64,000 bases of DNA from Thermotoga maritima MSB8 (GTDB lineage: Bacteria; Thermotogota; Thermotogae; Thermotogales; Thermotogaceae). Under the pieces are notes generated by a model. That model was given only the letters and a program-made list of their open reading frames with translations. It ran no database searches and had not been told where the DNA came from. The position numbers and the translations under genes are program-made. Positions 1-64,000 of this stretch are shown here, piece by piece. Position 1 is the stretch's first letter, and every line of letters begins with the position of its first letter. The stretch covers positions 1,068,465 to 1,132,464 of the forward strand of contig NC_000853.1 in the NCBI RefSeq assembly GCF_000008545.1. The letters are read 5' to 3'.

Positions 1-623
1 AGATAGTCGGTCTTCTCGGTCCCAACGGAGCCGGGAAGACCACTATTTTCAACATGATTCTTGGTGTCGTTGTACCGACTTCGGGAAAGATCATCTTCAG
101 GGATGTTGATATAACGAAGTTTCCCGTTTACAGGAGAGCAAGACTCGGTATCACCTATCTTCAGCAGGAGACTTCGATCTTCGGGGGCCTCACTGTGAGG
201 GAAAACATAGACCTCGTGCTTCGCTTCCATGAGAAAGATAAAGAAAAAAGAGAAAGAAAAATAGAAGAACTCCTCCACGAATTCCATCTGAAACACCTCG
301 AGAATCAACCCGCGAGCTTTCTTTCCGGGGGAGAGAAGAGAAAGCTAGAACTCGCAAGAATGATGTGTTTGAATCCCGCTTTCATTCTGCTCGATGAACC
401 CTTCAGCGGAATAGATCCGAAGACTGTGAAAGAAATTCAAAAAATGACCCTGGAATTGAAGCAGAAAAATTTCGGAATCGTCATCACCGACCACAACGTC
501 GATGAACTCGTTGAAATCGCTGACAGGATCTACGTCATCTACAAGGGAGAGATCCTCGCCGAAGGTTCTCCTGAAAGAATTTTGGAAGACGAAACAGTGA
601 GGGAGGTGTACCTCGGAACGTGA
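1..623 (+). CDS. LptB-like ABC transporter ATP-binding protein (5' end outside window)
   Basis: The gene runs in from the left edge, in frame from base 3. The Walker A motif GPNGAGKTT is the first thing visible. After it come the Q-loop stretch TYLQQETSIFGGLTV, the ABC signature LSGGEKRKLELARMM, the Walker B FILLDEPFSGIDP and the switch-His segment GIVITDHNVDEL. The SGIDP, TDHNVDEL and C-terminal VREVYLG wording is typical of LptB, the ATPase that powers extraction of lipopolysaccharide from the inner membrane. Its permease partners are not in the window. Thermotogae are generally thought not to make classical LPS, so the cargo is uncertain. The stop overlaps the GTG start of the next gene, so the two are translated from one message. 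Family assignment is firm; cargo is inference. Confidence 0.85.
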   Translation, partial: IVGLLGPNGAGKTTIFNMILGVVVPTSGKIIFRDVDITKFPVYRRARLGITYLQQETSIFGGLTVRENIDLVLRFHEKDKEKRERKIEELLHEFHLKHLENQPASFLSGGEKRKLELARMMCLNPAFILLDEPFSGIDPKTVKEIQKMTLELKQKNFGIVITDHNVDELVEIADRIYVIYKGEILAEGSPERILEDETVREVYLGT

Positions 624-1135
624 AAAAAGTCGTCGTTGTCGGATACTCCGGACCGGTGAACAAATCTCCGGTGTCGGAACTTCGAGATATTTGTCTGGAA
701 CTTGGAAGAACCCTGGCAAAGAAAGGGTACCTCGTGTTCAACGGCGGAAGAGACGGTGTGATGGAACTCGTATCTCAGGGGGTCAGAGAAGCGGGCGGAA
801 CCGTGGTGGGAATACTTCCCGATGAAGAAGCGGGGAATCCGTATCTTTCCGTCGCCGTGAAAACAGGCCTTGACTTTCAGATGAGATCTTTCGTTCTTTT
901 GAGAAACGCAGATGTAGTTGTCTCGATTGGCGGAGAGATTGGAACAGCGATAGAGATTCTGGGAGCTTATGCGCTAGGGAAGCCTGTGATCCTGCTGAGA
1001 GGAACGGGTGGGTGGACGGACAGGATCTCTCAGGTTCTGATAGACGGAAAGTACCTGGACAACAGAAGAATCGTAGAGATTCATCAGGCGTGGACTGTGG
1101 AGGAAGCTGTTCAGATCATAGAACAGATTCTCTGA
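620..1135 (+). CDS. TIGR00725/LOG-like Rossmann-fold protein
   Basis: This is a 171-residue protein with a nucleotide-binding Rossmann start (VVVVGYSGP), a glycine-rich loop (GGRDGVMELV) and the segment SIGGEIGTAIEI. The last resembles the PGGxGTxxE signature of the LOG/lysine-decarboxylase-like family, but with SIGG in place of PGG. LOG enzymes release cytokinin-type bases from nucleoside monophosphates; members of this subgroup have no agreed function. The GTG start overlaps the preceding ATPase stop by four bases, so it is co-transcribed with it. The 3' end overlaps the convergent cutA gene by about 20 bases. The fold is clear, the activity is not. Confidence 0.8.
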   Translation: MKKVVVVGYSGPVNKSPVSELRDICLELGRTLAKKGYLVFNGGRDGVMELVSQGVREAGGTVVGILPDEEAGNPYLSVAVKTGLDFQMRSFVLLRNADVVVSIGGEIGTAIEILGAYALGKPVILLRGTGGWTDRISQVLIDGKYLDNRRIVEIHQAWTVEEAVQIIEQIL

Positions 1136-1421
1136 GCCAGTTCATGTATTCAGTCAGGACGTTTTCCACCTTCAGTGTGAAGATCGCGGGTGTTTCGTAT
1201 GGATGAAGTTTTCTCAACTCTTCGTAGAGTTCCTTTTCTTTTTCTTCTGTAGTCTTGAAAATAGCCGCCCACTCTTTGTCTTGAACGATTTCACCTTTCC
1301 ACCAGTATCCGGATCTGATTTCGAACGCGTTGAAGCAAGCTATTAGCCTTTTCTCGAGGAGTTTTCTTCCTATCTCGAGCGCTTTTTCTTCATTTGGAAA
1401 GGTCGAATACACGAGTATCAT
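1116..1421 (-). CDS. cutA: CutA divalent cation tolerance protein
   Basis: At 101 residues this has the normal CutA length. The N-terminal VYSTFPNEEKALEIG, the RLIACFNAF segment, the WWKGEI turn and the C-terminal HPYETPAI motif are all family hallmarks. CutA forms a very stable trimer with a ferredoxin-like fold that binds divalent metals such as copper; its physiological role is debated. The stop lies inside the end of the convergent LOG-like gene. The start is one base beyond the end of the upstream potassium channel gene, so the two form a minus-strand pair. Confidence 0.93.
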   Translation of the reverse strand: MILVYSTFPNEEKALEIGRKLLEKRLIACFNAFEIRSGYWWKGEIVQDKEWAAIFKTTEEKEKELYEELRKLHPYETPAIFTLKVENVLTEYMNWLRESVL

Positions 1422-1422
1422 T

Positions 1423-2421
1423 CTATCCCTCCTCGATTAATCTGTGGAGTTTTTCGAAGTGATCGCTTTTTCCCACCACCATGAGCCTGTCCTCCGGGAG
1501 TATCTTCGTGTCTCCTGTCGGGTTGAAGATCACCTCTCCTCCACGTCTGATCGCAATGACGATGGTTCCGGCTCTCTTCGCAAGGTTTATTTCACCGAGC
1601 GTTTTGTTGGCAACAGGACTCTCTGGGGGTATTACCACTTCCTCTATTCTGAAGGATTCCTCGCCGAAGGAGAGAATGTCCAGGAAGCTTATAGTAGTGG
1701 GATTGAGAGCCATCTGAGCGAGCCTCACACCCGCGAGCTCCGATGTAGCGATCACTTTGTCCGCCCCCGCGTAAACGAGCTTGCTCAAAGCCTTCATGTC
1801 AGAGACTCTGGATACAATCTCGAGATTCGGATTCAAGGACTTTGCGGTGAGAACAACGAACGTGCTTTTCGCGTCGTCGGGAAGTGTCACCACAAGAGAA
1901 CGAGCCCTTTCAACCCCCGCTTTCATGAGAATTTCTTCTTCTGTGGCATCTCCCACAACGTAGGGGAATTCCTCTCCCAGAAAATCTTTGAGTCTGGCGA
2001 TTGCTTCTTCCGATTGATCTATCACAACAAAGGGCTTCTTTGCTTTCATTATCTCCAGGGTGGTGTGCCTTCCTGTTCTTCCCGCTCCCACTACGATGAA
2101 GTGATCTTTCAGTCTGTCGATCATCTTCCTCATCCTCCTGCTTTTGAAGTACTCTCCTATGTGTCCCTCAACGATCATCGATGTCACCGATGTGAAACCG
2201 TACAGCACGATCGTCACACCAGCGCTTATGAGAATGGAAGCTATCACCTTTCCAGCTTGAGAGAGGTTCTCAGGAATAGAGTATCCCACCGTAGAAACTG
2301 TGATGAGCGTGAAGAAAAATGAATCGAAAAGGTTCCACCCTTCTATCAGGTGAAAGGCAACCGTTCCAAAAACAAATACGAACACTATCATGAGTGCGAG
2401 TATGATTACATTTTTTTTCAC
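1423..2421 (-). CDS. Two-helix potassium channel with RCK (TrkA) domain
   Basis: This 332-residue protein has a first membrane helix (about residues 4-25), a pore helix and filter, a second helix ending near residue 80, and a cytoplasmic RCK module. The RCK-N part starts with the NAD-type loop VVGAGRTGRH near residue 105. The RCK-C part begins near FRIEEVVIPPESPV. The filter reads TVGYS instead of the usual TVGYG. The reading frame stays open 31 codons further upstream. The GTG start at 2421 was chosen because GAGGAGGT lies about 8 bases before it and the first helix follows at once. The architecture is that of MthK/Kch-type ligand-gated K+ channels. It is divergent from the GltB-like gene across a roughly 120-base control region. 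Confidence 0.87.
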   Translation of the reverse strand: MKKNVIILALMIVFVFVFGTVAFHLIEGWNLFDSFFFTLITVSTVGYSIPENLSQAGKVIASILISAGVTIVLYGFTSVTSMIVEGHIGEYFKSRRMRKMIDRLKDHFIVVGAGRTGRHTTLEIMKAKKPFVVIDQSEEAIARLKDFLGEEFPYVVGDATEEEILMKAGVERARSLVVTLPDDAKSTFVVLTAKSLNPNLEIVSRVSDMKALSKLVYAGADKVIATSELAGVRLAQMALNPTTISFLDILSFGEESFRIEEVVIPPESPVANKTLGEINLAKRAGTIVIAIRRGGEVIFNPTGDTKILPEDRLMVVGKSDHFEKLHRLIEEG

Positions 2422-2456
2422 ACTTTTATACCTCCTCATACAAATATTACAATATT

Positions 2457-2541
2457 TTGACTGCCTCTTGTAGTCCTCTCTGTTTGTTTTATAATTAATC
2501 AAAATCTCTGGCATATAAATTCCATTTGGGGGGGAACGGTA
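2457..2541 (+). promoter_or_regulatory. Candidate promoter and leader of the GltB-like gene
   Basis: TATAAT at 2490-2495 is a perfect -10 hexamer. A weak -35 (TTGTAG, 2468-2473) lies 16 bases upstream; a better TTGACT at 2457-2462 is too far away. A run of seven G at 2528-2534 serves as the ribosome binding site for the GTG start at 2542. The region is shared with the divergent potassium channel gene. Confidence 0.4.
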
Positions 2542-4140
2542 GTGGGAAACCTCAGAAGGCCAAATGCGAACGAAGCGACTGGAACGTTCAACCGCTCAAG
2601 GGATGTTGTCCCTATGTCAGGCCTGTGCGCCAAGTGTGTAGATGGCTGTACCGGAGGATGTGAAACCTGGCTTGCGTCGTTCAGGGGAAGAGAGGTTCTC
2701 TATCCAGGTCCGTTCGGTGACATCACCGCGGGTGCCGTCAAGGACTATCCTGTTGACTACTCACACCTTAACATTCTCGGGTACGCACGCGGTGCGGAAG
2801 GTCTTCCCGAAGGAGTGGAACCAGGTCCTGACACCGCAATATTCACGAACGTTGATACAACCACAGAGTACGGCTGGGACATCAAAGTGAAGATGAAGGT
2901 TCCCATATTCACGGGGGCACTCGGTTCCACAGAAATCGCGAGGAAGAACTGGGATCACATAGCGGTGGGAGCTGCCATCAGTGGAATAACGGTTGTCTGT
3001 GGAGAAAATGTAGCGGGTGTCGATCCGGATCTGGAACTCGACAGCAACGGAAAAGTGAAGAAATCACCGGAACTCGACAGGAGAATAGAAATATACAAGA
3101 GATACCACGACGGGGAATACGGTGAAATACTTATTCAAATGAACGTTGAGGATACAAGGCTGGGTGTTGCGGAGTACGTTATAAACAAACACGGCATCGA
3201 AACCATTGAGCTCAAGTGGGGGCAGGGAGCCAAGAGCATCGGTGGAGAGATAAAGGTGAGATCCCTTGAACGCGCTCTGGAACTGAAAAGAAGAGGTTAT
3301 ATAGTTCTCCCCGATCCCGAACTTCCGGAAGTTCAGAGAGCGTTCAAAGAGGGAGAAATCAAGGAGTTCGAAAGACACTCAAGACTTGGTTTTGTCTCTA
3401 AGGAGTCCTTCCTGAAAGAAGTGGAAAGACTCAGAAAACTCGGGTTCAAACGAATCACCTTGAAGACGGGAGCTTACTCGGCTGTTGAACTTGCCATGGC
3501 TCTCAGATACGGTGCTGAGGCGAAGGTGGATTTGATCACCGTCGATGGAGCACCGGGTGGAACGGGTATGAGCCCGTGGCCGATGATGAACGAGTGGGGA
3601 ATTCCTACGTTCTACCTTGAAGCTTTGACGTATCAATTCGCGGAAAAGTTGAGCAGGAGAGGAATCAGGGTTCCTGACATAGCCATAGCCGGCGGTTTCT
3701 CCACAGAAGACGGTGTTCTCAAGGCCATTGCGATGGGTTCTCCGTACGTGAAGGCCGTCTGTATGGGAAGGGCTCTCATGATACCCGCGATGGTGGGAAA
3801 GAACATAGGCGAGTGGCTCAAGAGCGGAAACTTGCCGAAGACAGTTTCGAAATACGGAACAACCGTAGAGGAAATCTTCGTCACCTACGAAGAACTGAGA
3901 TCCCGATTTGGAGAGGAAGAAGTCAAGAAATTGCCTCTTGGTGCCATAGGAGTCTACACGTTCGTTCAGAAGTTCAAAACGGGTCTGCAGCAACTCATGG
4001 CGGGTGCGAGAAAGTTCAGGCTCTCTGCTCTTTCCAGGAAAGATCTCATCGCTCTCACAAAAGACGCAGCAGAAATCTCAGGAATTCCATACGTTATGGA
4101 ATCTTACAGGGATGAAGCGGAAAGGATTCTCGAAGAGTGA
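2542..4140 (+). CDS. FMN-binding glutamate synthase-domain protein with N-terminal cysteine cluster
   Basis: The 532-residue protein matches the catalytic (GltB central, FMN-binding) domain of glutamate synthase. It has the phosphate loop VDGAPGGTGMSP in the middle and the late barrel segment AIAGGFSTEDGVLKAIAMGS. No glutaminase domain and no full-length GltB arrangement is present, so ammonia would have to come from elsewhere, or the substrate may differ. The N terminus carries Cys29, 32, 36 and 40 (CX2CX3CX3C), which could hold an iron-sulfur cluster; that is inference. The GTG start follows a G-rich binding site. A strong hairpin terminator follows the stop, and the gene looks monocistronic. 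Confidence 0.82.
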   Translation: MGNLRRPNANEATGTFNRSRDVVPMSGLCAKCVDGCTGGCETWLASFRGREVLYPGPFGDITAGAVKDYPVDYSHLNILGYARGAEGLPEGVEPGPDTAIFTNVDTTTEYGWDIKVKMKVPIFTGALGSTEIARKNWDHIAVGAAISGITVVCGENVAGVDPDLELDSNGKVKKSPELDRRIEIYKRYHDGEYGEILIQMNVEDTRLGVAEYVINKHGIETIELKWGQGAKSIGGEIKVRSLERALELKRRGYIVLPDPELPEVQRAFKEGEIKEFERHSRLGFVSKESFLKEVERLRKLGFKRITLKTGAYSAVELAMALRYGAEAKVDLITVDGAPGGTGMSPWPMMNEWGIPTFYLEALTYQFAEKLSRRGIRVPDIAIAGGFSTEDGVLKAIAMGSPYVKAVCMGRALMIPAMVGKNIGEWLKSGNLPKTVSKYGTTVEEIFVTYEELRSRFGEEEVKKLPLGAIGVYTFVQKFKTGLQQLMAGARKFRLSALSRKDLIALTKDAAEISGIPYVMESYRDEAERILEE

Positions 4141-4161
4141 AACAAGAAATGGGAAAAATCA

Positions 4162-4183
4162 AAGGGGAGCTGATGCTCCCCTT
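4162..4183. terminator. Bidirectional hairpin terminator
   Basis: A perfect 9-base-pair stem (AAGGGGAGC/GCTCCCCTT, loop TGAT) lies between the convergent GltB-like and spoVS genes. It has a T-run to its right on the plus strand and another (TTTGATTTTT) on the minus strand, so it can stop transcription both ways. The spoVS stop codon touches its edge. Confidence 0.88.
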
Positions 4184-4446
4184 CAGCTTTTTGGAAAGAC
4201 TATGAACTTGATGGCTGTCCGCTTTTCGTTTTCGATCTCGACGTCCGTGAAGGCAGGAACGAAAACGAGATCGATACCACTCGGTGCCAGGTACCCCCGC
4301 GCAATGGCGATGGCCTTCACTGCCTGGTTCACTGCACCGGCTCCAATGGCCTGAATCTCCGCTTTACCGTGCTCCCTCACCACACCGGCAATAGCACCAG
4401 CGACCTTGTTAGGATCGGACTTCGACGATACCTTCAGTACTTCCAT
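4183..4446 (-). CDS. spoVS: SpoVS family protein
   Basis: This 87-residue protein is typical of stage V sporulation protein S. Hallmarks are the start MEVLKVSSKSDPNKVAGAIA, the central AIGAGAVNQAVKAIAIARGY, and the late VPAFTDVEIENEKRTAIKF. SpoVS is a small Alba-fold-like protein needed for spore coat assembly in Bacillus. It is also widespread in bacteria that never sporulate, and its role there is unknown. It lies downstream of the MFS gene on the same strand with a 48-base gap, and ends at the bidirectional terminator. Thermotoga is not known to form spores. Confidence 0.93.
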   Translation of the reverse strand: MEVLKVSSKSDPNKVAGAIAGVVREHGKAEIQAIGAGAVNQAVKAIAIARGYLAPSGIDLVFVPAFTDVEIENEKRTAIKFIVFPKS

Positions 4447-4494
4447 GTTACTTACCCCCTTCGTTGTGTGATCTCAATATTATTTTACCATGTC

Positions 4495-5829
4495 TCAACG
4501 TTTTCTTCTAAAAATGTTCAGTGTGTTCAACCTTTCTCTGATCCACGGAACCGTTCCTGAGAAGAACGACTCCTTCACAGCCTGGATCAGAGAATCCACT
4601 TTTTGAGGTGTTCCAAGATCCATCCTGGATATTATGTACGCCGCCGATGCTCTCAAAAAGAACGATATGAACATGGTGAGTCTGATAGCGGATATTCCAA
4701 AGGGAAGACTGATGTTCTCCAGCGAGGCAACTAAAACGCTTGCAACTAAAGATCCAGCGAACAAAGAAAGATTGGACAGACTGTTGAACACAGAGAAGGC
4801 TTCAGTTTTGAGGGATGAAGGTGCTGTGTACATGAGGGTGTAGAAAACAAGCTGGCTCGTTCCTGCTGTTACGAATATACCAATTATTATCTGAAGGAAG
4901 AAGACGTAAAGGAACGATCTAGGAGTCAGTGTCCAGAGGAGAATAACAATCGCATGAATCCACAGACAGACTTTGAGAAAGTATTGAAATCCATACCTGT
5001 CTCCCAACTTTCCCCAGAAAGGTTGGAAGAGAGTTCCTATGAACATTCCCACTGCGTTCAGAACACTTATTTGAAGATAGGAAAACTCGACCTCTTTTAA
5101 AAGCATCACGTTTATATAGACCGTACCAACACCGATAGCGAAGTTCCAGAAGGCGAATCCAAAAAGAAAGTTTTTGAAGTGTTCTTCTTTCAGGAGAAAC
5201 TTTACGGCTTTTGTTATGGAAACAGACGCCTCGCGTGGTTTGTACGGTGGCTCGTACTGTATCTTCAAGAAGTATCCGTTCAGGGCCCCGAGAGAACCCG
5301 CTATGAGAAAGAGTGTGCCAAAACCTTTCCAGTTTTCTCCAAGAGAATCGAGTATCGCACCAGCAAGGAACATAGCAGGAATCTGAACCGCTCCATGGAT
5401 GAGATTTCTGAAACCAAAGTAGCTTCCAATCATATCTTTTGGCACAAGATCTGACATCCAGCTCTGCCAGAGAGGAGCAGACAGGGCACCTGCGATCTGG
5501 ATGTAAAAATAAAGAAGATACGCAAGGAGAAGACCATGCTTGATAGCGGGAAATACGGCGAACAGCAATATGGACGTTCTGGCAGTCCACATCAGTGGAA
5601 CGATGATCTGTTTCCTGGATTTCAAACGATGTGAGAATGAGAGTGTGAGAAGTTGGAGCGTGTTTGCCAAGAAGGGAATAGAACCGAAAAGGCCAATGAA
5701 GAAGCTTGAGGCTCCCATCCACAGGAAATAGCCCGTCAGATAAGCTCCACCGAAGAACTGGTTGATGAGAACAGCAAGCGCTCCCTCTATTATGGAAATG
5801 TTCAAGGCCTTCTTTACCTTGGGGTCCAA
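4495..5829 (-). CDS. Major facilitator superfamily transporter
   Basis: The protein is 444 residues long with about twelve hydrophobic segments split by a central cytoplasmic loop (KIQYEPPYKPREASVSITK, near residues 195-215). A degenerate motif A, GKLGDRYGF, follows the eighth or so helix. These are marks of an MFS carrier. Substrate cannot be told from sequence. Lying 85 bases after the uronide gene set it might carry a sugar or uronide, but it may equally be separate. The TTG start is backed by GGGGGGAG seven bases upstream. It is followed by spoVS. Confidence 0.8.
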   Translation of the reverse strand: MDPKVKKALNISIIEGALAVLINQFFGGAYLTGYFLWMGASSFFIGLFGSIPFLANTLQLLTLSFSHRLKSRKQIIVPLMWTARTSILLFAVFPAIKHGLLLAYLLYFYIQIAGALSAPLWQSWMSDLVPKDMIGSYFGFRNLIHGAVQIPAMFLAGAILDSLGENWKGFGTLFLIAGSLGALNGYFLKIQYEPPYKPREASVSITKAVKFLLKEEHFKNFLFGFAFWNFAIGVGTVYINVMLLKEVEFSYLQISVLNAVGMFIGTLFQPFWGKLGDRYGFQYFLKVCLWIHAIVILLWTLTPRSFLYVFFLQIIIGIFVTAGTSQLVFYTLMYTAPSSLKTEAFSVFNSLSNLSLFAGSLVASVLVASLENISLPFGISAIRLTMFISFFLRASAAYIISRMDLGTPQKVDSLIQAVKESFFSGTVPWIRERLNTLNIFRRKR

Positions 5830-5914
5830 GTTCGTCTCCCCCCGGGAATGTTCTGACTTTAGTCATGATATCACCGGAAAATTAATGAACCGATTCATCA
5901 GATTTTAATGTGTG

Positions 5915-7069
5915 TTAATCCTCTAAGGCTCTGTCCGGAGCGACATCTTCTCCTTCCCATACCTTTTTATTCGTCCATTTCTTGCAGGGATCTCTCCAAA
6001 AGGGGTCTGAGGTGGGAAGTCCGAGAGGCAGAAAGACCGTTGTACACAGATACAGACTGCCTGTTGTGATGTACTCCTCACCGAGTGAGGGTTGAGAACC
6101 GATAACACCAATTTTCAACCAGCCGTTTTCATCGAACGTCGAGGGATTCTCAAAAATCCTTCTGAGAACTGCGGTGAGCGCACACCTGACCTGAGCTGGA
6201 GAAAGACTCGCTGGAAGAAGGTGAAGAAGTGACAATTGGCTCAAAAGATGAAAGACCGCCGTTCTGTAGGTTATCGATCTACCGATGATGGGAAAAGTTC
6301 CTTCAGGGGATATCATTCTCTCGAGAACAACGGCATACCTCTGAGCCCGCCTCAATACTTTCACGTACAGTTCTTTCCATTCTGTCTTTTCCTCGGAAAT
6401 AATCCTCAGCACGTCTATCGTCATCGGATAAATAACGAAACTGTTGTAATAGTCCCACCTGAAAAAAGGACCATCACCGTAAGCTCCATCTCCTTTGTAC
6501 CAGCTTTCTACATTTTTCAATATCAAATCGACTTTCGTGCTGTCCCATTCTTCCCCTGCGAAGAAGAAAAAAGTCTCAATCATGGCGGAAAACAAAAGCC
6601 AGTTGGAAAAATAAGGTTCTATCTTTCTTGTTGCCTTCAATTCTCTTATCAATCTTTTCTTTGTAGAAACATCGAGATCTTCCCAGAGAACCTTAGGAGC
6701 CCTCAATATAGCCTCTACAAGAAAAGCAGCATCAACCAGTGGCTGTCTTCCTTCTTTGAAGTTCATGTAATCTTTGCAGTTTGGATTCGTTGCAACATCG
6801 AGGGATTTGACTGCAAATTCTGATAATCGGGTTGCGATCTTTCTCTCCTCTGGATCCGTGCTCGGACTTTCCCTGTTCAATTCAAGAAACGGGGAGATTC
6901 CGCAGAAGATTCTCCCCAGAAGTTCTAGATGTGTGAACTTTCTCCTTTCTTCGCTCTTCTTTCCCTCCACAGGCATCGATTTCTTCAAGCGATCCGATGC
7001 GCAAAGTTCAAGAGGCATTTCACAAATTTTTCGAAGAAGAGAAATCCAGTAGCGCCGAACATCAGTCAT
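5915..7069 (-). CDS. DUF2264 protein, probable glycosidase of the uronide locus
   Basis: The 384-residue protein has the features of DUF2264: an (alpha/alpha)-barrel type sequence with YFSNWLLFSAMIE, WYKGDGAYGDGPFFRWDYYNS and the late GRSITYRTAVFH. To my knowledge this family has been linked to beta-glucuronidase activity in a recent CAZy family (GH154); treat that as unverified. No signal peptide is seen, so it would act on imported oligosaccharides. It directly follows the GH2 beta-glucuronidase. An in-frame TTG at 7078 overlaps that gene's stop, but the ATG at 7069 has better-spaced GTGAGGT upstream. Confidence 0.75.
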   Translation of the reverse strand: MTDVRRYWISLLRKICEMPLELCASDRLKKSMPVEGKKSEERRKFTHLELLGRIFCGISPFLELNRESPSTDPEERKIATRLSEFAVKSLDVATNPNCKDYMNFKEGRQPLVDAAFLVEAILRAPKVLWEDLDVSTKKRLIRELKATRKIEPYFSNWLLFSAMIETFFFFAGEEWDSTKVDLILKNVESWYKGDGAYGDGPFFRWDYYNSFVIYPMTIDVLRIISEEKTEWKELYVKVLRRAQRYAVVLERMISPEGTFPIIGRSITYRTAVFHLLSQLSLLHLLPASLSPAQVRCALTAVLRRIFENPSTFDENGWLKIGVIGSQPSLGEEYITTGSLYLCTTVFLPLGLPTSDPFWRDPCKKWTNKKVWEGEDVAPDRALED

Positions 7070-7074
7070 AGACC

Positions 7075-8766
7075 TCAAACCTCACTCCACAGTCTTCTCA
7101 GTACATGAGCAACGAGTTTGGGTTGTCTGTCTCTTGTGAAAACACCCTTGTGGTTGAGAATGGGTCTTCTCACATTCTGAGGAGTCTTAAAATCTGCAAA
7201 GGCCCACACGTGTGTTCCGATGATGTAGTCTTTTTTCAAAAGGAGCCTGATCGTCTTTTCAACGAGCTCTGCTTGGTACTCTTCGGAGAACATTTGAGGT
7301 GGATCGTAGTGGATGCCAGCTATCGCGTCCGCACCGAATTCTGTGACAAAGATGGGCTTTCTGTGCCTTGCATAGAGCTCTTCTATGTCTTTTTCCAGAG
7401 CTTGAAGTCCTTCTTCTATCCTTCCCTGATAGATGTACCAGCCGTAGTACCTGTTCACACAGACGATGTCGAAGTACTTCAGCGCCACGTCTCTTGTTCT
7501 CTCGTCTGGTGCGTCCATCATGCTCACCATGACAACGGGGCGTGTTCGATCCATTTCATTGGCAGTCTCATAAAGGGCTTTGAAGAAACCCTCCGCGTCT
7601 GGATGGTTGGACTCTGGTTCGTTCGCCACACTCCACATGATCACACTGGGATGGTTCTTGTGTCTGTCGATCATTCTTCTTATGTTGTCTTCTGCTATCT
7701 TCTGAGTCTCGGGATTGTAGTGGTACCTTGTGATACCAACGTGCGGGGCTTCGTCTATCACAAGGATTCCGAGTCTGTCGGCAAGATCCAGCCACTCTTC
7801 ACTGTAAGGATAGTGAGAGGTCCTGAAAGAATTCGCGTTGATCCACTTCAGAAGGTTGAAGTCTTTTATCATCAATGGATAAAAGGTGCCCTGCCCCAGA
7901 ACGGGGAATTCCTCGTGCTTTCCAAAGCCCTTCAAAAAGACAGGTTTCCCGTTCAGATAGAGCCTCTTCTCGTCCCAGCTGATCGTTCTGATTCCGATGT
8001 CCAGAGTGTACTCGTCTTTTTCAAGTTCCACCTTGAGAGGATAAAGATATGGATCTTCGAGGCTCCAGAACCTGGCGTTTTCGAGGATGAACTCCCCTTC
8101 GACGAATCTGTTGGATGTTCTAATCTTTTTCTCTTCCTCTCCAAGTTTGATCGTCATCTCCTGTCCCACCGCTTCTTCTGAGACTTCTATCTTCACTTTC
8201 ACTTTTCCAAGTTTCTTCTCCGGTTCAGACTCACTCGTGTCCACCCAGATGTCGAGTATCCTCGCGTGGTCTGTGAACTCTATCAGAACAGGCCTTATGA
8301 TTCCACCGTAGGGGAAGAAGTCGAAGTTTGCAGGTGGAAAACTTCCAAAAAATCCCACGGTGTGAGTGCCGCTGTCTGGAACCTTCGAGGGAAATCCTCC
8401 CACTTTCAATCTGTTCTCAACAACCACCCTGAGTTCGTTCTCTCCGGATTTCACTTTCCCCGTCACATCTACTTCGAAGGGAAGGTATTCAATGTGATTC
8501 TCTCCCACTTTCTCTCCGTTGAGGAAGACCTCGCAGTCCGTGTTCACCGCAGCAAAGTAAAGTCTGATGTGTTTTTGTGAAAGTTCCTTCGGAACGTAGA
8601 AGGTGGTTTTGTAGGTGAAGGGTCCTTCTTCGTAGCACAGATCCTGGTACTGCTCATTCCAGCTTCCAGGAACGGCGATTGGTCTGTCTTTGCTGGTTAC
8701 TTCAAGATTCCAAACTCCATTCAAGATAAGAATAAATCTCTTCTTGTTTCGTTGCGGTCTTACCAT
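7075..8766 (-). CDS. uidA: Beta-glucuronidase, glycoside hydrolase family 2
   Basis: At 563 residues this is a GH2 enzyme close to E. coli GUS in layout: N-terminal sugar-binding jelly roll (to about 165), Ig-like middle (to about 265), and a catalytic TIM barrel. The acid/base Glu383 lies in SVANEPESNHP and the nucleophile Glu476 in VTEFGAD. It removes terminal beta-D-glucuronic acid from glycosides. There is no signal peptide, so it works in the cytoplasm after import. AAAGGAGG sits just before the ATG. It follows the Opp transporter genes by 50 bases and overlaps the DUF2264 gene, matching a uronide-processing operon. Confidence 0.93.
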   Translation of the reverse strand: MVRPQRNKKRFILILNGVWNLEVTSKDRPIAVPGSWNEQYQDLCYEEGPFTYKTTFYVPKELSQKHIRLYFAAVNTDCEVFLNGEKVGENHIEYLPFEVDVTGKVKSGENELRVVVENRLKVGGFPSKVPDSGTHTVGFFGSFPPANFDFFPYGGIIRPVLIEFTDHARILDIWVDTSESEPEKKLGKVKVKIEVSEEAVGQEMTIKLGEEEKKIRTSNRFVEGEFILENARFWSLEDPYLYPLKVELEKDEYTLDIGIRTISWDEKRLYLNGKPVFLKGFGKHEEFPVLGQGTFYPLMIKDFNLLKWINANSFRTSHYPYSEEWLDLADRLGILVIDEAPHVGITRYHYNPETQKIAEDNIRRMIDRHKNHPSVIMWSVANEPESNHPDAEGFFKALYETANEMDRTRPVVMVSMMDAPDERTRDVALKYFDIVCVNRYYGWYIYQGRIEEGLQALEKDIEELYARHRKPIFVTEFGADAIAGIHYDPPQMFSEEYQAELVEKTIRLLLKKDYIIGTHVWAFADFKTPQNVRRPILNHKGVFTRDRQPKLVAHVLRRLWSEV

Positions 8767-8816
8767 GTTTTTATCCTCCTTTATTATCCGTAATCACTTG
8801 TTGGATTAGAAATATC

Positions 8817-9842
8817 TTACATTGTACCTACTCCTTCTAATTTTAGCGAATCAGCGAAATGACACGCCACGAGATGAGGATTTTGATCAGTACCTACGTT
8901 TCTGAGGTCGGGATACACCTCCTTACAGATAGCTTTAGCGTAAGGACACCTGGGATGGAAATAACAACCAGACGGTGGATTCGAAGGATCCGGCACCTCA
9001 CCTGTGAGCTGAGCTTTCTTTCTCTTCCTCTTTGGATCCGGTTTTGGAACAGCAGAAAGAAGTGCTTCCGTGTAAGGGTGCTTTGGAGAAGAGAAGAGTT
9101 CTTCAGTTTCAGCCAGTTCCACGATCCTTCCCACGTACATCACAGCCACCCTGTTTGTGATATGTTCCACCACCCCAAGATCGTGCGAGATGAACAGGTA
9201 CGTGAGGTTGTATTCCTTTTGAAGATCCTTCAGAAGATTTATGATCTGAGCCTGAACGGACACATCCAGAGCGGAAGTGGGTTCATCGCAGAGCACAAGT
9301 TTTGGCTTCAGTGCGATCGCACGTGCGATGGCGATCCTCTGTCTCTGCCCCCCAGAGAAAGCGTGCGGGTATCTCTGCATGTACTCAGGCCTGAGACCGA
9401 CTGCCCTCAAAAGATCAGAAACGATGGCGTCTATCTCCTCTTTTCCCTTTATAACACCGTTCACCACAAGAGGTTCCGCAATGATATCACGCACCGTCAT
9501 CCTCGGATTCAAAGAAGAGTAAGGATCCTGGAAGATCATCTGAAGAAACCGCCTCACACCCTTCTCCCTGAGTTCCTTCTCAGACAACTTGGTAATATCG
9601 ACCTTTTCTCCATCCATATTGAGAACAATCTCACCCTCTGTCGGTTCGATCCCTCTCATGATGAGCTTTGCCGTTGTGGTCTTTCCACAGCCGCTTTCTC
9701 CAACAAGTCCTAAGGTCTCTCCCTCTTCTATGTGGAAGGAGATACCATCCACCGCCTTCAGATACCCAACAACCTTCCTTCTAAAACCCCGCTTTATGAT
9801 GGGAAAGTACTTCTTCAGATTCTTCACCTCAAGAAGCGCCAT
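8817..9842 (-). CDS. Opp-type oligosaccharide ABC transporter, second ATPase (OppF-like)
   Basis: The 341-residue ATPase has Walker [10 protein letters not shown], signature [16 protein letters not shown], Walker [13 protein letters not shown] and the Opp/Dpp C-terminal extension with the cysteine motif [15 protein letters not shown]. It couples ATP hydrolysis to uptake by the OppB/OppC pore. The frame is open 25 codons further upstream, but ATG 9842 has GGAGGGG about 6 bases ahead and overlaps the OppD-like gene by 14 bases, so it is preferred. In Thermotogae many Opp/Dpp-family systems carry oligosaccharides; the neighbours suggest that here. Confidence 0.9.
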
Positions 9843-10827
9843 CTTTTTCCCCTCCATAGAGAAAACAACTGACTCTGTGTTCTGGCCCCACCTCAACCTC
9901 GACCGGCTCCCTCTCATCGCAGATTCCCTTCATCATGTAAGGACACCTCGGATGAAACCGGCAACCCTTCGGCATGTTCCTTGGATCTGGTACGTCTCCC
10001 TCTATCACCTCAAGCCTTTCTACCCTCTTTCCCACAACCGGAATGGACCTCAAAAGAAGCGATGTGTACGGATGTTTGGGATTGTAGAAGAGTTCTTCAA
10101 CCGGAGCGCTCTCTACCACCCTCCCAAGGTACATCACCACCACATGATCCGCCATCTCCGCCACAACACCCATATTGTGCGTGATCATCATGATCGCCAT
10201 TTTGTACTCCTGTTGCAGGTCCTTCAAAAGATCGAGAACCTGTGCCTGAATCGTCACATCCAGAGCAGTTGTCGGCTCATCCGCTATCAGAAGACGAGGA
10301 TTACACGAAAGAGCCATCGCTATCATCGCACGCTGCCTCATACCACCCGAGTACTCAAACGGATAAGAATCTATCATCTTCTCCGGCTTTGGAATACCAA
10401 CTCTTCTCAGAAGTTCTACCGCGCGCTCTCTTGCCTCCTGCTTTGTGATTCCAAAGTGGTAGATCATACCCTCCGTGATCTGATCTCCAATCGTGTACAC
10501 AGGAGAAAAGGCAGCCATGGGCTCCTGAAAGATCATCGCAATGTGCCTTCCTCTGACCTTTCTGATCTCTTCCTTTGAGAACTTCACAAGGTCCACCATC
10601 TGACCGTCCATGTTGTAGAGGATCTCCCCCGAGACGATCCGACCTGCTGTACTCAAAAGCTTGATGATGGATCTTGCCGTGACGCTCTTTCCACAACCAC
10701 TCTCTCCCACAACACCCAATGTCCTTCCTTCCTCTATCTCAAAACTCACACCATCCACTGCCTTCACAACACCTTCGTCTGTAAAAAAGTACGTTCTCAA
10801 ATTTTTTATCTGAAGCAATGTACTCAT
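9829..10827 (-). CDS. Opp-type oligosaccharide ABC transporter, first ATPase (OppD-like)
   Basis: A 332-residue ABC ATPase with Walker [10 protein letters not shown], signature [16 protein letters not shown], Walker [13 protein letters not shown] and the C-terminal Opp/Dpp cysteine motif [16 protein letters not shown]. It pairs with the OppF-like ATPase encoded downstream, the usual heterodimer of this transporter class. The start is eleven bases after the OppC-like stop and has a GGAGGG-type binding site. Confidence 0.9.
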
Positions 10828-10838
10828 TTCTGTCCCTC

Positions 10839-11942
10839 CTACATGTTCGCGTACGGATCTGCCGCATCCCTCAAACCATCTCCAACGAAGTTAAAACACA
10901 GAACAGTTGTGATCACAAACACAACTGGTATCAAAAGCCACGGATACAAAGCTACAACCGTGAGATTCTGTGCTTCCTGAAGAAGCACTCCCCAGCTGAT
11001 CACAGGCGGCCTCAAACCAAGCCCCAAAAAACTGAGACTCGTCTCACCGAGGATCATCCCCGGTATGGAAAGTGTGATGCTTGCTATGAGATGACTCATG
11101 AAAGAAGGAAGCATGTGCCTGAAGATGATCCTCGCCTCCGAAGCCCCCATGAATTTTGCTGCCATAACAAAATCTTCTTCCCTCAAAGATAAGAACCTGC
11201 TTCTCACAACCCTTGCAAGATCTGTCCAACCTGTGAGAGAAAGAATTATCACTATTACAAAATAAACTCTCAATGGTGGCCAATTTTGTGGAAGAGCAGC
11301 ACTCAAAGCTAACCATAAAGGTATAGTAGGTATGCTCTTTATAATTTCTATAGTCCTTTGGATGAAGTTGTCCACAGCACCACCAAAGTATCCAGAAATA
11401 CCCCCTATGGCAACTCCAAGAATGAAGCTCAAAAACACCCCTATCAAACCTATGGACGTGGAAATGCGGGCACCGTAAATGATCCTTGAGAGCATGTCTC
11501 TCCCAAGACTGTCTGTTCCAAGAAGGAACATGTGACCATCTTCTACTCCTATGAAGTGAATGTTTGTTTTCCAAATACCCCAGAATTTGTACTCGTCCCC
11601 ACGAACAAAGAACTTTATCTTGAAGATCTTGCTTTTATCTTCCTTGTATATCCTCCTCAAAGTCTCAAGATCCACCGTGTAGGTGTAACCGTACACAAAT
11701 GGCCCTATGAACTTTCCCTCGTGGAAAAAGTGTATCCTCTGCGGTGGTGCGTAAGGGTATCTGTAGTTGTATTTGTTCGGATCGTACGGAGCAAAGAACT
11801 CACAGAAAATAGCAAAAACATAAATGATGAGAAGCACCACCCCTCCTATCACTGCAAGCTTGTGTTTTCTGAACCTCCACCAGATCAGCTGCCACTGAGA
11901 CGCATAATAGAATTTCTCCTCCATCTGTTCTCTCTTCTTCAT
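10839..11942 (-). CDS. Opp-type oligosaccharide ABC transporter, permease (OppC-like)
   Basis: The 367-residue protein begins with a short cytoplasmic tail, a membrane helix near residues 29-50, a periplasmic insert of about 90 residues, and then the permease core. The core includes FLGTDSLGRDMLSRI-like wording just before the second helix and the EAA loop VMAAKFMGASEARIIFRHM. GTAGGAGGGG lies before the ATG. A short AT-rich patch (about 11221-11400) interrupts otherwise GC-richer sequence. It forms the channel with the OppB-like protein. Confidence 0.9.
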   Translation of the reverse strand: MKKREQMEEKFYYASQWQLIWWRFRKHKLAVIGGVVLLIIYVFAIFCEFFAPYDPNKYNYRYPYAPPQRIHFFHEGKFIGPFVYGYTYTVDLETLRRIYKEDKSKIFKIKFFVRGDEYKFWGIWKTNIHFIGVEDGHMFLLGTDSLGRDMLSRIIYGARISTSIGLIGVFLSFILGVAIGGISGYFGGAVDNFIQRTIEIIKSIPTIPLWLALSAALPQNWPPLRVYFVIVIILSLTGWTDLARVVRSRFLSLREEDFVMAAKFMGASEARIIFRHMLPSFMSHLIASITLSIPGMILGETSLSFLGLGLRPPVISWGVLLQEAQNLTVVALYPWLLIPVVFVITTVLCFNFVGDGLRDAADPYANM

Positions 11943-11952
11943 GTTTCCCCTC

Positions 11953-12936
11953 CTACTCGAACCTGATCCTGGGATCTACCCATGCAAGCAAAATGTCTGA
12001 TATCAATGTCCCTATCACAGTGAAAAAACTCAAAAACATCACCAAACTCCCAGCAAGGTACATGTCTTGGTTTTTAAGAGCGTTTAAGAGTAATGGACCA
12101 ACAGATGGTAAATTTAGAACGATAGCTGTTATTGTGGCTCCAGAGAAAATCCAAGGAAGGCTCCACCCCACCGTGCTGATGAAGGGTATCATCGCTATCC
12201 TCAAAGGATACTTCCAGAACACTTTGTTCTCCGGAAGCCCCTTGGAAAGTGCTGCCTCCACGTATGGCTTGTGAAGCTCATCCAGAAGATTTGCCCTCAA
12301 GGTCCTGATGAGTCCTGCCATTCCTGACGTTCCTAAAACTAATACCGGTATCCATAAATGATTCAGAATATCCAAGAACTTATCAATGGTCATAGGTGTA
12401 TTCAAATATTTTACGGAATGCAATCCACTTAGATTTATCCCAGTTAGACTATAAATTCCCCACATCAAAATCAAAGCTAAAAGAAAATTAGGAACAGCTA
12501 AACCAATGTATCCCAAAATAGTTGCCAGGTAATCCCCAATTGAATATGGATGAACGGCCGAATACATACCGATGATAAAGCCAAAAATCCAGCTGAATAT
12601 CAGGGATAAAGTAGCTACGAGGACAGTAACTCCCAATCTATTCCATAATAATTCATTAACAGGTTTTTTCCAGGAAAACGAATACCCAAAATCACCATGT
12701 AGGATACCCCATAGCCATTTCAAGTACTGAACATAAATTGGTTTATCGAGTCCATACTGTTTCTTTAAAGCTTCAATTGTAGCAATATCCACGTCTTCTC
12801 CGGATACTTTCAATTGGGCAATATAAGACGTTAAAAAATCTCCTGGAGGAAGTTGAATTATTACAAAGGATATTATTGATATTATCCATAACGTTATAAA
12901 AGCAGTTATCAGTCTTCTAAGAATATACGCTACCAT
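11953..12936 (-). CDS. Opp-type oligosaccharide ABC transporter, permease (OppB-like)
   Basis: A 327-residue inner-membrane permease. It opens with the OppB hallmark YILRRLITAFITLWIIS followed by IQLPPGDFLTSYIAQ, has about six helices and an EAA loop near PYVEAALSKGLPENKVFWKY. The 5' two thirds of the gene (about 12340-12936) is AT-rich and uses AT-ending codons more than its 3' third, part of a mosaic patch that continues into the binding-protein gene. An internal terminator hairpin separates it from that gene, so less permease than binding protein is expected. Confidence 0.9.
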   Translation of the reverse strand: MVAYILRRLITAFITLWIISIISFVIIQLPPGDFLTSYIAQLKVSGEDVDIATIEALKKQYGLDKPIYVQYLKWLWGILHGDFGYSFSWKKPVNELLWNRLGVTVLVATLSLIFSWIFGFIIGMYSAVHPYSIGDYLATILGYIGLAVPNFLLALILMWGIYSLTGINLSGLHSVKYLNTPMTIDKFLDILNHLWIPVLVLGTSGMAGLIRTLRANLLDELHKPYVEAALSKGLPENKVFWKYPLRIAMIPFISTVGWSLPWIFSGATITAIVLNLPSVGPLLLNALKNQDMYLAGSLVMFLSFFTVIGTLISDILLAWVDPRIRFE

Positions 12937-12965
12937 GATTTACCACCTCGTTCTATCTAAGGTGT

Positions 12966-12990
12966 AAATAAAAGGGAGGGAGGCCCTCCC
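12966..12990 (-). terminator. Intra-operon terminator between binding protein and permease genes
   Basis: On the minus strand GGGAGGG and CCCTCCC (12984-12990 and 12974-12980, loop CCT) are followed by TTTTATTT. It sits 8 bases after the binding-protein stop and upstream of the OppB-like gene. It probably allows partial read-through, giving binding protein in excess. Confidence 0.8.
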
Positions 12991-12997
12991 CTATCGT

Positions 12998-14965
12998 TCA
13001 CTCAAAGTAAAATTGTTCAGGCCTGAAATTCTTCGGACTTCTTATCAGCGGAAAATCCCAGAGTAGACCTTGCGGAACATTTTTGAAATTCTCTTTCACC
13101 ACGATAGGCTGGGGCAGAGCTCCTACAAAACCCACCATCCAAATATTTTTCTTATGAAGGTTGATTATTTCTTTCATTAGTTCATCTCGTTTTTCTGGGG
13201 CCACTTCTTTGACAATTTGATCCCATATTTCATATAGTTTCCACATATCGGTTCCCTCTTCTGGTGGCATACCAGTTTTTTTACCACTGTTGTACCACTG
13301 CCAGGTAAGAGGCGCCCATTGACTACCCAAAATGTGGGCAGGATCGCCAACAGGATCTATGTTCCTGTCGAATTCCCATACTCCTATTTGCAGTTGACCC
13401 GCTTCCAATCTTGTAACATACAATGATCTATCTATAGGTTTCAAAATAACACTTATTCCAACTTTCTCAAGATAAGATTTGACCATTTCCATTGTTTTTT
13501 CTCTAGTTTGGGAAGGAGTTGTGTATTCAATAACAATTTCCAATTTCTTACCATCTGGCCTTAACCTATAGGTACGAGAAGGATTCCATTTGAGCCCCAT
13601 TTCATCTAGTAGTTGATTCGCTCTCTCTGGATTATATTCGGCAAATGCTTTTTCCCACTCTGGATCGTAATATTTTACGCCTTTTACGAAAGAAGCTTGT
13701 CGCGGTTCACCGAGCCCTTGGTAGACCAATTGCCATATTTCTTCCCTGTTTACAGCCAAGGAAATAGCTTGCCTGAATCTAGGATCCCTTAATATTTCAC
13801 CTATAACAGGATCGTCAGTGTAGTTTTGATTTATCATGAGGGTATCGGCACTACCAACGGCCTGCCTTGCAAGGATCAATTTGTAACCGCCTTTTTCTCT
13901 ATTAGCTGCAAGTATTGAATAATCTGCGACTGTTAAATGTCTCCCCTGCATATCTATTTCCCCAGATATAGCTTTCATCAACAACATCTGTTGATTTTCA
14001 ACATAATGGAATATGATTCTATCGATGTACGGTAATTGATTTCCTTCAGGATCAACTTTGAAGTAATACGGATTTCTTTCAAGTATTAACGCTCTCTCTG
14101 AAGATTCTTTAGACAATTTCCAGGGGAAAAGAATCGGGAGGTCGGGATTAACCAGCCAAGAATTGGTTTGCAAGCATTTGTCACTAACGAATTGATACCA
14201 AGAACTATATCCATTTTCCTTTGCTATTTTTTCTGCTTGTTCTAAACCAATGTACTTTGGATGAAATTTTTTTATGTAATGTGAAGGAACAACGAATTCA
14301 ATTCCCGCTCTTCCTCCATCACCAGCTAGAGCAAATGGAAATAGTGGATAAGGCTCTTCGAAAATCACTTTGAAAGTGTAATCATCGACAATCTCCAATT
14401 TGAAAACTTTCCCACCTGGCTGGAAAACTGAAGGTATGGAAGGAGTAAGTGATTCGTTAAGTAAAATGTCATGATACCAGAATTCAACATCTTTCGTGGT
14501 AACAGGTTCTCCATCAGACCACTTCAATCCTCTTCTAATTCTCATTGTATATTCTCTACCGTCTTTAGACACTTCTAAGCTCTCAAGAACATCAGGCAAC
14601 AGGCTTTTACCCGCTTTGTCTGAAATTACCATAAACTCGTAACAAATACGACCAGCGTTCCATTCATCTGACAATCCGTACCATGCTCTGTTCCAGGTAC
14701 CGCCATATTTTCCAATGCTTTCATACGGCGTTACCACAACCGGATTCTTCGGAAGCCTTTCCTCCACAGGTGGAAGCAGTCCTTTCTCAACCATCTCTTT
14801 CAGCATCGGTGATTCGTTGAATTTCGTGATCTTCTTACCCGTCAGACGTTCGTAATCAGTGAGATTGTAATACTCACCGGGAACGATTTCGTTGAGTCCA
14901 ATGGCAAGAATCTGAGCTGTGAAGATTACTACAAGAAGACTCCACAGAACTTTCCTGAACATCAT
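12998..14965 (-). CDS. Extracellular solute-binding protein family 5
   Basis: The 655-residue protein starts with a signal peptide (RKVLWSLLVVIFTAQILA) and shows the family 5 (Opp/Dpp-type) pattern. There are a GTWNRAWYGLSD entry segment near residue 90, the DGREYTMRIRRGLKWSDGEPVT block near residue 160, and the FRQAISLAVNREEIWQLVYQG block past the middle. It would capture the oligosaccharide outside the inner membrane and pass it to the Opp-like pore. The N-terminal ~90 codons and the flanks are normal in GC, while most of the body is AT-rich (25-40% by hand count in sampled lines). ATG 14965 and ATG 14962 are both possible starts. Confidence 0.88.
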   Translation of the reverse strand: MMFRKVLWSLLVVIFTAQILAIGLNEIVPGEYYNLTDYERLTGKKITKFNESPMLKEMVEKGLLPPVEERLPKNPVVVTPYESIGKYGGTWNRAWYGLSDEWNAGRICYEFMVISDKAGKSLLPDVLESLEVSKDGREYTMRIRRGLKWSDGEPVTTKDVEFWYHDILLNESLTPSIPSVFQPGGKVFKLEIVDDYTFKVIFEEPYPLFPFALAGDGGRAGIEFVVPSHYIKKFHPKYIGLEQAEKIAKENGYSSWYQFVSDKCLQTNSWLVNPDLPILFPWKLSKESSERALILERNPYYFKVDPEGNQLPYIDRIIFHYVENQQMLLMKAISGEIDMQGRHLTVADYSILAANREKGGYKLILARQAVGSADTLMINQNYTDDPVIGEILRDPRFRQAISLAVNREEIWQLVYQGLGEPRQASFVKGVKYYDPEWEKAFAEYNPERANQLLDEMGLKWNPSRTYRLRPDGKKLEIVIEYTTPSQTREKTMEMVKSYLEKVGISVILKPIDRSLYVTRLEAGQLQIGVWEFDRNIDPVGDPAHILGSQWAPLTWQWYNSGKKTGMPPEEGTDMWKLYEIWDQIVKEVAPEKRDELMKEIINLHKKNIWMVGFVGALPQPIVVKENFKNVPQGLLWDFPLIRSPKNFRPEQFYFE

Positions 14966-14987
14966 ACCACCCCCTGCGTTATAGAAT

Positions 14988-15013
14988 GATCATAAAAATG
15001 AACCATTATGATC
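14988..15013. promoter_or_regulatory. Inverted repeat upstream of the transporter operon
   Basis: GATCATAA (14988-14995) and TTATGATC (15006-15013) form a perfect 8-base inverted repeat with a 10-base spacer. They lie 22-48 bases upstream of the binding-protein start. The surrounding 14966-15160 is AT-rich and non-coding and must hold the promoter for the transporter operon, because a terminator isolates it from the GH4 gene. The half-site resembles the ATCACAAA half-site near the regulator gene. Confidence 0.5.
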
Positions 15014-15166
15014 TTGAAGTTATCAATATAATATCAACAAACATACAACAAGGTCAAGGGCTTTCAGTATAAAATAATCCTAATATCGAACTATAAGAGA
15101 TAAATATGGTTGATTATTATTGATTATATTAGTTTTCCTTTTGCTTACAACCCCTTACAACAAAAA

Positions 15167-15186
15167 AGCGCCCCTTATGGGGCGCT
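15167..15186 (-). terminator. Terminator after the regulator-GH4 operon
   Basis: A perfect 8-base stem AGCGCCCC/GGGGCGCT with loop TTAT is followed on the minus strand by six T. It lies about 22 bases past the GH4 stop and separates regulator-GH4 transcripts from the transporter operon. Confidence 0.88.
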
Positions 15187-15208
15187 ACGGTTTTTACAAA
15201 TCGATTTT

Positions 15209-16609
15209 TCAACTGCCGTAATGCTTCTTCATTTCCTCGTTGAAGGGGAGGTTAAGGATATCATCAATAACAGCGACGGCCTGTTCGTAGGATCTGGTTC
15301 TTGGATCCCTGACGAGGATCTCCTCCAGAACCCTCCTGTCACCAGATATGAACGCCTCAAGTGCCCACTCCATCCTGAGTATCCTCGGAAGTAAGTAGAA
15401 CTTCTTGATCCTGTCTGTAAGATCAGGCTCTATCTTCTCCGGATGTATCCCCTCTTTATCAACTACCACCGGCACCTCCACCATTACATCGTCCGGTATT
15501 CCCTTTATCACCCCTCTGTTCTCTACGTTCAATACAAGCCTCGCCTTCTTGTCATTCACAAGCGCGTTGATGAAAGGTATATGCTGTTCTACACTCTCAC
15601 TGCCTGTTGTGAACACCTCAGGCCACACCTTCGTCAGCTCTATCGTCGGATCTTTCTCCACTTCTTTCGCAAGTTCCATCAGCCTCTTCCTCTGCTCCCT
15701 CAAACTCTCGTAGAACTTCGGCCTTTCCACTTCGTTGTCTATCCCTCCAAACTTCCCGTACCATCTCTTCTTCGTCTCAAGATCGTAGTGGTATTTCCAT
15801 GTCCCACTCCTCACCGTGTCCCCTATCGGGTACATCCCGTAGAACCTGTACATGTCTATCGCTGCAGGTGAAAAGTCCACATCCCATGGATTCTTCGGCT
15901 CCCATCGCGATGCGTTCTCCTCTATCCATTCGTCCAGCTTCGGATAGAGATCTTCCCCTCTGCATCTGAACCTGTTCATCCATATCGCATGGTTCACCCC
16001 TGCTACCTGCCAGTCTAATTCCTCTGGCTCCACACCGAGTACTTTCGCAAGGTGGAACACGTGCGCATACCCGTGGCAGAAACCCACTATCTTCGCCTTC
16101 GTAAGCCTCTTCACAAGTTGTGTGATCTCAAAAACAGGATTGGCCGTCTGCAGTATCCACGCATTCGGTGCTATCTTCTCCACTGCCTTTGCTATATCAA
16201 GGCTCATCTTCAGGTGGTTGTAGTTGCTGAGTGTGTAGTAGTCCGAGACCATGTTCAGCTCCTGGCTGTCTATCCCTCTGTAGTAGCCATGTCTCTCCCC
16301 TACTTCCCTCATGATCTCGTAGTGTACGTATCCGTCTTCGTGCCCTGGTGCCCTGTAGAGGGCTGTGTTGATGACAAAATCTGCCCCTTCAAGTGCCTCC
16401 TCAAGGCTTGTCGTCTGTTCCACTGTGTACTCTGCATTCAGTTCCCTGAGGTACTTTGTGACGAGAATGTACGTTGCTTTCAACCTTTCTTCGTCGATGT
16501 CCATCAGTACCAGTCTTGACCCATACAAATCCGGTGTCTTCGCCAGGTCCCCTACCAGCTTGATCGTGTACCTCACACTCCCCGCTCCTACAAATACTAT
16601 GGTAGGCAT
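15209..16609 (-). CDS. Glycoside hydrolase family 4, probable alpha-glucuronidase
   Basis: A 466-residue GH4 enzyme with the NAD loop VGAGSVRYT at the N terminus, the metal-binding CHG motif (Cys178-Gly180, CHGYAHV) and His207 in AGVNHAIW. GH4 enzymes use NAD+, Mn2+ and a redox elimination-addition mechanism. The residue after CH tells substrate class: CHE/CHS for alpha-glucosidases and galactosidases, CHG as in Thermotoga alpha-glucuronidases. I therefore favour alpha-glucuronidase over the common label alpha-glucosidase. It is 24 bases downstream of the DeoR-type regulator in one operon. Neighbours also process uronides. Confidence 0.82.
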   Translation of the reverse strand: MPTIVFVGAGSVRYTIKLVGDLAKTPDLYGSRLVLMDIDEERLKATYILVTKYLRELNAEYTVEQTTSLEEALEGADFVINTALYRAPGHEDGYVHYEIMREVGERHGYYRGIDSQELNMVSDYYTLSNYNHLKMSLDIAKAVEKIAPNAWILQTANPVFEITQLVKRLTKAKIVGFCHGYAHVFHLAKVLGVEPEELDWQVAGVNHAIWMNRFRCRGEDLYPKLDEWIEENASRWEPKNPWDVDFSPAAIDMYRFYGMYPIGDTVRSGTWKYHYDLETKKRWYGKFGGIDNEVERPKFYESLREQRKRLMELAKEVEKDPTIELTKVWPEVFTTGSESVEQHIPFINALVNDKKARLVLNVENRGVIKGIPDDVMVEVPVVVDKEGIHPEKIEPDLTDRIKKFYLLPRILRMEWALEAFISGDRRVLEEILVRDPRTRSYEQAVAVIDDILNLPFNEEMKKHYGS

Positions 16610-16633
16610 GTGTGCACCTCCCTGTTGAATTAA

Positions 16634-17392
16634 TCAATAAACAATTTCCACACCTTTTTCCCTGAATATTTCATATTGATTTTCTGGAGGTTTTCTGTCG
16701 GTGATGAGATGATCGATTTTTTCTGCGGGTATCAGATGTGCCAGCGATCTTTTTCCTATTTTGCTGAAGTCAGCGAGTACGAAGATCTCTTCCGCTCTTT
16801 CCACGAAAATTCCTTTTATTCCCATTTCCATGGTGTTTATTTCGTAGGTTCCTTCTTCCGCAGTCACTCCTCTACAGGAGACAAAGGCTTTTTTCACAGA
16901 GAATTTTTTTCCACACTCTATCGTCAGAGAGCCTTCCACAGCCAGGTTCTCCGGATTCACCTTTCCTGTGAGCAGAACAACGCTTATATCGGAGTTCTTC
17001 GAGAGCTCCATTGCAGTGAGCAGGTTGTTTGTGATGACATGAACGGACTTTTGAGACGAGGCCAGGTGTTTGGCAAAGATATGCGCAGTGGTGCTTGCGT
17101 CCAGAAAGATAATGTCTCCATCTTCAACGAAGTTCAACGCAAGTTGGGCAATTTTTTCCTTTGCTTCTCTGTTTATTGAGAGCCGTTTCATGAAGTCTGT
17201 TTCCTTTTCAAAATAATTCACCTTCCTTATGCCACCATGTACTTTTTTTACCAAATTCCTTTTCACCAGTTCTGCCACGTCTCTTCTCACGGTGATCATC
17301 GAAACGCCGAGTTGTTCCTGAAGATCCTTCATGCTGATGAAACCGTTTCTGTCAACGATATCGAGGATTTCCTTCAATCTTTCCTCTTTCAT
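16634..17392 (-). CDS. DeoR-family transcriptional repressor of the rhamnose/glucuronide locus
   Basis: The 252-residue protein has an N-terminal DeoR winged helix (about residues 5-58, with LGVSMITVRRDVAEL as recognition region and the family mark HGG) and a C-terminal sugar-phosphate sensor domain (DASTTAHIFAKHL, VITNNLLTAMEL, DFSKIGKRS). Such regulators release DNA when they bind a phosphorylated sugar, here plausibly a rhamnulose phosphate. The frame opens 12 codons earlier, but GGAAAGGAGGTG sits just before ATG 17392. It is divergent from the rhamnose genes, with an inverted repeat between, and is expected to act on both sides and on the transporter operon. Confidence 0.87.
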   Translation of the reverse strand: MKEERLKEILDIVDRNGFISMKDLQEQLGVSMITVRRDVAELVKRNLVKKVHGGIRKVNYFEKETDFMKRLSINREAKEKIAQLALNFVEDGDIIFLDASTTAHIFAKHLASSQKSVHVITNNLLTAMELSKNSDISVVLLTGKVNPENLAVEGSLTIECGKKFSVKKAFVSCRGVTAEEGTYEINTMEMGIKGIFVERAEEIFVLADFSKIGKRSLAHLIPAEKIDHLITDRKPPENQYEIFREKGVEIVY

Positions 17393-17423
17393 ATCAACAC
17401 CTCCTTTCCTTTCGAAAAATTTT

Positions 17424-17464
17424 ATCACAAATATCGTTGACTTTTGTGATTAATTTATGATAAC
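17424..17464. promoter_or_regulatory. Divergent control region with inverted repeat, rhamnose genes
   Basis: ATCACAAA (17424-17431) and TTTGTGAT (17443-17450) form a perfect 8-base inverted repeat with an 11-base spacer. TTGACT (17437-17442) lies inside it and could be the -35 of a plus-strand promoter, with GATAAC (17459-17464) as a poor -10 at 16 bases. A protein bound to the repeat would cover the -35. It lies between the divergent regulator and ASRT-like genes, so it is the best candidate operator for the DeoR-type protein. Confidence 0.55.
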
Positions 17465-17499
17465 TTTATGTATGAATTCGTACCCAGAGGTGATGAATA

Positions 17500-17844
17500 A
17501 TGAACGGTGCCAGAAAATGGTTCTTTCCAGATGGTTACATTCCAAACGGCAAAAGAGGATATCTTGTTTCTCATGAATCTCTGTGTATCATGAATACGGG
17601 TGATGAAACAGCAAAAATAAGGATCACGTTCCTCTTCGAAGACTCTAAACCAGTTGTTCATGAAGTAGAAATTTCACCAATGAAGAGTTTGCATCTGAGA
17701 CTGGACAAACTTGGTATACCAAAATGTAAGCCTTACAGCATAATGGCGGAAAGCAACGTACCTGTTGTCATGCAGCTTTCACGTCTCGACGTTGGAAAAA
17801 ACCACTACACTCTTATGACAACCATCGGTTACTGGGAGGAGTGA
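17500..17844 (+). CDS. ASRT-family (sensory rhodopsin transducer-like) small-molecule-binding protein
   Basis: This 114-residue protein opens with MNGARKWFFPDGYIPNGKRG and has an all-beta pattern ending DVGKNHYTLMTTIGYW. It matches the family named after the Anabaena sensory rhodopsin transducer (PF07100). No rhodopsin is near; in many bacteria these genes lie in sugar operons. The family has been proposed to be a small-molecule, possibly carbohydrate, binding domain. It is the first gene after the divergent promoter and its stop overlaps the region just before rhaA, so it is co-expressed with rhamnose catabolism. A ligand-sensing or sugar-handling role is inference. Confidence 0.8.
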   Translation: MNGARKWFFPDGYIPNGKRGYLVSHESLCIMNTGDETAKIRITFLFEDSKPVVHEVEISPMKSLHLRLDKLGIPKCKPYSIMAESNVPVVMQLSRLDVGKNHYTLMTTIGYWEE

Positions 17845-17849
17845 TAAAC

Positions 17850-18992
17850 ATGGAAAGGATTTTTAAGGAGCTGGACGAGTTGAAGTTCGAACTTCCCTCC
17901 TGGGCGTTCAGCGATGCAGGAACAAGGTTTGCTGTCTTCCACGAAGAAGGAGCCGCCCGGAACGTTTTTGAAAGGATAGAAGACGCTGCTCTCGTTCATC
18001 GTCTCACAGGTTGTTGTCCTTCCGTTGCCCTTCACATTCCCTGGGACAAAGTGGAAAACTGGGAGGAACTGAGAGAGTTTGCTGAAGAGAAAGGCTTGAA
18101 GATAGGTGCCATCAACCCGAATCTGTTTCAGGATCCTGATTATAAGTACGGAAGCCTCACGAATCCCAGCGAAAAGATCAGAAAAAAAGCGATCGCTCAC
18201 GTAATGGAGTGCGTGGACATAGCCGAAAAAACTGGTTCAAAGGTGATCAGTCTGTGGCTCGCGGACGGAACGGACTATCCTGGTCAGGACGATTTCCGCT
18301 CCAGGAAGAAAAGGCTCGAAGAGTCCCTGAGGTACATCTACGAGAACATGCCGGCTGATATGTACCTCCTCATAGAGTACAAGTTCTTCGAGCCCGCTTT
18401 TTATCACACTGACATTCCAGACTGGGGAATGAGCTATCTCCTTTCGGAAAAATTGGGAGAACGTGCTCTTGTACTCGTCGACCTGGGGCATCATCCCCAG
18501 GGAACGAACATAGAGTACATCGTTGCAACACTTCTGTCTGAGAAGAAACTCGGTGGTTTTCACCTGAACAACAGGAAATACGCAGATGACGATCTCACGA
18601 TCGCCTCCATAAATCCGTACGAGGTGTTTTTGATCTTCAAGGAGATCGTCTTTGCGAAGAGAGATCCTGAACTCTCTGATTCTGCAAAGAAGGTGGTTCT
18701 CATGTTCGATCAGGCCCACATCACAAAACCGAAGATCCTCGCGATGATACAATCTGTTTTGATCGCCCAGGAACTTTTCACAAAGGCACTTCTCATAGAT
18801 GAAAATCGACTGAGAGAGGCTCAGAAAAACTACGACGTGGTTGAAGCAGAAGAAATTCTTCTCGATGCGTTTCGAACAGACGTAAGGCCGATTCTGAGGG
18901 AGTACAGAAGGCAGAAAGGTCTTCCGGAGGATCCGCTCAGAGTCTTTCGGGAAGAAGACTACATGGAAAAAAGAAGGAGAGAGAGACGATGA
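17850..18992 (+). CDS. rhaA: L-rhamnose isomerase
   Basis: The 380-residue protein is a xylose-isomerase-like TIM barrel of the shorter Gram-positive/Streptomyces-type rhamnose isomerase group. Visible active-site segments are SLWLADGTDYPGQDD, MYLLIEYKFFEP (metal Glu), VLVDLGHHPQGTN (metal Asp) and LGGFHLNNRKYADDD (metal His and Asp). It converts L-rhamnose to L-rhamnulose. The ATG at 17850 was preferred to an in-frame GTG at 17841 because GGGAGGAG is 8 bases before it. It is followed by rhaD with a four-base overlap. Confidence 0.92.
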   Translation: MERIFKELDELKFELPSWAFSDAGTRFAVFHEEGAARNVFERIEDAALVHRLTGCCPSVALHIPWDKVENWEELREFAEEKGLKIGAINPNLFQDPDYKYGSLTNPSEKIRKKAIAHVMECVDIAEKTGSKVISLWLADGTDYPGQDDFRSRKKRLEESLRYIYENMPADMYLLIEYKFFEPAFYHTDIPDWGMSYLLSEKLGERALVLVDLGHHPQGTNIEYIVATLLSEKKLGGFHLNNRKYADDDLTIASINPYEVFLIFKEIVFAKRDPELSDSAKKVVLMFDQAHITKPKILAMIQSVLIAQELFTKALLIDENRLREAQKNYDVVEAEEILLDAFRTDVRPILREYRRQKGLPEDPLRVFREEDYMEKRRRERR

Positions 18993-19699
18993 GAGAGACG
19001 ATAAGAGAGATTCAAAAAGTAGCTTACTGGCTTGCCATAAAGGGCCTTTCCGAGGCGAACGCAGGGAACATCTCTGTCAGACTGGATGAAAGACCAGAAG
19101 GATACGAGGTCAAGAGTGTGAACGAATACGGGTTCGATTACGACGGTCCCGAGATGTACCTTCTGATCACGGCAACGGGCTCGAGAATGAGAGAAGTCTA
19201 CGAAGACGACAGCAAGATCTGTCTTCTTCACGTCCTTCCGGGGAAACACTACGAAATTCTCCACGGAAACGGAAAACCCACCAGTGAGTTTCCCACACAC
19301 CTCATGATCCACGCAAAATTCAAGGAGATGAATCCGGAAAAGAAAGCCATCGTTCACACTCATCCTCTGAACCTGCTCACTCTGATGAACTTAGAGGAAT
19401 TCCAGGAGCTTCTTCCGAAGATGATGAAGATTCATCCGGAAGTTTTGATCTTTTTCCCACAGGGAATCTCCGTCGTCGAGTTCGAAAAGCCAGGCAGTGT
19501 GGAACTCGGCCTGAAGACGGTGGAGAAGTCAGAAGGGAAAGATGCAGTTCTCTGGGACAAGCACGGTGTTGTGGCTTTCGGAAAAGATGTCGCAGAAGCG
19601 TACGACAGGGTCGAGATCCTGGAAAAAGCGGCGGAGATCCTTTTGAGAGTGCTCAGCCTCGGAAGAAATCCCACGGGTGTTCCGGAGGGATGGCTGTGA
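18989..19699 (+). CDS. rhaD: Rhamnulose-1-phosphate aldolase (class II)
   Basis: At 236 residues this is a zinc-dependent class II aldolase of the RhaD/FucA/AraD family. It has LSEANAGNISVRL near residue 22, LITATGSRMREV near residue 60, the zinc ligands HTHP near residue 125, and the late DKHGVVAFGKDVAEAYDRVE. It splits L-rhamnulose-1-phosphate to dihydroxyacetone phosphate and L-lactaldehyde. It overlaps rhaA by four bases and rhaB by ten. Confidence 0.93.
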   Translation: MRETIREIQKVAYWLAIKGLSEANAGNISVRLDERPEGYEVKSVNEYGFDYDGPEMYLLITATGSRMREVYEDDSKICLLHVLPGKHYEILHGNGKPTSEFPTHLMIHAKFKEMNPEKKAIVHTHPLNLLTLMNLEEFQELLPKMMKIHPEVLIFFPQGISVVEFEKPGSVELGLKTVEKSEGKDAVLWDKHGVVAFGKDVAEAYDRVEILEKAAEILLRVLSLGRNPTGVPEGWL

Positions 19700-21120
19700 A
19701 GGTCCTCTCGATCGATCTTGGAGCAACGAACGGAAAGATCTACGAGGTGGAGTTGAAAGACAGGTTGACGGTGAAAGAAATAAAGAGATTCAGAACAGAA
19801 GGAACCTTTCTTCCTGGGAAGGATAGAGAACACTTCGTGTGGAATCTTCCCGGGTTCTACGAGGAGATAAAGGGTGTTCTTGAGGCCTCTGACGCACAAT
19901 CCGTTGGGGTGGATACATGGGGTGTGGATTTTGCCTTACTCGACGAAAACGGAAGACTCGTATCTCTTCCCTATCACTACAGAGATGTGAGAACGAAGGG
20001 AGTCATGAAAAAGGCCTTCGAAGTGGTTCCAAAAGATGAGATATTCCAGAGAACGGGTATACAGTTCATGGAGATAAACACGCTCTATCAGCTGTATTCC
20101 ATGGTGCTCTCGAACGATCCGTTCTTGAAGACGACAAAGCACCTTCTGATGATCCCCGACGTGTTCAACTTCTGGCTTTCTGGAGAGATGGTGAGTGAGT
20201 ACACCATCGCGAGCACTTCTCAGTGCTACAGCGTGCCGGATGGGGAATGGGCGTACGACCTTCTCGAAAAACTCTCCATTCCCACTGAGATCTTTCCAAA
20301 GGTGGTTCCGCCGGGTACCATCCTGGGAAAATGCAGAGTGAAAAAAGGTATAAACGTGATCGCCACCGCCTGTCACGACACCGCTTCCGCTGTTGTTGCT
20401 GTACCGCTTGAAGGGGAAGGAATCTACATCAGCTCTGGAACGTGGTTTCTTGTGGGAACGGAGCTGGAAAGACCACTTCTGAGCAAAGAGGCACTGGAGA
20501 GAAATTTCACGAACGAAGGTGGGTACGGGAAGATCAGGTTTCTAAAAAACGCAACGGGCATGTGGCTTCTGGAAGAGTGTAACAGAATCTGGAAGAAGGA
20601 TTATTCGGAGATCATCGAATCGGTCAGGAATGTCCCTGGTTTCCAGGCGTTTCTCGATCCCGATAGAGAAGAGTTTCTCCACCCTGGAAACATGCCGGAG
20701 AGGATCAGAAATTATCTTGAAAGAACGGGCCAGAAAATCCTGGAGAGGATCGGAGAAATCTCCCGGCTCATCTTCGAATCCCTTGCGTTCAACTGCAGAT
20801 GGATCGTGGAGCAGATCAAAGAACTCACCGGCAAAAGATACGGGAAAATCCACGTGGTGGGTGGAGCTGTGAGAAACGATCTTTTGATGAGTTTCATAGC
20901 CAGTGCGACGGGGAAGACGGTGGTGGCGGGTCCTGTGGACGCCACTCCCATCGGGAACGCACTCGTTCAGCTGATCACCCTGGGAGCGATAGCAAACATC
21001 AACGAAGCCAGAAAGATCGTGAAAGAATCCTTCGAATTGAAAACGTTCGAGCCGAAGAATCCGGAGTTGTGGAGCGAAAAGTACGAAGAATGGAGAAGGT
21101 ACAAGGGGATGAGAGTGTGA
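19690..21120 (+). CDS. rhaB: Rhamnulokinase (FGGY family)
   Basis: A 476-residue sugar kinase with the N-terminal ATP loop SIDLGATNGKIYEVE, VGVDTWGVDFALLDENG near residue 78, CHDTASAVVAVP near residue 228, and the C-terminal VVGGAVRNDLLMSFIASATG. These are standard for RhaB in the FGGY superfamily. It phosphorylates L-rhamnulose before the aldolase step. The order isomerase, aldolase, kinase with overlaps gives coupled translation. Confidence 0.94.
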   Translation: MAVKVLSIDLGATNGKIYEVELKDRLTVKEIKRFRTEGTFLPGKDREHFVWNLPGFYEEIKGVLEASDAQSVGVDTWGVDFALLDENGRLVSLPYHYRDVRTKGVMKKAFEVVPKDEIFQRTGIQFMEINTLYQLYSMVLSNDPFLKTTKHLLMIPDVFNFWLSGEMVSEYTIASTSQCYSVPDGEWAYDLLEKLSIPTEIFPKVVPPGTILGKCRVKKGINVIATACHDTASAVVAVPLEGEGIYISSGTWFLVGTELERPLLSKEALERNFTNEGGYGKIRFLKNATGMWLLEECNRIWKKDYSEIIESVRNVPGFQAFLDPDREEFLHPGNMPERIRNYLERTGQKILERIGEISRLIFESLAFNCRWIVEQIKELTGKRYGKIHVVGGAVRNDLLMSFIASATGKTVVAGPVDATPIGNALVQLITLGAIANINEARKIVKESFELKTFEPKNPELWSEKYEEWRRYKGMRV

Positions 21121-24077
21121 ACCTGAAGGATCTGGAAAACCCTGGAGTGTGGTACAGACCCGCTCCCTTCTGGAGCTGGAACGATAAGTTGTGCGAGGAG
21201 GAACTTCTAAGGCAGATAGACGAAATGTATGAGAAGGGCTACGGAGGCTTCTTCATGCACTCGAGAGTGGGGCTTGTAACGGAATACCTCTCTGAGGAGT
21301 GGATGAGACTCGTAAGAAGCTGTGCAGAACACGCCAGAAAACTCGGGATGCTCGCCTGGCTCTACGATGAGGACAAATGGCCTTCCGGATTCGCTGGAGG
21401 AATCGTGCCACTCGAAAAACCGGAACACAGGCACAAATACCTCACACTCTTGAAAAAGGATCAGATCAAACCAGAAGATGAGATCCTGAAAAAGATAGAA
21501 AGAGACGGCGAAGAATTCTACGTGGTAAAACGCGTTATGAAGCTTGGTGATCCGTGGTTCAACGGAACCTGCTACGTCGATCTGCTCTCAAGAGAGACCA
21601 CAGAGGCGTTTCTCAGATCGACACACGAGAGATACAAAAAATCGTGCGGTGATCTTTTCAGAGTCTCCATCCCCGGGATCTTCACCGATGAACCCACCTA
21701 TCTGAGAGTGCATCACCCTAAAGAAACCACACTCCCCTGGACAGAACGATTTCCAGAGGAGTTTTTGAGGCGAAAGGGATACGACATCAGAGACCACTTA
21801 GAAGAACTCTTCTTCAACGTGAAGGACTACATGAAGGTGAGATACGATTTCTTCGATGTTGCGACGAGTCTGTTCATCGAAAACTTCACGATCCCGTACG
21901 CGAAGTGGTGTGAAGAAAACGGCATCTTCATGACGGGACACTACATGGCAGAAGATACACTCAGAGGACAGGTGGAGTGGATAGGTGCCGCGATGCCACA
22001 CTACGAATACATGCAGATACCGGGAATAGACAAACTCGCCAGACACCTGGAACAGGTGGTCACGATAAAGCAGGTTTCATCGGCGGCAGAGCAGTTAGGG
22101 AAGAAATGGGTGCTCTGCGAAACGTTCGGTACAACGGGTCAGCACGTGAGTTTTCTGCACAGAAAATGGATAGCGGACTGGCAGGCGGTTCTCGGTGTCA
22201 CGTACATAAACCCGCATCTCAGTCTTTACTCGATGAGAGGAGAGAGAAAGAGGGACTACCCACCGAATCTCTTCTATCAACAGCCTTGGTGGAAGAACGA
22301 AAGATTCCTGTCGGATTACTTTGCAAGACTGAACCACATCGTCACACAGGGAAAGAGAGAGGTCAAAGTGCTCATGATACATCCCATCTCCTCAGCGTGG
22401 TGTGTGTATTCTAAGTTCGATGACGAGATCGATAAGCTCAACGAGCTCTTCGATACGATCACAAAGGAACTCGTTGCGAACAAGATAGACTTCCACTTCG
22501 GCGACGAGATGATCCTCTCAAAACATGGAAGAGTGAAAGAGGCAAAACTGAGAGTAGGAGAGTACGAATACGAAGTCGTGGTGCTGCCACCGCTCCTGAA
22601 TCTGAAAAGTTCTACTGTGGAACTTTTGAACTCACTGGCAGAAAACGGTGGTAAGGTCTTTGTTTTGAAGGATTTCAGGTACGGCAGGTTCTTCCCGGAA
22701 AGAGTGGAAGGAAAGAAGGGAAGAATCGAATTCCTCAAAAAGGCTCGTGTTTTTGAAACGCTCGAAGATCTCATCGAAGAACTCAAACCCTTCTTTTCTG
22801 TGGATGTTCTGGATACGAAAACGAAAGAGAATGCAAAAGCGGTGATCGCGCAGAAGAGAGTGCTGGAAGACGGATCTTATCTTCTCTTTCTTGCGAACAC
22901 GGACATCGACCGGGAAGTGCACTGCCATCTGGAACTGAAGGAAAAGAGAAAACACACGTACGCGATAGACCTGTTCAATTTCAAATTGGTGGAGCTGAAG
23001 GAAAACGAGTTTGTCATGTTCCCAGCGTCGAGTGTTTGTATCTGGGTAACGGACGAGGAGGTTCCTGCAGAGGATGAGAAAGTGGTTTCAACAGGAGTTC
23101 TTCTGGAGAAAGAATTCGATTTCGAGACGGCACTGAACGACTTTGAAGTGAAGATGAACTCTTTCAACGTTCTTCCAGTGGACAGGGTGGAGTATTTTGA
23201 AGCGGGTGGAAGGGTTTTCAGGAACGAGTTCGTCTCGAAGATCTGGTACGAGTTCTACAGATTACCGGATGGTACACCGTTCAGGGTGGAGTACTCTTTC
23301 GAGGTCAGGAAAAAGCCTCAAAAACTCTTTCTCGTCGTTGAGTGCGCGGAAAATCTTGACAGAATCACGGTGAACGGTCGAGAGGTGAGGTACGAAAGAA
23401 AAAGCTGCATTTTCAACGAGGAACAGAATTTCCTGGATGTGAACTTTGGAAAGATGGAGATCACAGATCTCGTCAGAGAAGGAAAGAACACGGTTGTTCT
23501 GGAGGGAAGAAAAGAAAACAACATCACAGGCCCGGGGTGTCACACGAGGGTGAAAGATCCAGAGAATCACAGGCCAACAGAGGTGGAGACGATATATCTT
23601 GTGGGAGATTTTTCACTTGTGAACGTGGACGAGACGAGGTACGTGATCGATGCACCCAAGATACCGGATCACAGGGACATCACACGGGATGGGTACCCGT
23701 TCTATGTGGGATCCTTCACGCTCAAAAAGATATTTGAGTGTAAAAAAGACCCGGGGAAAAGATACTTCCTCAAGCTGAACGGTGTGGAGGCGGCCTCGGT
23801 CGAGGTGATCCTGAACGGGAAGTTCCTGGGCGTTCTTTTCTGGAGACCTTTCATGATAGATATTACAGATGCTCTGAGAAACGGAAAAAACGAACTCCAA
23901 CTCGTCCTCACAAACACACTGTTCAACCTCATAGAGGCGAACCACAAGGCAGACGTTCTCGAGGAGACCTTCAGAAGACCGAAGAGCTTCATAGATTTCG
24001 AGCACCACACGGACAGATACATCCTGCTGCCCTTCGGCCTGGAAAACGTCGCCGTTCTCAGCTCTTCTTCACGATGA
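21117..24077 (+). CDS. Large GH106-like alpha-L-rhamnosidase
   Basis: The protein is 986 residues. It begins PGVWYRPAPFWSWNDKL, then YGGFFMHSRVGL, LAWLYDEDKWPSGFAGG and, further on, FRVSIPGIFTDEPTYLR and MTGHYMAEDTL. These fit the N-terminal barrel of GH106-type alpha-L-rhamnosidases. Beta-rich domains follow; the last (about 790-970, with NGREVRYE and VILNGKFLG) resembles a galactose-binding module. No signal peptide, so it trims imported oligosaccharides to free L-rhamnose. The frame is open 318 bases further upstream inside rhaB, but GTG 21117 is preceded by AAGGGG and overlaps the rhaB stop. Family call is good, exact linkage unknown. Confidence 0.82.
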   Translation: MNLKDLENPGVWYRPAPFWSWNDKLCEEELLRQIDEMYEKGYGGFFMHSRVGLVTEYLSEEWMRLVRSCAEHARKLGMLAWLYDEDKWPSGFAGGIVPLEKPEHRHKYLTLLKKDQIKPEDEILKKIERDGEEFYVVKRVMKLGDPWFNGTCYVDLLSRETTEAFLRSTHERYKKSCGDLFRVSIPGIFTDEPTYLRVHHPKETTLPWTERFPEEFLRRKGYDIRDHLEELFFNVKDYMKVRYDFFDVATSLFIENFTIPYAKWCEENGIFMTGHYMAEDTLRGQVEWIGAAMPHYEYMQIPGIDKLARHLEQVVTIKQVSSAAEQLGKKWVLCETFGTTGQHVSFLHRKWIADWQAVLGVTYINPHLSLYSMRGERKRDYPPNLFYQQPWWKNERFLSDYFARLNHIVTQGKREVKVLMIHPISSAWCVYSKFDDEIDKLNELFDTITKELVANKIDFHFGDEMILSKHGRVKEAKLRVGEYEYEVVVLPPLLNLKSSTVELLNSLAENGGKVFVLKDFRYGRFFPERVEGKKGRIEFLKKARVFETLEDLIEELKPFFSVDVLDTKTKENAKAVIAQKRVLEDGSYLLFLANTDIDREVHCHLELKEKRKHTYAIDLFNFKLVELKENEFVMFPASSVCIWVTDEEVPAEDEKVVSTGVLLEKEFDFETALNDFEVKMNSFNVLPVDRVEYFEAGGRVFRNEFVSKIWYEFYRLPDGTPFRVEYSFEVRKKPQKLFLVVECAENLDRITVNGREVRYERKSCIFNEEQNFLDVNFGKMEITDLVREGKNTVVLEGRKENNITGPGCHTRVKDPENHRPTEVETIYLVGDFSLVNVDETRYVIDAPKIPDHRDITRDGYPFYVGSFTLKKIFECKKDPGKRYFLKLNGVEAASVEVILNGKFLGVLFWRPFMIDITDALRNGKNELQLVLTNTLFNLIEANHKADVLEETFRRPKSFIDFEHHTDRYILLPFGLENVAVLSSSSR

Positions 24078-24148
24078 ACTTCGGTTTTCTTCTGAACTTG
24101 AATATCTTTCTCAGAAAGAGCAGAAGGGGACACCTGAAGGCCATAGTC

Positions 24149-25060
24149 TCACTCCTTTCTGGCATCGACCACCTGAAAGGTGCGAAGTTTGTTGTTCTTC
24201 GATTCTCTCCACTCGATCTCGATGGGGAAGGCGAACTCCGGTTGAAGCCTTCCCTCCTTTATCCACTTTCTTGACTCTTCGTTCCTGTAGATCGCGGGAC
24301 TGGCCAGAACCACGAGTTTCATAGGGCCATCGACCACGATGACCCCGTCTATCGTCTCTTCTGCGGAGAGCTTTTCGACGATCTCGTTCATCACCTTTTC
24401 TGGTGGAAGAGGTTTCACATTCACGAGGGCGATGTTTCTTGAAAGCGGCCCGATGATCTTCACGTTGGCGAGTTCCGGCTTGAAGCCATGTTCTTCGAGA
24501 ACTCTGAGAAGGATCTCGTTTGCAGTAGAAACAGCTTTTCCGTGGTAATCCGGGTTTATGAGCATCTTCAGAAGGTGTTTCAGTTTGCATCCTTCTCTTC
24601 CCGCAGACTCACCGATCTTCTTCACTTCCAGTCCGAGGAACTTCAGCATCTCGTTTATCTCTTCTTTACCGACCCTGCAGAGTGGTGAGTAGACACCGTC
24701 GAAGACCTTCAGGCCCGTTTTTCCCCAGCTGTCGGAGGCGTTTGCACCGCTCGCAACGAGGTGACCCTGAGCGTATCTTTTCACCAAAACGGTCTTCACG
24801 TCGCGGGTGCAGGCGTTGCAGGATGGACCGTGTTTCCAAACCTTCTCCTGCATCCTGTTGGAAGGAATGAAAGTGTGTTTCAAGCCGTGTTTTTCTGCGA
24901 AGTTTCGAACAATCTCTCTCGATCTCTCGTAGGTGTAAGGGCTCCAGTCCACGGTGACGAGCTCCACCCTTTCTTCTCCGAGGGCCATCTTCGCCAGGAT
25001 TGCCACCAGCGAACTGTCCTTTCCCCCGGAGAAGGCAACGTAGAGCTTTCCGTCTTTCAC
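24149..25060 (-). CDS. PP-loop ATPase (tRNA thiolation / ATP pyrophosphatase family)
   Basis: The PP-loop SGGKDSS occurs 11 residues into the protein as listed. It is followed by ELVTVDWSPYTYERS, the cysteine pair PSCNACTRD and LVASGANASDSWGKT. These mark an adenylating enzyme of the TtcA/TilS/PP-loop superfamily, often acting in tRNA sulfur chemistry. The C-terminal 100 residues form a separate domain. The listed GTG start leaves almost no N-terminal helix before the PP-loop. An ATT codon at 25109-25111 with GGGGGTG seven bases upstream would add 17 residues (IRVEDLVKEIVEDIRET); see findings. It is the last gene of the metG operon. 24078-24148 after it holds only a weak CTTCTG/CAGAAG repeat. 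Confidence 0.78.
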   Translation of the reverse strand: MKDGKLYVAFSGGKDSSLVAILAKMALGEERVELVTVDWSPYTYERSREIVRNFAEKHGLKHTFIPSNRMQEKVWKHGPSCNACTRDVKTVLVKRYAQGHLVASGANASDSWGKTGLKVFDGVYSPLCRVGKEEINEMLKFLGLEVKKIGESAGREGCKLKHLLKMLINPDYHGKAVSTANEILLRVLEEHGFKPELANVKIIGPLSRNIALVNVKPLPPEKVMNEIVEKLSAEETIDGVIVVDGPMKLVVLASPAIYRNEESRKWIKEGRLQPEFAFPIEIEWRESKNNKLRTFQVVDARKE

Positions 25061-25089
25061 GGTTTCTCTTATGTCCTCGACGATCTCTT

Positions 25090-25563
25090 TTACAAGGTCT
25101 TCAACTCGAATCGTACTTCACCCCCGTCCAGTTCAAGGACGGCGTAAGAGCCTTCAGCGAGGCTTCCCGGGTTCAGAAATCTCACACCCGCTTTCACCGT
25201 GTCCTCCGGTTCGTGGGTGTGTCCGAAGAGTATCACCTGAGGTTTTTCGTTGAAGACCTTCAAAAGACGGTCTTTCAGATCCCACGGGGCACCCCACCCG
25301 TGACACATTCCTATGGTGACACCCTCTACAAGCAGGACTTTCGAGAACGGAAGGTGTTCTTTCACGTCTGGATAATCCATGTTTCCGTGAACTCCGTAGA
25401 ATTCCTTAGAAAATTTCTCAAGAAGGATCACCGTGTCCAGATCCACATAGTCTCCAAGGCCTATCACGCCATCGTACTCTTTCAAAGAGTTCAGTATCTC
25501 ATCCGGAAGACTGGCCATGCGCACGGGAACGTGTGAGTCGGAGATCAAAAGGAACCTCTTCAC
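25090..25563 (-). CDS. YfcE/MJ0936-type metallophosphoesterase
   Basis: A 157-residue calcineurin-like phosphodiesterase. Metal-binding motifs appear in order: ISDSHVP, IGLGDYVD, GVHGNMD, GMCHGWG and LFGHTHEP. Such small enzymes hydrolyse phosphodiesters, in some relatives cyclic nucleotides; the natural substrate is unknown. GTG start; four-base gap after panC. A second, longer YfcE-type gene lies at 49683-50246. Confidence 0.9.
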   Translation of the reverse strand: MKRFLLISDSHVPVRMASLPDEILNSLKEYDGVIGLGDYVDLDTVILLEKFSKEFYGVHGNMDYPDVKEHLPFSKVLLVEGVTIGMCHGWGAPWDLKDRLLKVFNEKPQVILFGHTHEPEDTVKAGVRFLNPGSLAEGSYAVLELDGGEVRFELKTL

Positions 25564-25567
25564 GTTC

Positions 25568-26410
25568 TCACCCCAGGATCGTGTTATCTATGAGTCTTGC
25601 ATTTCCAACCCAGGCAGCCACCGCGACGATCACCTTTCGATCGATCTTCTCAACCGGCTCCAGAGTCTCCTCGTCCACGATCTCCACGTAGTCTATCTTC
25701 ACCTTATCGAACCTGGAAAGGTGTTTTATCATCTCTTCTTTTATCTTTTCTGCGTCTCTTTCACCGTTCAGATAGAGATTCTCCGCTATTTTCAGAGACT
25801 GATAGAGCGAAAGCGCCTGCTGCCTTTCTTCGGGCGACAGATAAACGTTTCTTGAGCTCATCGCGAGGCCATCCGGTTCTCTCACGATGGGACACTCGAT
25901 CATTTCCACGTCCATGTTCAGATCTCTCACCATCCTCCTCAGAACCCTGAACTGCTGTGCATCTTTTTGACCGAAGTACGCCCTGTGAGGTTTCACGATG
26001 TTGAAGAGCTTCGTGACCACGGTGCACACTCCACGGAAATGACCAGGACGGGATCTACCACACAGGTGTTTTGAAAGTTTCGTTTCTTCAACGTAGGTGG
26101 AAAAATCGGGAGGATACATCTCCTCGACTGATGGGTGGAAGATGCAATCCACGTTTTCTTTTTCGAGGAGCTTTCTGTCTCTTTCGAAATCCCTCGGGTA
26201 CCTCTCGTAGTCTTCGTTGGGACCGAACTGGGTGGGGTTCACGAAGATACTCACCACGACCACGTCGTTCTCTGCCCTTGCTCTTCTCACGAGTGAAAGA
26301 TGACCTTCGTGAAGATATCCCATTGTGGGAACGAAACCGATTGTTTTCTTCTTTTCCCTCATTTCTTCGGAGAATTTCTTCATCTCTTCGATAGTCTCTA
26401 TGATTCTCAT
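25568..26410 (-). CDS. panC: Pantothenate synthetase
   Basis: The 280-residue protein carries the HIGH-like [16 protein letters not shown] near residue 28, [13 protein letters not shown] near residue 60, and [15 protein letters not shown] in the middle. It ends with [13 protein letters not shown]. It condenses pantoate with beta-alanine using ATP, the last step of pantothenate synthesis. The ATG at 26410 overlaps the DUF501 stop by four bases, so the 42 upstream open codons are not used. No panB or panD is in the window. Confidence 0.94.
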
Positions 26411-26919
26411 TCTCTCGCCTCCCCCGCTCTGCAAAGCTTCTCTTCGCAGAACTTTCTCTCCACAAGATCCCACACCATCTCCCCTACGGGGTTTTTCACT
26501 CCGGCCAGATAGTCTGCAAGATGAAGGTGGAGACATTTCAGTTTGGTGAAGTCTCTGATACCACCGGTTCCAACCTTTGAAAGAATCTCCCGGAAGGGGT
26601 GATCTTCTGGCAAGAGTTCTGCCCTTTTTTTTATGATCTCAACGTGAGCTTTCTTCATCTTTTCTCGAAGCTTGCCTTCTCTTTCCAGTTTTTCCTCGAA
26701 CTCTTTTACATATCCCTGTGATTCGAGTTTTGAGACTTCCTTTCTCAGATGAGGGCAGGTGAGCCAGTAAAGTGTAGGAAAAGGCTTTCCGTCTTTGATG
26801 GGAAAGCTTTCTATAACGACGGGGTATCCATAGGGACATCGAAAGACAACGCGTCTCATGTTCGTGATCTTTCTACCAAGTTGCCATCCTACGATCTTTT
26901 CATCACGAGGGTCACCCAT
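26407..26919 (-). CDS. DUF501 family protein
   Basis: The protein has 170 residues from the chosen ATG; an in-frame start 11 codons earlier is possible. DUF501 hallmarks include [37 protein letters not shown], and [25 protein letters not shown] near the C terminus. Conserved cysteines and histidines (C..., CPH, KCLHLH, C) suggest a metal site, but no activity is known. It overlaps prmA upstream by 31 bases and panC downstream by 4, within the metG operon. Confidence 0.82.
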
Positions 26920-27683
26920 TCTCTCTCCTGCTTTCTCTCCAGAACGTTCCATCCGTGTTCACTGGCCTTTCTTTTCACCATGTCTTCTTTCCTGTCAACG
27001 ATCCCTGAGAGTATGAGCATGGAATCTCTGTGTGTGACACGATTCACATCTTCGAGTAGCTTCACGTGAATCTCAGCCAAAATGTTGGAGACCACAATAT
27101 CGAAAGTACCCTCCACCTCTGAGAGAAGATCCGACCATTTCACCAGCACGTCGACATCGTTCTTTCGAACGTTCTCTTCAGCCACCTCGACGGCCTGCTC
27201 ATCTACATCGACCGCTACCACCCGAGATGCACCGAGTTTTTTGGCAGCGATGGCGAGTATTCCCGTTCCACATCCAACGTCGAGCACAGTGTTTCCTTCC
27301 TTCAGATACTTTTTCAAGAAGAAGACGCTCATTCTCGTGGTGGGATGGAGCCCTGTGCCAAATGCCACACCGGGAGACAGTTTTATCACGATCGCATCTC
27401 TTCTGTTTATCTTTTCAGTTGGATCTATGAATATTCCTTCGACGATTTCAAAGGGTTCGAGCTCAACTATCCAGTCTTTGGGAGTGGTGATCTTCTCGTC
27501 AACAATCTCCCAATCTTTCAAAAAATCGGGAAGGGGTTCGCCCTCCCTAAGGTAGATCTTCAACACCTTCTTTCCCTTTTTGTCCTCTTCTATCGCAAAA
27601 TTGAAGAAACCCTCTTCGTAAAATTTCTCTACGAGTTCTTCCTCTTCGATTTTCAAAGGAAGTATCAGCTCTTTAAACCTCAT
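26889..27683 (-). CDS. prmA: Ribosomal protein L11 methyltransferase
   Basis: The 264-residue enzyme has a short N-terminal recognition domain, then the Rossmann methyltransferase core: [19 protein letters not shown], the SAM loop [29 protein letters not shown], and the catalytic-type [11 protein letters not shown]. It trimethylates ribosomal protein L11. The ATG at 27683 lies inside the end of rpiB. An upstream in-frame start would overlap rpiB more and was not chosen. Confidence 0.92.
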
Positions 27684-28104
27684 CGATCTTTCTGATTCTC
27701 CTTTCGTGCCTTCCTCCATCGAAGGGTGTTGAAAGGAAGGTATCCACTATCCAGAAAGCGAGCTCTGCTCCGATGAGCCTTCCCGGAAGAACGAGGATGT
27801 TTGCATTGTTGTGCGATCTCGCGAGTCTTGCCATGTCCGGGAAAAGACAGAGAGCTGCTCTTATGCCCCTGTACCTGTTTGCAGCAATTGACATCCCGAG
27901 CCCTGTCCCACACAAAAGGATTCCAAAATCCGCTTCGTTCGACAGAATGGATTGAACAACTTTTTTTGCGTAGTCCGGATAATCAACGGATTCCTCGGAA
28001 TAGGTACCGTGATCTTCCACTTCTATTCCCTTGCCCAGAAGGTAGTTCTTCACCTTCTCTTTCAGTTCAAAAGCTGCGTGGTCCGATGCAATAGCGATCT
28101 TCAC
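27673..28104 (-). CDS. rpiB: Ribose-5-phosphate isomerase B
   Basis: At 143 residues this is a standard Rpi[14 protein letters not shown] at the N terminus, [15 protein letters not shown] with the catalytic Cys, the [15 protein letters not shown] segment and [10 protein letters not shown] at the end. It interconverts ribose 5-phosphate and ribulose 5-phosphate in the pentose phosphate pathway. It overlaps the STAS gene upstream by four bases. Confidence 0.95.
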
Positions 28105-28442
28105 TTTCTTCGCACCTCCTCCATGGCCTCCGATATCGTATCGTATATCTTCACTATGCGATCCAGATTCGTCAGAGAAAGGACTCGCTCTACCTTCTCG
28201 TTTGGAGACACCAGTGCAAAGAAACCACCACTGCTGCTGATACTCTTCAAGATGTTTACAATGACACCCAGACTGAAGCTGTCTATGCTCTCCACATCCG
28301 AGAGGACCAGAAATATCTTGTTGTAACCCTTGTTCAAAAACTCGTCAAAAACCCATTTTTTGAACAGATGCGCGTTCTCTATGTTGAGCTCTTTGTTCGG
28401 CATCAGTATCACCACGTCATCCACAATCTTGTAGGGAAACAT
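28101..28442 (-). CDS. STAS-domain anti-sigma factor antagonist-like protein
   Basis: A 113-residue single STAS domain like SpoIIAA/RsbV: short strands VVILMPNKELN and KIFLVLSDVESID, then the switch loop DSFSLGV, helix and C-terminal RIVKIYDTISEAMEEV. In classic antagonists the switch loop reads DSSGLG and the second Ser is phosphorylated; here that position aligns with Phe56, with serines at 55 and 57. Regulation by a serine kinase is therefore uncertain. No partner kinase or sigma gene is nearby. Confidence 0.85.
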   Translation of the reverse strand: MFPYKIVDDVVILMPNKELNIENAHLFKKWVFDEFLNKGYNKIFLVLSDVESIDSFSLGVIVNILKSISSSGGFFALVSPNEKVERVLSLTNLDRIVKIYDTISEAMEEVRRK

Positions 28443-28453
28443 TTTATCCCCCC

Positions 28454-29047
28454 TTAGAGTTTTCTGAAAACTCCCACCACTTTACCCAGGATTTTCACCT
28501 TTTCCGCCCTGAAAAACATCGACGACATCTCTCTGTTAGCGGGCCTCAACTCTACCGTATCACCCCTCTGATAGAACTTTTTTAGCGTCACCTCTCCGTC
28601 AACCATCGCCGCCACGATATCCCCGTTCTGCGCCCAATCCTGTCTTCTCACAAGAACTAGGTCCCCATCACAGATGTGTTCTTCTATCATGCTTTCTCCT
28701 TTTACCTTCAACAAAAAGTGATCGTAACCGCTCGAAAGAAAGCTCTCGGGAATTTCTATGTAATCTTCCAGATATTCGATGGCTTCTCTTTTTTCACCTG
28801 CACGAATCTCTCCAATCAGAGGTATTTTGTTCCTTATGCTTTTCGATATCCTCAGTGCCCGCGGTTTGCCGTTTTTCCTTTCGATGTAACCCTTCTTCTC
28901 CAGAGCAATTAGATGGAGAAGAGCGCCGCGCGGAGTGATCCTGAAGCGCCGCGCGATCTCCCTCACCGAGGGGGGATATCCATTTTTCTCTATGAACTCT
29001 TCTATGAACAGAAGCACCTTTCTCTGCCTTTCCGTGAGATCTTTCAA
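28454..29047 (-). CDS. lexA: LexA repressor
   Basis: The 197-residue protein has an N-terminal winged helix (LTERQRKVLLFIEEFIEKNG, then VREIARRFRITPRGAL), the cleavage site Ala83-Gly84 (IRAGEK), and the peptidase dyad Ser119 (VKGESMIEE) and Lys156 (VTLKKFYQ). It represses DNA-damage genes and cleaves itself when RecA is activated. It lies inside the metG-gyrA operon with four-base overlap to the archease gene, so no own operator is visible here. Confidence 0.95.
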   Translation of the reverse strand: MKDLTERQRKVLLFIEEFIEKNGYPPSVREIARRFRITPRGALLHLIALEKKGYIERKNGKPRALRISKSIRNKIPLIGEIRAGEKREAIEYLEDYIEIPESFLSSGYDHFLLKVKGESMIEEHICDGDLVLVRRQDWAQNGDIVAAMVDGEVTLKKFYQRGDTVELRPANREMSSMFFRAEKVKILGKVVGVFRKL

Positions 29048-29418
29048 GTATCGAACACCACCTTCGTTTTCAGAACATCTCCATCACGCTCGAACTTCAG
29101 AAGATGGTATGTGAGAGCTTTTATTTCGGTTCCCTCTTTTTTTCTGATCTTCCTGAAAGTTACTTTTAACTCATTCCCTTCCCTTTTAATCCTCCAGGGA
29201 GCCCATCCTTTCGATATCTCAAGAATCCAGTCGTTCACCGTGTCAAAAAAAGCGTCTTCCGTCTCTTCAAGAGGATACATTTTCTCTTTCTCTTCGGTGT
29301 CGAGGACAATCCCTTCTTCTTCGAGAAGGATGTTTCTCGCCTCTTCCAGAAGTTCTTCGTAAGAGTTCCCGGATATCTCGTAAGCGATATCGGCGGTATG
29401 TTCTATGGGTTTCCTCAA
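29044..29418 (-). CDS. Archease
   Basis: A 124-residue archease: start [46 protein letters not shown] and end [16 protein letters not shown]. Archease activates the RNA ligase RtcB and some tRNA methyltransferases; no rtcB lies in the window. It overlaps gyrA and lexA by four bases each. Confidence 0.92.
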
Positions 29419-31829
29419 TCTTTCACCACCGCCACCTTCGATATGGTATCGTCTCCAAGTTCGATGAGTTTCACACCTTTCGTTACACGACCGATGACAC
29501 CGATTTCAGACACGGGAAATCTGATCATCATACCGTTTCTTGTGACCACCACTATCTCTTCGTCGCCCCTCACGTACCTCACAGCTACTACGTATCCCGT
29601 TTTGTTCACATCGGAGATGTTTCTGAGACCCGTTCCTCCCCTTCTTTGAATCCTGTACAGCTGAACGGGTGTTCTCTTGCCGAATCCCTTCTCTGTCACG
29701 GTGAGAATCTCTCCTTCCTCACCTGGAGGTATCACGTCCACACTCACCACTTCGTCTCCTGGCTGAAGCTTTATCGCCTGAACTCCGGCCGCATTTCTTC
29801 CCATTCTGCGAACATCACTCACCGGAAATCTGATGGCCATACCCATCTTCGTTGCCACTATGAGTGTTTCTTTTTCGCTGTTAACAACCCTGGCGCTGAC
29901 GATCTCATCTCCAGGTTCTATCTTTATGGCTCTGACACCGCGATTGCTGGTGGCGTTTTCAAACTCTTTGAGGGCGGTCCTTTTGATCTTCCCGGACTTC
30001 GTAGCGATCACAAGATCCCTTCCTTCACCGTTCAGAGAAGCGAGTGCCACGATCTTTTCTGTGTCTTCGAGATTCAGAAACGCGGTGATGTGTCTTCCTC
30101 TCGTGTTTCTTCCGGTAGTTTCCAGCTGATAATTCTTGAGAACGTACGCCCGCCCGAGGTTCGTTATAAACAGGGTCGATGAGGTGTTCTTCGCGACCAC
30201 AACGAACTCGACCTCATCATCTTCAGAGAGTTTCGAGACGGTGATACCTTTACCTCCACGCTTCTGCGATCTGTAGCTGTTCAGCGGTGTGCTCTTCAGA
30301 TAACCCTTATGACTCAGTGTGATCACCACGTCCTCTTCGACAATGAGTTCTTCTTCGTTGTATTCGATACTTTGATCTGTTACTTCTGTTCTTCTGGGAT
30401 CTCCGTATTGCTGCTTCAGGTAGAGGAATTCTTTTTTCATTATCTCCTTTACTTTTTCGTCCTTCTCGAGTATTTCCTTCACTTCTGAGATCTTCCTGAC
30501 CAGATCGGAGTATTCGTTTTGAAGGTTCTCTATTTCGAGGGAAGTCAGCCTCGAAAGTCTCATGTCGAGAATGGCTTTTGCCTGTTCTTCGGTGATCTCG
30601 AGTGTTTCCATGAGCGATTGCCTCGCACTTTCCACATCTTTGCTGTTCCTCACGATGTCCACAACAACACCTATCGCTCTTGCCGCTTTCAGGAGACCCT
30701 CGACAACGTGTGCCCTCCTTGTGTACTGCTCGTATTCGTACCTTGCTCTTCTTCTGATGACTTCAAAGCGGTGCTCAAGGAAAGCTTCCATCAATCCTTT
30801 CAGATTCATCAACCTGGGCCTTTTGTGTTTGTCTATGACCAGCATCTGAACGTTGAAGTAATCCTGAAGAGCGGTTCTCTTGTAGAGATTGTTTATTATG
30901 ACCTCTTCGTTTGCGTCTTTTGGAATTTCTATGACTATTCTCATTCCGCGTTTGTCAGATTCATCTCTTATGTTCCTGATTGGGAGTGATTCGTCGTCTT
31001 TTGCAATCTTCGCTATTTGCTCTATGAGACCCGCTTTACTGACTCCGTACGGAATCTCCGTGATGACGATTCGCTTCACTCTCTTTCCATCCTCGACGTG
31101 CACCTTCCCTCTGACGATGATCCTGCCTCTTCCCTCTTCGTAAACCTTCTTCAACTCAGAAGCGTTCACTACCACGGCTCCTGTGGGGAAATCCGGCCCC
31201 TTTATGAACTGCATGAGTTCTTCAACCGTGGCTTCTGGATGGTCGATCAAATAAATCAGGGCATCCACGGTCTCGGAGAGATTGTGTGGAGGTATGTTCG
31301 TGGCCATTCCCACCGCTATACCGGAGGCACCGTTTATTATGAGATTTGGCACTTTGGATGGGAGGACTTCAGGCTCCTTCAGCGTGCCATCGAAATTGTC
31401 GATCATGTTCACCGTGTTCTTTTCTATGTCTTCGAGCATTTCTTCTGCGAGCCTCGTGAGTCTCGCTTCCGTGTACCTCATCGCGGCTGGAGGGTCTCTG
31501 TCTATGGAACCGAAGTTTCCCTGACCCTCTATGAGTGGATACCTCATCGTGAACGGTTGAGCCATCCTCACGAGGGCATCATACACGGGTGCGTCGCCGT
31601 GAGGATGGTACTTACCCATCACTTCACCGACGATTCTCGCACTCTTCTTTGTGGGTGAGTTGTGCTTGAGGCCGAGTTCGTACATTCCATAGAGAATTCT
31701 CCTCTGAACGGGTTTGAGGCCGTCCCGAACATCCGGAATGGCCCTTCCCACTATAACGCTCATCGAGTACAGAAGATAAGACTCAACAAGCTCATCCTCT
31801 ACGGGTTTGTTTATCAGGATCTCTGGCAT
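29415..31829 (-). CDS. gyrA: DNA gyrase subunit A
   Basis: At 804 residues this has the full GyrA layout. The winged helix carries the catalytic Tyr119 ([10 protein letters not shown]), a tower and coiled coil follow, and the C-terminal beta-pinwheel has repeated [16 protein letters not shown] blades. The GyrA box appears as QKRGGKG, near residue 525, marking gyrase rather than topoisomerase IV. It forms A2B2 with GyrB to introduce negative supercoils. It is 13 bases after metG. Confidence 0.95.
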
Positions 31830-31842
31830 TCACATCCCTCCG

Positions 31843-33732
31843 TCAGGACACCTTCGCACCTGGTGTGATTTCTCCATCTACAGTCAAAAGTCTCAAGGTA
31901 TCGCCGGACTTTGCGGCGAGAAGCATTCCCTGAGACTCTATGCCCATGAGTTTTGCGGGTTTTAAATTAGCGACAACGACGATCAGTTTTCCTACGAGTT
32001 CTTCAGGTCTGTAGTGTTCTGCAATTCCCGCCACTATCTGTCTCTTTTCCGTTCCAAGATCGATTATCAATCTGAGAAGTTTTCTGGAATTTGGAACCTT
32101 CTCCGCTTCGAGGACCTTTGCGATTCTGAGGTCTACTTTGGAAAAATCATCTATTGTGATCGCGTTCTGTTCGGCCGACACCGTCTCCACCACCTTTTTG
32201 AAGTCTTTCGCGTCGATTTTCTTGAAGAGAGGTTCGCCGTGGATCACTGTGGAACCAGGCTTCAGAACACCCCAGTTCTCCAGATGTTCCTTCGAAGGCT
32301 TTTCTTCAAAGGACACTCTTCTGAACACTTCTTCGGAGGTGTCTGGCATCACCGGGAGCGTCATCAGAGCCACCTTGAACACTGCCTCCAGTGAGTTGTA
32401 CAGCACCGTTCCGAGCCTTTCCATATTCCCCTCTTTTCCAAGTATCCAGGGCTTCGTGTCGTTGAAGTACTTGTTTACGTCCGCTATGAACTCCCATATC
32501 TTGTCCAGGGCTTCTGTGAGCCGGTAGGAATCCATGAGTTCATGGTAAGCGTCTTTTGTTTCGAAGAACCTCTCCTTCAGCCAGCTGTCGAACCCTTCCT
32601 GAGCGGAAGGAGAAGGGAGTCTTCCGTTGAAATACTTCTTTATCATAGCCGTGATCCTGTGAAGGAGATTTCCGTAGTCGTTCGCGAGATCGGAATTCAA
32701 TCTGTGGACGAGTCTTTCCTCCGAGAAATCGCCGTCTTTTCCGAACATGATATCCCGTATCAGGTAGTACCTCACCACATCGTTGCCGTATCTCTTCACG
32801 AAGAACCTGGGGTCTATAGCGTTGCCGAGAGACTTGCTGATCTTCTGGCCGTTCACCGTGAGCCACCCGTGTGCGAACACCTTCTTTGGAAGTGGGAGTC
32901 CAACCGACATGAGCATCGCAGGCCATATGATGGAGTGGAATCTGTTTATTTCTTTTCCTATCAGATGCAAATCTGCGGGCCACCATTTGTTGAACATCTC
33001 ATCGTTCCAGCCGTACCCTATAGCGGATATGTAATTTATGAGAGCGTCCACCCACACATAGATCACGTGTTCCGGATCGTCCTTCATGGGAACGCCCCAT
33101 TTGAAGGTCGTCCTGGTGATGCTCAGGTCTTTGAGACCACCTTCGAGGATCTTCAACATCTCGTTTCTTCTGAAGTCCGGTTCCACAAAATCGGGATGCT
33201 CCTCGTAGTACTTCAGAAGGGAATCTCTGTATTTCGAAAGTCTGAAGAAGTAATTCTCTTCCTCGACCCATTTGACGGGTCTTTTACACTCCGGACAGAA
33301 ACGTTCTTCTCCTTCCTTTATAACCTCGTCCTCGTTCCAGAACGTCTCACAGGGAACACAGTACCATCCCTTGTAGATGCCCTTGTAGACGTCTCCGTTC
33401 TCCTTCATCTTCGCAACGAATTCCTGGACAGTTTTCATGTGCATTTCGTCTGTGGTTCGGATGAAATAATCGTTCGTGATCTTCAGTTCTTTCCAGAGCC
33501 GTTTGAACTTTTCAGCCAGTTCGTCACAGAATTCCTGCGGGTCCTTCCCCGCCTGCTGGGCTGCCTGCAGTACCTTCTGGCCGTGCTCATCTGTTCCCGT
33601 GAGGAAGAACACATCGTAACCCATGAAACGTTTGTAGCGAGCGATGATATCGGCTACAATAGTGGTATAGGCACTTCCTATGTGGGGCTCAGAATTCACG
33701 TAGTAGATTGGGGTGGTGATGTAAAATTTCAA
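31843..33732 (-). CDS. metG: Methionyl-tRNA synthetase with C-terminal tRNA-binding domain
   Basis: The 629-residue class I synthetase has the HIGH motif as EPHIGSAYT, two CXXC zinc pairs (CVPCETF and CPECKRP), and the KMSKS motif as KISKSLG near residue 297. An appended EMAP/Trbp111-like tRNA-binding domain occupies about 530-629 (SKVDLRIAKVLEAEKVP, ESQGMLLAA). It is the first gene of the 11-gene minus-strand operon and is divergent from the DUF4438 gene across 60 bases. Confidence 0.95.
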   Translation of the reverse strand: MKFYITTPIYYVNSEPHIGSAYTTIVADIIARYKRFMGYDVFFLTGTDEHGQKVLQAAQQAGKDPQEFCDELAEKFKRLWKELKITNDYFIRTTDEMHMKTVQEFVAKMKENGDVYKGIYKGWYCVPCETFWNEDEVIKEGEERFCPECKRPVKWVEEENYFFRLSKYRDSLLKYYEEHPDFVEPDFRRNEMLKILEGGLKDLSITRTTFKWGVPMKDDPEHVIYVWVDALINYISAIGYGWNDEMFNKWWPADLHLIGKEINRFHSIIWPAMLMSVGLPLPKKVFAHGWLTVNGQKISKSLGNAIDPRFFVKRYGNDVVRYYLIRDIMFGKDGDFSEERLVHRLNSDLANDYGNLLHRITAMIKKYFNGRLPSPSAQEGFDSWLKERFFETKDAYHELMDSYRLTEALDKIWEFIADVNKYFNDTKPWILGKEGNMERLGTVLYNSLEAVFKVALMTLPVMPDTSEEVFRRVSFEEKPSKEHLENWGVLKPGSTVIHGEPLFKKIDAKDFKKVVETVSAEQNAITIDDFSKVDLRIAKVLEAEKVPNSRKLLRLIIDLGTEKRQIVAGIAEHYRPEELVGKLIVVVANLKPAKLMGIESQGMLLAAKSGDTLRLLTVDGEITPGAKVS

Positions 33733-33792
33733 AGTGTCACCTCCTTGTTTTCCCTATCTATTCAATGATACCACACACCGGAGGTGAGATTT

Positions 33793-34641
33793 GTGAGAAC
33801 TAACAAAGACAGACTCGTTCGAATTTCGGTTGTTGGAGAGATCGCTCCAGCGAAAATGAGGTCTCCTTACAGTGTAACAACCGAAGGGACAGTGAGGGTA
33901 ATTCCAGTGCTTGGAGGCATCACCTACAACGTGAAGGTGGGTGACAGTGCTTACGGATGGGCAGGAGACCATGTAGAACCGGGTGTGTCTGTCATGGCAA
34001 GAAGAAAAGAAGAGGAAATACCGCTGATGACTCTCTCGTGTATAGGAAACGAAGTGATCGTGATGTCTGGAGACGCGAAGGGAAGCAGAGGATTCGTCAC
34101 GGGAAAACACGGAGGTGTGAACCACGTTCTCGTTCACTTCGAGGAAGAAGTACTCGGAAAGCTCATGGTGGGGGATAAGATATTGATAAAGGCCTGGGGG
34201 CAGGGACTGAAGCTTCTGGATCATCCGGATGTGAAGGTGATGAACATCGACCCAGATCTCTTCGAAAAACTTGGGATACAGGAAAAGAATGGGAAAATCC
34301 ATGTACCTGTTGTTGCGAAGATTCCAGCGCACATGATGGGATCTGGGATTGGCGCTTCGAGCAGTGCTTCCACCGACTACGATATAATGGCATCGAATCC
34401 TGAGGATCTTGGAGTAGCGGATCTGAAACTTGGAGACATCGTCGCAATTCAGGACCACGACAATTCCTATGGAGTTGGAAAGTACAGAAAAGGGGCAGTA
34501 TCGATAGGTGTTGTGGTACACTCTGCCTGCGTTTCAGCAGGACACGGTCCGGGTGTGGTTGTGATCATGACGGGAGACGAATCGAAGATATTACCGGAAG
34601 AGGTGGAAAGGGCGAACATATCTGATTATCTTGTGAGGTGA
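33793..34641 (+). CDS. DUF4438 family protein
   Basis: The protein is 282 residues from GTG 33793, which has GGAGGTGA about 6 bases before it; a GTG at 33784 is in frame but overlaps that site. It shows MRSPYSVTTEGTVRVIP near the N terminus, VIVMSGDAKGSRGFVTGKHG, and the glycine-rich MMGSGIGASSSASTDYDI. It ends with VVVHSACVSAGHGPGVVVIM. This matches DUF4438, a family with known structures but no assigned activity. It opens the long plus-strand gene run; rhomboid follows four bases later. Confidence 0.83.
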   Translation: MRTNKDRLVRISVVGEIAPAKMRSPYSVTTEGTVRVIPVLGGITYNVKVGDSAYGWAGDHVEPGVSVMARRKEEEIPLMTLSCIGNEVIVMSGDAKGSRGFVTGKHGGVNHVLVHFEEEVLGKLMVGDKILIKAWGQGLKLLDHPDVKVMNIDPDLFEKLGIQEKNGKIHVPVVAKIPAHMMGSGIGASSSASTDYDIMASNPEDLGVADLKLGDIVAIQDHDNSYGVGKYRKGAVSIGVVVHSACVSAGHGPGVVVIMTGDESKILPEEVERANISDYLVR

Positions 34642-34645
34642 TATC

Positions 34646-35314
34646 GTGTTTCCTCTTTACGATGTTCTCCCAAGTAGAAAGAAGCCTTACGTAACGATAG
34701 CTTTGATTTTGATAAACGTGGTTGTTTTCGTGTATGAACTCATGTTGAACGACAGAGAACTTCTCCTGTTCATGTACAGATATGGCCTCGTGCCAGCTCG
34801 TTACACGGTTGAGAGAGTAAAAGAAGCGCTCGGCTTTTCTCTTCTTCCTTTCATAACTCACATGTTTCTCCACGGAGGGTTCTGGCACATCCTGGGTAAC
34901 ATGTGGTTTCTCTGGATATTCGGAGACAACACAGAAGACGAGATGGGCCACGTTGGCTACACTCTGTTTTATCTATCCGCCGGTATTTTTGCCGCACTCA
35001 CCCAGTTCGTTTTTACGCTTCATTCAACAACTCCCATGGTTGGGGCATCCGGGGCGGTGTCCGGAGTTATGGGAGCTTATTTCGTACTGTTTCCGTACTC
35101 GAGGATCGTGACTCTGTTTCCAATTTTCTTCTTCCTCACACTCGTGGAAATACCGGCGTTCTACTATCTGATGATCTGGTTCTTTATCCAGGTTCTGAAC
35201 GGCCTTGTTGGATCCTACGGAATAGCGTGGTGGGCACACATAGGTGGATTTGTCTACGGGATGATTTGGGGATATATTTTAAGGATGAGAAGGATTCACA
35301 GATACAGATATTGA
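34646..35314 (+). CDS. Rhomboid family intramembrane serine protease
   Basis: A 222-residue protein with about six membrane helices. Catalytic marks are the first-helix-loop HMFLHGGFWHILGNMWFLW, the serine in GASGAVSGVMG, and the histidine in WWAHIGGFVYGM. Rhomboids cut membrane proteins inside the bilayer; the substrate here is unknown. GTG start, between DUF4438 and the Trk genes. Confidence 0.92.
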   Translation: MFPLYDVLPSRKKPYVTIALILINVVVFVYELMLNDRELLLFMYRYGLVPARYTVERVKEALGFSLLPFITHMFLHGGFWHILGNMWFLWIFGDNTEDEMGHVGYTLFYLSAGIFAALTQFVFTLHSTTPMVGASGAVSGVMGAYFVLFPYSRIVTLFPIFFFLTLVEIPAFYYLMIWFFIQVLNGLVGSYGIAWWAHIGGFVYGMIWGYILRMRRIHRYRY

Positions 35315-35333
35315 AGGTGAGGGAGTTAACATT

Positions 35334-35765
35334 ATGTCAAAAAAACAAAAAAGCAAGTACATCGTGATATTCGGCTGTGGAAGACTTGGATCGCTGATAG
35401 CAAATCTTGCTTCCTCTTCGGGACACAGTGTCGTGGTCGTGGATAAAAACGAATACGCGTTTCACAGGCTCAACTCCGAGTTTTCCGGTTTCACCGTGGT
35501 GGGAGATGCCGCGGAGTTTGAAACTCTGAAAGAGTGTGGTATGGAGAAGGCAGACATGGTGTTTGCGTTCACGAACGACGACAGTACGAATTTCTTCATC
35601 TCGATGAACGCAAGGTACATGTTCAACGTGGAGAACGTGATCGCCAGGGTCTACGATCCGGAAAAGATAAAGATTTTCGAAGAAAATGGAATAAAAACCA
35701 TCTGTCCCGCCGTTCTCATGATAGAGAAAGTAAAGGAGTTCATCATAGGGAGTGAAGAAGATTGA
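35334..35765 (+). CDS. Trk potassium uptake regulatory subunit, RCK-N domain only
   Basis: A 143-residue protein made of one TrkA-N/RCK-N domain: YIVIFGCGRLGSLIANLA with the GxGxxG loop, VVVVDKNEYAF, VVGDAAEFETLKECG. It lacks the C-terminal TrkA-C domain. With the full TrkA-type partner that follows (four-base overlap) it would form a mixed gating ring for TrkH; a two-subunit ring of this kind is known from T. maritima, as I recall. Confidence 0.9.
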   Translation: MSKKQKSKYIVIFGCGRLGSLIANLASSSGHSVVVVDKNEYAFHRLNSEFSGFTVVGDAAEFETLKECGMEKADMVFAFTNDDSTNFFISMNARYMFNVENVIARVYDPEKIKIFEENGIKTICPAVLMIEKVKEFIIGSEED

Positions 35766-36418
35766 AAGTCATAATAATCGGTGGAGAAACGACGGCGTAT
35801 TACCTTGCGCGTTCCATGCTGTCACGAAAGTACGGTGTAGTGATCATAAACAAAGACAGGGAACTCTGCGAAGAGTTCGCCAAGAAATTGAAGGCGACGA
35901 TCATACACGGAGATGGAAGTCACAAAGAGATACTCAGAGACGCCGAGGTTTCGAAAAACGATGTGGTGGTGATCCTCACTCCAAGAGATGAGGTCAATTT
36001 GTTCATCGCACAGCTTGTTATGAAGGACTTCGGGGTAAAGCGGGTAGTGAGTCTTGTCAACGACCCGGGAAACATGGAAATATTCAAAAAAATGGGTATC
36101 ACAACCGTCTTGAATCTCACCACTCTCATAACGAACACGGTGGAAGCTCTCATCTTCCCAGATGAGTTCTCCAGCATCATACCGCTGGAACAAGGTATTG
36201 AGTTTCTAAGTGTGAACGTGGAAGAAGACAGTCCGGTTGTGGGAAAGAAGTTGAAGGATCTTCCGCTTCCAAGGGATAGTATCATCGCTGCCATCGTCCG
36301 CGGTGGAGTGCTTGTGGTTCCGAGAGGAGATACGGAGATCCTCTCCGGTGATAAACTGTACGTGATCGTAAGTGCAGAAGCCAAAGAAACAGTCGAAGAG
36401 ACACTGCTTGGAAGGTGA
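35762..36418 (+). CDS. trkA: TrkA-type potassium uptake regulator (RCK-N plus RCK-C)
   Basis: The 218-residue protein has an RCK-N domain (to about 135) and a TrkA-C domain (about 140-215, ending GDTEILSGDKLYVIVSAE). The nucleotide loop reads IIIGGETTAYYLA rather than the usual GxGxxG, unlike the preceding subunit, so the two subunits may bind nucleotide differently. It sits between its partner and trkH. Confidence 0.9.
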   Translation: MKVIIIGGETTAYYLARSMLSRKYGVVIINKDRELCEEFAKKLKATIIHGDGSHKEILRDAEVSKNDVVVILTPRDEVNLFIAQLVMKDFGVKRVVSLVNDPGNMEIFKKMGITTVLNLTTLITNTVEALIFPDEFSSIIPLEQGIEFLSVNVEEDSPVVGKKLKDLPLPRDSIIAAIVRGGVLVVPRGDTEILSGDKLYVIVSAEAKETVEETLLGR

Positions 36419-36424
36419 GAAAAA

Positions 36425-37924
36425 TTGGAAGACCTAATGACCAGTACCAAATACAGACTCAAGGTGATTTTCTGGTACGTAGGTCAGCTTTTGATATGGT
36501 TCCCTGCGATCCTTCTTCTGCCAACAATTTTTGTGATTTTCTATCCTGAAGAGTGGATATACATCGAGTCTTTTTTGGTTCCTTCAATCATTTCCTTTGC
36601 CTCTGGTGTTGTTCTTAAAAAAGTTTCAAAATTGAACGAGACTCGTGTAGTGGGGTATCAGGAAGGAGCGGTGATAGTTGTCACAACGTGGTGCGCCGCG
36701 GTAGTCCTTTCAGCACTTCCGTTCGTTATAGAGGGTCTTTTGAATTTTCACCAGGCAGTATTCGAGGCCACAAGCGGCTGGACCACAACGGGGCTCACCA
36801 TGTTTCCTGACGTGGAGAGTCTTCCCCATGTGTTTCTGGTGTGGAGAAGTGTCATGCAGTTCATTGGAGGTGCGGGATTTGCCGTCATAATGCTCGCCAC
36901 ATTGATCGGACCTCTCGGAGCTTCCCTTTACAGTTCCGAAGGTAGGGTGGACAACATACTCCCAAATGTGACCCACTCCACGAAGGTGATCATGGTCATA
37001 TACGTGGCGTACGCCGCCGCTGGTATGTTCTTTCTTCATATGGCCGGTATGCCCTGGTTCGATGCCTTCAACCATTCTCTCACCGCTCTCGCAACGGGTG
37101 GTTTCTCGGTGAAAAACGCGAGTATTGGATACTACGGCAGTGTATCGATAGAAGTGATAACCATCGTTCTCATGCTGCTCGGTGGAACGGGTTTTGGAAT
37201 CCATTACACCCTCTGGAAGGGAAACTTCAAAGCCTTCGTCAAAAACGGGGAACCCTGGATCATGGGATCCACCATTGTCATCGCATCGCTGTTTCTACTG
37301 CGACCAGCCGAAAAGGTTTTTCACGAAAAGGCGCTCAGATACGTGGTGTTTCAGGTAGTCTCTGCAATAACGGGCACCGGGTTCTCCAACGCCGATCTTG
37401 TTCCGTGGGTTACTCTCTTTCCAATCGGCGTGTATCTTCTCACCGTTATCATGATGCTCGGTGGAATGATGGATTCAACGGCTGGTGGTTTGAAACAGTT
37501 CAGAGTGTTCGTCACACTGAAATTGATATATCGATCTATCATCAATTTCATGGGACCGAGGCGAAAGGTTGAAAAGATCATAGTTTGGAAAGGTGAAAAC
37601 AGGAAAACCATAGACGATGGGATCATAAAGGACATGTTCGTCTTCTTTGGGGTCTACGCCCTGACCTATCTGGTGGGAACCTTGATCCTCATGAGTTACG
37701 GATACGATCCACTGGTTTCCATGTTCGAATTCTCCTCCGCAATGAATGGAGTAGGTCTCTCGGTGGGGCTCACCAGTCCGAATCTTCCGGTGGGTGTAAT
37801 ATGGACCATGACGGTGGGCATGTTCCTCGGAAGACTGGAATTCCTCGTCGTCTTTTACGCAATTGTGAGAATCATAAGAGATGTGAAGATTCTTCTCGAG
37901 GAAAGGGGAGGTGTGAATAGTTGA
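36425..37924 (+). CDS. trkH: TrkH-type potassium transporter, membrane subunit
   Basis: A 499-residue membrane protein with the four repeated pore regions of the Trk/Ktr/HKT superfamily. Filter segments are EATSGWTTTGLTMF, TALATGGFSVKNAS, SAITGTGFSNADL and SSAMNGVGLSVGLT. Together with the two RCK proteins just upstream it makes a complete K+ uptake system. TTG start with GGTGAG a few bases ahead; an ATG four codons on is possible. It overlaps hisS by four bases. Confidence 0.93.
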   Translation: MEDLMTSTKYRLKVIFWYVGQLLIWFPAILLLPTIFVIFYPEEWIYIESFLVPSIISFASGVVLKKVSKLNETRVVGYQEGAVIVVTTWCAAVVLSALPFVIEGLLNFHQAVFEATSGWTTTGLTMFPDVESLPHVFLVWRSVMQFIGGAGFAVIMLATLIGPLGASLYSSEGRVDNILPNVTHSTKVIMVIYVAYAAAGMFFLHMAGMPWFDAFNHSLTALATGGFSVKNASIGYYGSVSIEVITIVLMLLGGTGFGIHYTLWKGNFKAFVKNGEPWIMGSTIVIASLFLLRPAEKVFHEKALRYVVFQVVSAITGTGFSNADLVPWVTLFPIGVYLLTVIMMLGGMMDSTAGGLKQFRVFVTLKLIYRSIINFMGPRRKVEKIIVWKGENRKTIDDGIIKDMFVFFGVYALTYLVGTLILMSYGYDPLVSMFEFSSAMNGVGLSVGLTSPNLPVGVIWTMTVGMFLGRLEFLVVFYAIVRIIRDVKILLEERGGVNS

Positions 37925-39183
37925 AATACAGAAGGATAAAGGGAACAAACGATATCTTCGGTGAAGAGATATGGTACTGGAGGTACGTCGAGGAAACCTT
38001 CAGAAATGTGTGCGAAAGCGCGGGAATAGAGGAGATCAGAACTCCCATATTCGAACAGACGGAACTTTTCGTTAGAAGTGTGGGAGAAGAATCAGACATC
38101 GTTCAGAAAGAGATGTACACCTTCCAGGACAAAGCGGGAAGGAGCATCACTCTGAGACCAGAAGGTACCGCGCCCGTCGTCAGGGCTTTTCTGGAGAATT
38201 CTCTGATAGATAGGGGGTTTCAACAGAGATACTACTACATAGGTCCCATGTTCCGATACGAAAAACCACAATCGGGGAGATTGAGACAGTTTCACCAGGT
38301 GGGTTTCGAGATCATCGGCCCCGAATCTCCAAAAGCGGATTTCGAGGTGATCATGCTGGTTGATACCTTCTTGAGAAGGCTCGGACTCACGAAATACAAG
38401 ATTCACCTGAATTCCATAGGCTGTCCGGTGTGCAGGAAAAACTATCGCGAAGCCCTCAAGGAGTATTACGGTCGAATCCTGGACAATCTCTGTGACGACT
38501 GCAAAAGACGTTACGAGACGAACATTTTGAGACTGCTCGATTGCAAGGTGGACCACGAATACTCTCTGAATGCACCAAAAAGCGTCGACTATCTCTGTGA
38601 TTCCTGCAGGGCACACTACAAGAAGTTGAAAGAGTACCTCAACACTTTCGAGATCGAATACGTGGAAGATCACACCCTGGTCCGCGGGCTCGACTACTAC
38701 ACCAGAACGGTTTTTGAGGTGAGGCACGAAGGTCTTGGAGCCCAGAGCGCCATCGCGGGTGGTGGAAGGTACGATGGCCTCTTTGCGGAGCTTGGGGGCT
38801 CTTCCGTACCCGCCCTTGGTTTTGCAGGTGGTATAGAGAGAATTATACTCGCTTTAAAAGCAGAGGGAATAGAAATCCCGATGAAAAATGTTCATCTTGT
38901 TTACATCGCAACTCTTGGTGAAAAAGCCTTTATGGATGGTGTTCGGCTTGCGGGTGAATTGAGAAAGAAAGGCCTGAGTGTGGATGTGGACATCATGGAT
39001 AGAAAGCTCTCCGGTCAGCTTAAGCACGCCAGCAGAATGGGATCGAGGTATGCGGTCATTATTGGTGATGAAGAACTGGAAAAAGGAATCGTCATTCTCC
39101 GCGACCTCGAGACGGGAGACCAGGTTGAAATCGATCGGGACTTCGCCGCTGACTACATCGCTGAAAGGGTTTCAAAAGATTGA
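37921..39183 (+). CDS. hisS: Histidyl-tRNA synthetase
   Basis: A 420-residue class II synthetase: RIKGTNDIFGEE start, motif 2 with LRPEGTAPVVRAF, FRYEKPQSGRLRQFHQVGFE, the HisA motif LVRGLDYYTRTVFEV, GGGRYDGL and a C-terminal anticodon-binding domain. TTG start preceded by GGGGAGGTG. Four-base overlap with trkH. Confidence 0.95.
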   Translation: MKYRRIKGTNDIFGEEIWYWRYVEETFRNVCESAGIEEIRTPIFEQTELFVRSVGEESDIVQKEMYTFQDKAGRSITLRPEGTAPVVRAFLENSLIDRGFQQRYYYIGPMFRYEKPQSGRLRQFHQVGFEIIGPESPKADFEVIMLVDTFLRRLGLTKYKIHLNSIGCPVCRKNYREALKEYYGRILDNLCDDCKRRYETNILRLLDCKVDHEYSLNAPKSVDYLCDSCRAHYKKLKEYLNTFEIEYVEDHTLVRGLDYYTRTVFEVRHEGLGAQSAIAGGGRYDGLFAELGGSSVPALGFAGGIERIILALKAEGIEIPMKNVHLVYIATLGEKAFMDGVRLAGELRKKGLSVDVDIMDRKLSGQLKHASRMGSRYAVIIGDEELEKGIVILRDLETGDQVEIDRDFAADYIAERVSKD

Positions 39184-39210
39184 TGCTATACTTGAAATGG
39201 GTGGATCAAG

Positions 39211-39732
39211 TTGAAAATTCTGGTTGGATCACCCGTATCTCTTGAGGAGTTTGAAACAATAGACCTTTTCATATCATGGCTGGATGTGATTCCAGACAAC
39301 GCCAGATTTTCCATTGTGGGTACCAGCAAATTTTTCATCATCGGAAAGAACGGAAGGGAATGGAAGAAAGGTTACGAATTCGGAATCGTAGATGCTGACA
39401 TAAATATTTTTGTGGTGGGTGGGGATCTTGCTCTCTACCCGGAAGTCTTTTACATTGCAAAAGAGAACGGTGCGAAACTGGTGGTTGGTTTCTGTGAGAT
39501 TCAAAACTTCATAGATTTTAATTTTGTAAAGGCAAAGTTCTGGGCACACACGCAGGAAACATCTCTGGCCTCCATAGTCTTGTTGAATTTCCTGGGAAAG
39601 GTTCACAACAATATCTACTTTCCTCTCGAAAAAACAAAAAACCAAACGGGGGTCGTGGCAGAGGGAGTAGCTCCCGTTTTTCTGGAGTTGAAAAAGAATT
39701 TCTTCTCTTCGGAGGAAGCCGAAGATGTTTGA
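39211..39732 (+). CDS. Unrecognised 173-residue protein, possibly a degenerate nitrilase-like domain
   Basis: No family is recognised with confidence. The protein starts KILVGSPVSLEEFETIDLF, has a strand-rich centre (ADINIFVVGGDLALYPEVF, AKLVVGFCEIQNF) and a tail WAHTQETSLASIVLLNFLG that loosely resembles the late part of carbon-nitrogen hydrolases. No full catalytic Glu-Lys-Cys set can be placed. It overlaps the next gene by eight bases, and that protein also looks like a nitrilase relic. It lies between hisS and argS; a role linked to either is not shown. TTG start. Confidence 0.55.
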   Translation: MKILVGSPVSLEEFETIDLFISWLDVIPDNARFSIVGTSKFFIIGKNGREWKKGYEFGIVDADINIFVVGGDLALYPEVFYIAKENGAKLVVGFCEIQNFIDFNFVKAKFWAHTQETSLASIVLLNFLGKVHNNIYFPLEKTKNQTGVVAEGVAPVFLELKKNFFSSEEAEDV

Positions 39733-40555
39733 GAACATTCTCTGGAAGATGGTGAAAAAAAGGTTGATCCCGAAAAGAAAAATCTCAAGAGTGCACCGAA
39801 GCAGAAAAGGTGTAAAAAGGGTAGTGTGCGTCGCGTTTCCTCTGGACCAGATGTTCAAATCCGCGGACGATTTCATAGATGCTCTGATGGAAATCTTGCA
39901 GGAGGATCTTCCTTTTGTGGACCTTCTCATTTTCCCAAGACTGACAGGTAATCTCCTCGCCGGGGTTTCTCCGATAAGAATAGAGAATTTTGAAAAACTC
40001 GATCCATTTTACACAGATCTGCTTCGATACATTTCGAAAGGACTGGACGTACCAATTGTCGCTCCAGGTGTGGAGACTTTTCGAACATCTCCCGATGTGC
40101 TGGTGATAGAAAACGGTGAAGTGTTACATCGATACACCCTCAGAGAAAGGTTCGCAGTTGCGGATTTTGGGGAATGGTACGCCGCAGTTCTCAGAAAGGA
40201 AGACACACTCTCTTCAAAGGCTCTGAGGCCGCTCGTGGAAAAGAACGTCTTTGCTTTCATCCACTTCGATCTGGAAACGGAAGAAAACGACTGGTGGAAA
40301 GAGAAAAAAGGTCTATGGGCACGTTCCCAGAGTCTCGAGGTTTTTGGAATCAAAGTTTCTCCAAGAGGAACTTTTCTTGGAAAAACTTACCGAGGGAAAA
40401 GCTACGTGAGCGCACCTATCCCGCTCACCCCGAACCTGACGGGTTTTCTGCGACAGGATTGTGGTGTGAAAATGTCCGTGGACCTCGAACTGGATCTTCT
40501 AAAGGGAAAGAGGCACAGGATAGATACGGTGAAACACATTCTCTTCAGAGGGTAA
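39725..40555 (+). CDS. Carbon-nitrogen hydrolase-like protein lacking catalytic residues
   Basis: A 276-residue protein with the outline of the nitrilase superfamily: [20 protein letters not shown], then [17 protein letters not shown] where nitrilases have FPE. The later [20 protein letters not shown] and [13 protein letters not shown] match the region after the catalytic cysteine. The position of the catalytic Glu is Arg and no obvious Cys/Lys pair remains, so it is probably not a working amidase. A basic N terminus ([19 protein letters not shown]) could bind nucleic acid or membrane. Function unknown. Confidence 0.6.
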
Positions 40556-40592
40556 CAGATCAGCAGAATCCGAAACATGGAGGTGCGGTAGA

Positions 40593-42233
40593 GTGCTGGT
40601 GAACGCGATCAGGCAAAAGGTGTCCGAAGTCATCTCTAAAGCGTACGGTTCAGAAATCGAATTCGAGGTCGAAATTCCACCCAGAAAGGAATTCGGAGAT
40701 CTGTCCACCAACGTTGCCATGAAGCTCGCAAAAACTTTGAAGAAAAACCCGCGGGAGATAGCTCAGGAGATCGTAAAAAGTCTCGATGAAGATCCCTCGT
40801 TTGACAGGATAGAAATCATGGGACCCGGTTTCATAAATTTCTTCCTGTCGAACGAACTGCTCCGTGGAGTGGTTAAAACCGTGCTGGAGAAAAAAGACGA
40901 GTACGGGAGAGAGAACGTTGGAAATGGAATGAAGGTGCAGTTCGAATACGGAAGTGCAAACCCAACGGGACCATTCACCGTTGGGCACGGTAGACAGATC
41001 ATCATAGGTGACGTGCTTTCCGAGGTTTACAAAGAGCTCGGTTACGATGTGACGAGGGAAATGTATATAAACGACGCCGGAAAGCAGATAAGGCTTCTCG
41101 CTCAGTCGCTTTGGGCAAGGTACAATCAGCTTCTCGGAGTTGAAAAAGAAATTCCCGAAGGGGGCTATCGCGGGGAATACCTCGTGGACATCGCGAGGGA
41201 TCTGGTGAACGAAATCGGAGATAGATACAAAGATCTGTGGAACGAAGAAGTGGAGGAGTTTTTCAAACAGACAGCGCTGAACAGAATTCTCTCCTCCATG
41301 AAAGATACCCTTGAAAAGATTGGTTCTTCGTTCGATGTGTACTTCTCAGAAAAGAGTTTGATAGAGGATGGGACTGTCGAAGAGGTGCTGAAACTCCTCA
41401 AGAACAAGGACGTTGTTTACGAAAAAGACGGTGCTGTGTGGTTGAAAGTCTCTGCCTTCATAGATGAGGAAGACAAGGTTCTTGTGAGAAGCGACGGTAC
41501 ATACACGTACTTCATGACGGATATCGCGTATCACTACAAGAAATATAAGAGAGGCTTCAGGAAGGTTTACGACATCTGGGGTAGTGACCATCACGGTCAC
41601 ATACCAAGAATGAAGGCAGCGATGAAAGCCCTCGACATTCCCGACGATTTCTTCAACGTTATACTGCATCAGTTCGTTACTCTGAAACGTGGTGGGGAAA
41701 TCGTTCGCATGTCCACGCGAGCGGGAGAATTCGTCACTCTGGACGAACTTCTCGACGAAGTGGGAAGAGACGCCACCCGATATTTCTTTGCGATGGTGGA
41801 CCCCAATACCCACATGGTGTTCGATATCGATCTGGCGAAGGCCAAATCCATGGACAACCCAGTTTACTACGTTCAGTACGCACATGCCAGGATCCACAAT
41901 CTCTTCTCCAACGCGGAAAAGAAAGGTGTGAAGTTTGAAGAGGGAAAACACCTTGAACTGCTTGGAAACGAAGAAGAAAGGGTTCTGATGAGAAACCTCG
42001 GTATGTTCAACACCGCTTTGAAAGAGGTCGCGCAGATGTTCGCACCAAACAGGCTCACGAACTATCTCCAGTCGCTTGCTGAGTCCTTCCACGCATTCTA
42101 CACCAAACACGTGATAGTGGATCCTGAAAATCCCGAACTTTCGAACGCGCGACTCAACCTTGCCCTCGCAACGGGTATCGTTTTAAGAAAGGGTCTGAAA
42201 CTCATAGGAGTTTCCGCACCAGAGAGGATGTGA
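40593..42233 (+). CDS. argS: Arginyl-tRNA synthetase
   Basis: A 546-residue class I synthetase with an N-terminal Add-1 domain, the HIGH-type segment [15 protein letters not shown] near residue 125, [13 protein letters not shown], a KMSKS-like region at [15 protein letters not shown] and a helical anticodon-binding C terminus ending VSAPERM. GTG start after GGAGGTG, 37 bases past the previous gene. Confidence 0.95.
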
Positions 42234-42236
42234 AAG

Positions 42237-43556
42237 ATGCTGGAGCAGGTGAGGATACAGAAGATGGTCAACGGAGGTTACGGCCTTGCCCATCTTTCAA
42301 ACGGCAAGGTAGTTCTCGTAGAAGGAGCATATCCCGGTGAGGAAGTCCTGATAAAGACCTACAGAGAGAAAAGGGATTTTTCTTTTGGAAAGGTTGTTTC
42401 CCTTCTGAAAGAATCCGAAGATCGAATAAAACCACCCTGCAGATACTTTGGAAGATGCGGTGGCTGTCACTGGATGGATGTGAAGTATGAAACCCAGCTT
42501 CGTTACAAAAAGGAGGTATTGATCGATCTTTTCGAACGCTCAAATCTGAAGGTAGAAGTGGAAGATGTGGAGCCGAGTGATCTTGTTTTTCACTACAGGA
42601 CGAAAATGGAGTTTCATTTTCAGGGGAGAAAATTGGGTTTGAAAAAGAGAAACTCCGATTTTGTGATTGACATAAAAGACTGTGAGGTGGCACCGGAAGG
42701 CACGGGTGAGATTCTGAACACTGTAAAAGAGGCCGTTCAGGTACTCAACGTTCCTGTTTACAACTGGGAAACGAGGAAGGGAGTGCTCAAGCACCTCGTG
42801 ATCAGGTACGCATTCAGCACGGACCAGTTCATGGTGATCTTTGTGACAAAGACAGAATCCTTTCCCTGGGGAAGAGATCTGGTTCGCGCTGTGTTAAAGA
42901 GATTTCCAAAGATTCACTCCATCATTCATGTGATGAACTCTAAAGACTCTGTGGTCCTAAGGGGGCCGTACAAGACTCTCTACGGTGAAGGAGTAATTGT
43001 GGAAGAGTTCGACTGGGAAAGGTTTCAAATTCCACCGACCGCCTTTTTCCAGAGCAACTACTCCATCACATCCAAACTGATAGATCACGTGTACAGAGAA
43101 CAGGCACTTCAGGGTAACGAGGTGGTGCTGGATCTGTACGCGGGTATCGGTACGTTTTCTGTGAGGACTTCCTTTTCGGCAGCAAGGGTGATCTCCGTTG
43201 AATCCAGCAGGGTCGCTGTGAAGGCTGGAAAGGCTAACGCGAACATAAACAGCAGAAAGAACATAGAATACGTGGAACAGGATGTGCTAGACTTTCTGAA
43301 AAACTACAGCGGAAGGGCAGACAGGATAATCCTGGATCCACCGAGATCAGGTGCGGGTCCAGAAGTGATGAAAGAAATAGCGAGACTTTCACCTGAAAGG
43401 ATCGTTTACGTTTCCTGTGACCCTTCTACTCTGGTGAGAGACCTCAAGGTGCTGGTGGAAAACGGCTACTCTATTGTCAGGGTGAAGCCCTTCGACATGT
43501 TTCCTCAGACTTACCATGTGGAAACTGCTGTGACTCTCGTGAAAGGGGATCGATGA
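42237..43556 (+). CDS. RlmCD/RumA-type 23S rRNA (uracil-5-)-methyltransferase
   Basis: The 439-residue protein has an N-terminal TRAM domain (to about 60), an iron-sulfur cysteine cluster CRYFGRCGGCHW (about 72-83) with a further Cys near 153, and a SAM-binding core VLDLYAGIGTFSV. The catalytic motifs are ILDPPRSGAG and YVSCDPSTL, where the Cys is the nucleophile. It ends with FPQTYHVETAV. It methylates a uracil C5, most likely in 23S rRNA; the exact position cannot be told. Confidence 0.9.
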   Translation: MLEQVRIQKMVNGGYGLAHLSNGKVVLVEGAYPGEEVLIKTYREKRDFSFGKVVSLLKESEDRIKPPCRYFGRCGGCHWMDVKYETQLRYKKEVLIDLFERSNLKVEVEDVEPSDLVFHYRTKMEFHFQGRKLGLKKRNSDFVIDIKDCEVAPEGTGEILNTVKEAVQVLNVPVYNWETRKGVLKHLVIRYAFSTDQFMVIFVTKTESFPWGRDLVRAVLKRFPKIHSIIHVMNSKDSVVLRGPYKTLYGEGVIVEEFDWERFQIPPTAFFQSNYSITSKLIDHVYREQALQGNEVVLDLYAGIGTFSVRTSFSAARVISVESSRVAVKAGKANANINSRKNIEYVEQDVLDFLKNYSGRADRIILDPPRSGAGPEVMKEIARLSPERIVYVSCDPSTLVRDLKVLVENGYSIVRVKPFDMFPQTYHVETAVTLVKGDR

Positions 43557-44128
43557 TGTTAGGCCTGGGACTTTCTCTGATCTTCGCTGTTCTCTCGTGG
43601 AAAGACAGTGCTTTTGTATCGATACTCGCTCTTGTTGCTTCTGTTATTTTCTTCTTCACCAGAAGTGAGAGAGAAAAGACCCTGTTTCATGTGAGTCTGA
43701 TCTTTCTCCTCGTCCTCGAGGGGTTCGAATATTTGAAAGGGACAGATTACGATCGAGCCGAGTTGTTTCTGGTGCTGTCCTTCTTTCCTCTGATCGCCAC
43801 CAGTTTCGCAAAGAAAAAAACCGTGAACATACCTCTCAAATCGCTTTTCTGGTTTCTCGTTGCGATGGCGTTGTGGAAGGTAGCGAGCATTAAATATCCA
43901 ACGGCTTCTTATCTTGTTTTTCCTGTTGTTGCGCTCGTGTTCACGAGAGATCTGTTTGGGAGGGAAAAAGATGGTAGAAAGGTATTCGCTGTCACCGATG
44001 AAGGATCTCTGGACGGAGGAAGCGAAGTACAGAAGATGGCTGGAAGTGGAACTGGCAGTGACGAGGGCGTACGAAGAACTGGGAATGATTCCGAAGGGAG
44101 TCACAGAGAGGATAAGAAACAACGCTAA
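43553..44128 (+). CDS. Small membrane protein whose frame runs far into purB
   Basis: No family recognised. The first 140 residues contain about five hydrophobic segments (LGLGLSLIFAVLSW; VSILALVASVIFFF; HVSLIFLLVLEGF; LFLVLSFFPLIATSF; LVFPVVALVF). The last 53 codons overlap purB in another frame and encode a low-hydrophobic tail rich in Gly, Ser, Arg and Glu that looks like read-through of an alien frame. Either the tail is real and the genes overlap by 158 bases, or a stop was lost. ATG overlaps the rRNA methyltransferase stop. Confidence 0.6.
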   Translation: MMLGLGLSLIFAVLSWKDSAFVSILALVASVIFFFTRSEREKTLFHVSLIFLLVLEGFEYLKGTDYDRAELFLVLSFFPLIATSFAKKKTVNIPLKSLFWFLVAMALWKVASIKYPTASYLVFPVVALVFTRDLFGREKDGRKVFAVTDEGSLDGGSEVQKMAGSGTGSDEGVRRTGNDSEGSHREDKKQR

Positions 44129-45266
44129 GATAGATGTGGAACTGTTCAAAAAGATAGAAGAGAAAACAAACCACGATGTGGTGGCGTTCGTCGAAGGAAT
44201 CGGCTCGATGATAGGAGAAGACTCGAGATTCTTCCACTACGGTCTCACCTCGTCAGATGTTCTCGACACCGCAAATTCCCTCGCTCTCGTGGAAGCGGGG
44301 AAAATCCTGTTAGAGTCTCTAAAAGAGTTCTGCGACGTGCTCTGGGAAGTCGCGAATCGGTACAAACACACTCCCACCATCGGAAGAACACACGGAGTCC
44401 ACGCGGAACCCACCTCCTTTGGCTTGAAGGTCCTTGGATGGTACTCCGAAATGAAAAGGAACGTTCAGCGCCTTGAGAGGGCGATAGAGGAAGTTTCTTA
44501 CGGTAAGATCAGTGGAGCTGTTGGAAACTACGCAAACGTACCACCGGAGGTGGAGGAAAAAGCGCTTTCGTACCTGGGCTTGAAACCTGAACCCGTCTCC
44601 ACACAGGTTGTACCGAGGGATCGTCACGCTTTCTATCTGTCCACGCTCGCGATCGTGGCAGCGGGGATAGAAAGGATCGCTGTCGAGATCAGACATCTTC
44701 AGAGAACGGAAGTGCTCGAGGTGGAAGAACCGTTCAGGAAAGGTCAGAGGGGCTCGAGTGCCATGCCCCACAAGAAGAATCCCATCACCTGCGAGCGGCT
44801 CACGGGACTTTCCAGAATGATGAGGGCGTACGTCGATCCTTCCCTTGAAAACATCGCGCTCTGGCATGAGAGGGACATTTCGCACTCTTCCGTCGAAAGA
44901 TACGTTTTTCCTGACGCCACGCAGACTCTTTACTACATGATCGTCACGGCCACAAACGTGGTGAGGAACATGAAAGTGAACGAAGAAAGAATGAAGAAGA
45001 ACATAGATCTCACGAAAGGTCTCGTGTTCTCCCAGAGAGTCCTGCTGAAACTCATAGAGAAAGGACTCACGAGGAAAGAGGCTTACGATATCGTCCAGAG
45101 GAACGCTCTGAAAACCTGGAATTCCGAAAAACACTTCCTCGAGTACCTCCTCGAGGATGAAGAGGTTAAGAAACTGGTTACCAAAGAAGAGCTCGAAGAA
45201 CTCTTCGATATCTCTTACTACTTGAAACACGTAGACCACATCTTCGAACGCTTTGAAAAGGAGTGA
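43971..45266 (+). CDS. purB: Adenylosuccinate lyase
   Basis: The 431-residue enzyme begins MVERYSLSPMKDLW. It has GLTSSDVLDTANS near residue 85, the catalytic His in TIGRTHGVHAEPT near residue 140, and the fumarase-family signature GSSAMPHKKNP near residue 260. It cleaves SAICAR and adenylosuccinate in purine synthesis. The frame is open 19 codons upstream, but GGGAGGG precedes ATG 43971. purA follows at once. Confidence 0.95.
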   Translation: MVERYSLSPMKDLWTEEAKYRRWLEVELAVTRAYEELGMIPKGVTERIRNNAKIDVELFKKIEEKTNHDVVAFVEGIGSMIGEDSRFFHYGLTSSDVLDTANSLALVEAGKILLESLKEFCDVLWEVANRYKHTPTIGRTHGVHAEPTSFGLKVLGWYSEMKRNVQRLERAIEEVSYGKISGAVGNYANVPPEVEEKALSYLGLKPEPVSTQVVPRDRHAFYLSTLAIVAAGIERIAVEIRHLQRTEVLEVEEPFRKGQRGSSAMPHKKNPITCERLTGLSRMMRAYVDPSLENIALWHERDISHSSVERYVFPDATQTLYYMIVTATNVVRNMKVNEERMKKNIDLTKGLVFSQRVLLKLIEKGLTRKEAYDIVQRNALKTWNSEKHFLEYLLEDEEVKKLVTKEELEELFDISYYLKHVDHIFERFEKE

Positions 45267-45271
45267 AGCGA

Positions 45272-46465
45272 ATGAACCGTGTTGTGGTGGGTCTTCAATG
45301 GGGAGACGAAGGAAAGGGCAAGGTGGTAACGTATCTTTCCAGATATCACGATATCGTGGCGAGATTTTCAGGTGGAGCGAATGCCGGGCACACTGTGAAT
45401 TACGGAGATTTCAAGGTGATACACCACCTCCTCCCTTCGGCCGATTTCACAAAAAACAGAGGAATCGCCATAGGAAGCGGGGTTCTCCTGGATCCTCAGG
45501 TGCTGACAGAAGAATTGAGGGAATTGAAAGAGAAATTTCCCGATTATTCAGGTGAAATCTTCATCTCTGAGAGCGCACACGTGGTTCTTCCAGTGCACAA
45601 AGAAATGGACAGGATAATAGACGAAGTGTTGAAAATAGGCACTACGAAAAGAGGAATAGGTCCCGCTTGTGCTGACAGGGTTATGAGGGTGAACGTGAGA
45701 GTTGCAGAGCTCGGCAACGAAGAAAAACTCAGATATTTCCTCGAAAAGAATCTCTCTTTGAAGAAGATCTACGGGGTGGATTTCGACGCAGAGAAAATGA
45801 TGGGAGATCTTTCCACCTTCTATGAGACAATAAAAGACTTCGTCGTTTCACCGGTCCAGTTGAAAAGAATCCTCGAAGAGAAGAGCGTTCTCTTCGAAGG
45901 AACACAGGGGGTCCTTCTAGATCTGGACGTGGGAACGTACCCGTACGTCACGAGCATGAACTGTTCCTCCTCAGGCGTGAGCGCGGGAATGGGCTTTCCT
46001 GTGGAAGTAGATGAAGTTTTAGGCGTCTTCAAGGCGTACACAACACGAGTCGGAGAAGGTCCCTTCCCGACGGAGCTCACAGGAGAAGAAGGAGAGAAGT
46101 TGAGAAAAGCGGGACACGAATACGGTTCCACGACCGGTCGGCCGAGGAGATGCGGCTGGCTCGATCTGCCGCTCCTCAGGTACGCCATTGAGATCTCCGG
46201 TGTCGACTCTCTGGTCATGACCAAGGCAGATGTGCTGAACGGTTTTGAAAAGATCAAGGTCTGCGTGCGCTACTCCGATGGAAGAGATCTCGTTTCACTC
46301 AGAGATCTGGAAAAGAAAGAGCCCGTCTACGAAGTCTTCGATGGCTGGAAATCTCTGGAAGACAAGAACTTCGAGCGCTTTGTTGATTTCATAGAAAGAG
46401 AGACAGGAAGACCGGTAAGGTACATATCCACAGGTGAAAAACTCGAGGATATAGTGGAGGTGTGA
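45272..46465 (+). CDS. purA: Adenylosuccinate synthetase
   Basis: A 397-residue GTP-dependent enzyme: VGLQWGDEGKGKVV at the start, GGANAGHTVNYG, the GTKRGIGPAC-like TTKRGIGPACADRVMR, and STTGRPRRCGWLDL. It joins IMP and aspartate to adenylosuccinate, directly before the PurB step. AAGGAG precedes ATG 45272; five-base gap from purB. Confidence 0.95.
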   Translation: MNRVVVGLQWGDEGKGKVVTYLSRYHDIVARFSGGANAGHTVNYGDFKVIHHLLPSADFTKNRGIAIGSGVLLDPQVLTEELRELKEKFPDYSGEIFISESAHVVLPVHKEMDRIIDEVLKIGTTKRGIGPACADRVMRVNVRVAELGNEEKLRYFLEKNLSLKKIYGVDFDAEKMMGDLSTFYETIKDFVVSPVQLKRILEEKSVLFEGTQGVLLDLDVGTYPYVTSMNCSSSGVSAGMGFPVEVDEVLGVFKAYTTRVGEGPFPTELTGEEGEKLRKAGHEYGSTTGRPRRCGWLDLPLLRYAIEISGVDSLVMTKADVLNGFEKIKVCVRYSDGRDLVSLRDLEKKEPVYEVFDGWKSLEDKNFERFVDFIERETGRPVRYISTGEKLEDIVEV

Positions 46466-46468
46466 AGT

Positions 46469-47410
46469 GTGTCTGTGAATCTGAAAGGGAGATCTCTTCT
46501 CACTCTTCTTGATTTTTCTCCTGAAGAGATCAGATACCTTCTCGATATCTCAAAGCAGGTGAAGATGGAGAACAGATCCAAACTGAGAACCGAAAGGTTC
46601 AAAGGAATGACCCTCGCCATGATCTTCGAGAAACGATCAACGAGAACGAGACTCGCCTTTGAAACCGCTTTTGCAGAAGAAGGAGGACATCCGATCTTTC
46701 TTTCACCGAACGACATACACCTTGGAGCAAAAGAATCTCTCGAGGACACCGCACGCGTCCTTGGAAGAATGGTGGACGCCATCATGTTCAGGGGCTACAA
46801 ACAGGAGACTGTGGAAAAGCTGGCTGAGTACTCCGGTGTTCCCGTGTACAACGGACTCACCGACGAGTTCCACCCAACGCAGGCGCTCGCCGACCTGATG
46901 ACCATAGAGGAAAATTTTGGCAGATTGAAGGGTGTAAAGGTTGTTTTCATGGGGGACACCAGAAACAACGTTGCGACCTCCCTCATGATCGCCTGTGCGA
47001 AGATGGGGATGAATTTCGTGGCGTGTGGTCCCGAAGAACTCAAGCCCAGATCTGACGTATTCAAAAGGTGCCAAGAAATAGTGAAAGAAACCGATGGGAG
47101 CGTTTCTTTCACATCGAATCTGGAAGAAGCACTCGCAGGTGCCGATGTCGTCTACACAGACGTGTGGGCATCCATGGGTGAGGAAGACAAAGAAAAGGAG
47201 AGAATGGCTCTTTTAAAACCTTATCAGGTGAACGAGAGAGTGATGGAAATGACGGGTAAATCGGAAACGATTTTCATGCACTGCCTCCCCGCGGTGAAGG
47301 GCCAGGAGGTCACCTACGAGGTAATCGAGGGAAAACAGAGCAGGGTCTGGGACGAGGCGGAGAATAGAAAGCACACCATAAAAGCGGTCATGATAGCAAC
47401 ACTGCTGTGA
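46469..47410 (+). CDS. argF: Ornithine carbamoyltransferase
   Basis: A 313-residue transcarbamylase with the carbamoyl-phosphate motif FEKRSTRTRLAFE, DEFHPTQALADLMT, the ornithine-binding DVWASMGEE and the late FMHCLPAVKG. It makes citrulline in arginine synthesis. GTG start behind GGAGGTG. No other arg biosynthesis gene is adjacent; argS is upstream. Confidence 0.95.
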   Translation: MSVNLKGRSLLTLLDFSPEEIRYLLDISKQVKMENRSKLRTERFKGMTLAMIFEKRSTRTRLAFETAFAEEGGHPIFLSPNDIHLGAKESLEDTARVLGRMVDAIMFRGYKQETVEKLAEYSGVPVYNGLTDEFHPTQALADLMTIEENFGRLKGVKVVFMGDTRNNVATSLMIACAKMGMNFVACGPEELKPRSDVFKRCQEIVKETDGSVSFTSNLEEALAGADVVYTDVWASMGEEDKEKERMALLKPYQVNERVMEMTGKSETIFMHCLPAVKGQEVTYEVIEGKQSRVWDEAENRKHTIKAVMIATLL

Positions 47411-47419
47411 GGTGAAGCC

Positions 47420-49680
<2,261 letters not shown>

Positions 49681-49682
49681 CC

Positions 49683-50246
49683 TTGAGGATTCTTGTGATC
49701 TCGGATACCCACGGTTCACTTTCTTGCACAGAGAAAGCTTTGAAAAGTGCGGGGAATTTCGATGAAATCTGGCATCTAGGTGATGTTCTCTACCACGGCC
49801 CCAGAAATCCGCTTCCCGAGGGATACAGTCCAAAGGAACTCGCATCACTTTTGAAGAAACACCGTGTGAAGTACATACGCGGAAATTGTGATGCGGATGT
49901 GGATATAAGGGTTCTGGAAATTCCGGAAATGCCCAGGATCGGAATGGAATTTTTAGGAGATGTGAAGATACTCCTTGTTCACGGCGACCAGTTCGAATAC
50001 GAAGGAGGAGATCCTGTGAGCCTGGCACAGGCTCATGGATGCAGTGTGGTTCTCTTCGGTCACACTCACGTTCCTCTGGCAGAAAGGTGCGAAGGGGTGC
50101 TGCTTTTGAATCCGGGATCGGTTTCTCTTCCAAAATCTGAGGCCGGTCCGACTTTTGGTATCATCGATATGGATGAGAAAAAATTTTACCTCTGCTCGCT
50201 GGAAGGTGATGTTTTGAAAGAGGTGATGCTCGTTGAACGAGAGTGA
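49683..50246 (+). CDS. YfcE-type metallophosphoesterase
   Basis: A 187-residue phosphodiesterase with motifs [41 protein letters not shown] and LFGHTHVPL, followed by [12 protein letters not shown]. This length and the [12 protein letters not shown] stretch match YfcE proper. TTG at 49683 is preferred over TTG 49677 because GAGGGG lies 6 bases before it. Confidence 0.9.
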
Positions 50247-50955
50247 GAGAAAGATCGTGGAGGAGTTTCAGAAAGAAACTGGAATCAACTTCAAGAACGA
50301 AGAACTTCTCTTTCGGGCTCTGTGCCACAGTTCTTACGCGAACGAGCAAAATCAAGCGGGAAGAAAGGACGTGGAATCGAACGAAAAGCTGGAGTTTCTG
50401 GGGGACGCCGTTCTAGAACTCTTCGTGTGCGAAATACTTTACAAAAAGTATCCGGAAGCGGAAGTGGGAGACCTGGCCCGGGTGAAATCCGCAGCGGCGA
50501 GCGAAGAAGTTCTCGCCATGGTTTCCAGGAAGATGAATCTTGGCAAATTCTTGTTTCTTGGAAAGGGAGAGGAAAAAACTGGTGGACGTGATAGAGATTC
50601 CATACTCGCCGACGCGTTCGAAGCGCTTCTGGCTGCCATATACCTCGATCAGGGCTATGAGAAGATAAAGGAGCTATTTGAGCAGGAATTCGAGTTCTAC
50701 ATAGAAAAAATCATGAAGGGTGAAATGCTCTTCGACTACAAAACGGCTCTCCAGGAAATAGTTCAGAGCGAACACAAAGTGCCACCAGAATATATACTGG
50801 TGAGAACAGAAAAAAACGATGGTGACAGGATTTTTGTTGTGGAAGTGAGGGTGAATGGGAAGACCATCGCCACAGGCAAGGGTAGAACAAAGAAAGAAGC
50901 GGAAAAGGAGGCCGCAAGAATCGCCTACGAAAAGCTTTTGAAGGAGAGATCATGA
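50233..50955 (+). CDS. rnc: Ribonuclease III
   Basis: At 240 residues it has the RNase III signature [16 protein letters not shown] near residue 53, the second acidic site [20 protein letters not shown] near residue 120, and a C-terminal dsRNA-binding domain ([11 protein letters not shown] to [12 protein letters not shown]). It cuts double-stranded RNA in rRNA processing. TTG start inside the end of the phosphodiesterase gene; four-base overlap with the radical SAM gene. Confidence 0.95.
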
Positions 50956-51905
50956 AGATAATTCCCGTTTTTCTTCCATACGCGGGTTGTAAGAAAAGGT
51001 GCGTCTTCTGTGACCAGATAAAAGCCACGGGACAGGCAAAAGTCCCGTCTCTTGATGATATTGCACGAATCATAGAAGAGTACTCCAGAACGTCGAATGA
51101 ATACGAACTGGGATTCTACGGAGGAACGTTCACCGGTCTCTCAGAGGAAAAGATGGAAGAGTACCTGAGATTCGTGAAGAGATTCCCCGTGGTGAAGTCA
51201 GTCAGAGTCTCGACGCGCCCGGACGAGATAAACGAAAGAAAACTGAAGATTCTGAAGAAATACGGTGTGAACGTGATCGAAATAGGAGTACAGTCTTTCT
51301 TGGATGAGGTTCTCGAGAGGTCGAAGAGAGGTTACACCTCCGAAGAAGCTGAGGGAGCCTGCAAACTCATCAAGAAGAACGGATTCGTTCTCAGTGTTCA
51401 TCTGATGGTAGGACTTCCGGGAAGTGATCGAAGAGGGGAAATTCTGTCCGCGCTGAGGACCGTAGAATGTGGAGCGGATATGGTGAGAATACACCCGACA
51501 CTCGTTTTCGAAGGGACAGAACTCCACAGGATGATGGAAGAAGGAGAGTACACACCTCTGAATGTCGAAGAAGCGGTAGATGTCTGTTCTGATCTCGTCT
51601 GCATTTTTGAGGGCTGGGGGACAAAAGTGATCAGAATAGGATATCACGTTCCCGTTGAGCTGCGAAAGTACGTGGTCGCGGGTCCCATCGATCCATCTCT
51701 CGGTGACAGGGTGAGGAGAACAACGATGAAGAAGGTAATTGAAAGTTTGAAACCATCGAGAATTGTTGTTCCGAAGAATTACCTCGTCTGGTTCGAAGAA
51801 GCAAAAGTAGAAGTAGGAGATGAATTCAGATTCGATGACCTTTCTTACGCGGACGCTCTCTTCTTTACCGGAAAAGAGGTGGTTGAGAGGTGGCTGAACG
51901 GTTGA
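50952..51905 (+). CDS. Radical SAM protein, Elp3/YhcC-like
   Basis: A 317-residue protein with the radical SAM cluster [11 protein letters not shown] (CX3-4CX2C) near residue 12, [10 protein letters not shown] as the GGE-type motif, [11 protein letters not shown] and [13 protein letters not shown]. It resembles the Elp3-type radical SAM domain without an acetyltransferase domain. A gene of this kind next to rnc is common in Firmicutes-like genomes. RNA modification is likely but unproven. Confidence 0.85.
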
Positions 51906-52222
51906 CCCTTCTTCTTGTCCTGATTGGGCTGTTAGGAGTTCTGATCAACAGAGATCTGATAAAGAAGATCATCTCGCTCGATATCATGGGAACGGGTGTT
52001 GTCAGCTTCTTTGTTCTCATCTCCAGAAGGCAGGGAGAAGCCGTTCCGATACCGTTTCAGCAGAACTCAGCCGACCCTGTCCCACAAGCTCTGATCATCA
52101 CCTCGATAGTGATAGGGTTCGCCACCGTAGCGCTCCTTGTCACCACCGCGAGCGTGATCGCTTCCAAATACTCTTCGGTCTCTTCCGACAGGCTCGACAG
52201 AGAAGGGGGAAAGAAAGAGTGA
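51890..52222 (+). CDS. mnhC: Mrp/Mnh antiporter subunit C (NuoK-like)
   Basis: A 110-residue membrane protein with three helices. [29 protein letters not shown] is NuoK/MrpC-like, then a loop containing DPVPQALIITSIVIGFA, the conserved proline-rich entry to the third helix. First gene of the antiporter cluster. The GTG start overlaps the radical SAM gene by 16 bases; a TTG at 51902 is an alternative. Confidence 0.88.
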   Translation: MAERLTLLLVLIGLLGVLINRDLIKKIISLDIMGTGVVSFFVLISRRQGEAVPIPFQQNSADPVPQALIITSIVIGFATVALLVTTASVIASKYSSVSSDRLDREGGKKE

Positions 52223-53577
52223 TCTTTCTTGTTTATAATTTCCTCATTATATCGCTCGGGATTGTCTTTCTTTTCTTAAAGAGGAAAGCTCCCTGGTGGA
52301 CAGCACTGGTGAATCTTGTTTTCACAGTCACGATGGTACTTTCTGGATATCGTTTCGATCTTGTTTTGACAGGAAACTTCGGTGTCCACCTTCTGTTAGA
52401 TCAGACATCATATTTCTTTCTCATCCTCACGGCCGTGGTTCTTCTCGCAGTCTTCACGAAAGGCCTGAACGTCAGTCTTTCGAACCTTCTTCTGATACTC
52501 CTTGGAGCGCTGAACCTTGCGTTCGTGAGCTACGATCTCTTCAACATATACGTCACGGTTGAGGTGGTATCCCTCATCACTTTCCTTCTCGTCGTAGAGG
52601 GAAGAAAGAAGATTCAGTACTGGTCCGCTTTCAAGTATCTGATCCTGGGTACTGTGGGTATGAATCTGTACCTGATAGGAATCGGCGTTCTATACGCGGG
52701 AAACGGCACACTCTCGATCTCTGACATCTCGAAGGTTGATTCATTCGCCTCCGTTCTCGTCGCAGTTGGACTTCTTTTAAGAGCCGGTGTGTTTCTCTTC
52801 AGTATGTGGCTTCCACAGGTTCATTCGGAGGCAGAAACACCCATTTCGGCAGTTCTATCCGGTGTCGTTGTGAAGAGTGCTGTGTACGCACTCGTTCGGC
52901 TGGAACACGTGGTGAACTGGGATGTGGTAAAGATCTTTGCCATCTTTTCGGCACTTTCAGGTGTTTTGTTTGCCTTTCTTTCGAAAGATTACAAGAGGAT
53001 ACTTGCCTACAGTACTCTTTCACAGATAGGGATCGTCCTTGCGTCACCGGTTACAGCTCCAGTTTACGCCCTCGCACACGGTGTTTTCAAATCCTGGCTC
53101 TTTCTTCTGAAAGATGAACTTCCGGAAAGGGACGTGACGAAGTGGAAAAGGCTTGATTTCTGGACGTGGCTTTCTCTTTCGCTGGCAAGTCTTTCTATCA
53201 TGGGACTTCCCGGCCTTGCGGGTTTTTCGAAGAATCTGGTTCTCGAACAGCTTCACGGATGGGAGAAGATCTTCATGGAAGTTGTTTTCGTTGGCACCGC
53301 GGCTTCCTTCTGGAAATTTCTTCTGAAACCTTTTGAATTCAAAAAGAAGCTACCAGGGATGTACAATCCCGTTCTGCTCATTGCTTCCCTGACGATAGGA
53401 CTCTACTTTGCCAGCTGGGAAAGAGTTCTTGAAAGCTTTCTCTTAATGGGTGCAGGACTTTTGGTTCATTTCCTCTTCAAGAACTTGAAGATAGAAAAAT
53501 ATCCGCTTGAAGACTTCGAGTCCATGCTCGGGGTCTATCTTCTGGGGGTGGTGGTTTGTCTTTTCTTGTCGCTGTGA
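52219..53577 (+). CDS. mnhD: Mrp/Mnh antiporter subunit D (proton-translocating, NuoN-like)
   Basis: The 452-residue subunit has about 14 helices. Key residues appear in FNIYVTVEVVSLITF (helix-5 Glu), WLPQVHSEAETPISAVLSGVVVKSAVYAL, and SKDYKRILAYSTLSQIGIV with the conserved Lys. It is the only large antiporter-like subunit in the cluster, because no NuoL-like MrpA is present. It likely carries the proton/cation path. GTG start overlaps mnhC. Confidence 0.92.
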   Translation: MIFLVYNFLIISLGIVFLFLKRKAPWWTALVNLVFTVTMVLSGYRFDLVLTGNFGVHLLLDQTSYFFLILTAVVLLAVFTKGLNVSLSNLLLILLGALNLAFVSYDLFNIYVTVEVVSLITFLLVVEGRKKIQYWSAFKYLILGTVGMNLYLIGIGVLYAGNGTLSISDISKVDSFASVLVAVGLLLRAGVFLFSMWLPQVHSEAETPISAVLSGVVVKSAVYALVRLEHVVNWDVVKIFAIFSALSGVLFAFLSKDYKRILAYSTLSQIGIVLASPVTAPVYALAHGVFKSWLFLLKDELPERDVTKWKRLDFWTWLSLSLASLSIMGLPGLAGFSKNLVLEQLHGWEKIFMEVVFVGTAASFWKFLLKPFEFKKKLPGMYNPVLLIASLTIGLYFASWERVLESFLLMGAGLLVHFLFKNLKIEKYPLEDFESMLGVYLLGVVVCLFLSL

Positions 53578-53927
53578 TAACGGGAACCGTTTTCTTCATG
53601 GTTTTGTCCCAGAAAGCGACCTTGACAACAATCGTACTTGGAGCTGTGATGAGTGTTGTCACATACATCTTCACAAGGCCTATCCACTTTGAGAAGTTTC
53701 CCGTTCTTGTGTTGAAACTCTTCTACAACGTTCCAAAAGCGGTTTTTGAATCTATCTTGGTTTTGCTCTTCCACAACGGGGCTAAAAGAGCTTACGAAGT
53801 TCCGGTGAAAGATGAGTGGGAGGAACTCGAGAAAACACTCACTATCACACTCACTCCGAAAACACTGGTGATCGTCTCAGAGGAAGGTTACATGGTAGTC
53901 CACCAGGTGGGGGAGAGAAAAACATGA
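53556..53927 (+). CDS. mnhE: Mrp/Mnh antiporter subunit E
   Basis: A 123-residue protein with helices at the N terminus and the MrpE pattern FPVLVLKLFYNVPKAVFESI, then VPVKDEWEELEKTLTITLTPKTLVI, a soluble tail. The TTG start overlaps mnhD by 22 bases. Confidence 0.88.
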   Translation: MSFLVAVITGTVFFMVLSQKATLTTIVLGAVMSVVTYIFTRPIHFEKFPVLVLKLFYNVPKAVFESILVLLFHNGAKRAYEVPVKDEWEELEKTLTITLTPKTLVIVSEEGYMVVHQVGERKT

Positions 53928-54166
53928 AATGGCTTCTCGTTTCTCCGTTGATCTTGAGCGTTCTTCAGGTGCTTCTGGGGAAAAACCAGTGGGAAAAACT
54001 TCTGGGGATTTCGTCGCTCTCGACGAAGGTCGGTGTCTTGATCTACGCCCTTTCGTACCTCGTTCCGGGGCTATCTCAGGCAAGAGATGTCGCGGTGTTC
54101 TATCTGCTCGCCGGTGGAAGCGGAGTCATCTTGTTCTCCTACTTTCTGAGGAGGAACAGAGAATGA
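53924..54166 (+). CDS. mnhF: Mrp/Mnh antiporter subunit F
   Basis: An 80-residue protein of about three helices ending LSQARDVAVFYLLAGGSGVI. The RDVA motif before the last helix marks MrpF. The ATG at 53924 overlaps mnhE by four bases; a longer open frame starting at 53816 is a shadow inside mnhE. Confidence 0.82.
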   Translation: MKWLLVSPLILSVLQVLLGKNQWEKLLGISSLSTKVGVLIYALSYLVPGLSQARDVAVFYLLAGGSGVILFSYFLRRNRE

Positions 54167-54399
54167 TATACGTCGGTGTGGTTTTGATGTTTCTCGGCAC
54201 TCTTCTTTCGCTTCTGAAAAAAGACTTCCTTCTGAAAATCCATCTCATAGGAATTTCAGACACGGTGGGATCCCTTTTCATCGTACTCAACTTCTGGGAA
54301 GACGTCTCGAGAACGATCCTCATGGTGGTACTCCTTCTCGTATGGGGGCCTTTCGTTTCACACGTTATAGCGCGCATGTACACGGAGGGATCGTCTTGA
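54163..54399 (+). CDS. mnhG: Mrp/Mnh antiporter subunit G
   Basis: A 78-residue protein with GVVLMFLGTLLSLLKKD, the family mark KIHLIGISDTVGSLFIVL and a last helix near LVWGPFVSHVIARM. This is the MrpG pattern. ATG 54163 overlaps mnhF by four bases. Confidence 0.85.
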   Translation: MIYVGVVLMFLGTLLSLLKKDFLLKIHLIGISDTVGSLFIVLNFWEDVSRTILMVVLLLVWGPFVSHVIARMYTEGSS

Positions 54400-55064
54400 T
54401 AGAAAATCTGGTACTGATTCTGATGGTCTCTGTATCTCTGTACACGATCTTCACCCCGATAAGATTGAACGCGGTCATTGGAAGAACGGCCTTGAGCGTT
54501 CTGGCAGTTCTTCTGTACACACTCTTTTCTTCTCCCGACGTGGCCATCGCGGAGGCCCTCCTTGGAGCACTTCTCACCACCCTCGTTTATCTGATCGCTC
54601 TGAAATCGAGAGATCGAGTGAAGATCGGTTTCACATCCGTCAGGCTCCTGTTCGAGAAATTGGGAGAAGCGTTCATGGGTTTCGAATACGAACTTCTGAA
54701 GAGGTTCTGTGAAAAGTACGACTACAGATCAGAATTCGTCGAGTTTTCCTCTTTGGAAGATCTCCTTGAGGCTTTGAACGATGGAAAGGTGGACGTTGCC
54801 TGTGGCGGAGTGTTCAGTGAAGACAAAAAAGGTTATCTGGAAACAAAGATCTTCTACCTCGAGGATGAAAAACTCGATCTGCTGAGGTACACAGAGAGGG
54901 TGTACAGAGGCGAGCGATTGAACCACGTCTTACACAGAGATGGGAGTTATCACATTCTTTTCGCGGACGAGGAGTTGAGAATGAGATTCAGAGAATTTCT
55001 CAGAACCGAAAGGGAGTTCGTAGAAGAATTGAAAAAGAAATACTTTGGGGAGGAGATCGGATGA
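54396..55064 (+). CDS. MbhD/DUF4040 membrane subunit fused to a solute-binding-like domain
   Basis: A 222-residue protein from TTG 54396 (GGAGGG ahead). Residues 1-72 hold three helices and the DUF4040/MbhD mark SSPDVAIAEALLGALLTTL, equal to the MrpA C-terminal part. Residues 76-222 are soluble. They read like the start of family 3 periplasmic binding proteins: VKIGFTSVRLLFEK, GFEYELLKRFCEKYDYR, LEDLLEALNDGKVDVACGG and FSEDKKGYLETKIFYL. The second lobe is short. No such domain is usual in Mrp or Mbh subunits. It may sense a ligand and gate the antiporter; that is inference. It overlaps mnhG and the next gene by four bases. Confidence 0.78.
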   Translation: MIENLVLILMVSVSLYTIFTPIRLNAVIGRTALSVLAVLLYTLFSSPDVAIAEALLGALLTTLVYLIALKSRDRVKIGFTSVRLLFEKLGEAFMGFEYELLKRFCEKYDYRSEFVEFSSLEDLLEALNDGKVDVACGGVFSEDKKGYLETKIFYLEDEKLDLLRYTERVYRGERLNHVLHRDGSYHILFADEELRMRFREFLRTEREFVEELKKKYFGEEIG

Positions 55065-55663
55065 AATGGGTGTGGATCACCATCTTCGTTGTTTTTTGTT
55101 TTGCTGTTCTGCTGAACGGTAGTTTTGAAAAGGTTCAGGTGAAATTTGAAAACCCTGTGGTGAAGAATCCCATCACCCAGATCTACCTTCTGAACAGGGT
55201 GTACGATACGGTCTTCGAGGTTCTTGTCTTCTCGCTCGCAGTACTCGGAGTCTCCCTCCACATGGCCTACCTTCCCACTCCAGAGGAGATAAGAGGCATA
55301 TCGGACGTCACGATCAGGATCTTTGCCAGATTCATAGCGTTCTTTCTCCTCGTGGGATCGCTCTACCTCGCGCTCGAAGGCCATGTGAGCCCAGGTGGTG
55401 GATTTTCTGCTGGAGTTGCGGGCGGAACGGCGCTCGCTCTGATTGCCATGGTAGAAGATTTTGAAAACTTCGAGAGAAAGTTCGAAAGAACGCGAGCGTA
55501 CTTTCTGGAAAAGTTCATCATGATCGTTTTTCTTTTCCTCGTTGTTCTGATACTTCCCGGAAGAAACCTCATAGTTCCGGCGAACATGGTGGTGTACCTG
55601 AAAGTGATGCTGGGTAGCTGGATCATCGTGTACTACTTCATAAAACACAGAGGGCTACTCTGA
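55061..55663 (+). CDS. mnhB: MbhE-MnhB fusion antiporter subunit
   Basis: The 200-residue protein opens with a helix and the MbhE-like NPITQIYLLNRVYDTVFEVLVF (about 42-63). It continues as MnhB/MbhF, with HVSPGGGFSAGVAGGTA near residue 108 and further helices. So two small subunits of hydrogenase-type Mbh systems are joined here. Last gene of the cluster; its end overlaps the convergent prepilin-like gene by nine bases, with no visible terminator. Confidence 0.85.
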   Translation: MKWVWITIFVVFCFAVLLNGSFEKVQVKFENPVVKNPITQIYLLNRVYDTVFEVLVFSLAVLGVSLHMAYLPTPEEIRGISDVTIRIFARFIAFFLLVGSLYLALEGHVSPGGGFSAGVAGGTALALIAMVEDFENFERKFERTRAYFLEKFIMIVFLFLVVLILPGRNLIVPANMVVYLKVMLGSWIIVYYFIKHRGLL

Positions 55664-56101
55664 GATTCCGAGGTCATAGATAGTGTCCCCTATCATCACG
55701 GAGAATACCTTTCCTTCCTGTGAAAAGTGAATTTCCTTTTTTGTTTCTATCAGGTAGTTGTTTCCCTCTCCACTCAGGCCGAAACGAACGATTTTGTACA
55801 GACCGTCTTTGAACATCACAAGGTAAGAGATTGTACCACTTTTCTTATCGTAGCTCGCGTTAAAACTCAAACTGTTCGATGTGACAGAAACAGAAGGAGA
55901 CGCTGCGGCTTTAACTTCGTATTCGTGTTTCATAAAATCCACTGCGTAGAATTCGTCGGTTAGAAGATCGATGTCGTAAACAAGACGGGCGCGTGTTTTC
56001 ATGGCAAGAGATAGTGAAAGAAGACCTATCATCACAACTGTGCAGATGCAGAACATGAGGGCTAACGTTTCAACGAGGGAGTAACCAGAAGAAAAATGCA
56101 C
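55655..56101 (-). CDS. Prepilin-like protein starting inside the SRP RNA 3' end
   Basis: A 148-residue protein from GTG 56101. It has a five-residue leader then the type IV prepilin cut site SG|YSLVETLALM, with Tyr at +1 and Glu at +5, and a hydrophobic stretch to about residue 36 (CICTVVMIGLLSLSLAM). The rest is a small beta-rich domain. The start lies in the terminal stem of the SRP RNA gene and the first codons overlap its T-run terminator. The only binding site is a weak GGTGGG. The open frame continues upstream through the RNA gene but is not coding there. Partner pilus genes are not near, except a secretin downstream on the other strand. Confidence 0.72.
   Translation of the reverse strand: MHFSSGYSLVETLALMFCICTVVMIGLLSLSLAMKTRARLVYDIDLLTDEFYAVDFMKHEYEVKAAASPSVSVTSNSLSFNASYDKKSGTISYLVMFKDGLYKIVRFGLSGEGNNYLIETKKEIHFSQEGKVFSVMIGDTIYDLGISE
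56091..56095 (-). terminator. T-run of the SRP RNA terminator
   Basis: On the minus strand the RNA's closing stem is followed by TTTTTC. The terminal pairing of the RNA itself (56361-56371 with 56096-56106) may serve as the terminator stem. The T-run also encodes His-Phe of the prepilin-like gene. Confidence 0.6.
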
Positions 56102-56371
56102 CACGCACCCACCGTCGACTTCTCCGGACCGGGGCGTGCATGATCGGAAGGCTCCAACCGGGCTCCCCCACGGCACACGGAAACACCTGCTTATGGCTGC
56201 TCCCTCCCGGGCCTGACCAGGTTCACAGGGTTCCGTTGCGTGGGACCCGGTCTTCATCGCCCCCGAGTCACGCCGTTTCCCGACCCGAAGAGCCTCGGGT
56301 GGGAATTCGGCCCCGCGTACGGCGGATTTCGGGTACAGGGGACCGCCAGCCCCCCGCCTAGCGTGGTGCAT
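56096..56371 (-). ncRNA. ffs: Signal recognition particle RNA, long (Alu-containing) type
   Basis: About 276 bases. The two ends pair over 11 bases (ATGCACCACGC with GCGTGGTGCAT). Just inside the 5' end GCTAGGCGGGG and CCCTGTACCC resemble the Alu domain of Bacillus scRNA. The conserved domain IV tip lies near 56186-56225, with GGTCAGGCCCGGGAGGGAGC. It binds Ffh and directs membrane proteins to SecYEG. It is GC-rich, as expected for a stable RNA in a hyperthermophile. Confidence 0.93.
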
Positions 56372-56375
56372 CAGT

Positions 56376-56404
56376 ATTCTACAACACTTTCCAGAAGGTT
56401 TCAA
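56376..56404 (-). promoter_or_regulatory. Promoter of the SRP RNA gene
   Basis: Reading the minus strand, TTGAAA (56399-56404), a 17-base spacer, and TAGAAT (56376-56381) stand 4-5 bases before the RNA's 5' end. It is a near-consensus sigma-70-type promoter located just after the cupin stop codon. Confidence 0.82.
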
Positions 56405-56406
56405 GT

Positions 56407-56676
56407 TCAGAAGAGGTTGTAGTGCTTTCTGACCGGCTCTAAAACCTTCCACCTGCACCTCAAACCTTTCGGAAAGGTGACGAGATCACCTTTCTCTATG
56501 ACGTACTTTTTTCCATCCTCTGTTGTGACTTCCACCTTGCCTTCCAGTATGTAGCAGGTCTCGTTCGTATCGTAGTACCAATCGAACTCGCTGACCTCTT
56601 TTTCCCAGATGGGCCATTTCTCAACGCTGAGTTCCTTGAGTTTCTCGGGTGTGGGCTTTTCTATCTTCACTTCCAC
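56407..56676 (-). CDS. Small single-domain cupin
   Basis: An 89-residue cupin: KWPIWEKEVSEFDWYYDTNE, YILEGKVEVTTEDG, YVIEKGDLVTFPKGLRC. The metal-site His residues of classic cupins are mostly absent from the first motif. GTG 56676 is preferred because GGGAGGTGA lies just ahead; two other in-frame GTG codons occur nearby. Function unknown; related folds act on ureidoglycolate or sugars. It is divergent from the secreted paralogue genes. Confidence 0.88.
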   Translation of the reverse strand: MEVKIEKPTPEKLKELSVEKWPIWEKEVSEFDWYYDTNETCYILEGKVEVTTEDGKKYVIEKGDLVTFPKGLRCRWKVLEPVRKHYNLF

Positions 56677-56733
56677 GTCTATCACCTCCCATTGGAAGTC
56701 TACCAGTTTTTATTGTTTTTTCATTGAACACTC

Positions 56734-56752
56734 ATTGAAAATTTCTTTCAAT
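56734..56752. promoter_or_regulatory. Inverted repeat in divergent cupin/paralogue control region
   Basis: ATTGAAA and TTTCAAT (56734-56740 and 56746-56752, spacer ATTTC) form a perfect 7-base inverted repeat. CATTGAA is also repeated directly just upstream (around 56722). The region 56677-56805 is AT-rich and must hold both divergent promoters. A regulator site is possible. Confidence 0.35.
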
Positions 56753-56805
56753 TTCAACTCTGTTTCATTCATTTGAATAGAGTTTGAAACGTAGGAGGCG
56801 GTACC

Positions 56806-57744
56806 GTGAGAAAGTGGGGATTGGGGATACTCATTGTTTTTCTTTTCGCTTTTTCTTTTTCCACAACGATCTACAAATATAACAAAGAACTCGGGAGGTG
56901 GGAAAAGGAGGTCAAAAAAGACGTGTTCGTTCTCCCACCTGCTCAGAGACAAACCACAGGGAGCGTAGTTGAAATGAACTCCTATCGCGGAAAGGGTCAG
57001 TGGTACTACTACATGGAATACGATCTGGGAGATGGGGAGGAACTCTTCAGCTTCTGGGCAGGCCAGAACACAGTGGTGGGAACCGTCACCGTCTGGAACG
57101 ATTCAGAATACCTCTACGTCAGAGTGGATATCGACGATGAGTGGTATCTGGAAGAAACACATCTCAACGTTCTCTCCGAAGAGCCCGAGGGAAATCAGGC
57201 ACCGGGTCAGTTTCCGTTCAAGGAAGAATTCGACTCACCTGTGAGCACCTACACCTTCGAGGTTCCTCTCTCCTTTCTTTTCCAAAACAGTTTCACCAGG
57301 TTGAACAGACTGAACAACAAATACTACATCCTCCTTCATGGAGTTGTAAACAGCAGCGGAAGAGAAGAAACCGCATGGGGAGGAAGGCTTTCACAGTGTG
57401 TAAAGATCCATCTGAGCGGTACAAGGGTCACCTGGTTTGTGAAGAAACCCGGCGTGTACGTTGCGAAAGTGCTCGAAGTTGAAGCGAACACACACCTTTC
57501 CATCTACGTGAATTTTCCCGATCCTTCGAACGAGAAAGATAGTGTGGATCTGAAAGTGGCCTATGGTGACGAGATTCCCACAGAGTGGTTCGACGACCTC
57601 AGTTTTCTAGAAGACAGCTTCTCTCTGTGGCAAAAAATCAACGTTCCAAGGAGTCTGTCAGCGGACACCTACACCAGCACGGGTGTTATAACCTTCACCA
57701 TCAACAATTCGAAACTCTACATCGATGTCTCACCTGAAAGGTGA
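56806..57744 (+). CDS. Exported protein, long member of a three-gene paralogue set
   Basis: A 312-residue protein with a signal peptide (GLGILIVFLFAFSFSTT). Its first 190 residues carry an extra beta domain with TVTVWNDSEYLYVRVDIDD and WYLEETHLNV, a pattern seen in many bacterial and archaeal surface proteins. Its last 110 residues (RVTWFVKKPGVYVAK, then ADTYTSTGVITFTINN, end IDVSPER) match the two genes that follow. It is probably on the cell surface. GTG start with GGAGG seven bases ahead. Confidence 0.78.
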   Translation: MRKWGLGILIVFLFAFSFSTTIYKYNKELGRWEKEVKKDVFVLPPAQRQTTGSVVEMNSYRGKGQWYYYMEYDLGDGEELFSFWAGQNTVVGTVTVWNDSEYLYVRVDIDDEWYLEETHLNVLSEEPEGNQAPGQFPFKEEFDSPVSTYTFEVPLSFLFQNSFTRLNRLNNKYYILLHGVVNSSGREETAWGGRLSQCVKIHLSGTRVTWFVKKPGVYVAKVLEVEANTHLSIYVNFPDPSNEKDSVDLKVAYGDEIPTEWFDDLSFLEDSFSLWQKINVPRSLSADTYTSTGVITFTINNSKLYIDVSPER

Positions 57745-57763
57745 GTAGAAGGAGGGGATTTTT

Positions 57764-58441
57764 ATGAGAAAGTTACTCTGGTTAGTTTTGATGGGAGCAC
57801 TGTTCACGTTTGCACTGGCACAGTCAGCACTCGAAGTCTGGAAGTACGAGAATGGTCAGTACATCAGTCTGCCTGCAACAAACGATCTGGCGAGGGCATT
57901 CAGTGCGTTCCCGGCCGATGGATCCTGTAACAAACCCGAGTGGCAGATTGAGTTCACAACGGAGGTTCAGGTCGCCCAGTGGCTCGAGTGGAGTCTGAGC
58001 GCAACGAAGTGGACCTGGTTCGTGAGAAAACCCGGAGATTACTACGCGAACTCTGTTACAGGAACAATCGCGAGCAACGGTGATGTTATTGTGAGCTTCA
58101 GCGGATTCGACGATCCAACCTACACAGGAACAAGCAGTGTCAATCCAGAGATCGAAGCTTATTACACAGTGATGACAACAGAAGGTATGCCAGATCAGAA
58201 CAGCTGGGTGAGAGCACCAGACGTCAACAATCTTTCCTACACACTGGTTGACAGCGAGGCGCTCCACAACGGTATGCTTTTCTACCTCTGGAACAGAATC
58301 AAAGTGGTTAACTGTAACAGTGCGTCCACCTACAGAAACACCGGATACATCTATCTGACACTCCAGAATCAAAAACCGTGGATCGACGAGGAAGGAAACT
58401 ATGTGGAAGATCTTGAAAATTACGTGACCAGTGAAAGATGA
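57764..58441 (+). CDS. Exported protein, second of the paralogue set
   Basis: A 225-residue protein with signal peptide (LLWLVLMGALFTFALAQ). Shared marks with the next gene are EVQVAQWLEW, TKWTWFVRKPGDYYAN, SGFDDPTYTGTSSVN, WNRIKVVNCNSASTYR and the end NQKPWIDEEGNYVEDLENY. Two cysteines (near residues 52 and 185, both followed by Asn) are kept in the next paralogue and may form a disulfide. No family is recognised. Strong binding site GGAGGGG. Confidence 0.78.
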   Translation: MRKLLWLVLMGALFTFALAQSALEVWKYENGQYISLPATNDLARAFSAFPADGSCNKPEWQIEFTTEVQVAQWLEWSLSATKWTWFVRKPGDYYANSVTGTIASNGDVIVSFSGFDDPTYTGTSSVNPEIEAYYTVMTTEGMPDQNSWVRAPDVNNLSYTLVDSEALHNGMLFYLWNRIKVVNCNSASTYRNTGYIYLTLQNQKPWIDEEGNYVEDLENYVTSER

Positions 58442-58502
58442 GAAAGAGGAAGTCAATGATAGGTAATGAACTCTATCGAGGATAATTGAGGAGGGGATTG
58501 GT

Positions 58503-59153
58503 ATGAGAAGACTTTTGTTGATTATGCTGGCTTTGGTAGTGAGTTCCATGTTCTTCGCTGGATTTGTAGACGTTTACGCTTATGAGGGAGACCCAGATAA
58601 CGCGAAAGCGTTCGTCAGTATGGGTGATAGTGGCCACTGCAACAGACACGTATGGGAAATTCCCATGACTCTCGAAGTTCAGGTTGCCCAGTGGGTGCAC
58701 TGGAATCTCACGGGAACGAAATGGACCTGGTTCGTGAGGAAACCCGGAACGTACGTTGCCAATTGTATCACAGCCACGCTTCAGAGCAACAGCGATCTTG
58801 AGATCACTTTCAGCGGGTTTGATCACCTGAAGTACGCGACAGGAACGAGTGTCAACGATACCATTGAAGTGGAATACGCTTTTGGTCAGCAGGTTTATAG
58901 TATACCAGAAGACAACTGGACACCAGCACCTGATTTGAACAGTGTTGAGCTCCTGGTACCTGACAGCCGAGTTCTTCACAATGGAGCAACCTACAAACTC
59001 TGGAACAGGATACACGTTGTAAGATGCAACAGCGCATCCACCTATAGAGATTCTGGAATAATAATGCTCACCCTTAAGAATCAGAAGCCGTGGATAGACG
59101 ACGAAGGAAACTACGCGGATGATCTTGAAAAATACGTGAACAACCAGAGATAA
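58503..59153 (+). CDS. Exported protein, third of the paralogue set
   Basis: A 216-residue protein with signal peptide (LLIMLALVVSSMFFAG). It aligns along its length with the 57764 gene: EVQVAQWVHW, TKWTWFVRKPGTYVAN, GFDHLKYATGTSVND, WNRIHVVRCNSASTYR, NQKPWIDDEGNYADDLEKY. GGAGGGG is present before the ATG. A terminator hairpin follows, separating it from the secretin operon. Confidence 0.78.
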   Translation: MRRLLLIMLALVVSSMFFAGFVDVYAYEGDPDNAKAFVSMGDSGHCNRHVWEIPMTLEVQVAQWVHWNLTGTKWTWFVRKPGTYVANCITATLQSNSDLEITFSGFDHLKYATGTSVNDTIEVEYAFGQQVYSIPEDNWTPAPDLNSVELLVPDSRVLHNGATYKLWNRIHVVRCNSASTYRDSGIIMLTLKNQKPWIDDEGNYADDLEKYVNNQR

Positions 59154-59170
59154 ATCTTTCAAAAAAGGAA

Positions 59171-59200
59171 GGCGAGGGGTCTTCCCTCGCCTTTTATTTT
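59171..59200 (+). terminator. Terminator after the paralogue set
   Basis: GGCGAGGG and CCCTCGCC (59171-59178 and 59184-59191, loop GTCTT) are followed by TTTTATTTTTTT. A strong Rho-independent terminator, 17 bases after the last paralogue stop. Confidence 0.92.
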
Positions 59201-59214
59201 TTTATGGGAGAGTG

Positions 59215-60846
59215 ATGGGGATGAGAAGGATAAGTTTAATGGTTTTGATTCTGATGAGTGGTGTTTTTCTCGCGCAGGGTATCTCCGTTAGAATGGATCC
59301 CATCGTGGTGAGTAAAACCGTGAACCCGGGAACGAGTTTCAACTACGAGATCTTTCTGGAGAACGACAGCGAATTCGAATCCATCACACTGAAAGCGATG
59401 GTGATGGACATAACGGAAACTGAGGATGGAGCGTACGACCTGAAACAGCCGGGAAGCACAAAATATTCGATCGCAAGGTGGGTGAAGGTGGAACCCGACA
59501 CGATCACCGTTCCTCCCAAAGAAACCAAAACTGTCATCGTTACGGTGAACATTCCAAGGGGTGTTTCTGGAGGACTCTACGGTGCCGTTACCTTTGAAAT
59601 CCAGACGCCCCAATCGCAGGAGACACAAAGACCCGCCGAAGAGGGAGCATACGGTGAGATCGAATTCAAATACAGAATGGCGAGTTTTTTAGAAATCGTT
59701 GTTTCCGGAACGAGAAAGAGGATAGAGGCATTTCCCGCTTACTTCAAAGTGGAGAGGTCCGATGATATACCTTCCATAAGGATGCAGATAGGCGATGGTG
59801 CCCTTGTCTTCACGCTCGGCGTGCTGAACAAGAGCAACGTTCACATCGTCACGAAGGGTACACTCACGATAAAGACAAAAGAAGGTCGAACAATAGCGAA
59901 GATGCCTCTTGGTGCGGGAAGAGGTGTTGTTCTTCCCGACATCACGGTCAACATGAGAACGATCACAAGAAGATTCTTTCCTCCCGGAGAATACGTCGCG
60001 AGGGCCGTTGTCGATTACGGTGGAAGAAGACCGATCGTGGCAGAGACCACGTTCACAGTAACGTCAGAAAAAGTGGAGACTAAAGAAGAGAAAGAGGAAG
60101 CAAATCCTGTGATGATCACCGTGGATCCAGCAGATATCGAAATCAAAGCGATTCCAGGATCTTACAGATCAGCGATAGTGAAAGTATCGAACTTGGGAGA
60201 AGAGACCCTTCAGGTAGAAGGAAAGATTCTGCCCCTGGTTTATGACCTCTACGGAGAGATCCTTCCGGAAGAAGAAAGGGGTACTCCTCCCGAGTGGATC
60301 AAACTCACCCCAGCTTCTTTCAGTTTGAGACCTGGACAGTCCAGAAACGTGCGCGTCGCCGTGAGAATTCCAAAAGATTTCACGGGAGGTTATTACGCAG
60401 ATGTGATCTTCAAAACAGAAGGTGGTTTACAGACGGAAGTGGGGGCAAATCTTCTCGTGTTCGCTGGAAAGGACGAGGATATAACTAAAGAAGCGAGCGC
60501 CGATCTGGTTTACACCGTGAAGGAAGATGGTATTTACGCGGACATCGTCTTTGAGAACACGGGGAACTATCATCTTCTGCCGAAGATCACTTTCGGTTTG
60601 AACAGGATCACACCTCAGCAGGTGACGGACGAAGGTCTCATAATACCAGAAAAAGTGGAAAGTCTCATCCAGGAAGAGATCTCGTCGACGAATCCCGTAC
60701 TTCCAGGAACGAAGAGGATCTTCAGCATCTTCATACCCGTCGTTCTGGAAGAAGGTCAGTACGAACTGCTCGCGAGGTGCGACTACGGTAAGTCACCGAT
60801 CGTTTTGAGAAAGTCTTTCCAGATGGAAGGGAGGAATGGGGAATGA
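59215..60846 (+). CDS. Exported protein with duplicated Ig-like (DUF916/chaperone-like) domains
   Basis: A 543-residue protein with a signal peptide (ISLMVLILMSGVFLAQG). Two halves repeat one pattern. The first has VDPIVV-type start, WVKVEPDTITVPPKETKTV and PRGVSGGLYGAVTFE. The second has VDPADIEIKAIPGS, WIKLTPASFSLRPGQSRNV and PKDFTGGYYADVIFK. The pattern recalls DUF916 and pilus-chaperone Ig domains. It would be periplasmic or on the surface. First gene of the secretin operon. ATG 59215 and ATG 59221 are both possible starts. Confidence 0.75.
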   Translation: MGMRRISLMVLILMSGVFLAQGISVRMDPIVVSKTVNPGTSFNYEIFLENDSEFESITLKAMVMDITETEDGAYDLKQPGSTKYSIARWVKVEPDTITVPPKETKTVIVTVNIPRGVSGGLYGAVTFEIQTPQSQETQRPAEEGAYGEIEFKYRMASFLEIVVSGTRKRIEAFPAYFKVERSDDIPSIRMQIGDGALVFTLGVLNKSNVHIVTKGTLTIKTKEGRTIAKMPLGAGRGVVLPDITVNMRTITRRFFPPGEYVARAVVDYGGRRPIVAETTFTVTSEKVETKEEKEEANPVMITVDPADIEIKAIPGSYRSAIVKVSNLGEETLQVEGKILPLVYDLYGEILPEEERGTPPEWIKLTPASFSLRPGQSRNVRVAVRIPKDFTGGYYADVIFKTEGGLQTEVGANLLVFAGKDEDITKEASADLVYTVKEDGIYADIVFENTGNYHLLPKITFGLNRITPQQVTDEGLIIPEKVESLIQEEISSTNPVLPGTKRIFSIFIPVVLEEGQYELLARCDYGKSPIVLRKSFQMEGRNGE

Positions 60847-62006
60847 GAAAACTCGGTTTCGTTTTATTCGTGTTGATAACGGCGGTGATGACGGCACAGG
60901 AGGAACCCCTGGTGAGCAACATATTCCAGGACACCTACATTCTGGATGCTCTCGCTGATATATCCGCGCAGACAGGAATTCCAATCATAGCGGACACGAC
61001 TGTGACTGGTTTCATCACTATGGAGCTAAACGAAGTACCCCTGGAACAGGCACTGAAGATGATCCTCATGCCTGGAGGATACGTTTTCAAGAAGATGGAC
61101 GGCTTTTATCTTGTGGGATCACCAGATCCAGCGAATCCTGCCTTCAGATACCTTGCAGTTACAAAGACCTACAAGCTGAAATACATAACCACAGCCGACG
61201 CACAGGAACTTCTACCAGCAGTTTACAAGAGCTACGTCAAATTCAACGAGAAGAACAACATGGTAACCATCACAGCACCTGAAGAGATCATACAGGAGTT
61301 CGAAGAAGATCTCAAAAAGATAGACATCCCGATACCGCAGGTGAAAATCAGCGTGATCGTCACAGAAGTTTCCAAAGATTACTCGAACGAACTGGGGTTG
61401 AACAGTTTAGATTACTCCTTCGGCTCTGGTCAGGAATTCAACGAGAACTGGTCGGCCACCCTCGGTCTGGTAACAGGTATCATCGACGTTCAGACAGATG
61501 TCTTCGGTCAGATTCTAGCTCAATTGAAACTTCTCGAGGAAGATCAGAAAGCAAAGATTACAGCCGATCCCTGGATCATTGTGAAGAGCGGAGAAAAGGC
61601 TTCTCTCTTCTTGGGGGAAAGACAGGTTGTTCTCCTTCAGGCTGAAGGAGCGGTGAGCAGGATCGAGTCCATAGACGTTGGGGTGAGCATCGACATTCAG
61701 CCACGTGTGATGGACAAAGAGGAACTCGAGCTCACACTCTCACCAAAGGTCAGTCACTTCGCAGGAGAAAAACTCGGAACATTTGCTGTAAAACAGAACG
61801 AACTCTCTACAACACTTTTCCTGAAAAACGGTCAAACTGTTGTGATCTCCGGTGCCACCATCGAAGACAGCGCCCAGACCAGCTCCGGAGTGCCCATACT
61901 GAACAAGATTCCACTCATAAGATACCTCTTCGGTGGTACGACGAAAAAAGATTCCCAAAAAGAACTCTACATATTCATCAAGGCGGAAATCCAGGGAAGT
62001 GAGTGA
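60843..62006 (+). CDS. Short secretin (GspD/PilQ family)
   Basis: A 387-residue protein with a signal peptide (to about 19), an STN/N0-like domain (about 22-85), an N1-like domain (about 100-160, YITTADAQELLPAVYKSY) and a C-terminal secretin domain. The secretin tail shows SSGVPILNKIPLIRYLFGG and LYIFIKAEI. Classic PilQ or GspD proteins are 600 residues or more, so this one has few N domains. It forms an outer membrane pore, likely for a pilus or secretion pathway. Four-base overlap with the Ig-like gene. Confidence 0.87.
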   Translation: MRKLGFVLFVLITAVMTAQEEPLVSNIFQDTYILDALADISAQTGIPIIADTTVTGFITMELNEVPLEQALKMILMPGGYVFKKMDGFYLVGSPDPANPAFRYLAVTKTYKLKYITTADAQELLPAVYKSYVKFNEKNNMVTITAPEEIIQEFEEDLKKIDIPIPQVKISVIVTEVSKDYSNELGLNSLDYSFGSGQEFNENWSATLGLVTGIIDVQTDVFGQILAQLKLLEEDQKAKITADPWIIVKSGEKASLFLGERQVVLLQAEGAVSRIESIDVGVSIDIQPRVMDKEELELTLSPKVSHFAGEKLGTFAVKQNELSTTLFLKNGQTVVISGATIEDSAQTSSGVPILNKIPLIRYLFGGTTKKDSQKELYIFIKAEIQGSE

Positions 62007-62008
62007 TT

Positions 62009-63115
62009 ATGAAATGGTCGTTGATGATCTTTCTGATTCTCGCTGTTGCAACGGTGTTCTCAGAGTCCATGATCATGTATCAGTTCGTGATGGCAGAGGT
62101 GAAAGAAAGCACTGGAACTGGAGTTTCTCTGGAGGAGCTCTATCTCAGTACCGATGAGTCCAGCGAGGGTTCGATACACTACTCGAGTGATACAGTAGAA
62201 TTGAAGCTTTTTCCACTCTCTATAAAGGTGAAATTTCCCGTGATACGCGATTCCTACAGAATTCTTTCAAAACCCTGGATCCTCACTGTCCTCGGAAAAC
62301 CTGCCGTTGTACGTGTAGGAAGGGAGGAGATCCTCACAGTAACACAGGGGATGACAACGGTCCAGGAAATGTACCTTTCGATAACACCACAGCAACTGGA
62401 TAAAAAAAGCGTTCTATCTGAGATCGAAATGAAACTGGATGGTGCGCATCTTCGAACGAAACTCTGGATTTCCCAGGAAGATTTCCAGCCGATAGCCTAC
62501 TCCAAATTCAAAACGGATGAGAAAGAACACAGGATGATCGTTTTCTGCAGGTCTCTCGTTGTAGAAAAACCTCCTGAAGAAAAAGTCTTCGTTGCGGGGA
62601 ATGTTTCTGGACTTGAGGAGTTCATGGGTAAAGAAGAAGAAGAAAGATCTGAAGAGAGTTTCATACTGCTTTCCTCTCATCCAGAAGCCAGAGTAAGTCT
62701 CTGGTTGAACAAAAACATCCACTTTTCCGCTTCTTTTCCCGATGGACTTCTCATAGAAACGAAACTGTTTGGAGAAGAATTGAAACTCGGGGCCATCTAC
62801 TGGCGGTTCAGATATTTGGGAGTAGGATTTTCAGATCGTACCAGTGTGGGAAACCTTTCACTTTCAGCTGGTGTGTACGCACTCTTCGATTTCACAAAAT
62901 TCTCTGGAATACTCTGGTGGGGTAGGGGGGATCTGAAACTCAACAGATTTTCCGCAAGCCTTTCTTTCAGAAGTCACTGGACACTCGAGGAAACGCCGTG
63001 GGAAGTGTCATTAAGTGCAGGGTACGATCTTAGCAAGAATATAACTGTTCTTTTAGGAGTAACATATGACTCTACAAACTACAAGATTTTCGTTGGGGTG
63101 AGGTACTCATTTTGA
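62009..63115 (+). CDS. Probable outer membrane beta-barrel protein
   Basis: A 368-residue protein with a signal peptide (SLMIFLILAVATVFS), an N-terminal periplasmic part (about 25-190) and an acidic linker near 200 (GKEEEERSEESF). A C-terminal run of short amphipathic strands ends in VGVRYSF, the aromatic end typical of barrel proteins. No family recognised. The ATG has GGGAAGTGAG just upstream and overlaps the secretin stop region, so it belongs to that operon and may be its partner in the toga membrane. Confidence 0.72.
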   Translation: MKWSLMIFLILAVATVFSESMIMYQFVMAEVKESTGTGVSLEELYLSTDESSEGSIHYSSDTVELKLFPLSIKVKFPVIRDSYRILSKPWILTVLGKPAVVRVGREEILTVTQGMTTVQEMYLSITPQQLDKKSVLSEIEMKLDGAHLRTKLWISQEDFQPIAYSKFKTDEKEHRMIVFCRSLVVEKPPEEKVFVAGNVSGLEEFMGKEEEERSEESFILLSSHPEARVSLWLNKNIHFSASFPDGLLIETKLFGEELKLGAIYWRFRYLGVGFSDRTSVGNLSLSAGVYALFDFTKFSGILWWGRGDLKLNRFSASLSFRSHWTLEETPWEVSLSAGYDLSKNITVLLGVTYDSTNYKIFVGVRYSF

Positions 63116-63166
63116 TCCTTCTCTATCCCCATTTCTCCCGATACATTCATTAACCACATTTCTTTG

Positions 63167-63207
63167 AGCGTCGCTGCTTCAAATGCGAGGCAGCGGCGCT
63201 ATTTTTT
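63167..63207 (+). terminator. Terminator of the secretin operon
   Basis: AGCGTCGCTGC (63167-63177) and GCAGCGGCGCT (63190-63200) pair with one G-U, loop of 12, followed by ATTTTTT. It stops plus-strand transcription; no T-run exists on the minus side. Confidence 0.9.
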
Positions 63208-63218
63208 GATCTGTGTTT

Positions 63219-64000
63219 TCAGGAAATTTCGTACTGACCTTTCTTCACTCCAACTTTCTCAAGAGCGTCTACCACACGTTTTTCCATTGTTGGACGACGC
63301 TGTTCGGGACAGTGGAAGAGAATTCGGATAGTTTCACCTGAGAAGGTAATCACGTCTCCCTTTCGAAGCTGAGATGCTACCCTTTGGGAAACATCTTCAG
63401 TGCTGATACTCTTATCTGTCAGTTTCACCTCGACGAGGACAAAGGATTTTTCTCTTCTTCGACTCTCCAGAAAGAGGAATCTTTCAAAGAGCTTTTCATC
63501 GACCACCACTGCTTTGTTACCGTTCAGCATGAATTCTGAATCTCTTTTGGAGAGAAAGTCATCGAATTTCAATCGAGGCTTGATCCCTATCTCCATAAGA
63601 TGACTCGAGAGCTTGTCGTATACACGTTTTGCCCTTGTGATATCACCCTTTTTCAAAAGAACTTCAATGGCTCTGTAGTACATATCCTCGTCGTAAGGCT
63701 CTCTCTGAAAATAAGCGTTTACCATCTCGAGAGCGGCGTCGTAATCTTTTTTCGATAGATACAACTTGAAGAGCTCTTTTAGAACATCTGAGTACCACGA
63801 TTCGTAGATTTCTCTGATTTCCTGCACCCATTCTGCGAAAATGTCTTCGACTAGAAATGGCCCTGTGTAAATCTCGAACATCCTCTTAAGGAGTTTTTCA
63901 CGTTCAGCATCTGATGTGGCTTTCATCAGATTTCTGTGACACTCTTCGAAAATATCTGCGTCTATGGTGATTTCACCTCCCGGGAAGAAACAGCAGAGGT
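63219..64000 (-). CDS. BTAD-containing regulator, N terminus outside window
   Basis: The frame stays open to the right edge, so the 5' end lies beyond the window. The visible 260 residues begin LCCFFPGGEITIDADIFEEC. They include a bacterial transcriptional activator (BTAD/SARP-type) helical repeat domain: EIYTGPFLVEDIFAEW, KKDYDAALEMVNAYFQRE and ITRAKRVYDKLSSHLMEIG. The last 110 residues (FVLVEVKLTD, LRKGDVITFSGETIRILFHC) look like a degenerate GGDEF-type domain lacking the GGDEF motif. An N-terminal winged helix or ATPase is expected outside. Likely a transcription regulator. Confidence 0.72.
   Translation of the reverse strand, partial: LCCFFPGGEITIDADIFEECHRNLMKATSDAEREKLLKRMFEIYTGPFLVEDIFAEWVQEIREIYESWYSDVLKELFKLYLSKKDYDAALEMVNAYFQREPYDEDMYYRAIEVLLKKGDITRAKRVYDKLSSHLMEIGIKPRLKFDDFLSKRDSEFMLNGNKAVVVDEKLFERFLFLESRRREKSFVLVEVKLTDKSISTEDVSQRVASQLRKGDVITFSGETIRILFHCPEQRRPTMEKRVVDALEKVGVKKGQYEIS

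Follow-up and report, generated by a model that had tools for sequence, protein, structure and literature searches.

The open reading frame at the head of the rhamnose operon of Thermotoga maritima MSB8 encodes TM1070, a member of the ASRT family (PF07100), and genes of this family recur beside isomerase and transporter genes in distant bacterial lineages. Our leading reading, a tentative one held at less than even odds, is that TM1070 is a mutarotase-like handler of rhamnose and a non-homologous stand-in for RhaM/RhaU. The window analysed here is a stretch of 64,000 nucleotides, positions 1068465-1132464 of the 1.86 Mb genome. The identification itself is accurate and ordinary: the protein is known, it has already been crystallised, and hypotheses on its role have been published, with a prediction dating from 2009. 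The family name denotes a light-sensing role, which cannot hold for members from genomes that lack a rhodopsin. The genomes of organisms such as T. maritima encode no rhodopsin homologue (De Souza 2009, PMC2739507).

In a Pfam profile search the product scored 131.6 bits on PF07100 (cut-off 25, E 1.8e-38), and beyond this family no Pfam match, PF05336 included, was found at E up to 0.01. The product is also identical in 114/114 residues to PDB entry 1nc7, 'hypothetical protein TM1070'. An artefact or chance reading frame at 17500-17844 is ruled out by these two matches, and the membership in the ASRT family given in the original prediction, together with its coordinates, is exact. Residues 24-32 read SHESLCIMN, an instance of the SHExxChhN signature, and both W7 and N32 are present. 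Among 91 non-redundant homologues W7 and R95 are invariant (91/91), H25 and E26 are each found in 86, H65 in 72 and C29 in 71. The strongly conserved polar positions of the family are 7, 26, 32, 62, 67, 92, 95 and 97, with position 62 being lysine in TM1070 and arginine in most of the homologues.

The predicted model of TM1070 (pLDDT 96.2), which replaced a poor single-sequence model (pLDDT 66.9), consists of strands and one short helix. It aligns to 1nc7 with a Z of 21.7 and an rmsd of 0.8, giving it the ASRT beta-sandwich fold, and to the Anabaena ASRT structures 2ii7, 2ii8, 2ii9 and 2iia with Z of 13.9 to 14.4. Beyond the ASRT entries the fold matches are weak and belong to mixed beta-sandwich proteins; the top ones are the carbohydrate-binding modules 5fu2 and 5aos (Z 7.0 and 6.8), which is below the level that would imply kinship. 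Among the matches listed there is no mutarotase and no solved enzyme that is close in fold. The crystal structure was described as a tetramer having a cleft in which 1,2-ethanediol contacts H25 and C29, and W7 and N32 were assigned structural roles (De Souza 2009, PMC2739507).

The TM1070 gene heads a tight operon in which it is followed by isomerase, aldolase, kinase and GH106-like genes, all on the forward strand and either 5 bases apart or overlapping (Table 1). Its position ahead of rhaA, as originally predicted, is confirmed, since the gene ends 5 bases before the RhaI-type isomerase, a gap that assumes the ATG at 17850 as the start whereas the mechanical reading frame starts at GTG 17841. 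The isomerase also matches the L-rhamnose isomerase structures 3m0y/2hcv at E about 1e-89. Two other gene boundaries in the table are choices of ours or of the scan: 21051 is the start of the scan inside the reading frame 20799-24077 and is an approximate gene start for the GH106-like gene, and ATG 17392 was taken as the start of the regulator, for which the listed frame begins at GTG 17428.

Table 1. Features of the rhamnose operon and its surroundings in the window, and loci with an M24-ASRT gene pair.
Feature	Position	Strand	Evidence and remarks
Solute-binding protein SBP_bac_5, neighbouring transporter genes	12998..14965	-	PF00496
GH4-family glycosidase adjoining the divergent regulator	15209..16609	-	PF02056/PF11975
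Divergent DeoR-family regulator (RhaR)	16634..17392	-	PF00455 + PF08220
Perfect inverted repeat ATCACAAA-N11-TTTGTGAT	17424..17450	.	between the divergent DeoR regulator and the ASRT gene
ASRT/PF07100 protein TM1070	17500..17844	+	114 aa; ATG at 17500, stop ends 17844
L-rhamnose isomerase, RhaI type	17850..18992	+	TIGR02635 RhaI_grampos 696.6 bits, cut-off 531
Rhamnulose-1-phosphate aldolase (class II)	18989..19699	+	PF00596; NF002963 276.7 bits, over cut-off
Rhamnulokinase-like FGGY	19690..21120	+	PF00370/PF02782; TIGR02627 best but below cut-off, 432 vs 528 bits
GH106-like alpha-L-rhamnosidase, fifth gene	21051..24077	+	PF17132; rhaC of rhaMADBC by order
M24-ASRT loci			L153, L173, L174, L176-L178, L182, L183, L188, L189, L191, L195-L199

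The inverted repeat between the regulator and TM1070 is a candidate RhaR operator, judged from the sequence. It is the sole match in the window at up to 3 mismatches, where 0.45 would be expected, and it has 0 mismatches. The window and four of the five other loci of the genus Thermotoga have exact arms; in the fifth (L132) a single arm base differs, and in L024 the repeat is degraded. A promoter scan found no sigma-70-like site in 17300-17600 by its own rule. Rodionov 2013 (PMC3750489) names the operon rhaMADBC and reports that it is induced 27-37-fold on rhamnose. From the gene order we infer that rhaM in this name is TM1070; rhaM is the gene name of a rhamnose mutarotase, and the word 'mutarotase' is absent from the part of the text of PMC3750489 available to us. 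Both the mutarotase name in that paper and the sensor idea of De Souza 2009 (PMC2739507) have thus been published as predictions. Among open-licence papers we found no functional experiment on the sugar-operon type of ASRT.

The neighbours of PF07100 members were surveyed in a total of 105 distinct loci, the window included, by counting the genes within six of ASRT. A second ASRT copy in two loci gives 107 rows, and L133-L135 were dropped before counting as copies of L023, L025 and L026. Two of the genome samples behind the survey overlap. Genes were taken from our own simple longest-ORF caller, grouped into BLAST clusters and given Pfam labels, with some names taken from plasmid records; with such a caller some of the neighbours listed are spurious frames. 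For the Actinomycetota sample the loci are a part of the places over the PF07100 cut-off, with weak matches in long frames left out. These weak matches (E above about 1e-7, mostly to profile positions 27-99) lie in frames of ~250-2800 aa in many genomes of that sample, often several in a genome, and may represent either divergent, repeated domains of an ASRAH-like kind or false matches.

ABC ATPase genes were the most frequent neighbours with 23 loci, a count that includes other ABC ATPases (one of them in the window) and is therefore not called CUT2-specific. They were followed by isomerase (20), BPD_transp_2 permease (17), M24-family (16), DeoR (14), class II aldolase, Peripla_BP_4 binding protein and LacI (11 each), kinase and TPP enzyme (9 each) and lactone oxidase (6) genes. 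In twelve of the twenty isomerase loci there is also a BPD_transp_2 permease or a Peripla_BP_4 binding protein. Of 13 carbohydrate families that were scored, 61 loci have one or more and 44 have none; some of the latter carry unscored glycan genes (GH42, DUF6259). The isomerase-linked loci are spread over four phyla, with 10 in the Thermotogota, 5 in the Actinomycetota, 3 in the Alphaproteobacteria and 2 in the Bacillota, and a single clade for their ASRTs is rejected (AU p 1.5e-6) on a tree of 121 columns in which long branches (L177, L172 and L127) leave single placements unsure. As they do not form one clade, either the association arose more than once or it is ancient and was lost repeatedly; in both cases it has been retained or rebuilt in distant lineages.

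Within the Thermotogota (103 genomes) ASRT was found in 11 genomes and RhaA in 21, with all 11 ASRT genomes falling within the RhaA set. The co-occurrence has a Fisher p of 1.8e-9 by genome and of 3.3e-4 by genus, the latter being the fairer figure because the genomes are related. ASRT is optional in the rhamnose clusters of this phylum, and no consistent substitute small gene was found in the ASRT-less clusters, where several contigs end early. The survey of gene neighbours that had been suggested as a check thus returned a link to sugar operons that is conserved in part of the family. The proposed role in rhamnose sensing or handling gains from this recurrence (20/105 loci with an isomerase, 17/105 with the permease, 11/11 genomes with RhaA), though 44/105 loci lack all of the scored carbohydrate families.

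In the mechanism we favour, TM1070 would be an accessory protein that serves the rhamnose pathway in the cytoplasm, and the DeoR-type regulator would presumably control its production along with that of the isomerase, aldolase and kinase. The free sugar, probably L-rhamnose, would bind in a pocket formed around H25, C29 and perhaps H65, and the likeliest job of the protein would be to make the interconversion of sugar forms faster and so provide the isomerase with the right anomer. All three residues are kept in each of the 20 isomerase-linked ASRTs. The gene also takes a familiar place: in L027 and L187 the gene order is binding protein-ATPase-permease-permease-ASRT-isomerase, and the slot held there by ASRT is, when compared by eye, the slot of RhaU in the rhamnose cluster of Rhizobium, given as rhaRSTPQUK in PMC3870299. 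RhaM/RhaU (PF05336) and TM1070 are thus both small and share the same slot of rhamnose gene clusters by eye, although they differ in that TM1070 does not match PF05336. The most widespread neighbour cluster reaches 23/105 loci, a pattern better matched by an autonomous activity than by dependence on one fixed partner protein.

Several observations speak against a mutarotase. Not all family members have the candidate acid/base residues, as the C29 and H65 frequencies reported above show, and T. maritima has a GalM-family aldose-epimerase gene elsewhere in its genome. Ten of the 21 RhaA-bearing Thermotogota (L224-L233) have neither ASRT nor RhaM, so that such a step is not needed there. Spontaneous mutarotation should moreover be fast at 80 C.

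As a proof of a mutarotase, replacement of RhaM by ASRT finds neither clear support nor refutation in the distribution of RhaM. PF05336 RhaM was found in none of the 103 Thermotogota genomes, with or without RhaA, and a phylum-wide absence provides no test of substitution. Outside the phylum, 1 of the 9 genomes whose ASRT is isomerase-linked has RhaM, compared with 11 of the other 68 ASRT genomes; this is no clear difference, and the 77 genomes do not include that of the isomerase-linked locus L030. With the single E. coli RhaM sequence as query (E 1e-3) no mutarotase was found near ASRT, and neither FucU nor RbsD (single E. coli sequences as queries) had a match in the ASRT loci; a GalM query taken from L022 had none among the reading frames of these loci. 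A profile built from 18 RhaM rows and E. coli RhaM found one match near ASRT, in L176, where a PF05336 RhaM-like gene (49.9 bits, cut-off 23.4) and an ASRT gene (244-594 and 6210-6572) lie in one same-strand cluster.

The alternative that comes closest is the non-catalytic sugar sensor argued by De Souza 2009 (PMC2739507) from the 1nc7 structure and from isomerase, aldolase and kinase neighbourhoods 'including Thermotoga', in which the tetramer would bind a sugar and tune a pathway enzyme or a transporter by protein contact. Besides this published structural and contextual argument, a sensor is suggested by pocket residues that vary with the class of neighbourhood, as would fit a binding site adapted to more than one ligand. 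Neither C29 nor H65 is kept in any of the 16 ASRTs linked to an M24-family gene; both are also replaced in 6 of the 91 other rows, five of which share a clade with 15 of the 16. H25 is replaced in 5 of the 107 rows, all of them from lactone-oxidase loci (5 of 8 such rows). The pattern suggests a pocket tuned to its pathway, albeit through few independent events on the tree, since the differences follow clades: C29 changed four times, H65 three times and H25 twice. Too few pairs were available for independent-pairs tests that set the pocket against the neighbourhood, and the structure alignment was made without L029, which has a stop inside its frame. The same clade-wise distribution weakens the case for a sensor, as does the fact that no constant partner emerges: the most frequent neighbour cluster is found in 23 loci (partners may vary or be encoded elsewhere). 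Furthermore, a DeoR-type regulator that carries a sensor domain is already present in the operon. We regard a sensor as less likely than not; the mutarotase-like reading has a slight edge over it, but the data do not discriminate between the two.

Lactone-oxidase loci also show a particular arrangement. The ASRT gene and a D-arabinono-1,4-lactone oxidase gene are tightly coupled in L012:8860-11013, L013:8980-11032, L019:7691-9387 and L020:7697-9384. The lactone oxidase gene is flanked by two ASRT paralogues on Sinorhizobium pSymB and in Natrononativus, and one of the two pSymB paralogues is without H25, C29 and H65.

An enzyme of another kind, acting on sugars or on sugar lactones and acids with the substrate set by the operon, is unlikely. 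It would suit neighbours such as the sugar-lactone oxidase, a TPP enzyme together with an enolase-superfamily enzyme, a GMC dehydrogenase and a GH15 protein, as well as the eight strongly conserved polar positions. Two of these, however, are the residues W7 and N32 that have been assigned structural roles (De Souza 2009, PMC2739507), and a close fold match to a solved enzyme is missing among the matches listed.

The Anabaena homologue belongs to the same Pfam family as TM1070 (2ii7, E 9.4e-17) and shares with it the fold and the SHE..C..N signature, but it is co-transcribed with rhodopsin (PMC2739507), whereas TM1070 lies in a rhamnose operon. That TM1070 is a DNA-binding regulator is very improbable: according to PMC8660804 Anabaena ASRT binds DNA (Kd about 10 uM), forms loops in it and increases the expression of a reporter in E. 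coli, but its contacts R109, Q110 and N113 stand opposite G99, K100 and Y103 of TM1070 (assuming a one-residue numbering offset), and the operon has a dedicated DeoR-type regulator.

In 16 of the 105 loci ASRT is preceded on its own strand by an M24-family (prolidase-like) gene, which is the immediate neighbour in fourteen of them and is separated from ASRT by one gene in the other two. These loci come from the Actinomycetota and Verrucomicrobiota samples and from one genome of the Bacillota sample. We take D209, D220, H280, E313 and E327 to be the metal ligands of the Pyrococcus prolidase 1pv9. In all 16 M24 proteins the residues opposite D209 are A, G, N or S, those opposite D220 are S, T or A and those opposite H280 are Y, C or V, whereas E313 is matched by Asp and E327 by Glu. 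From the sequences, M24 and ASRT look like a dedicated pair. De Souza 2009 (PMC2739507) does not mention the association in its main text, nor did any of the papers listed in a literature search name a rhodopsin transducer. A wider proposal would make stand-alone ASRTs a new beta-sandwich class of aldose mutarotase unrelated to RhaM, FucU/RbsD and GalM, with TM1070 as its rhamnose member, and would add an altered-pocket sister subfamily with another ligand and a prolidase-like partner of its own, in which three of the five metal ligands are gone; taken as a whole, we think this rather unlikely.

Two further neighbourhoods were observed in the survey. On a conjugative plasmid of Klebsiella pneumoniae (L021:8947-9363) the ASRT gene and its neighbours, which code for an enolase-superfamily protein, a GntR, an SDR and a sugar MFS transporter, lie between insertion sequences. 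In six genomes of the Bacillota sample (L147-L152) ASRT is followed by a GH42 gene, a radical SAM gene and DUF4130, and R67 of the ASRT protein is replaced by tryptophan.
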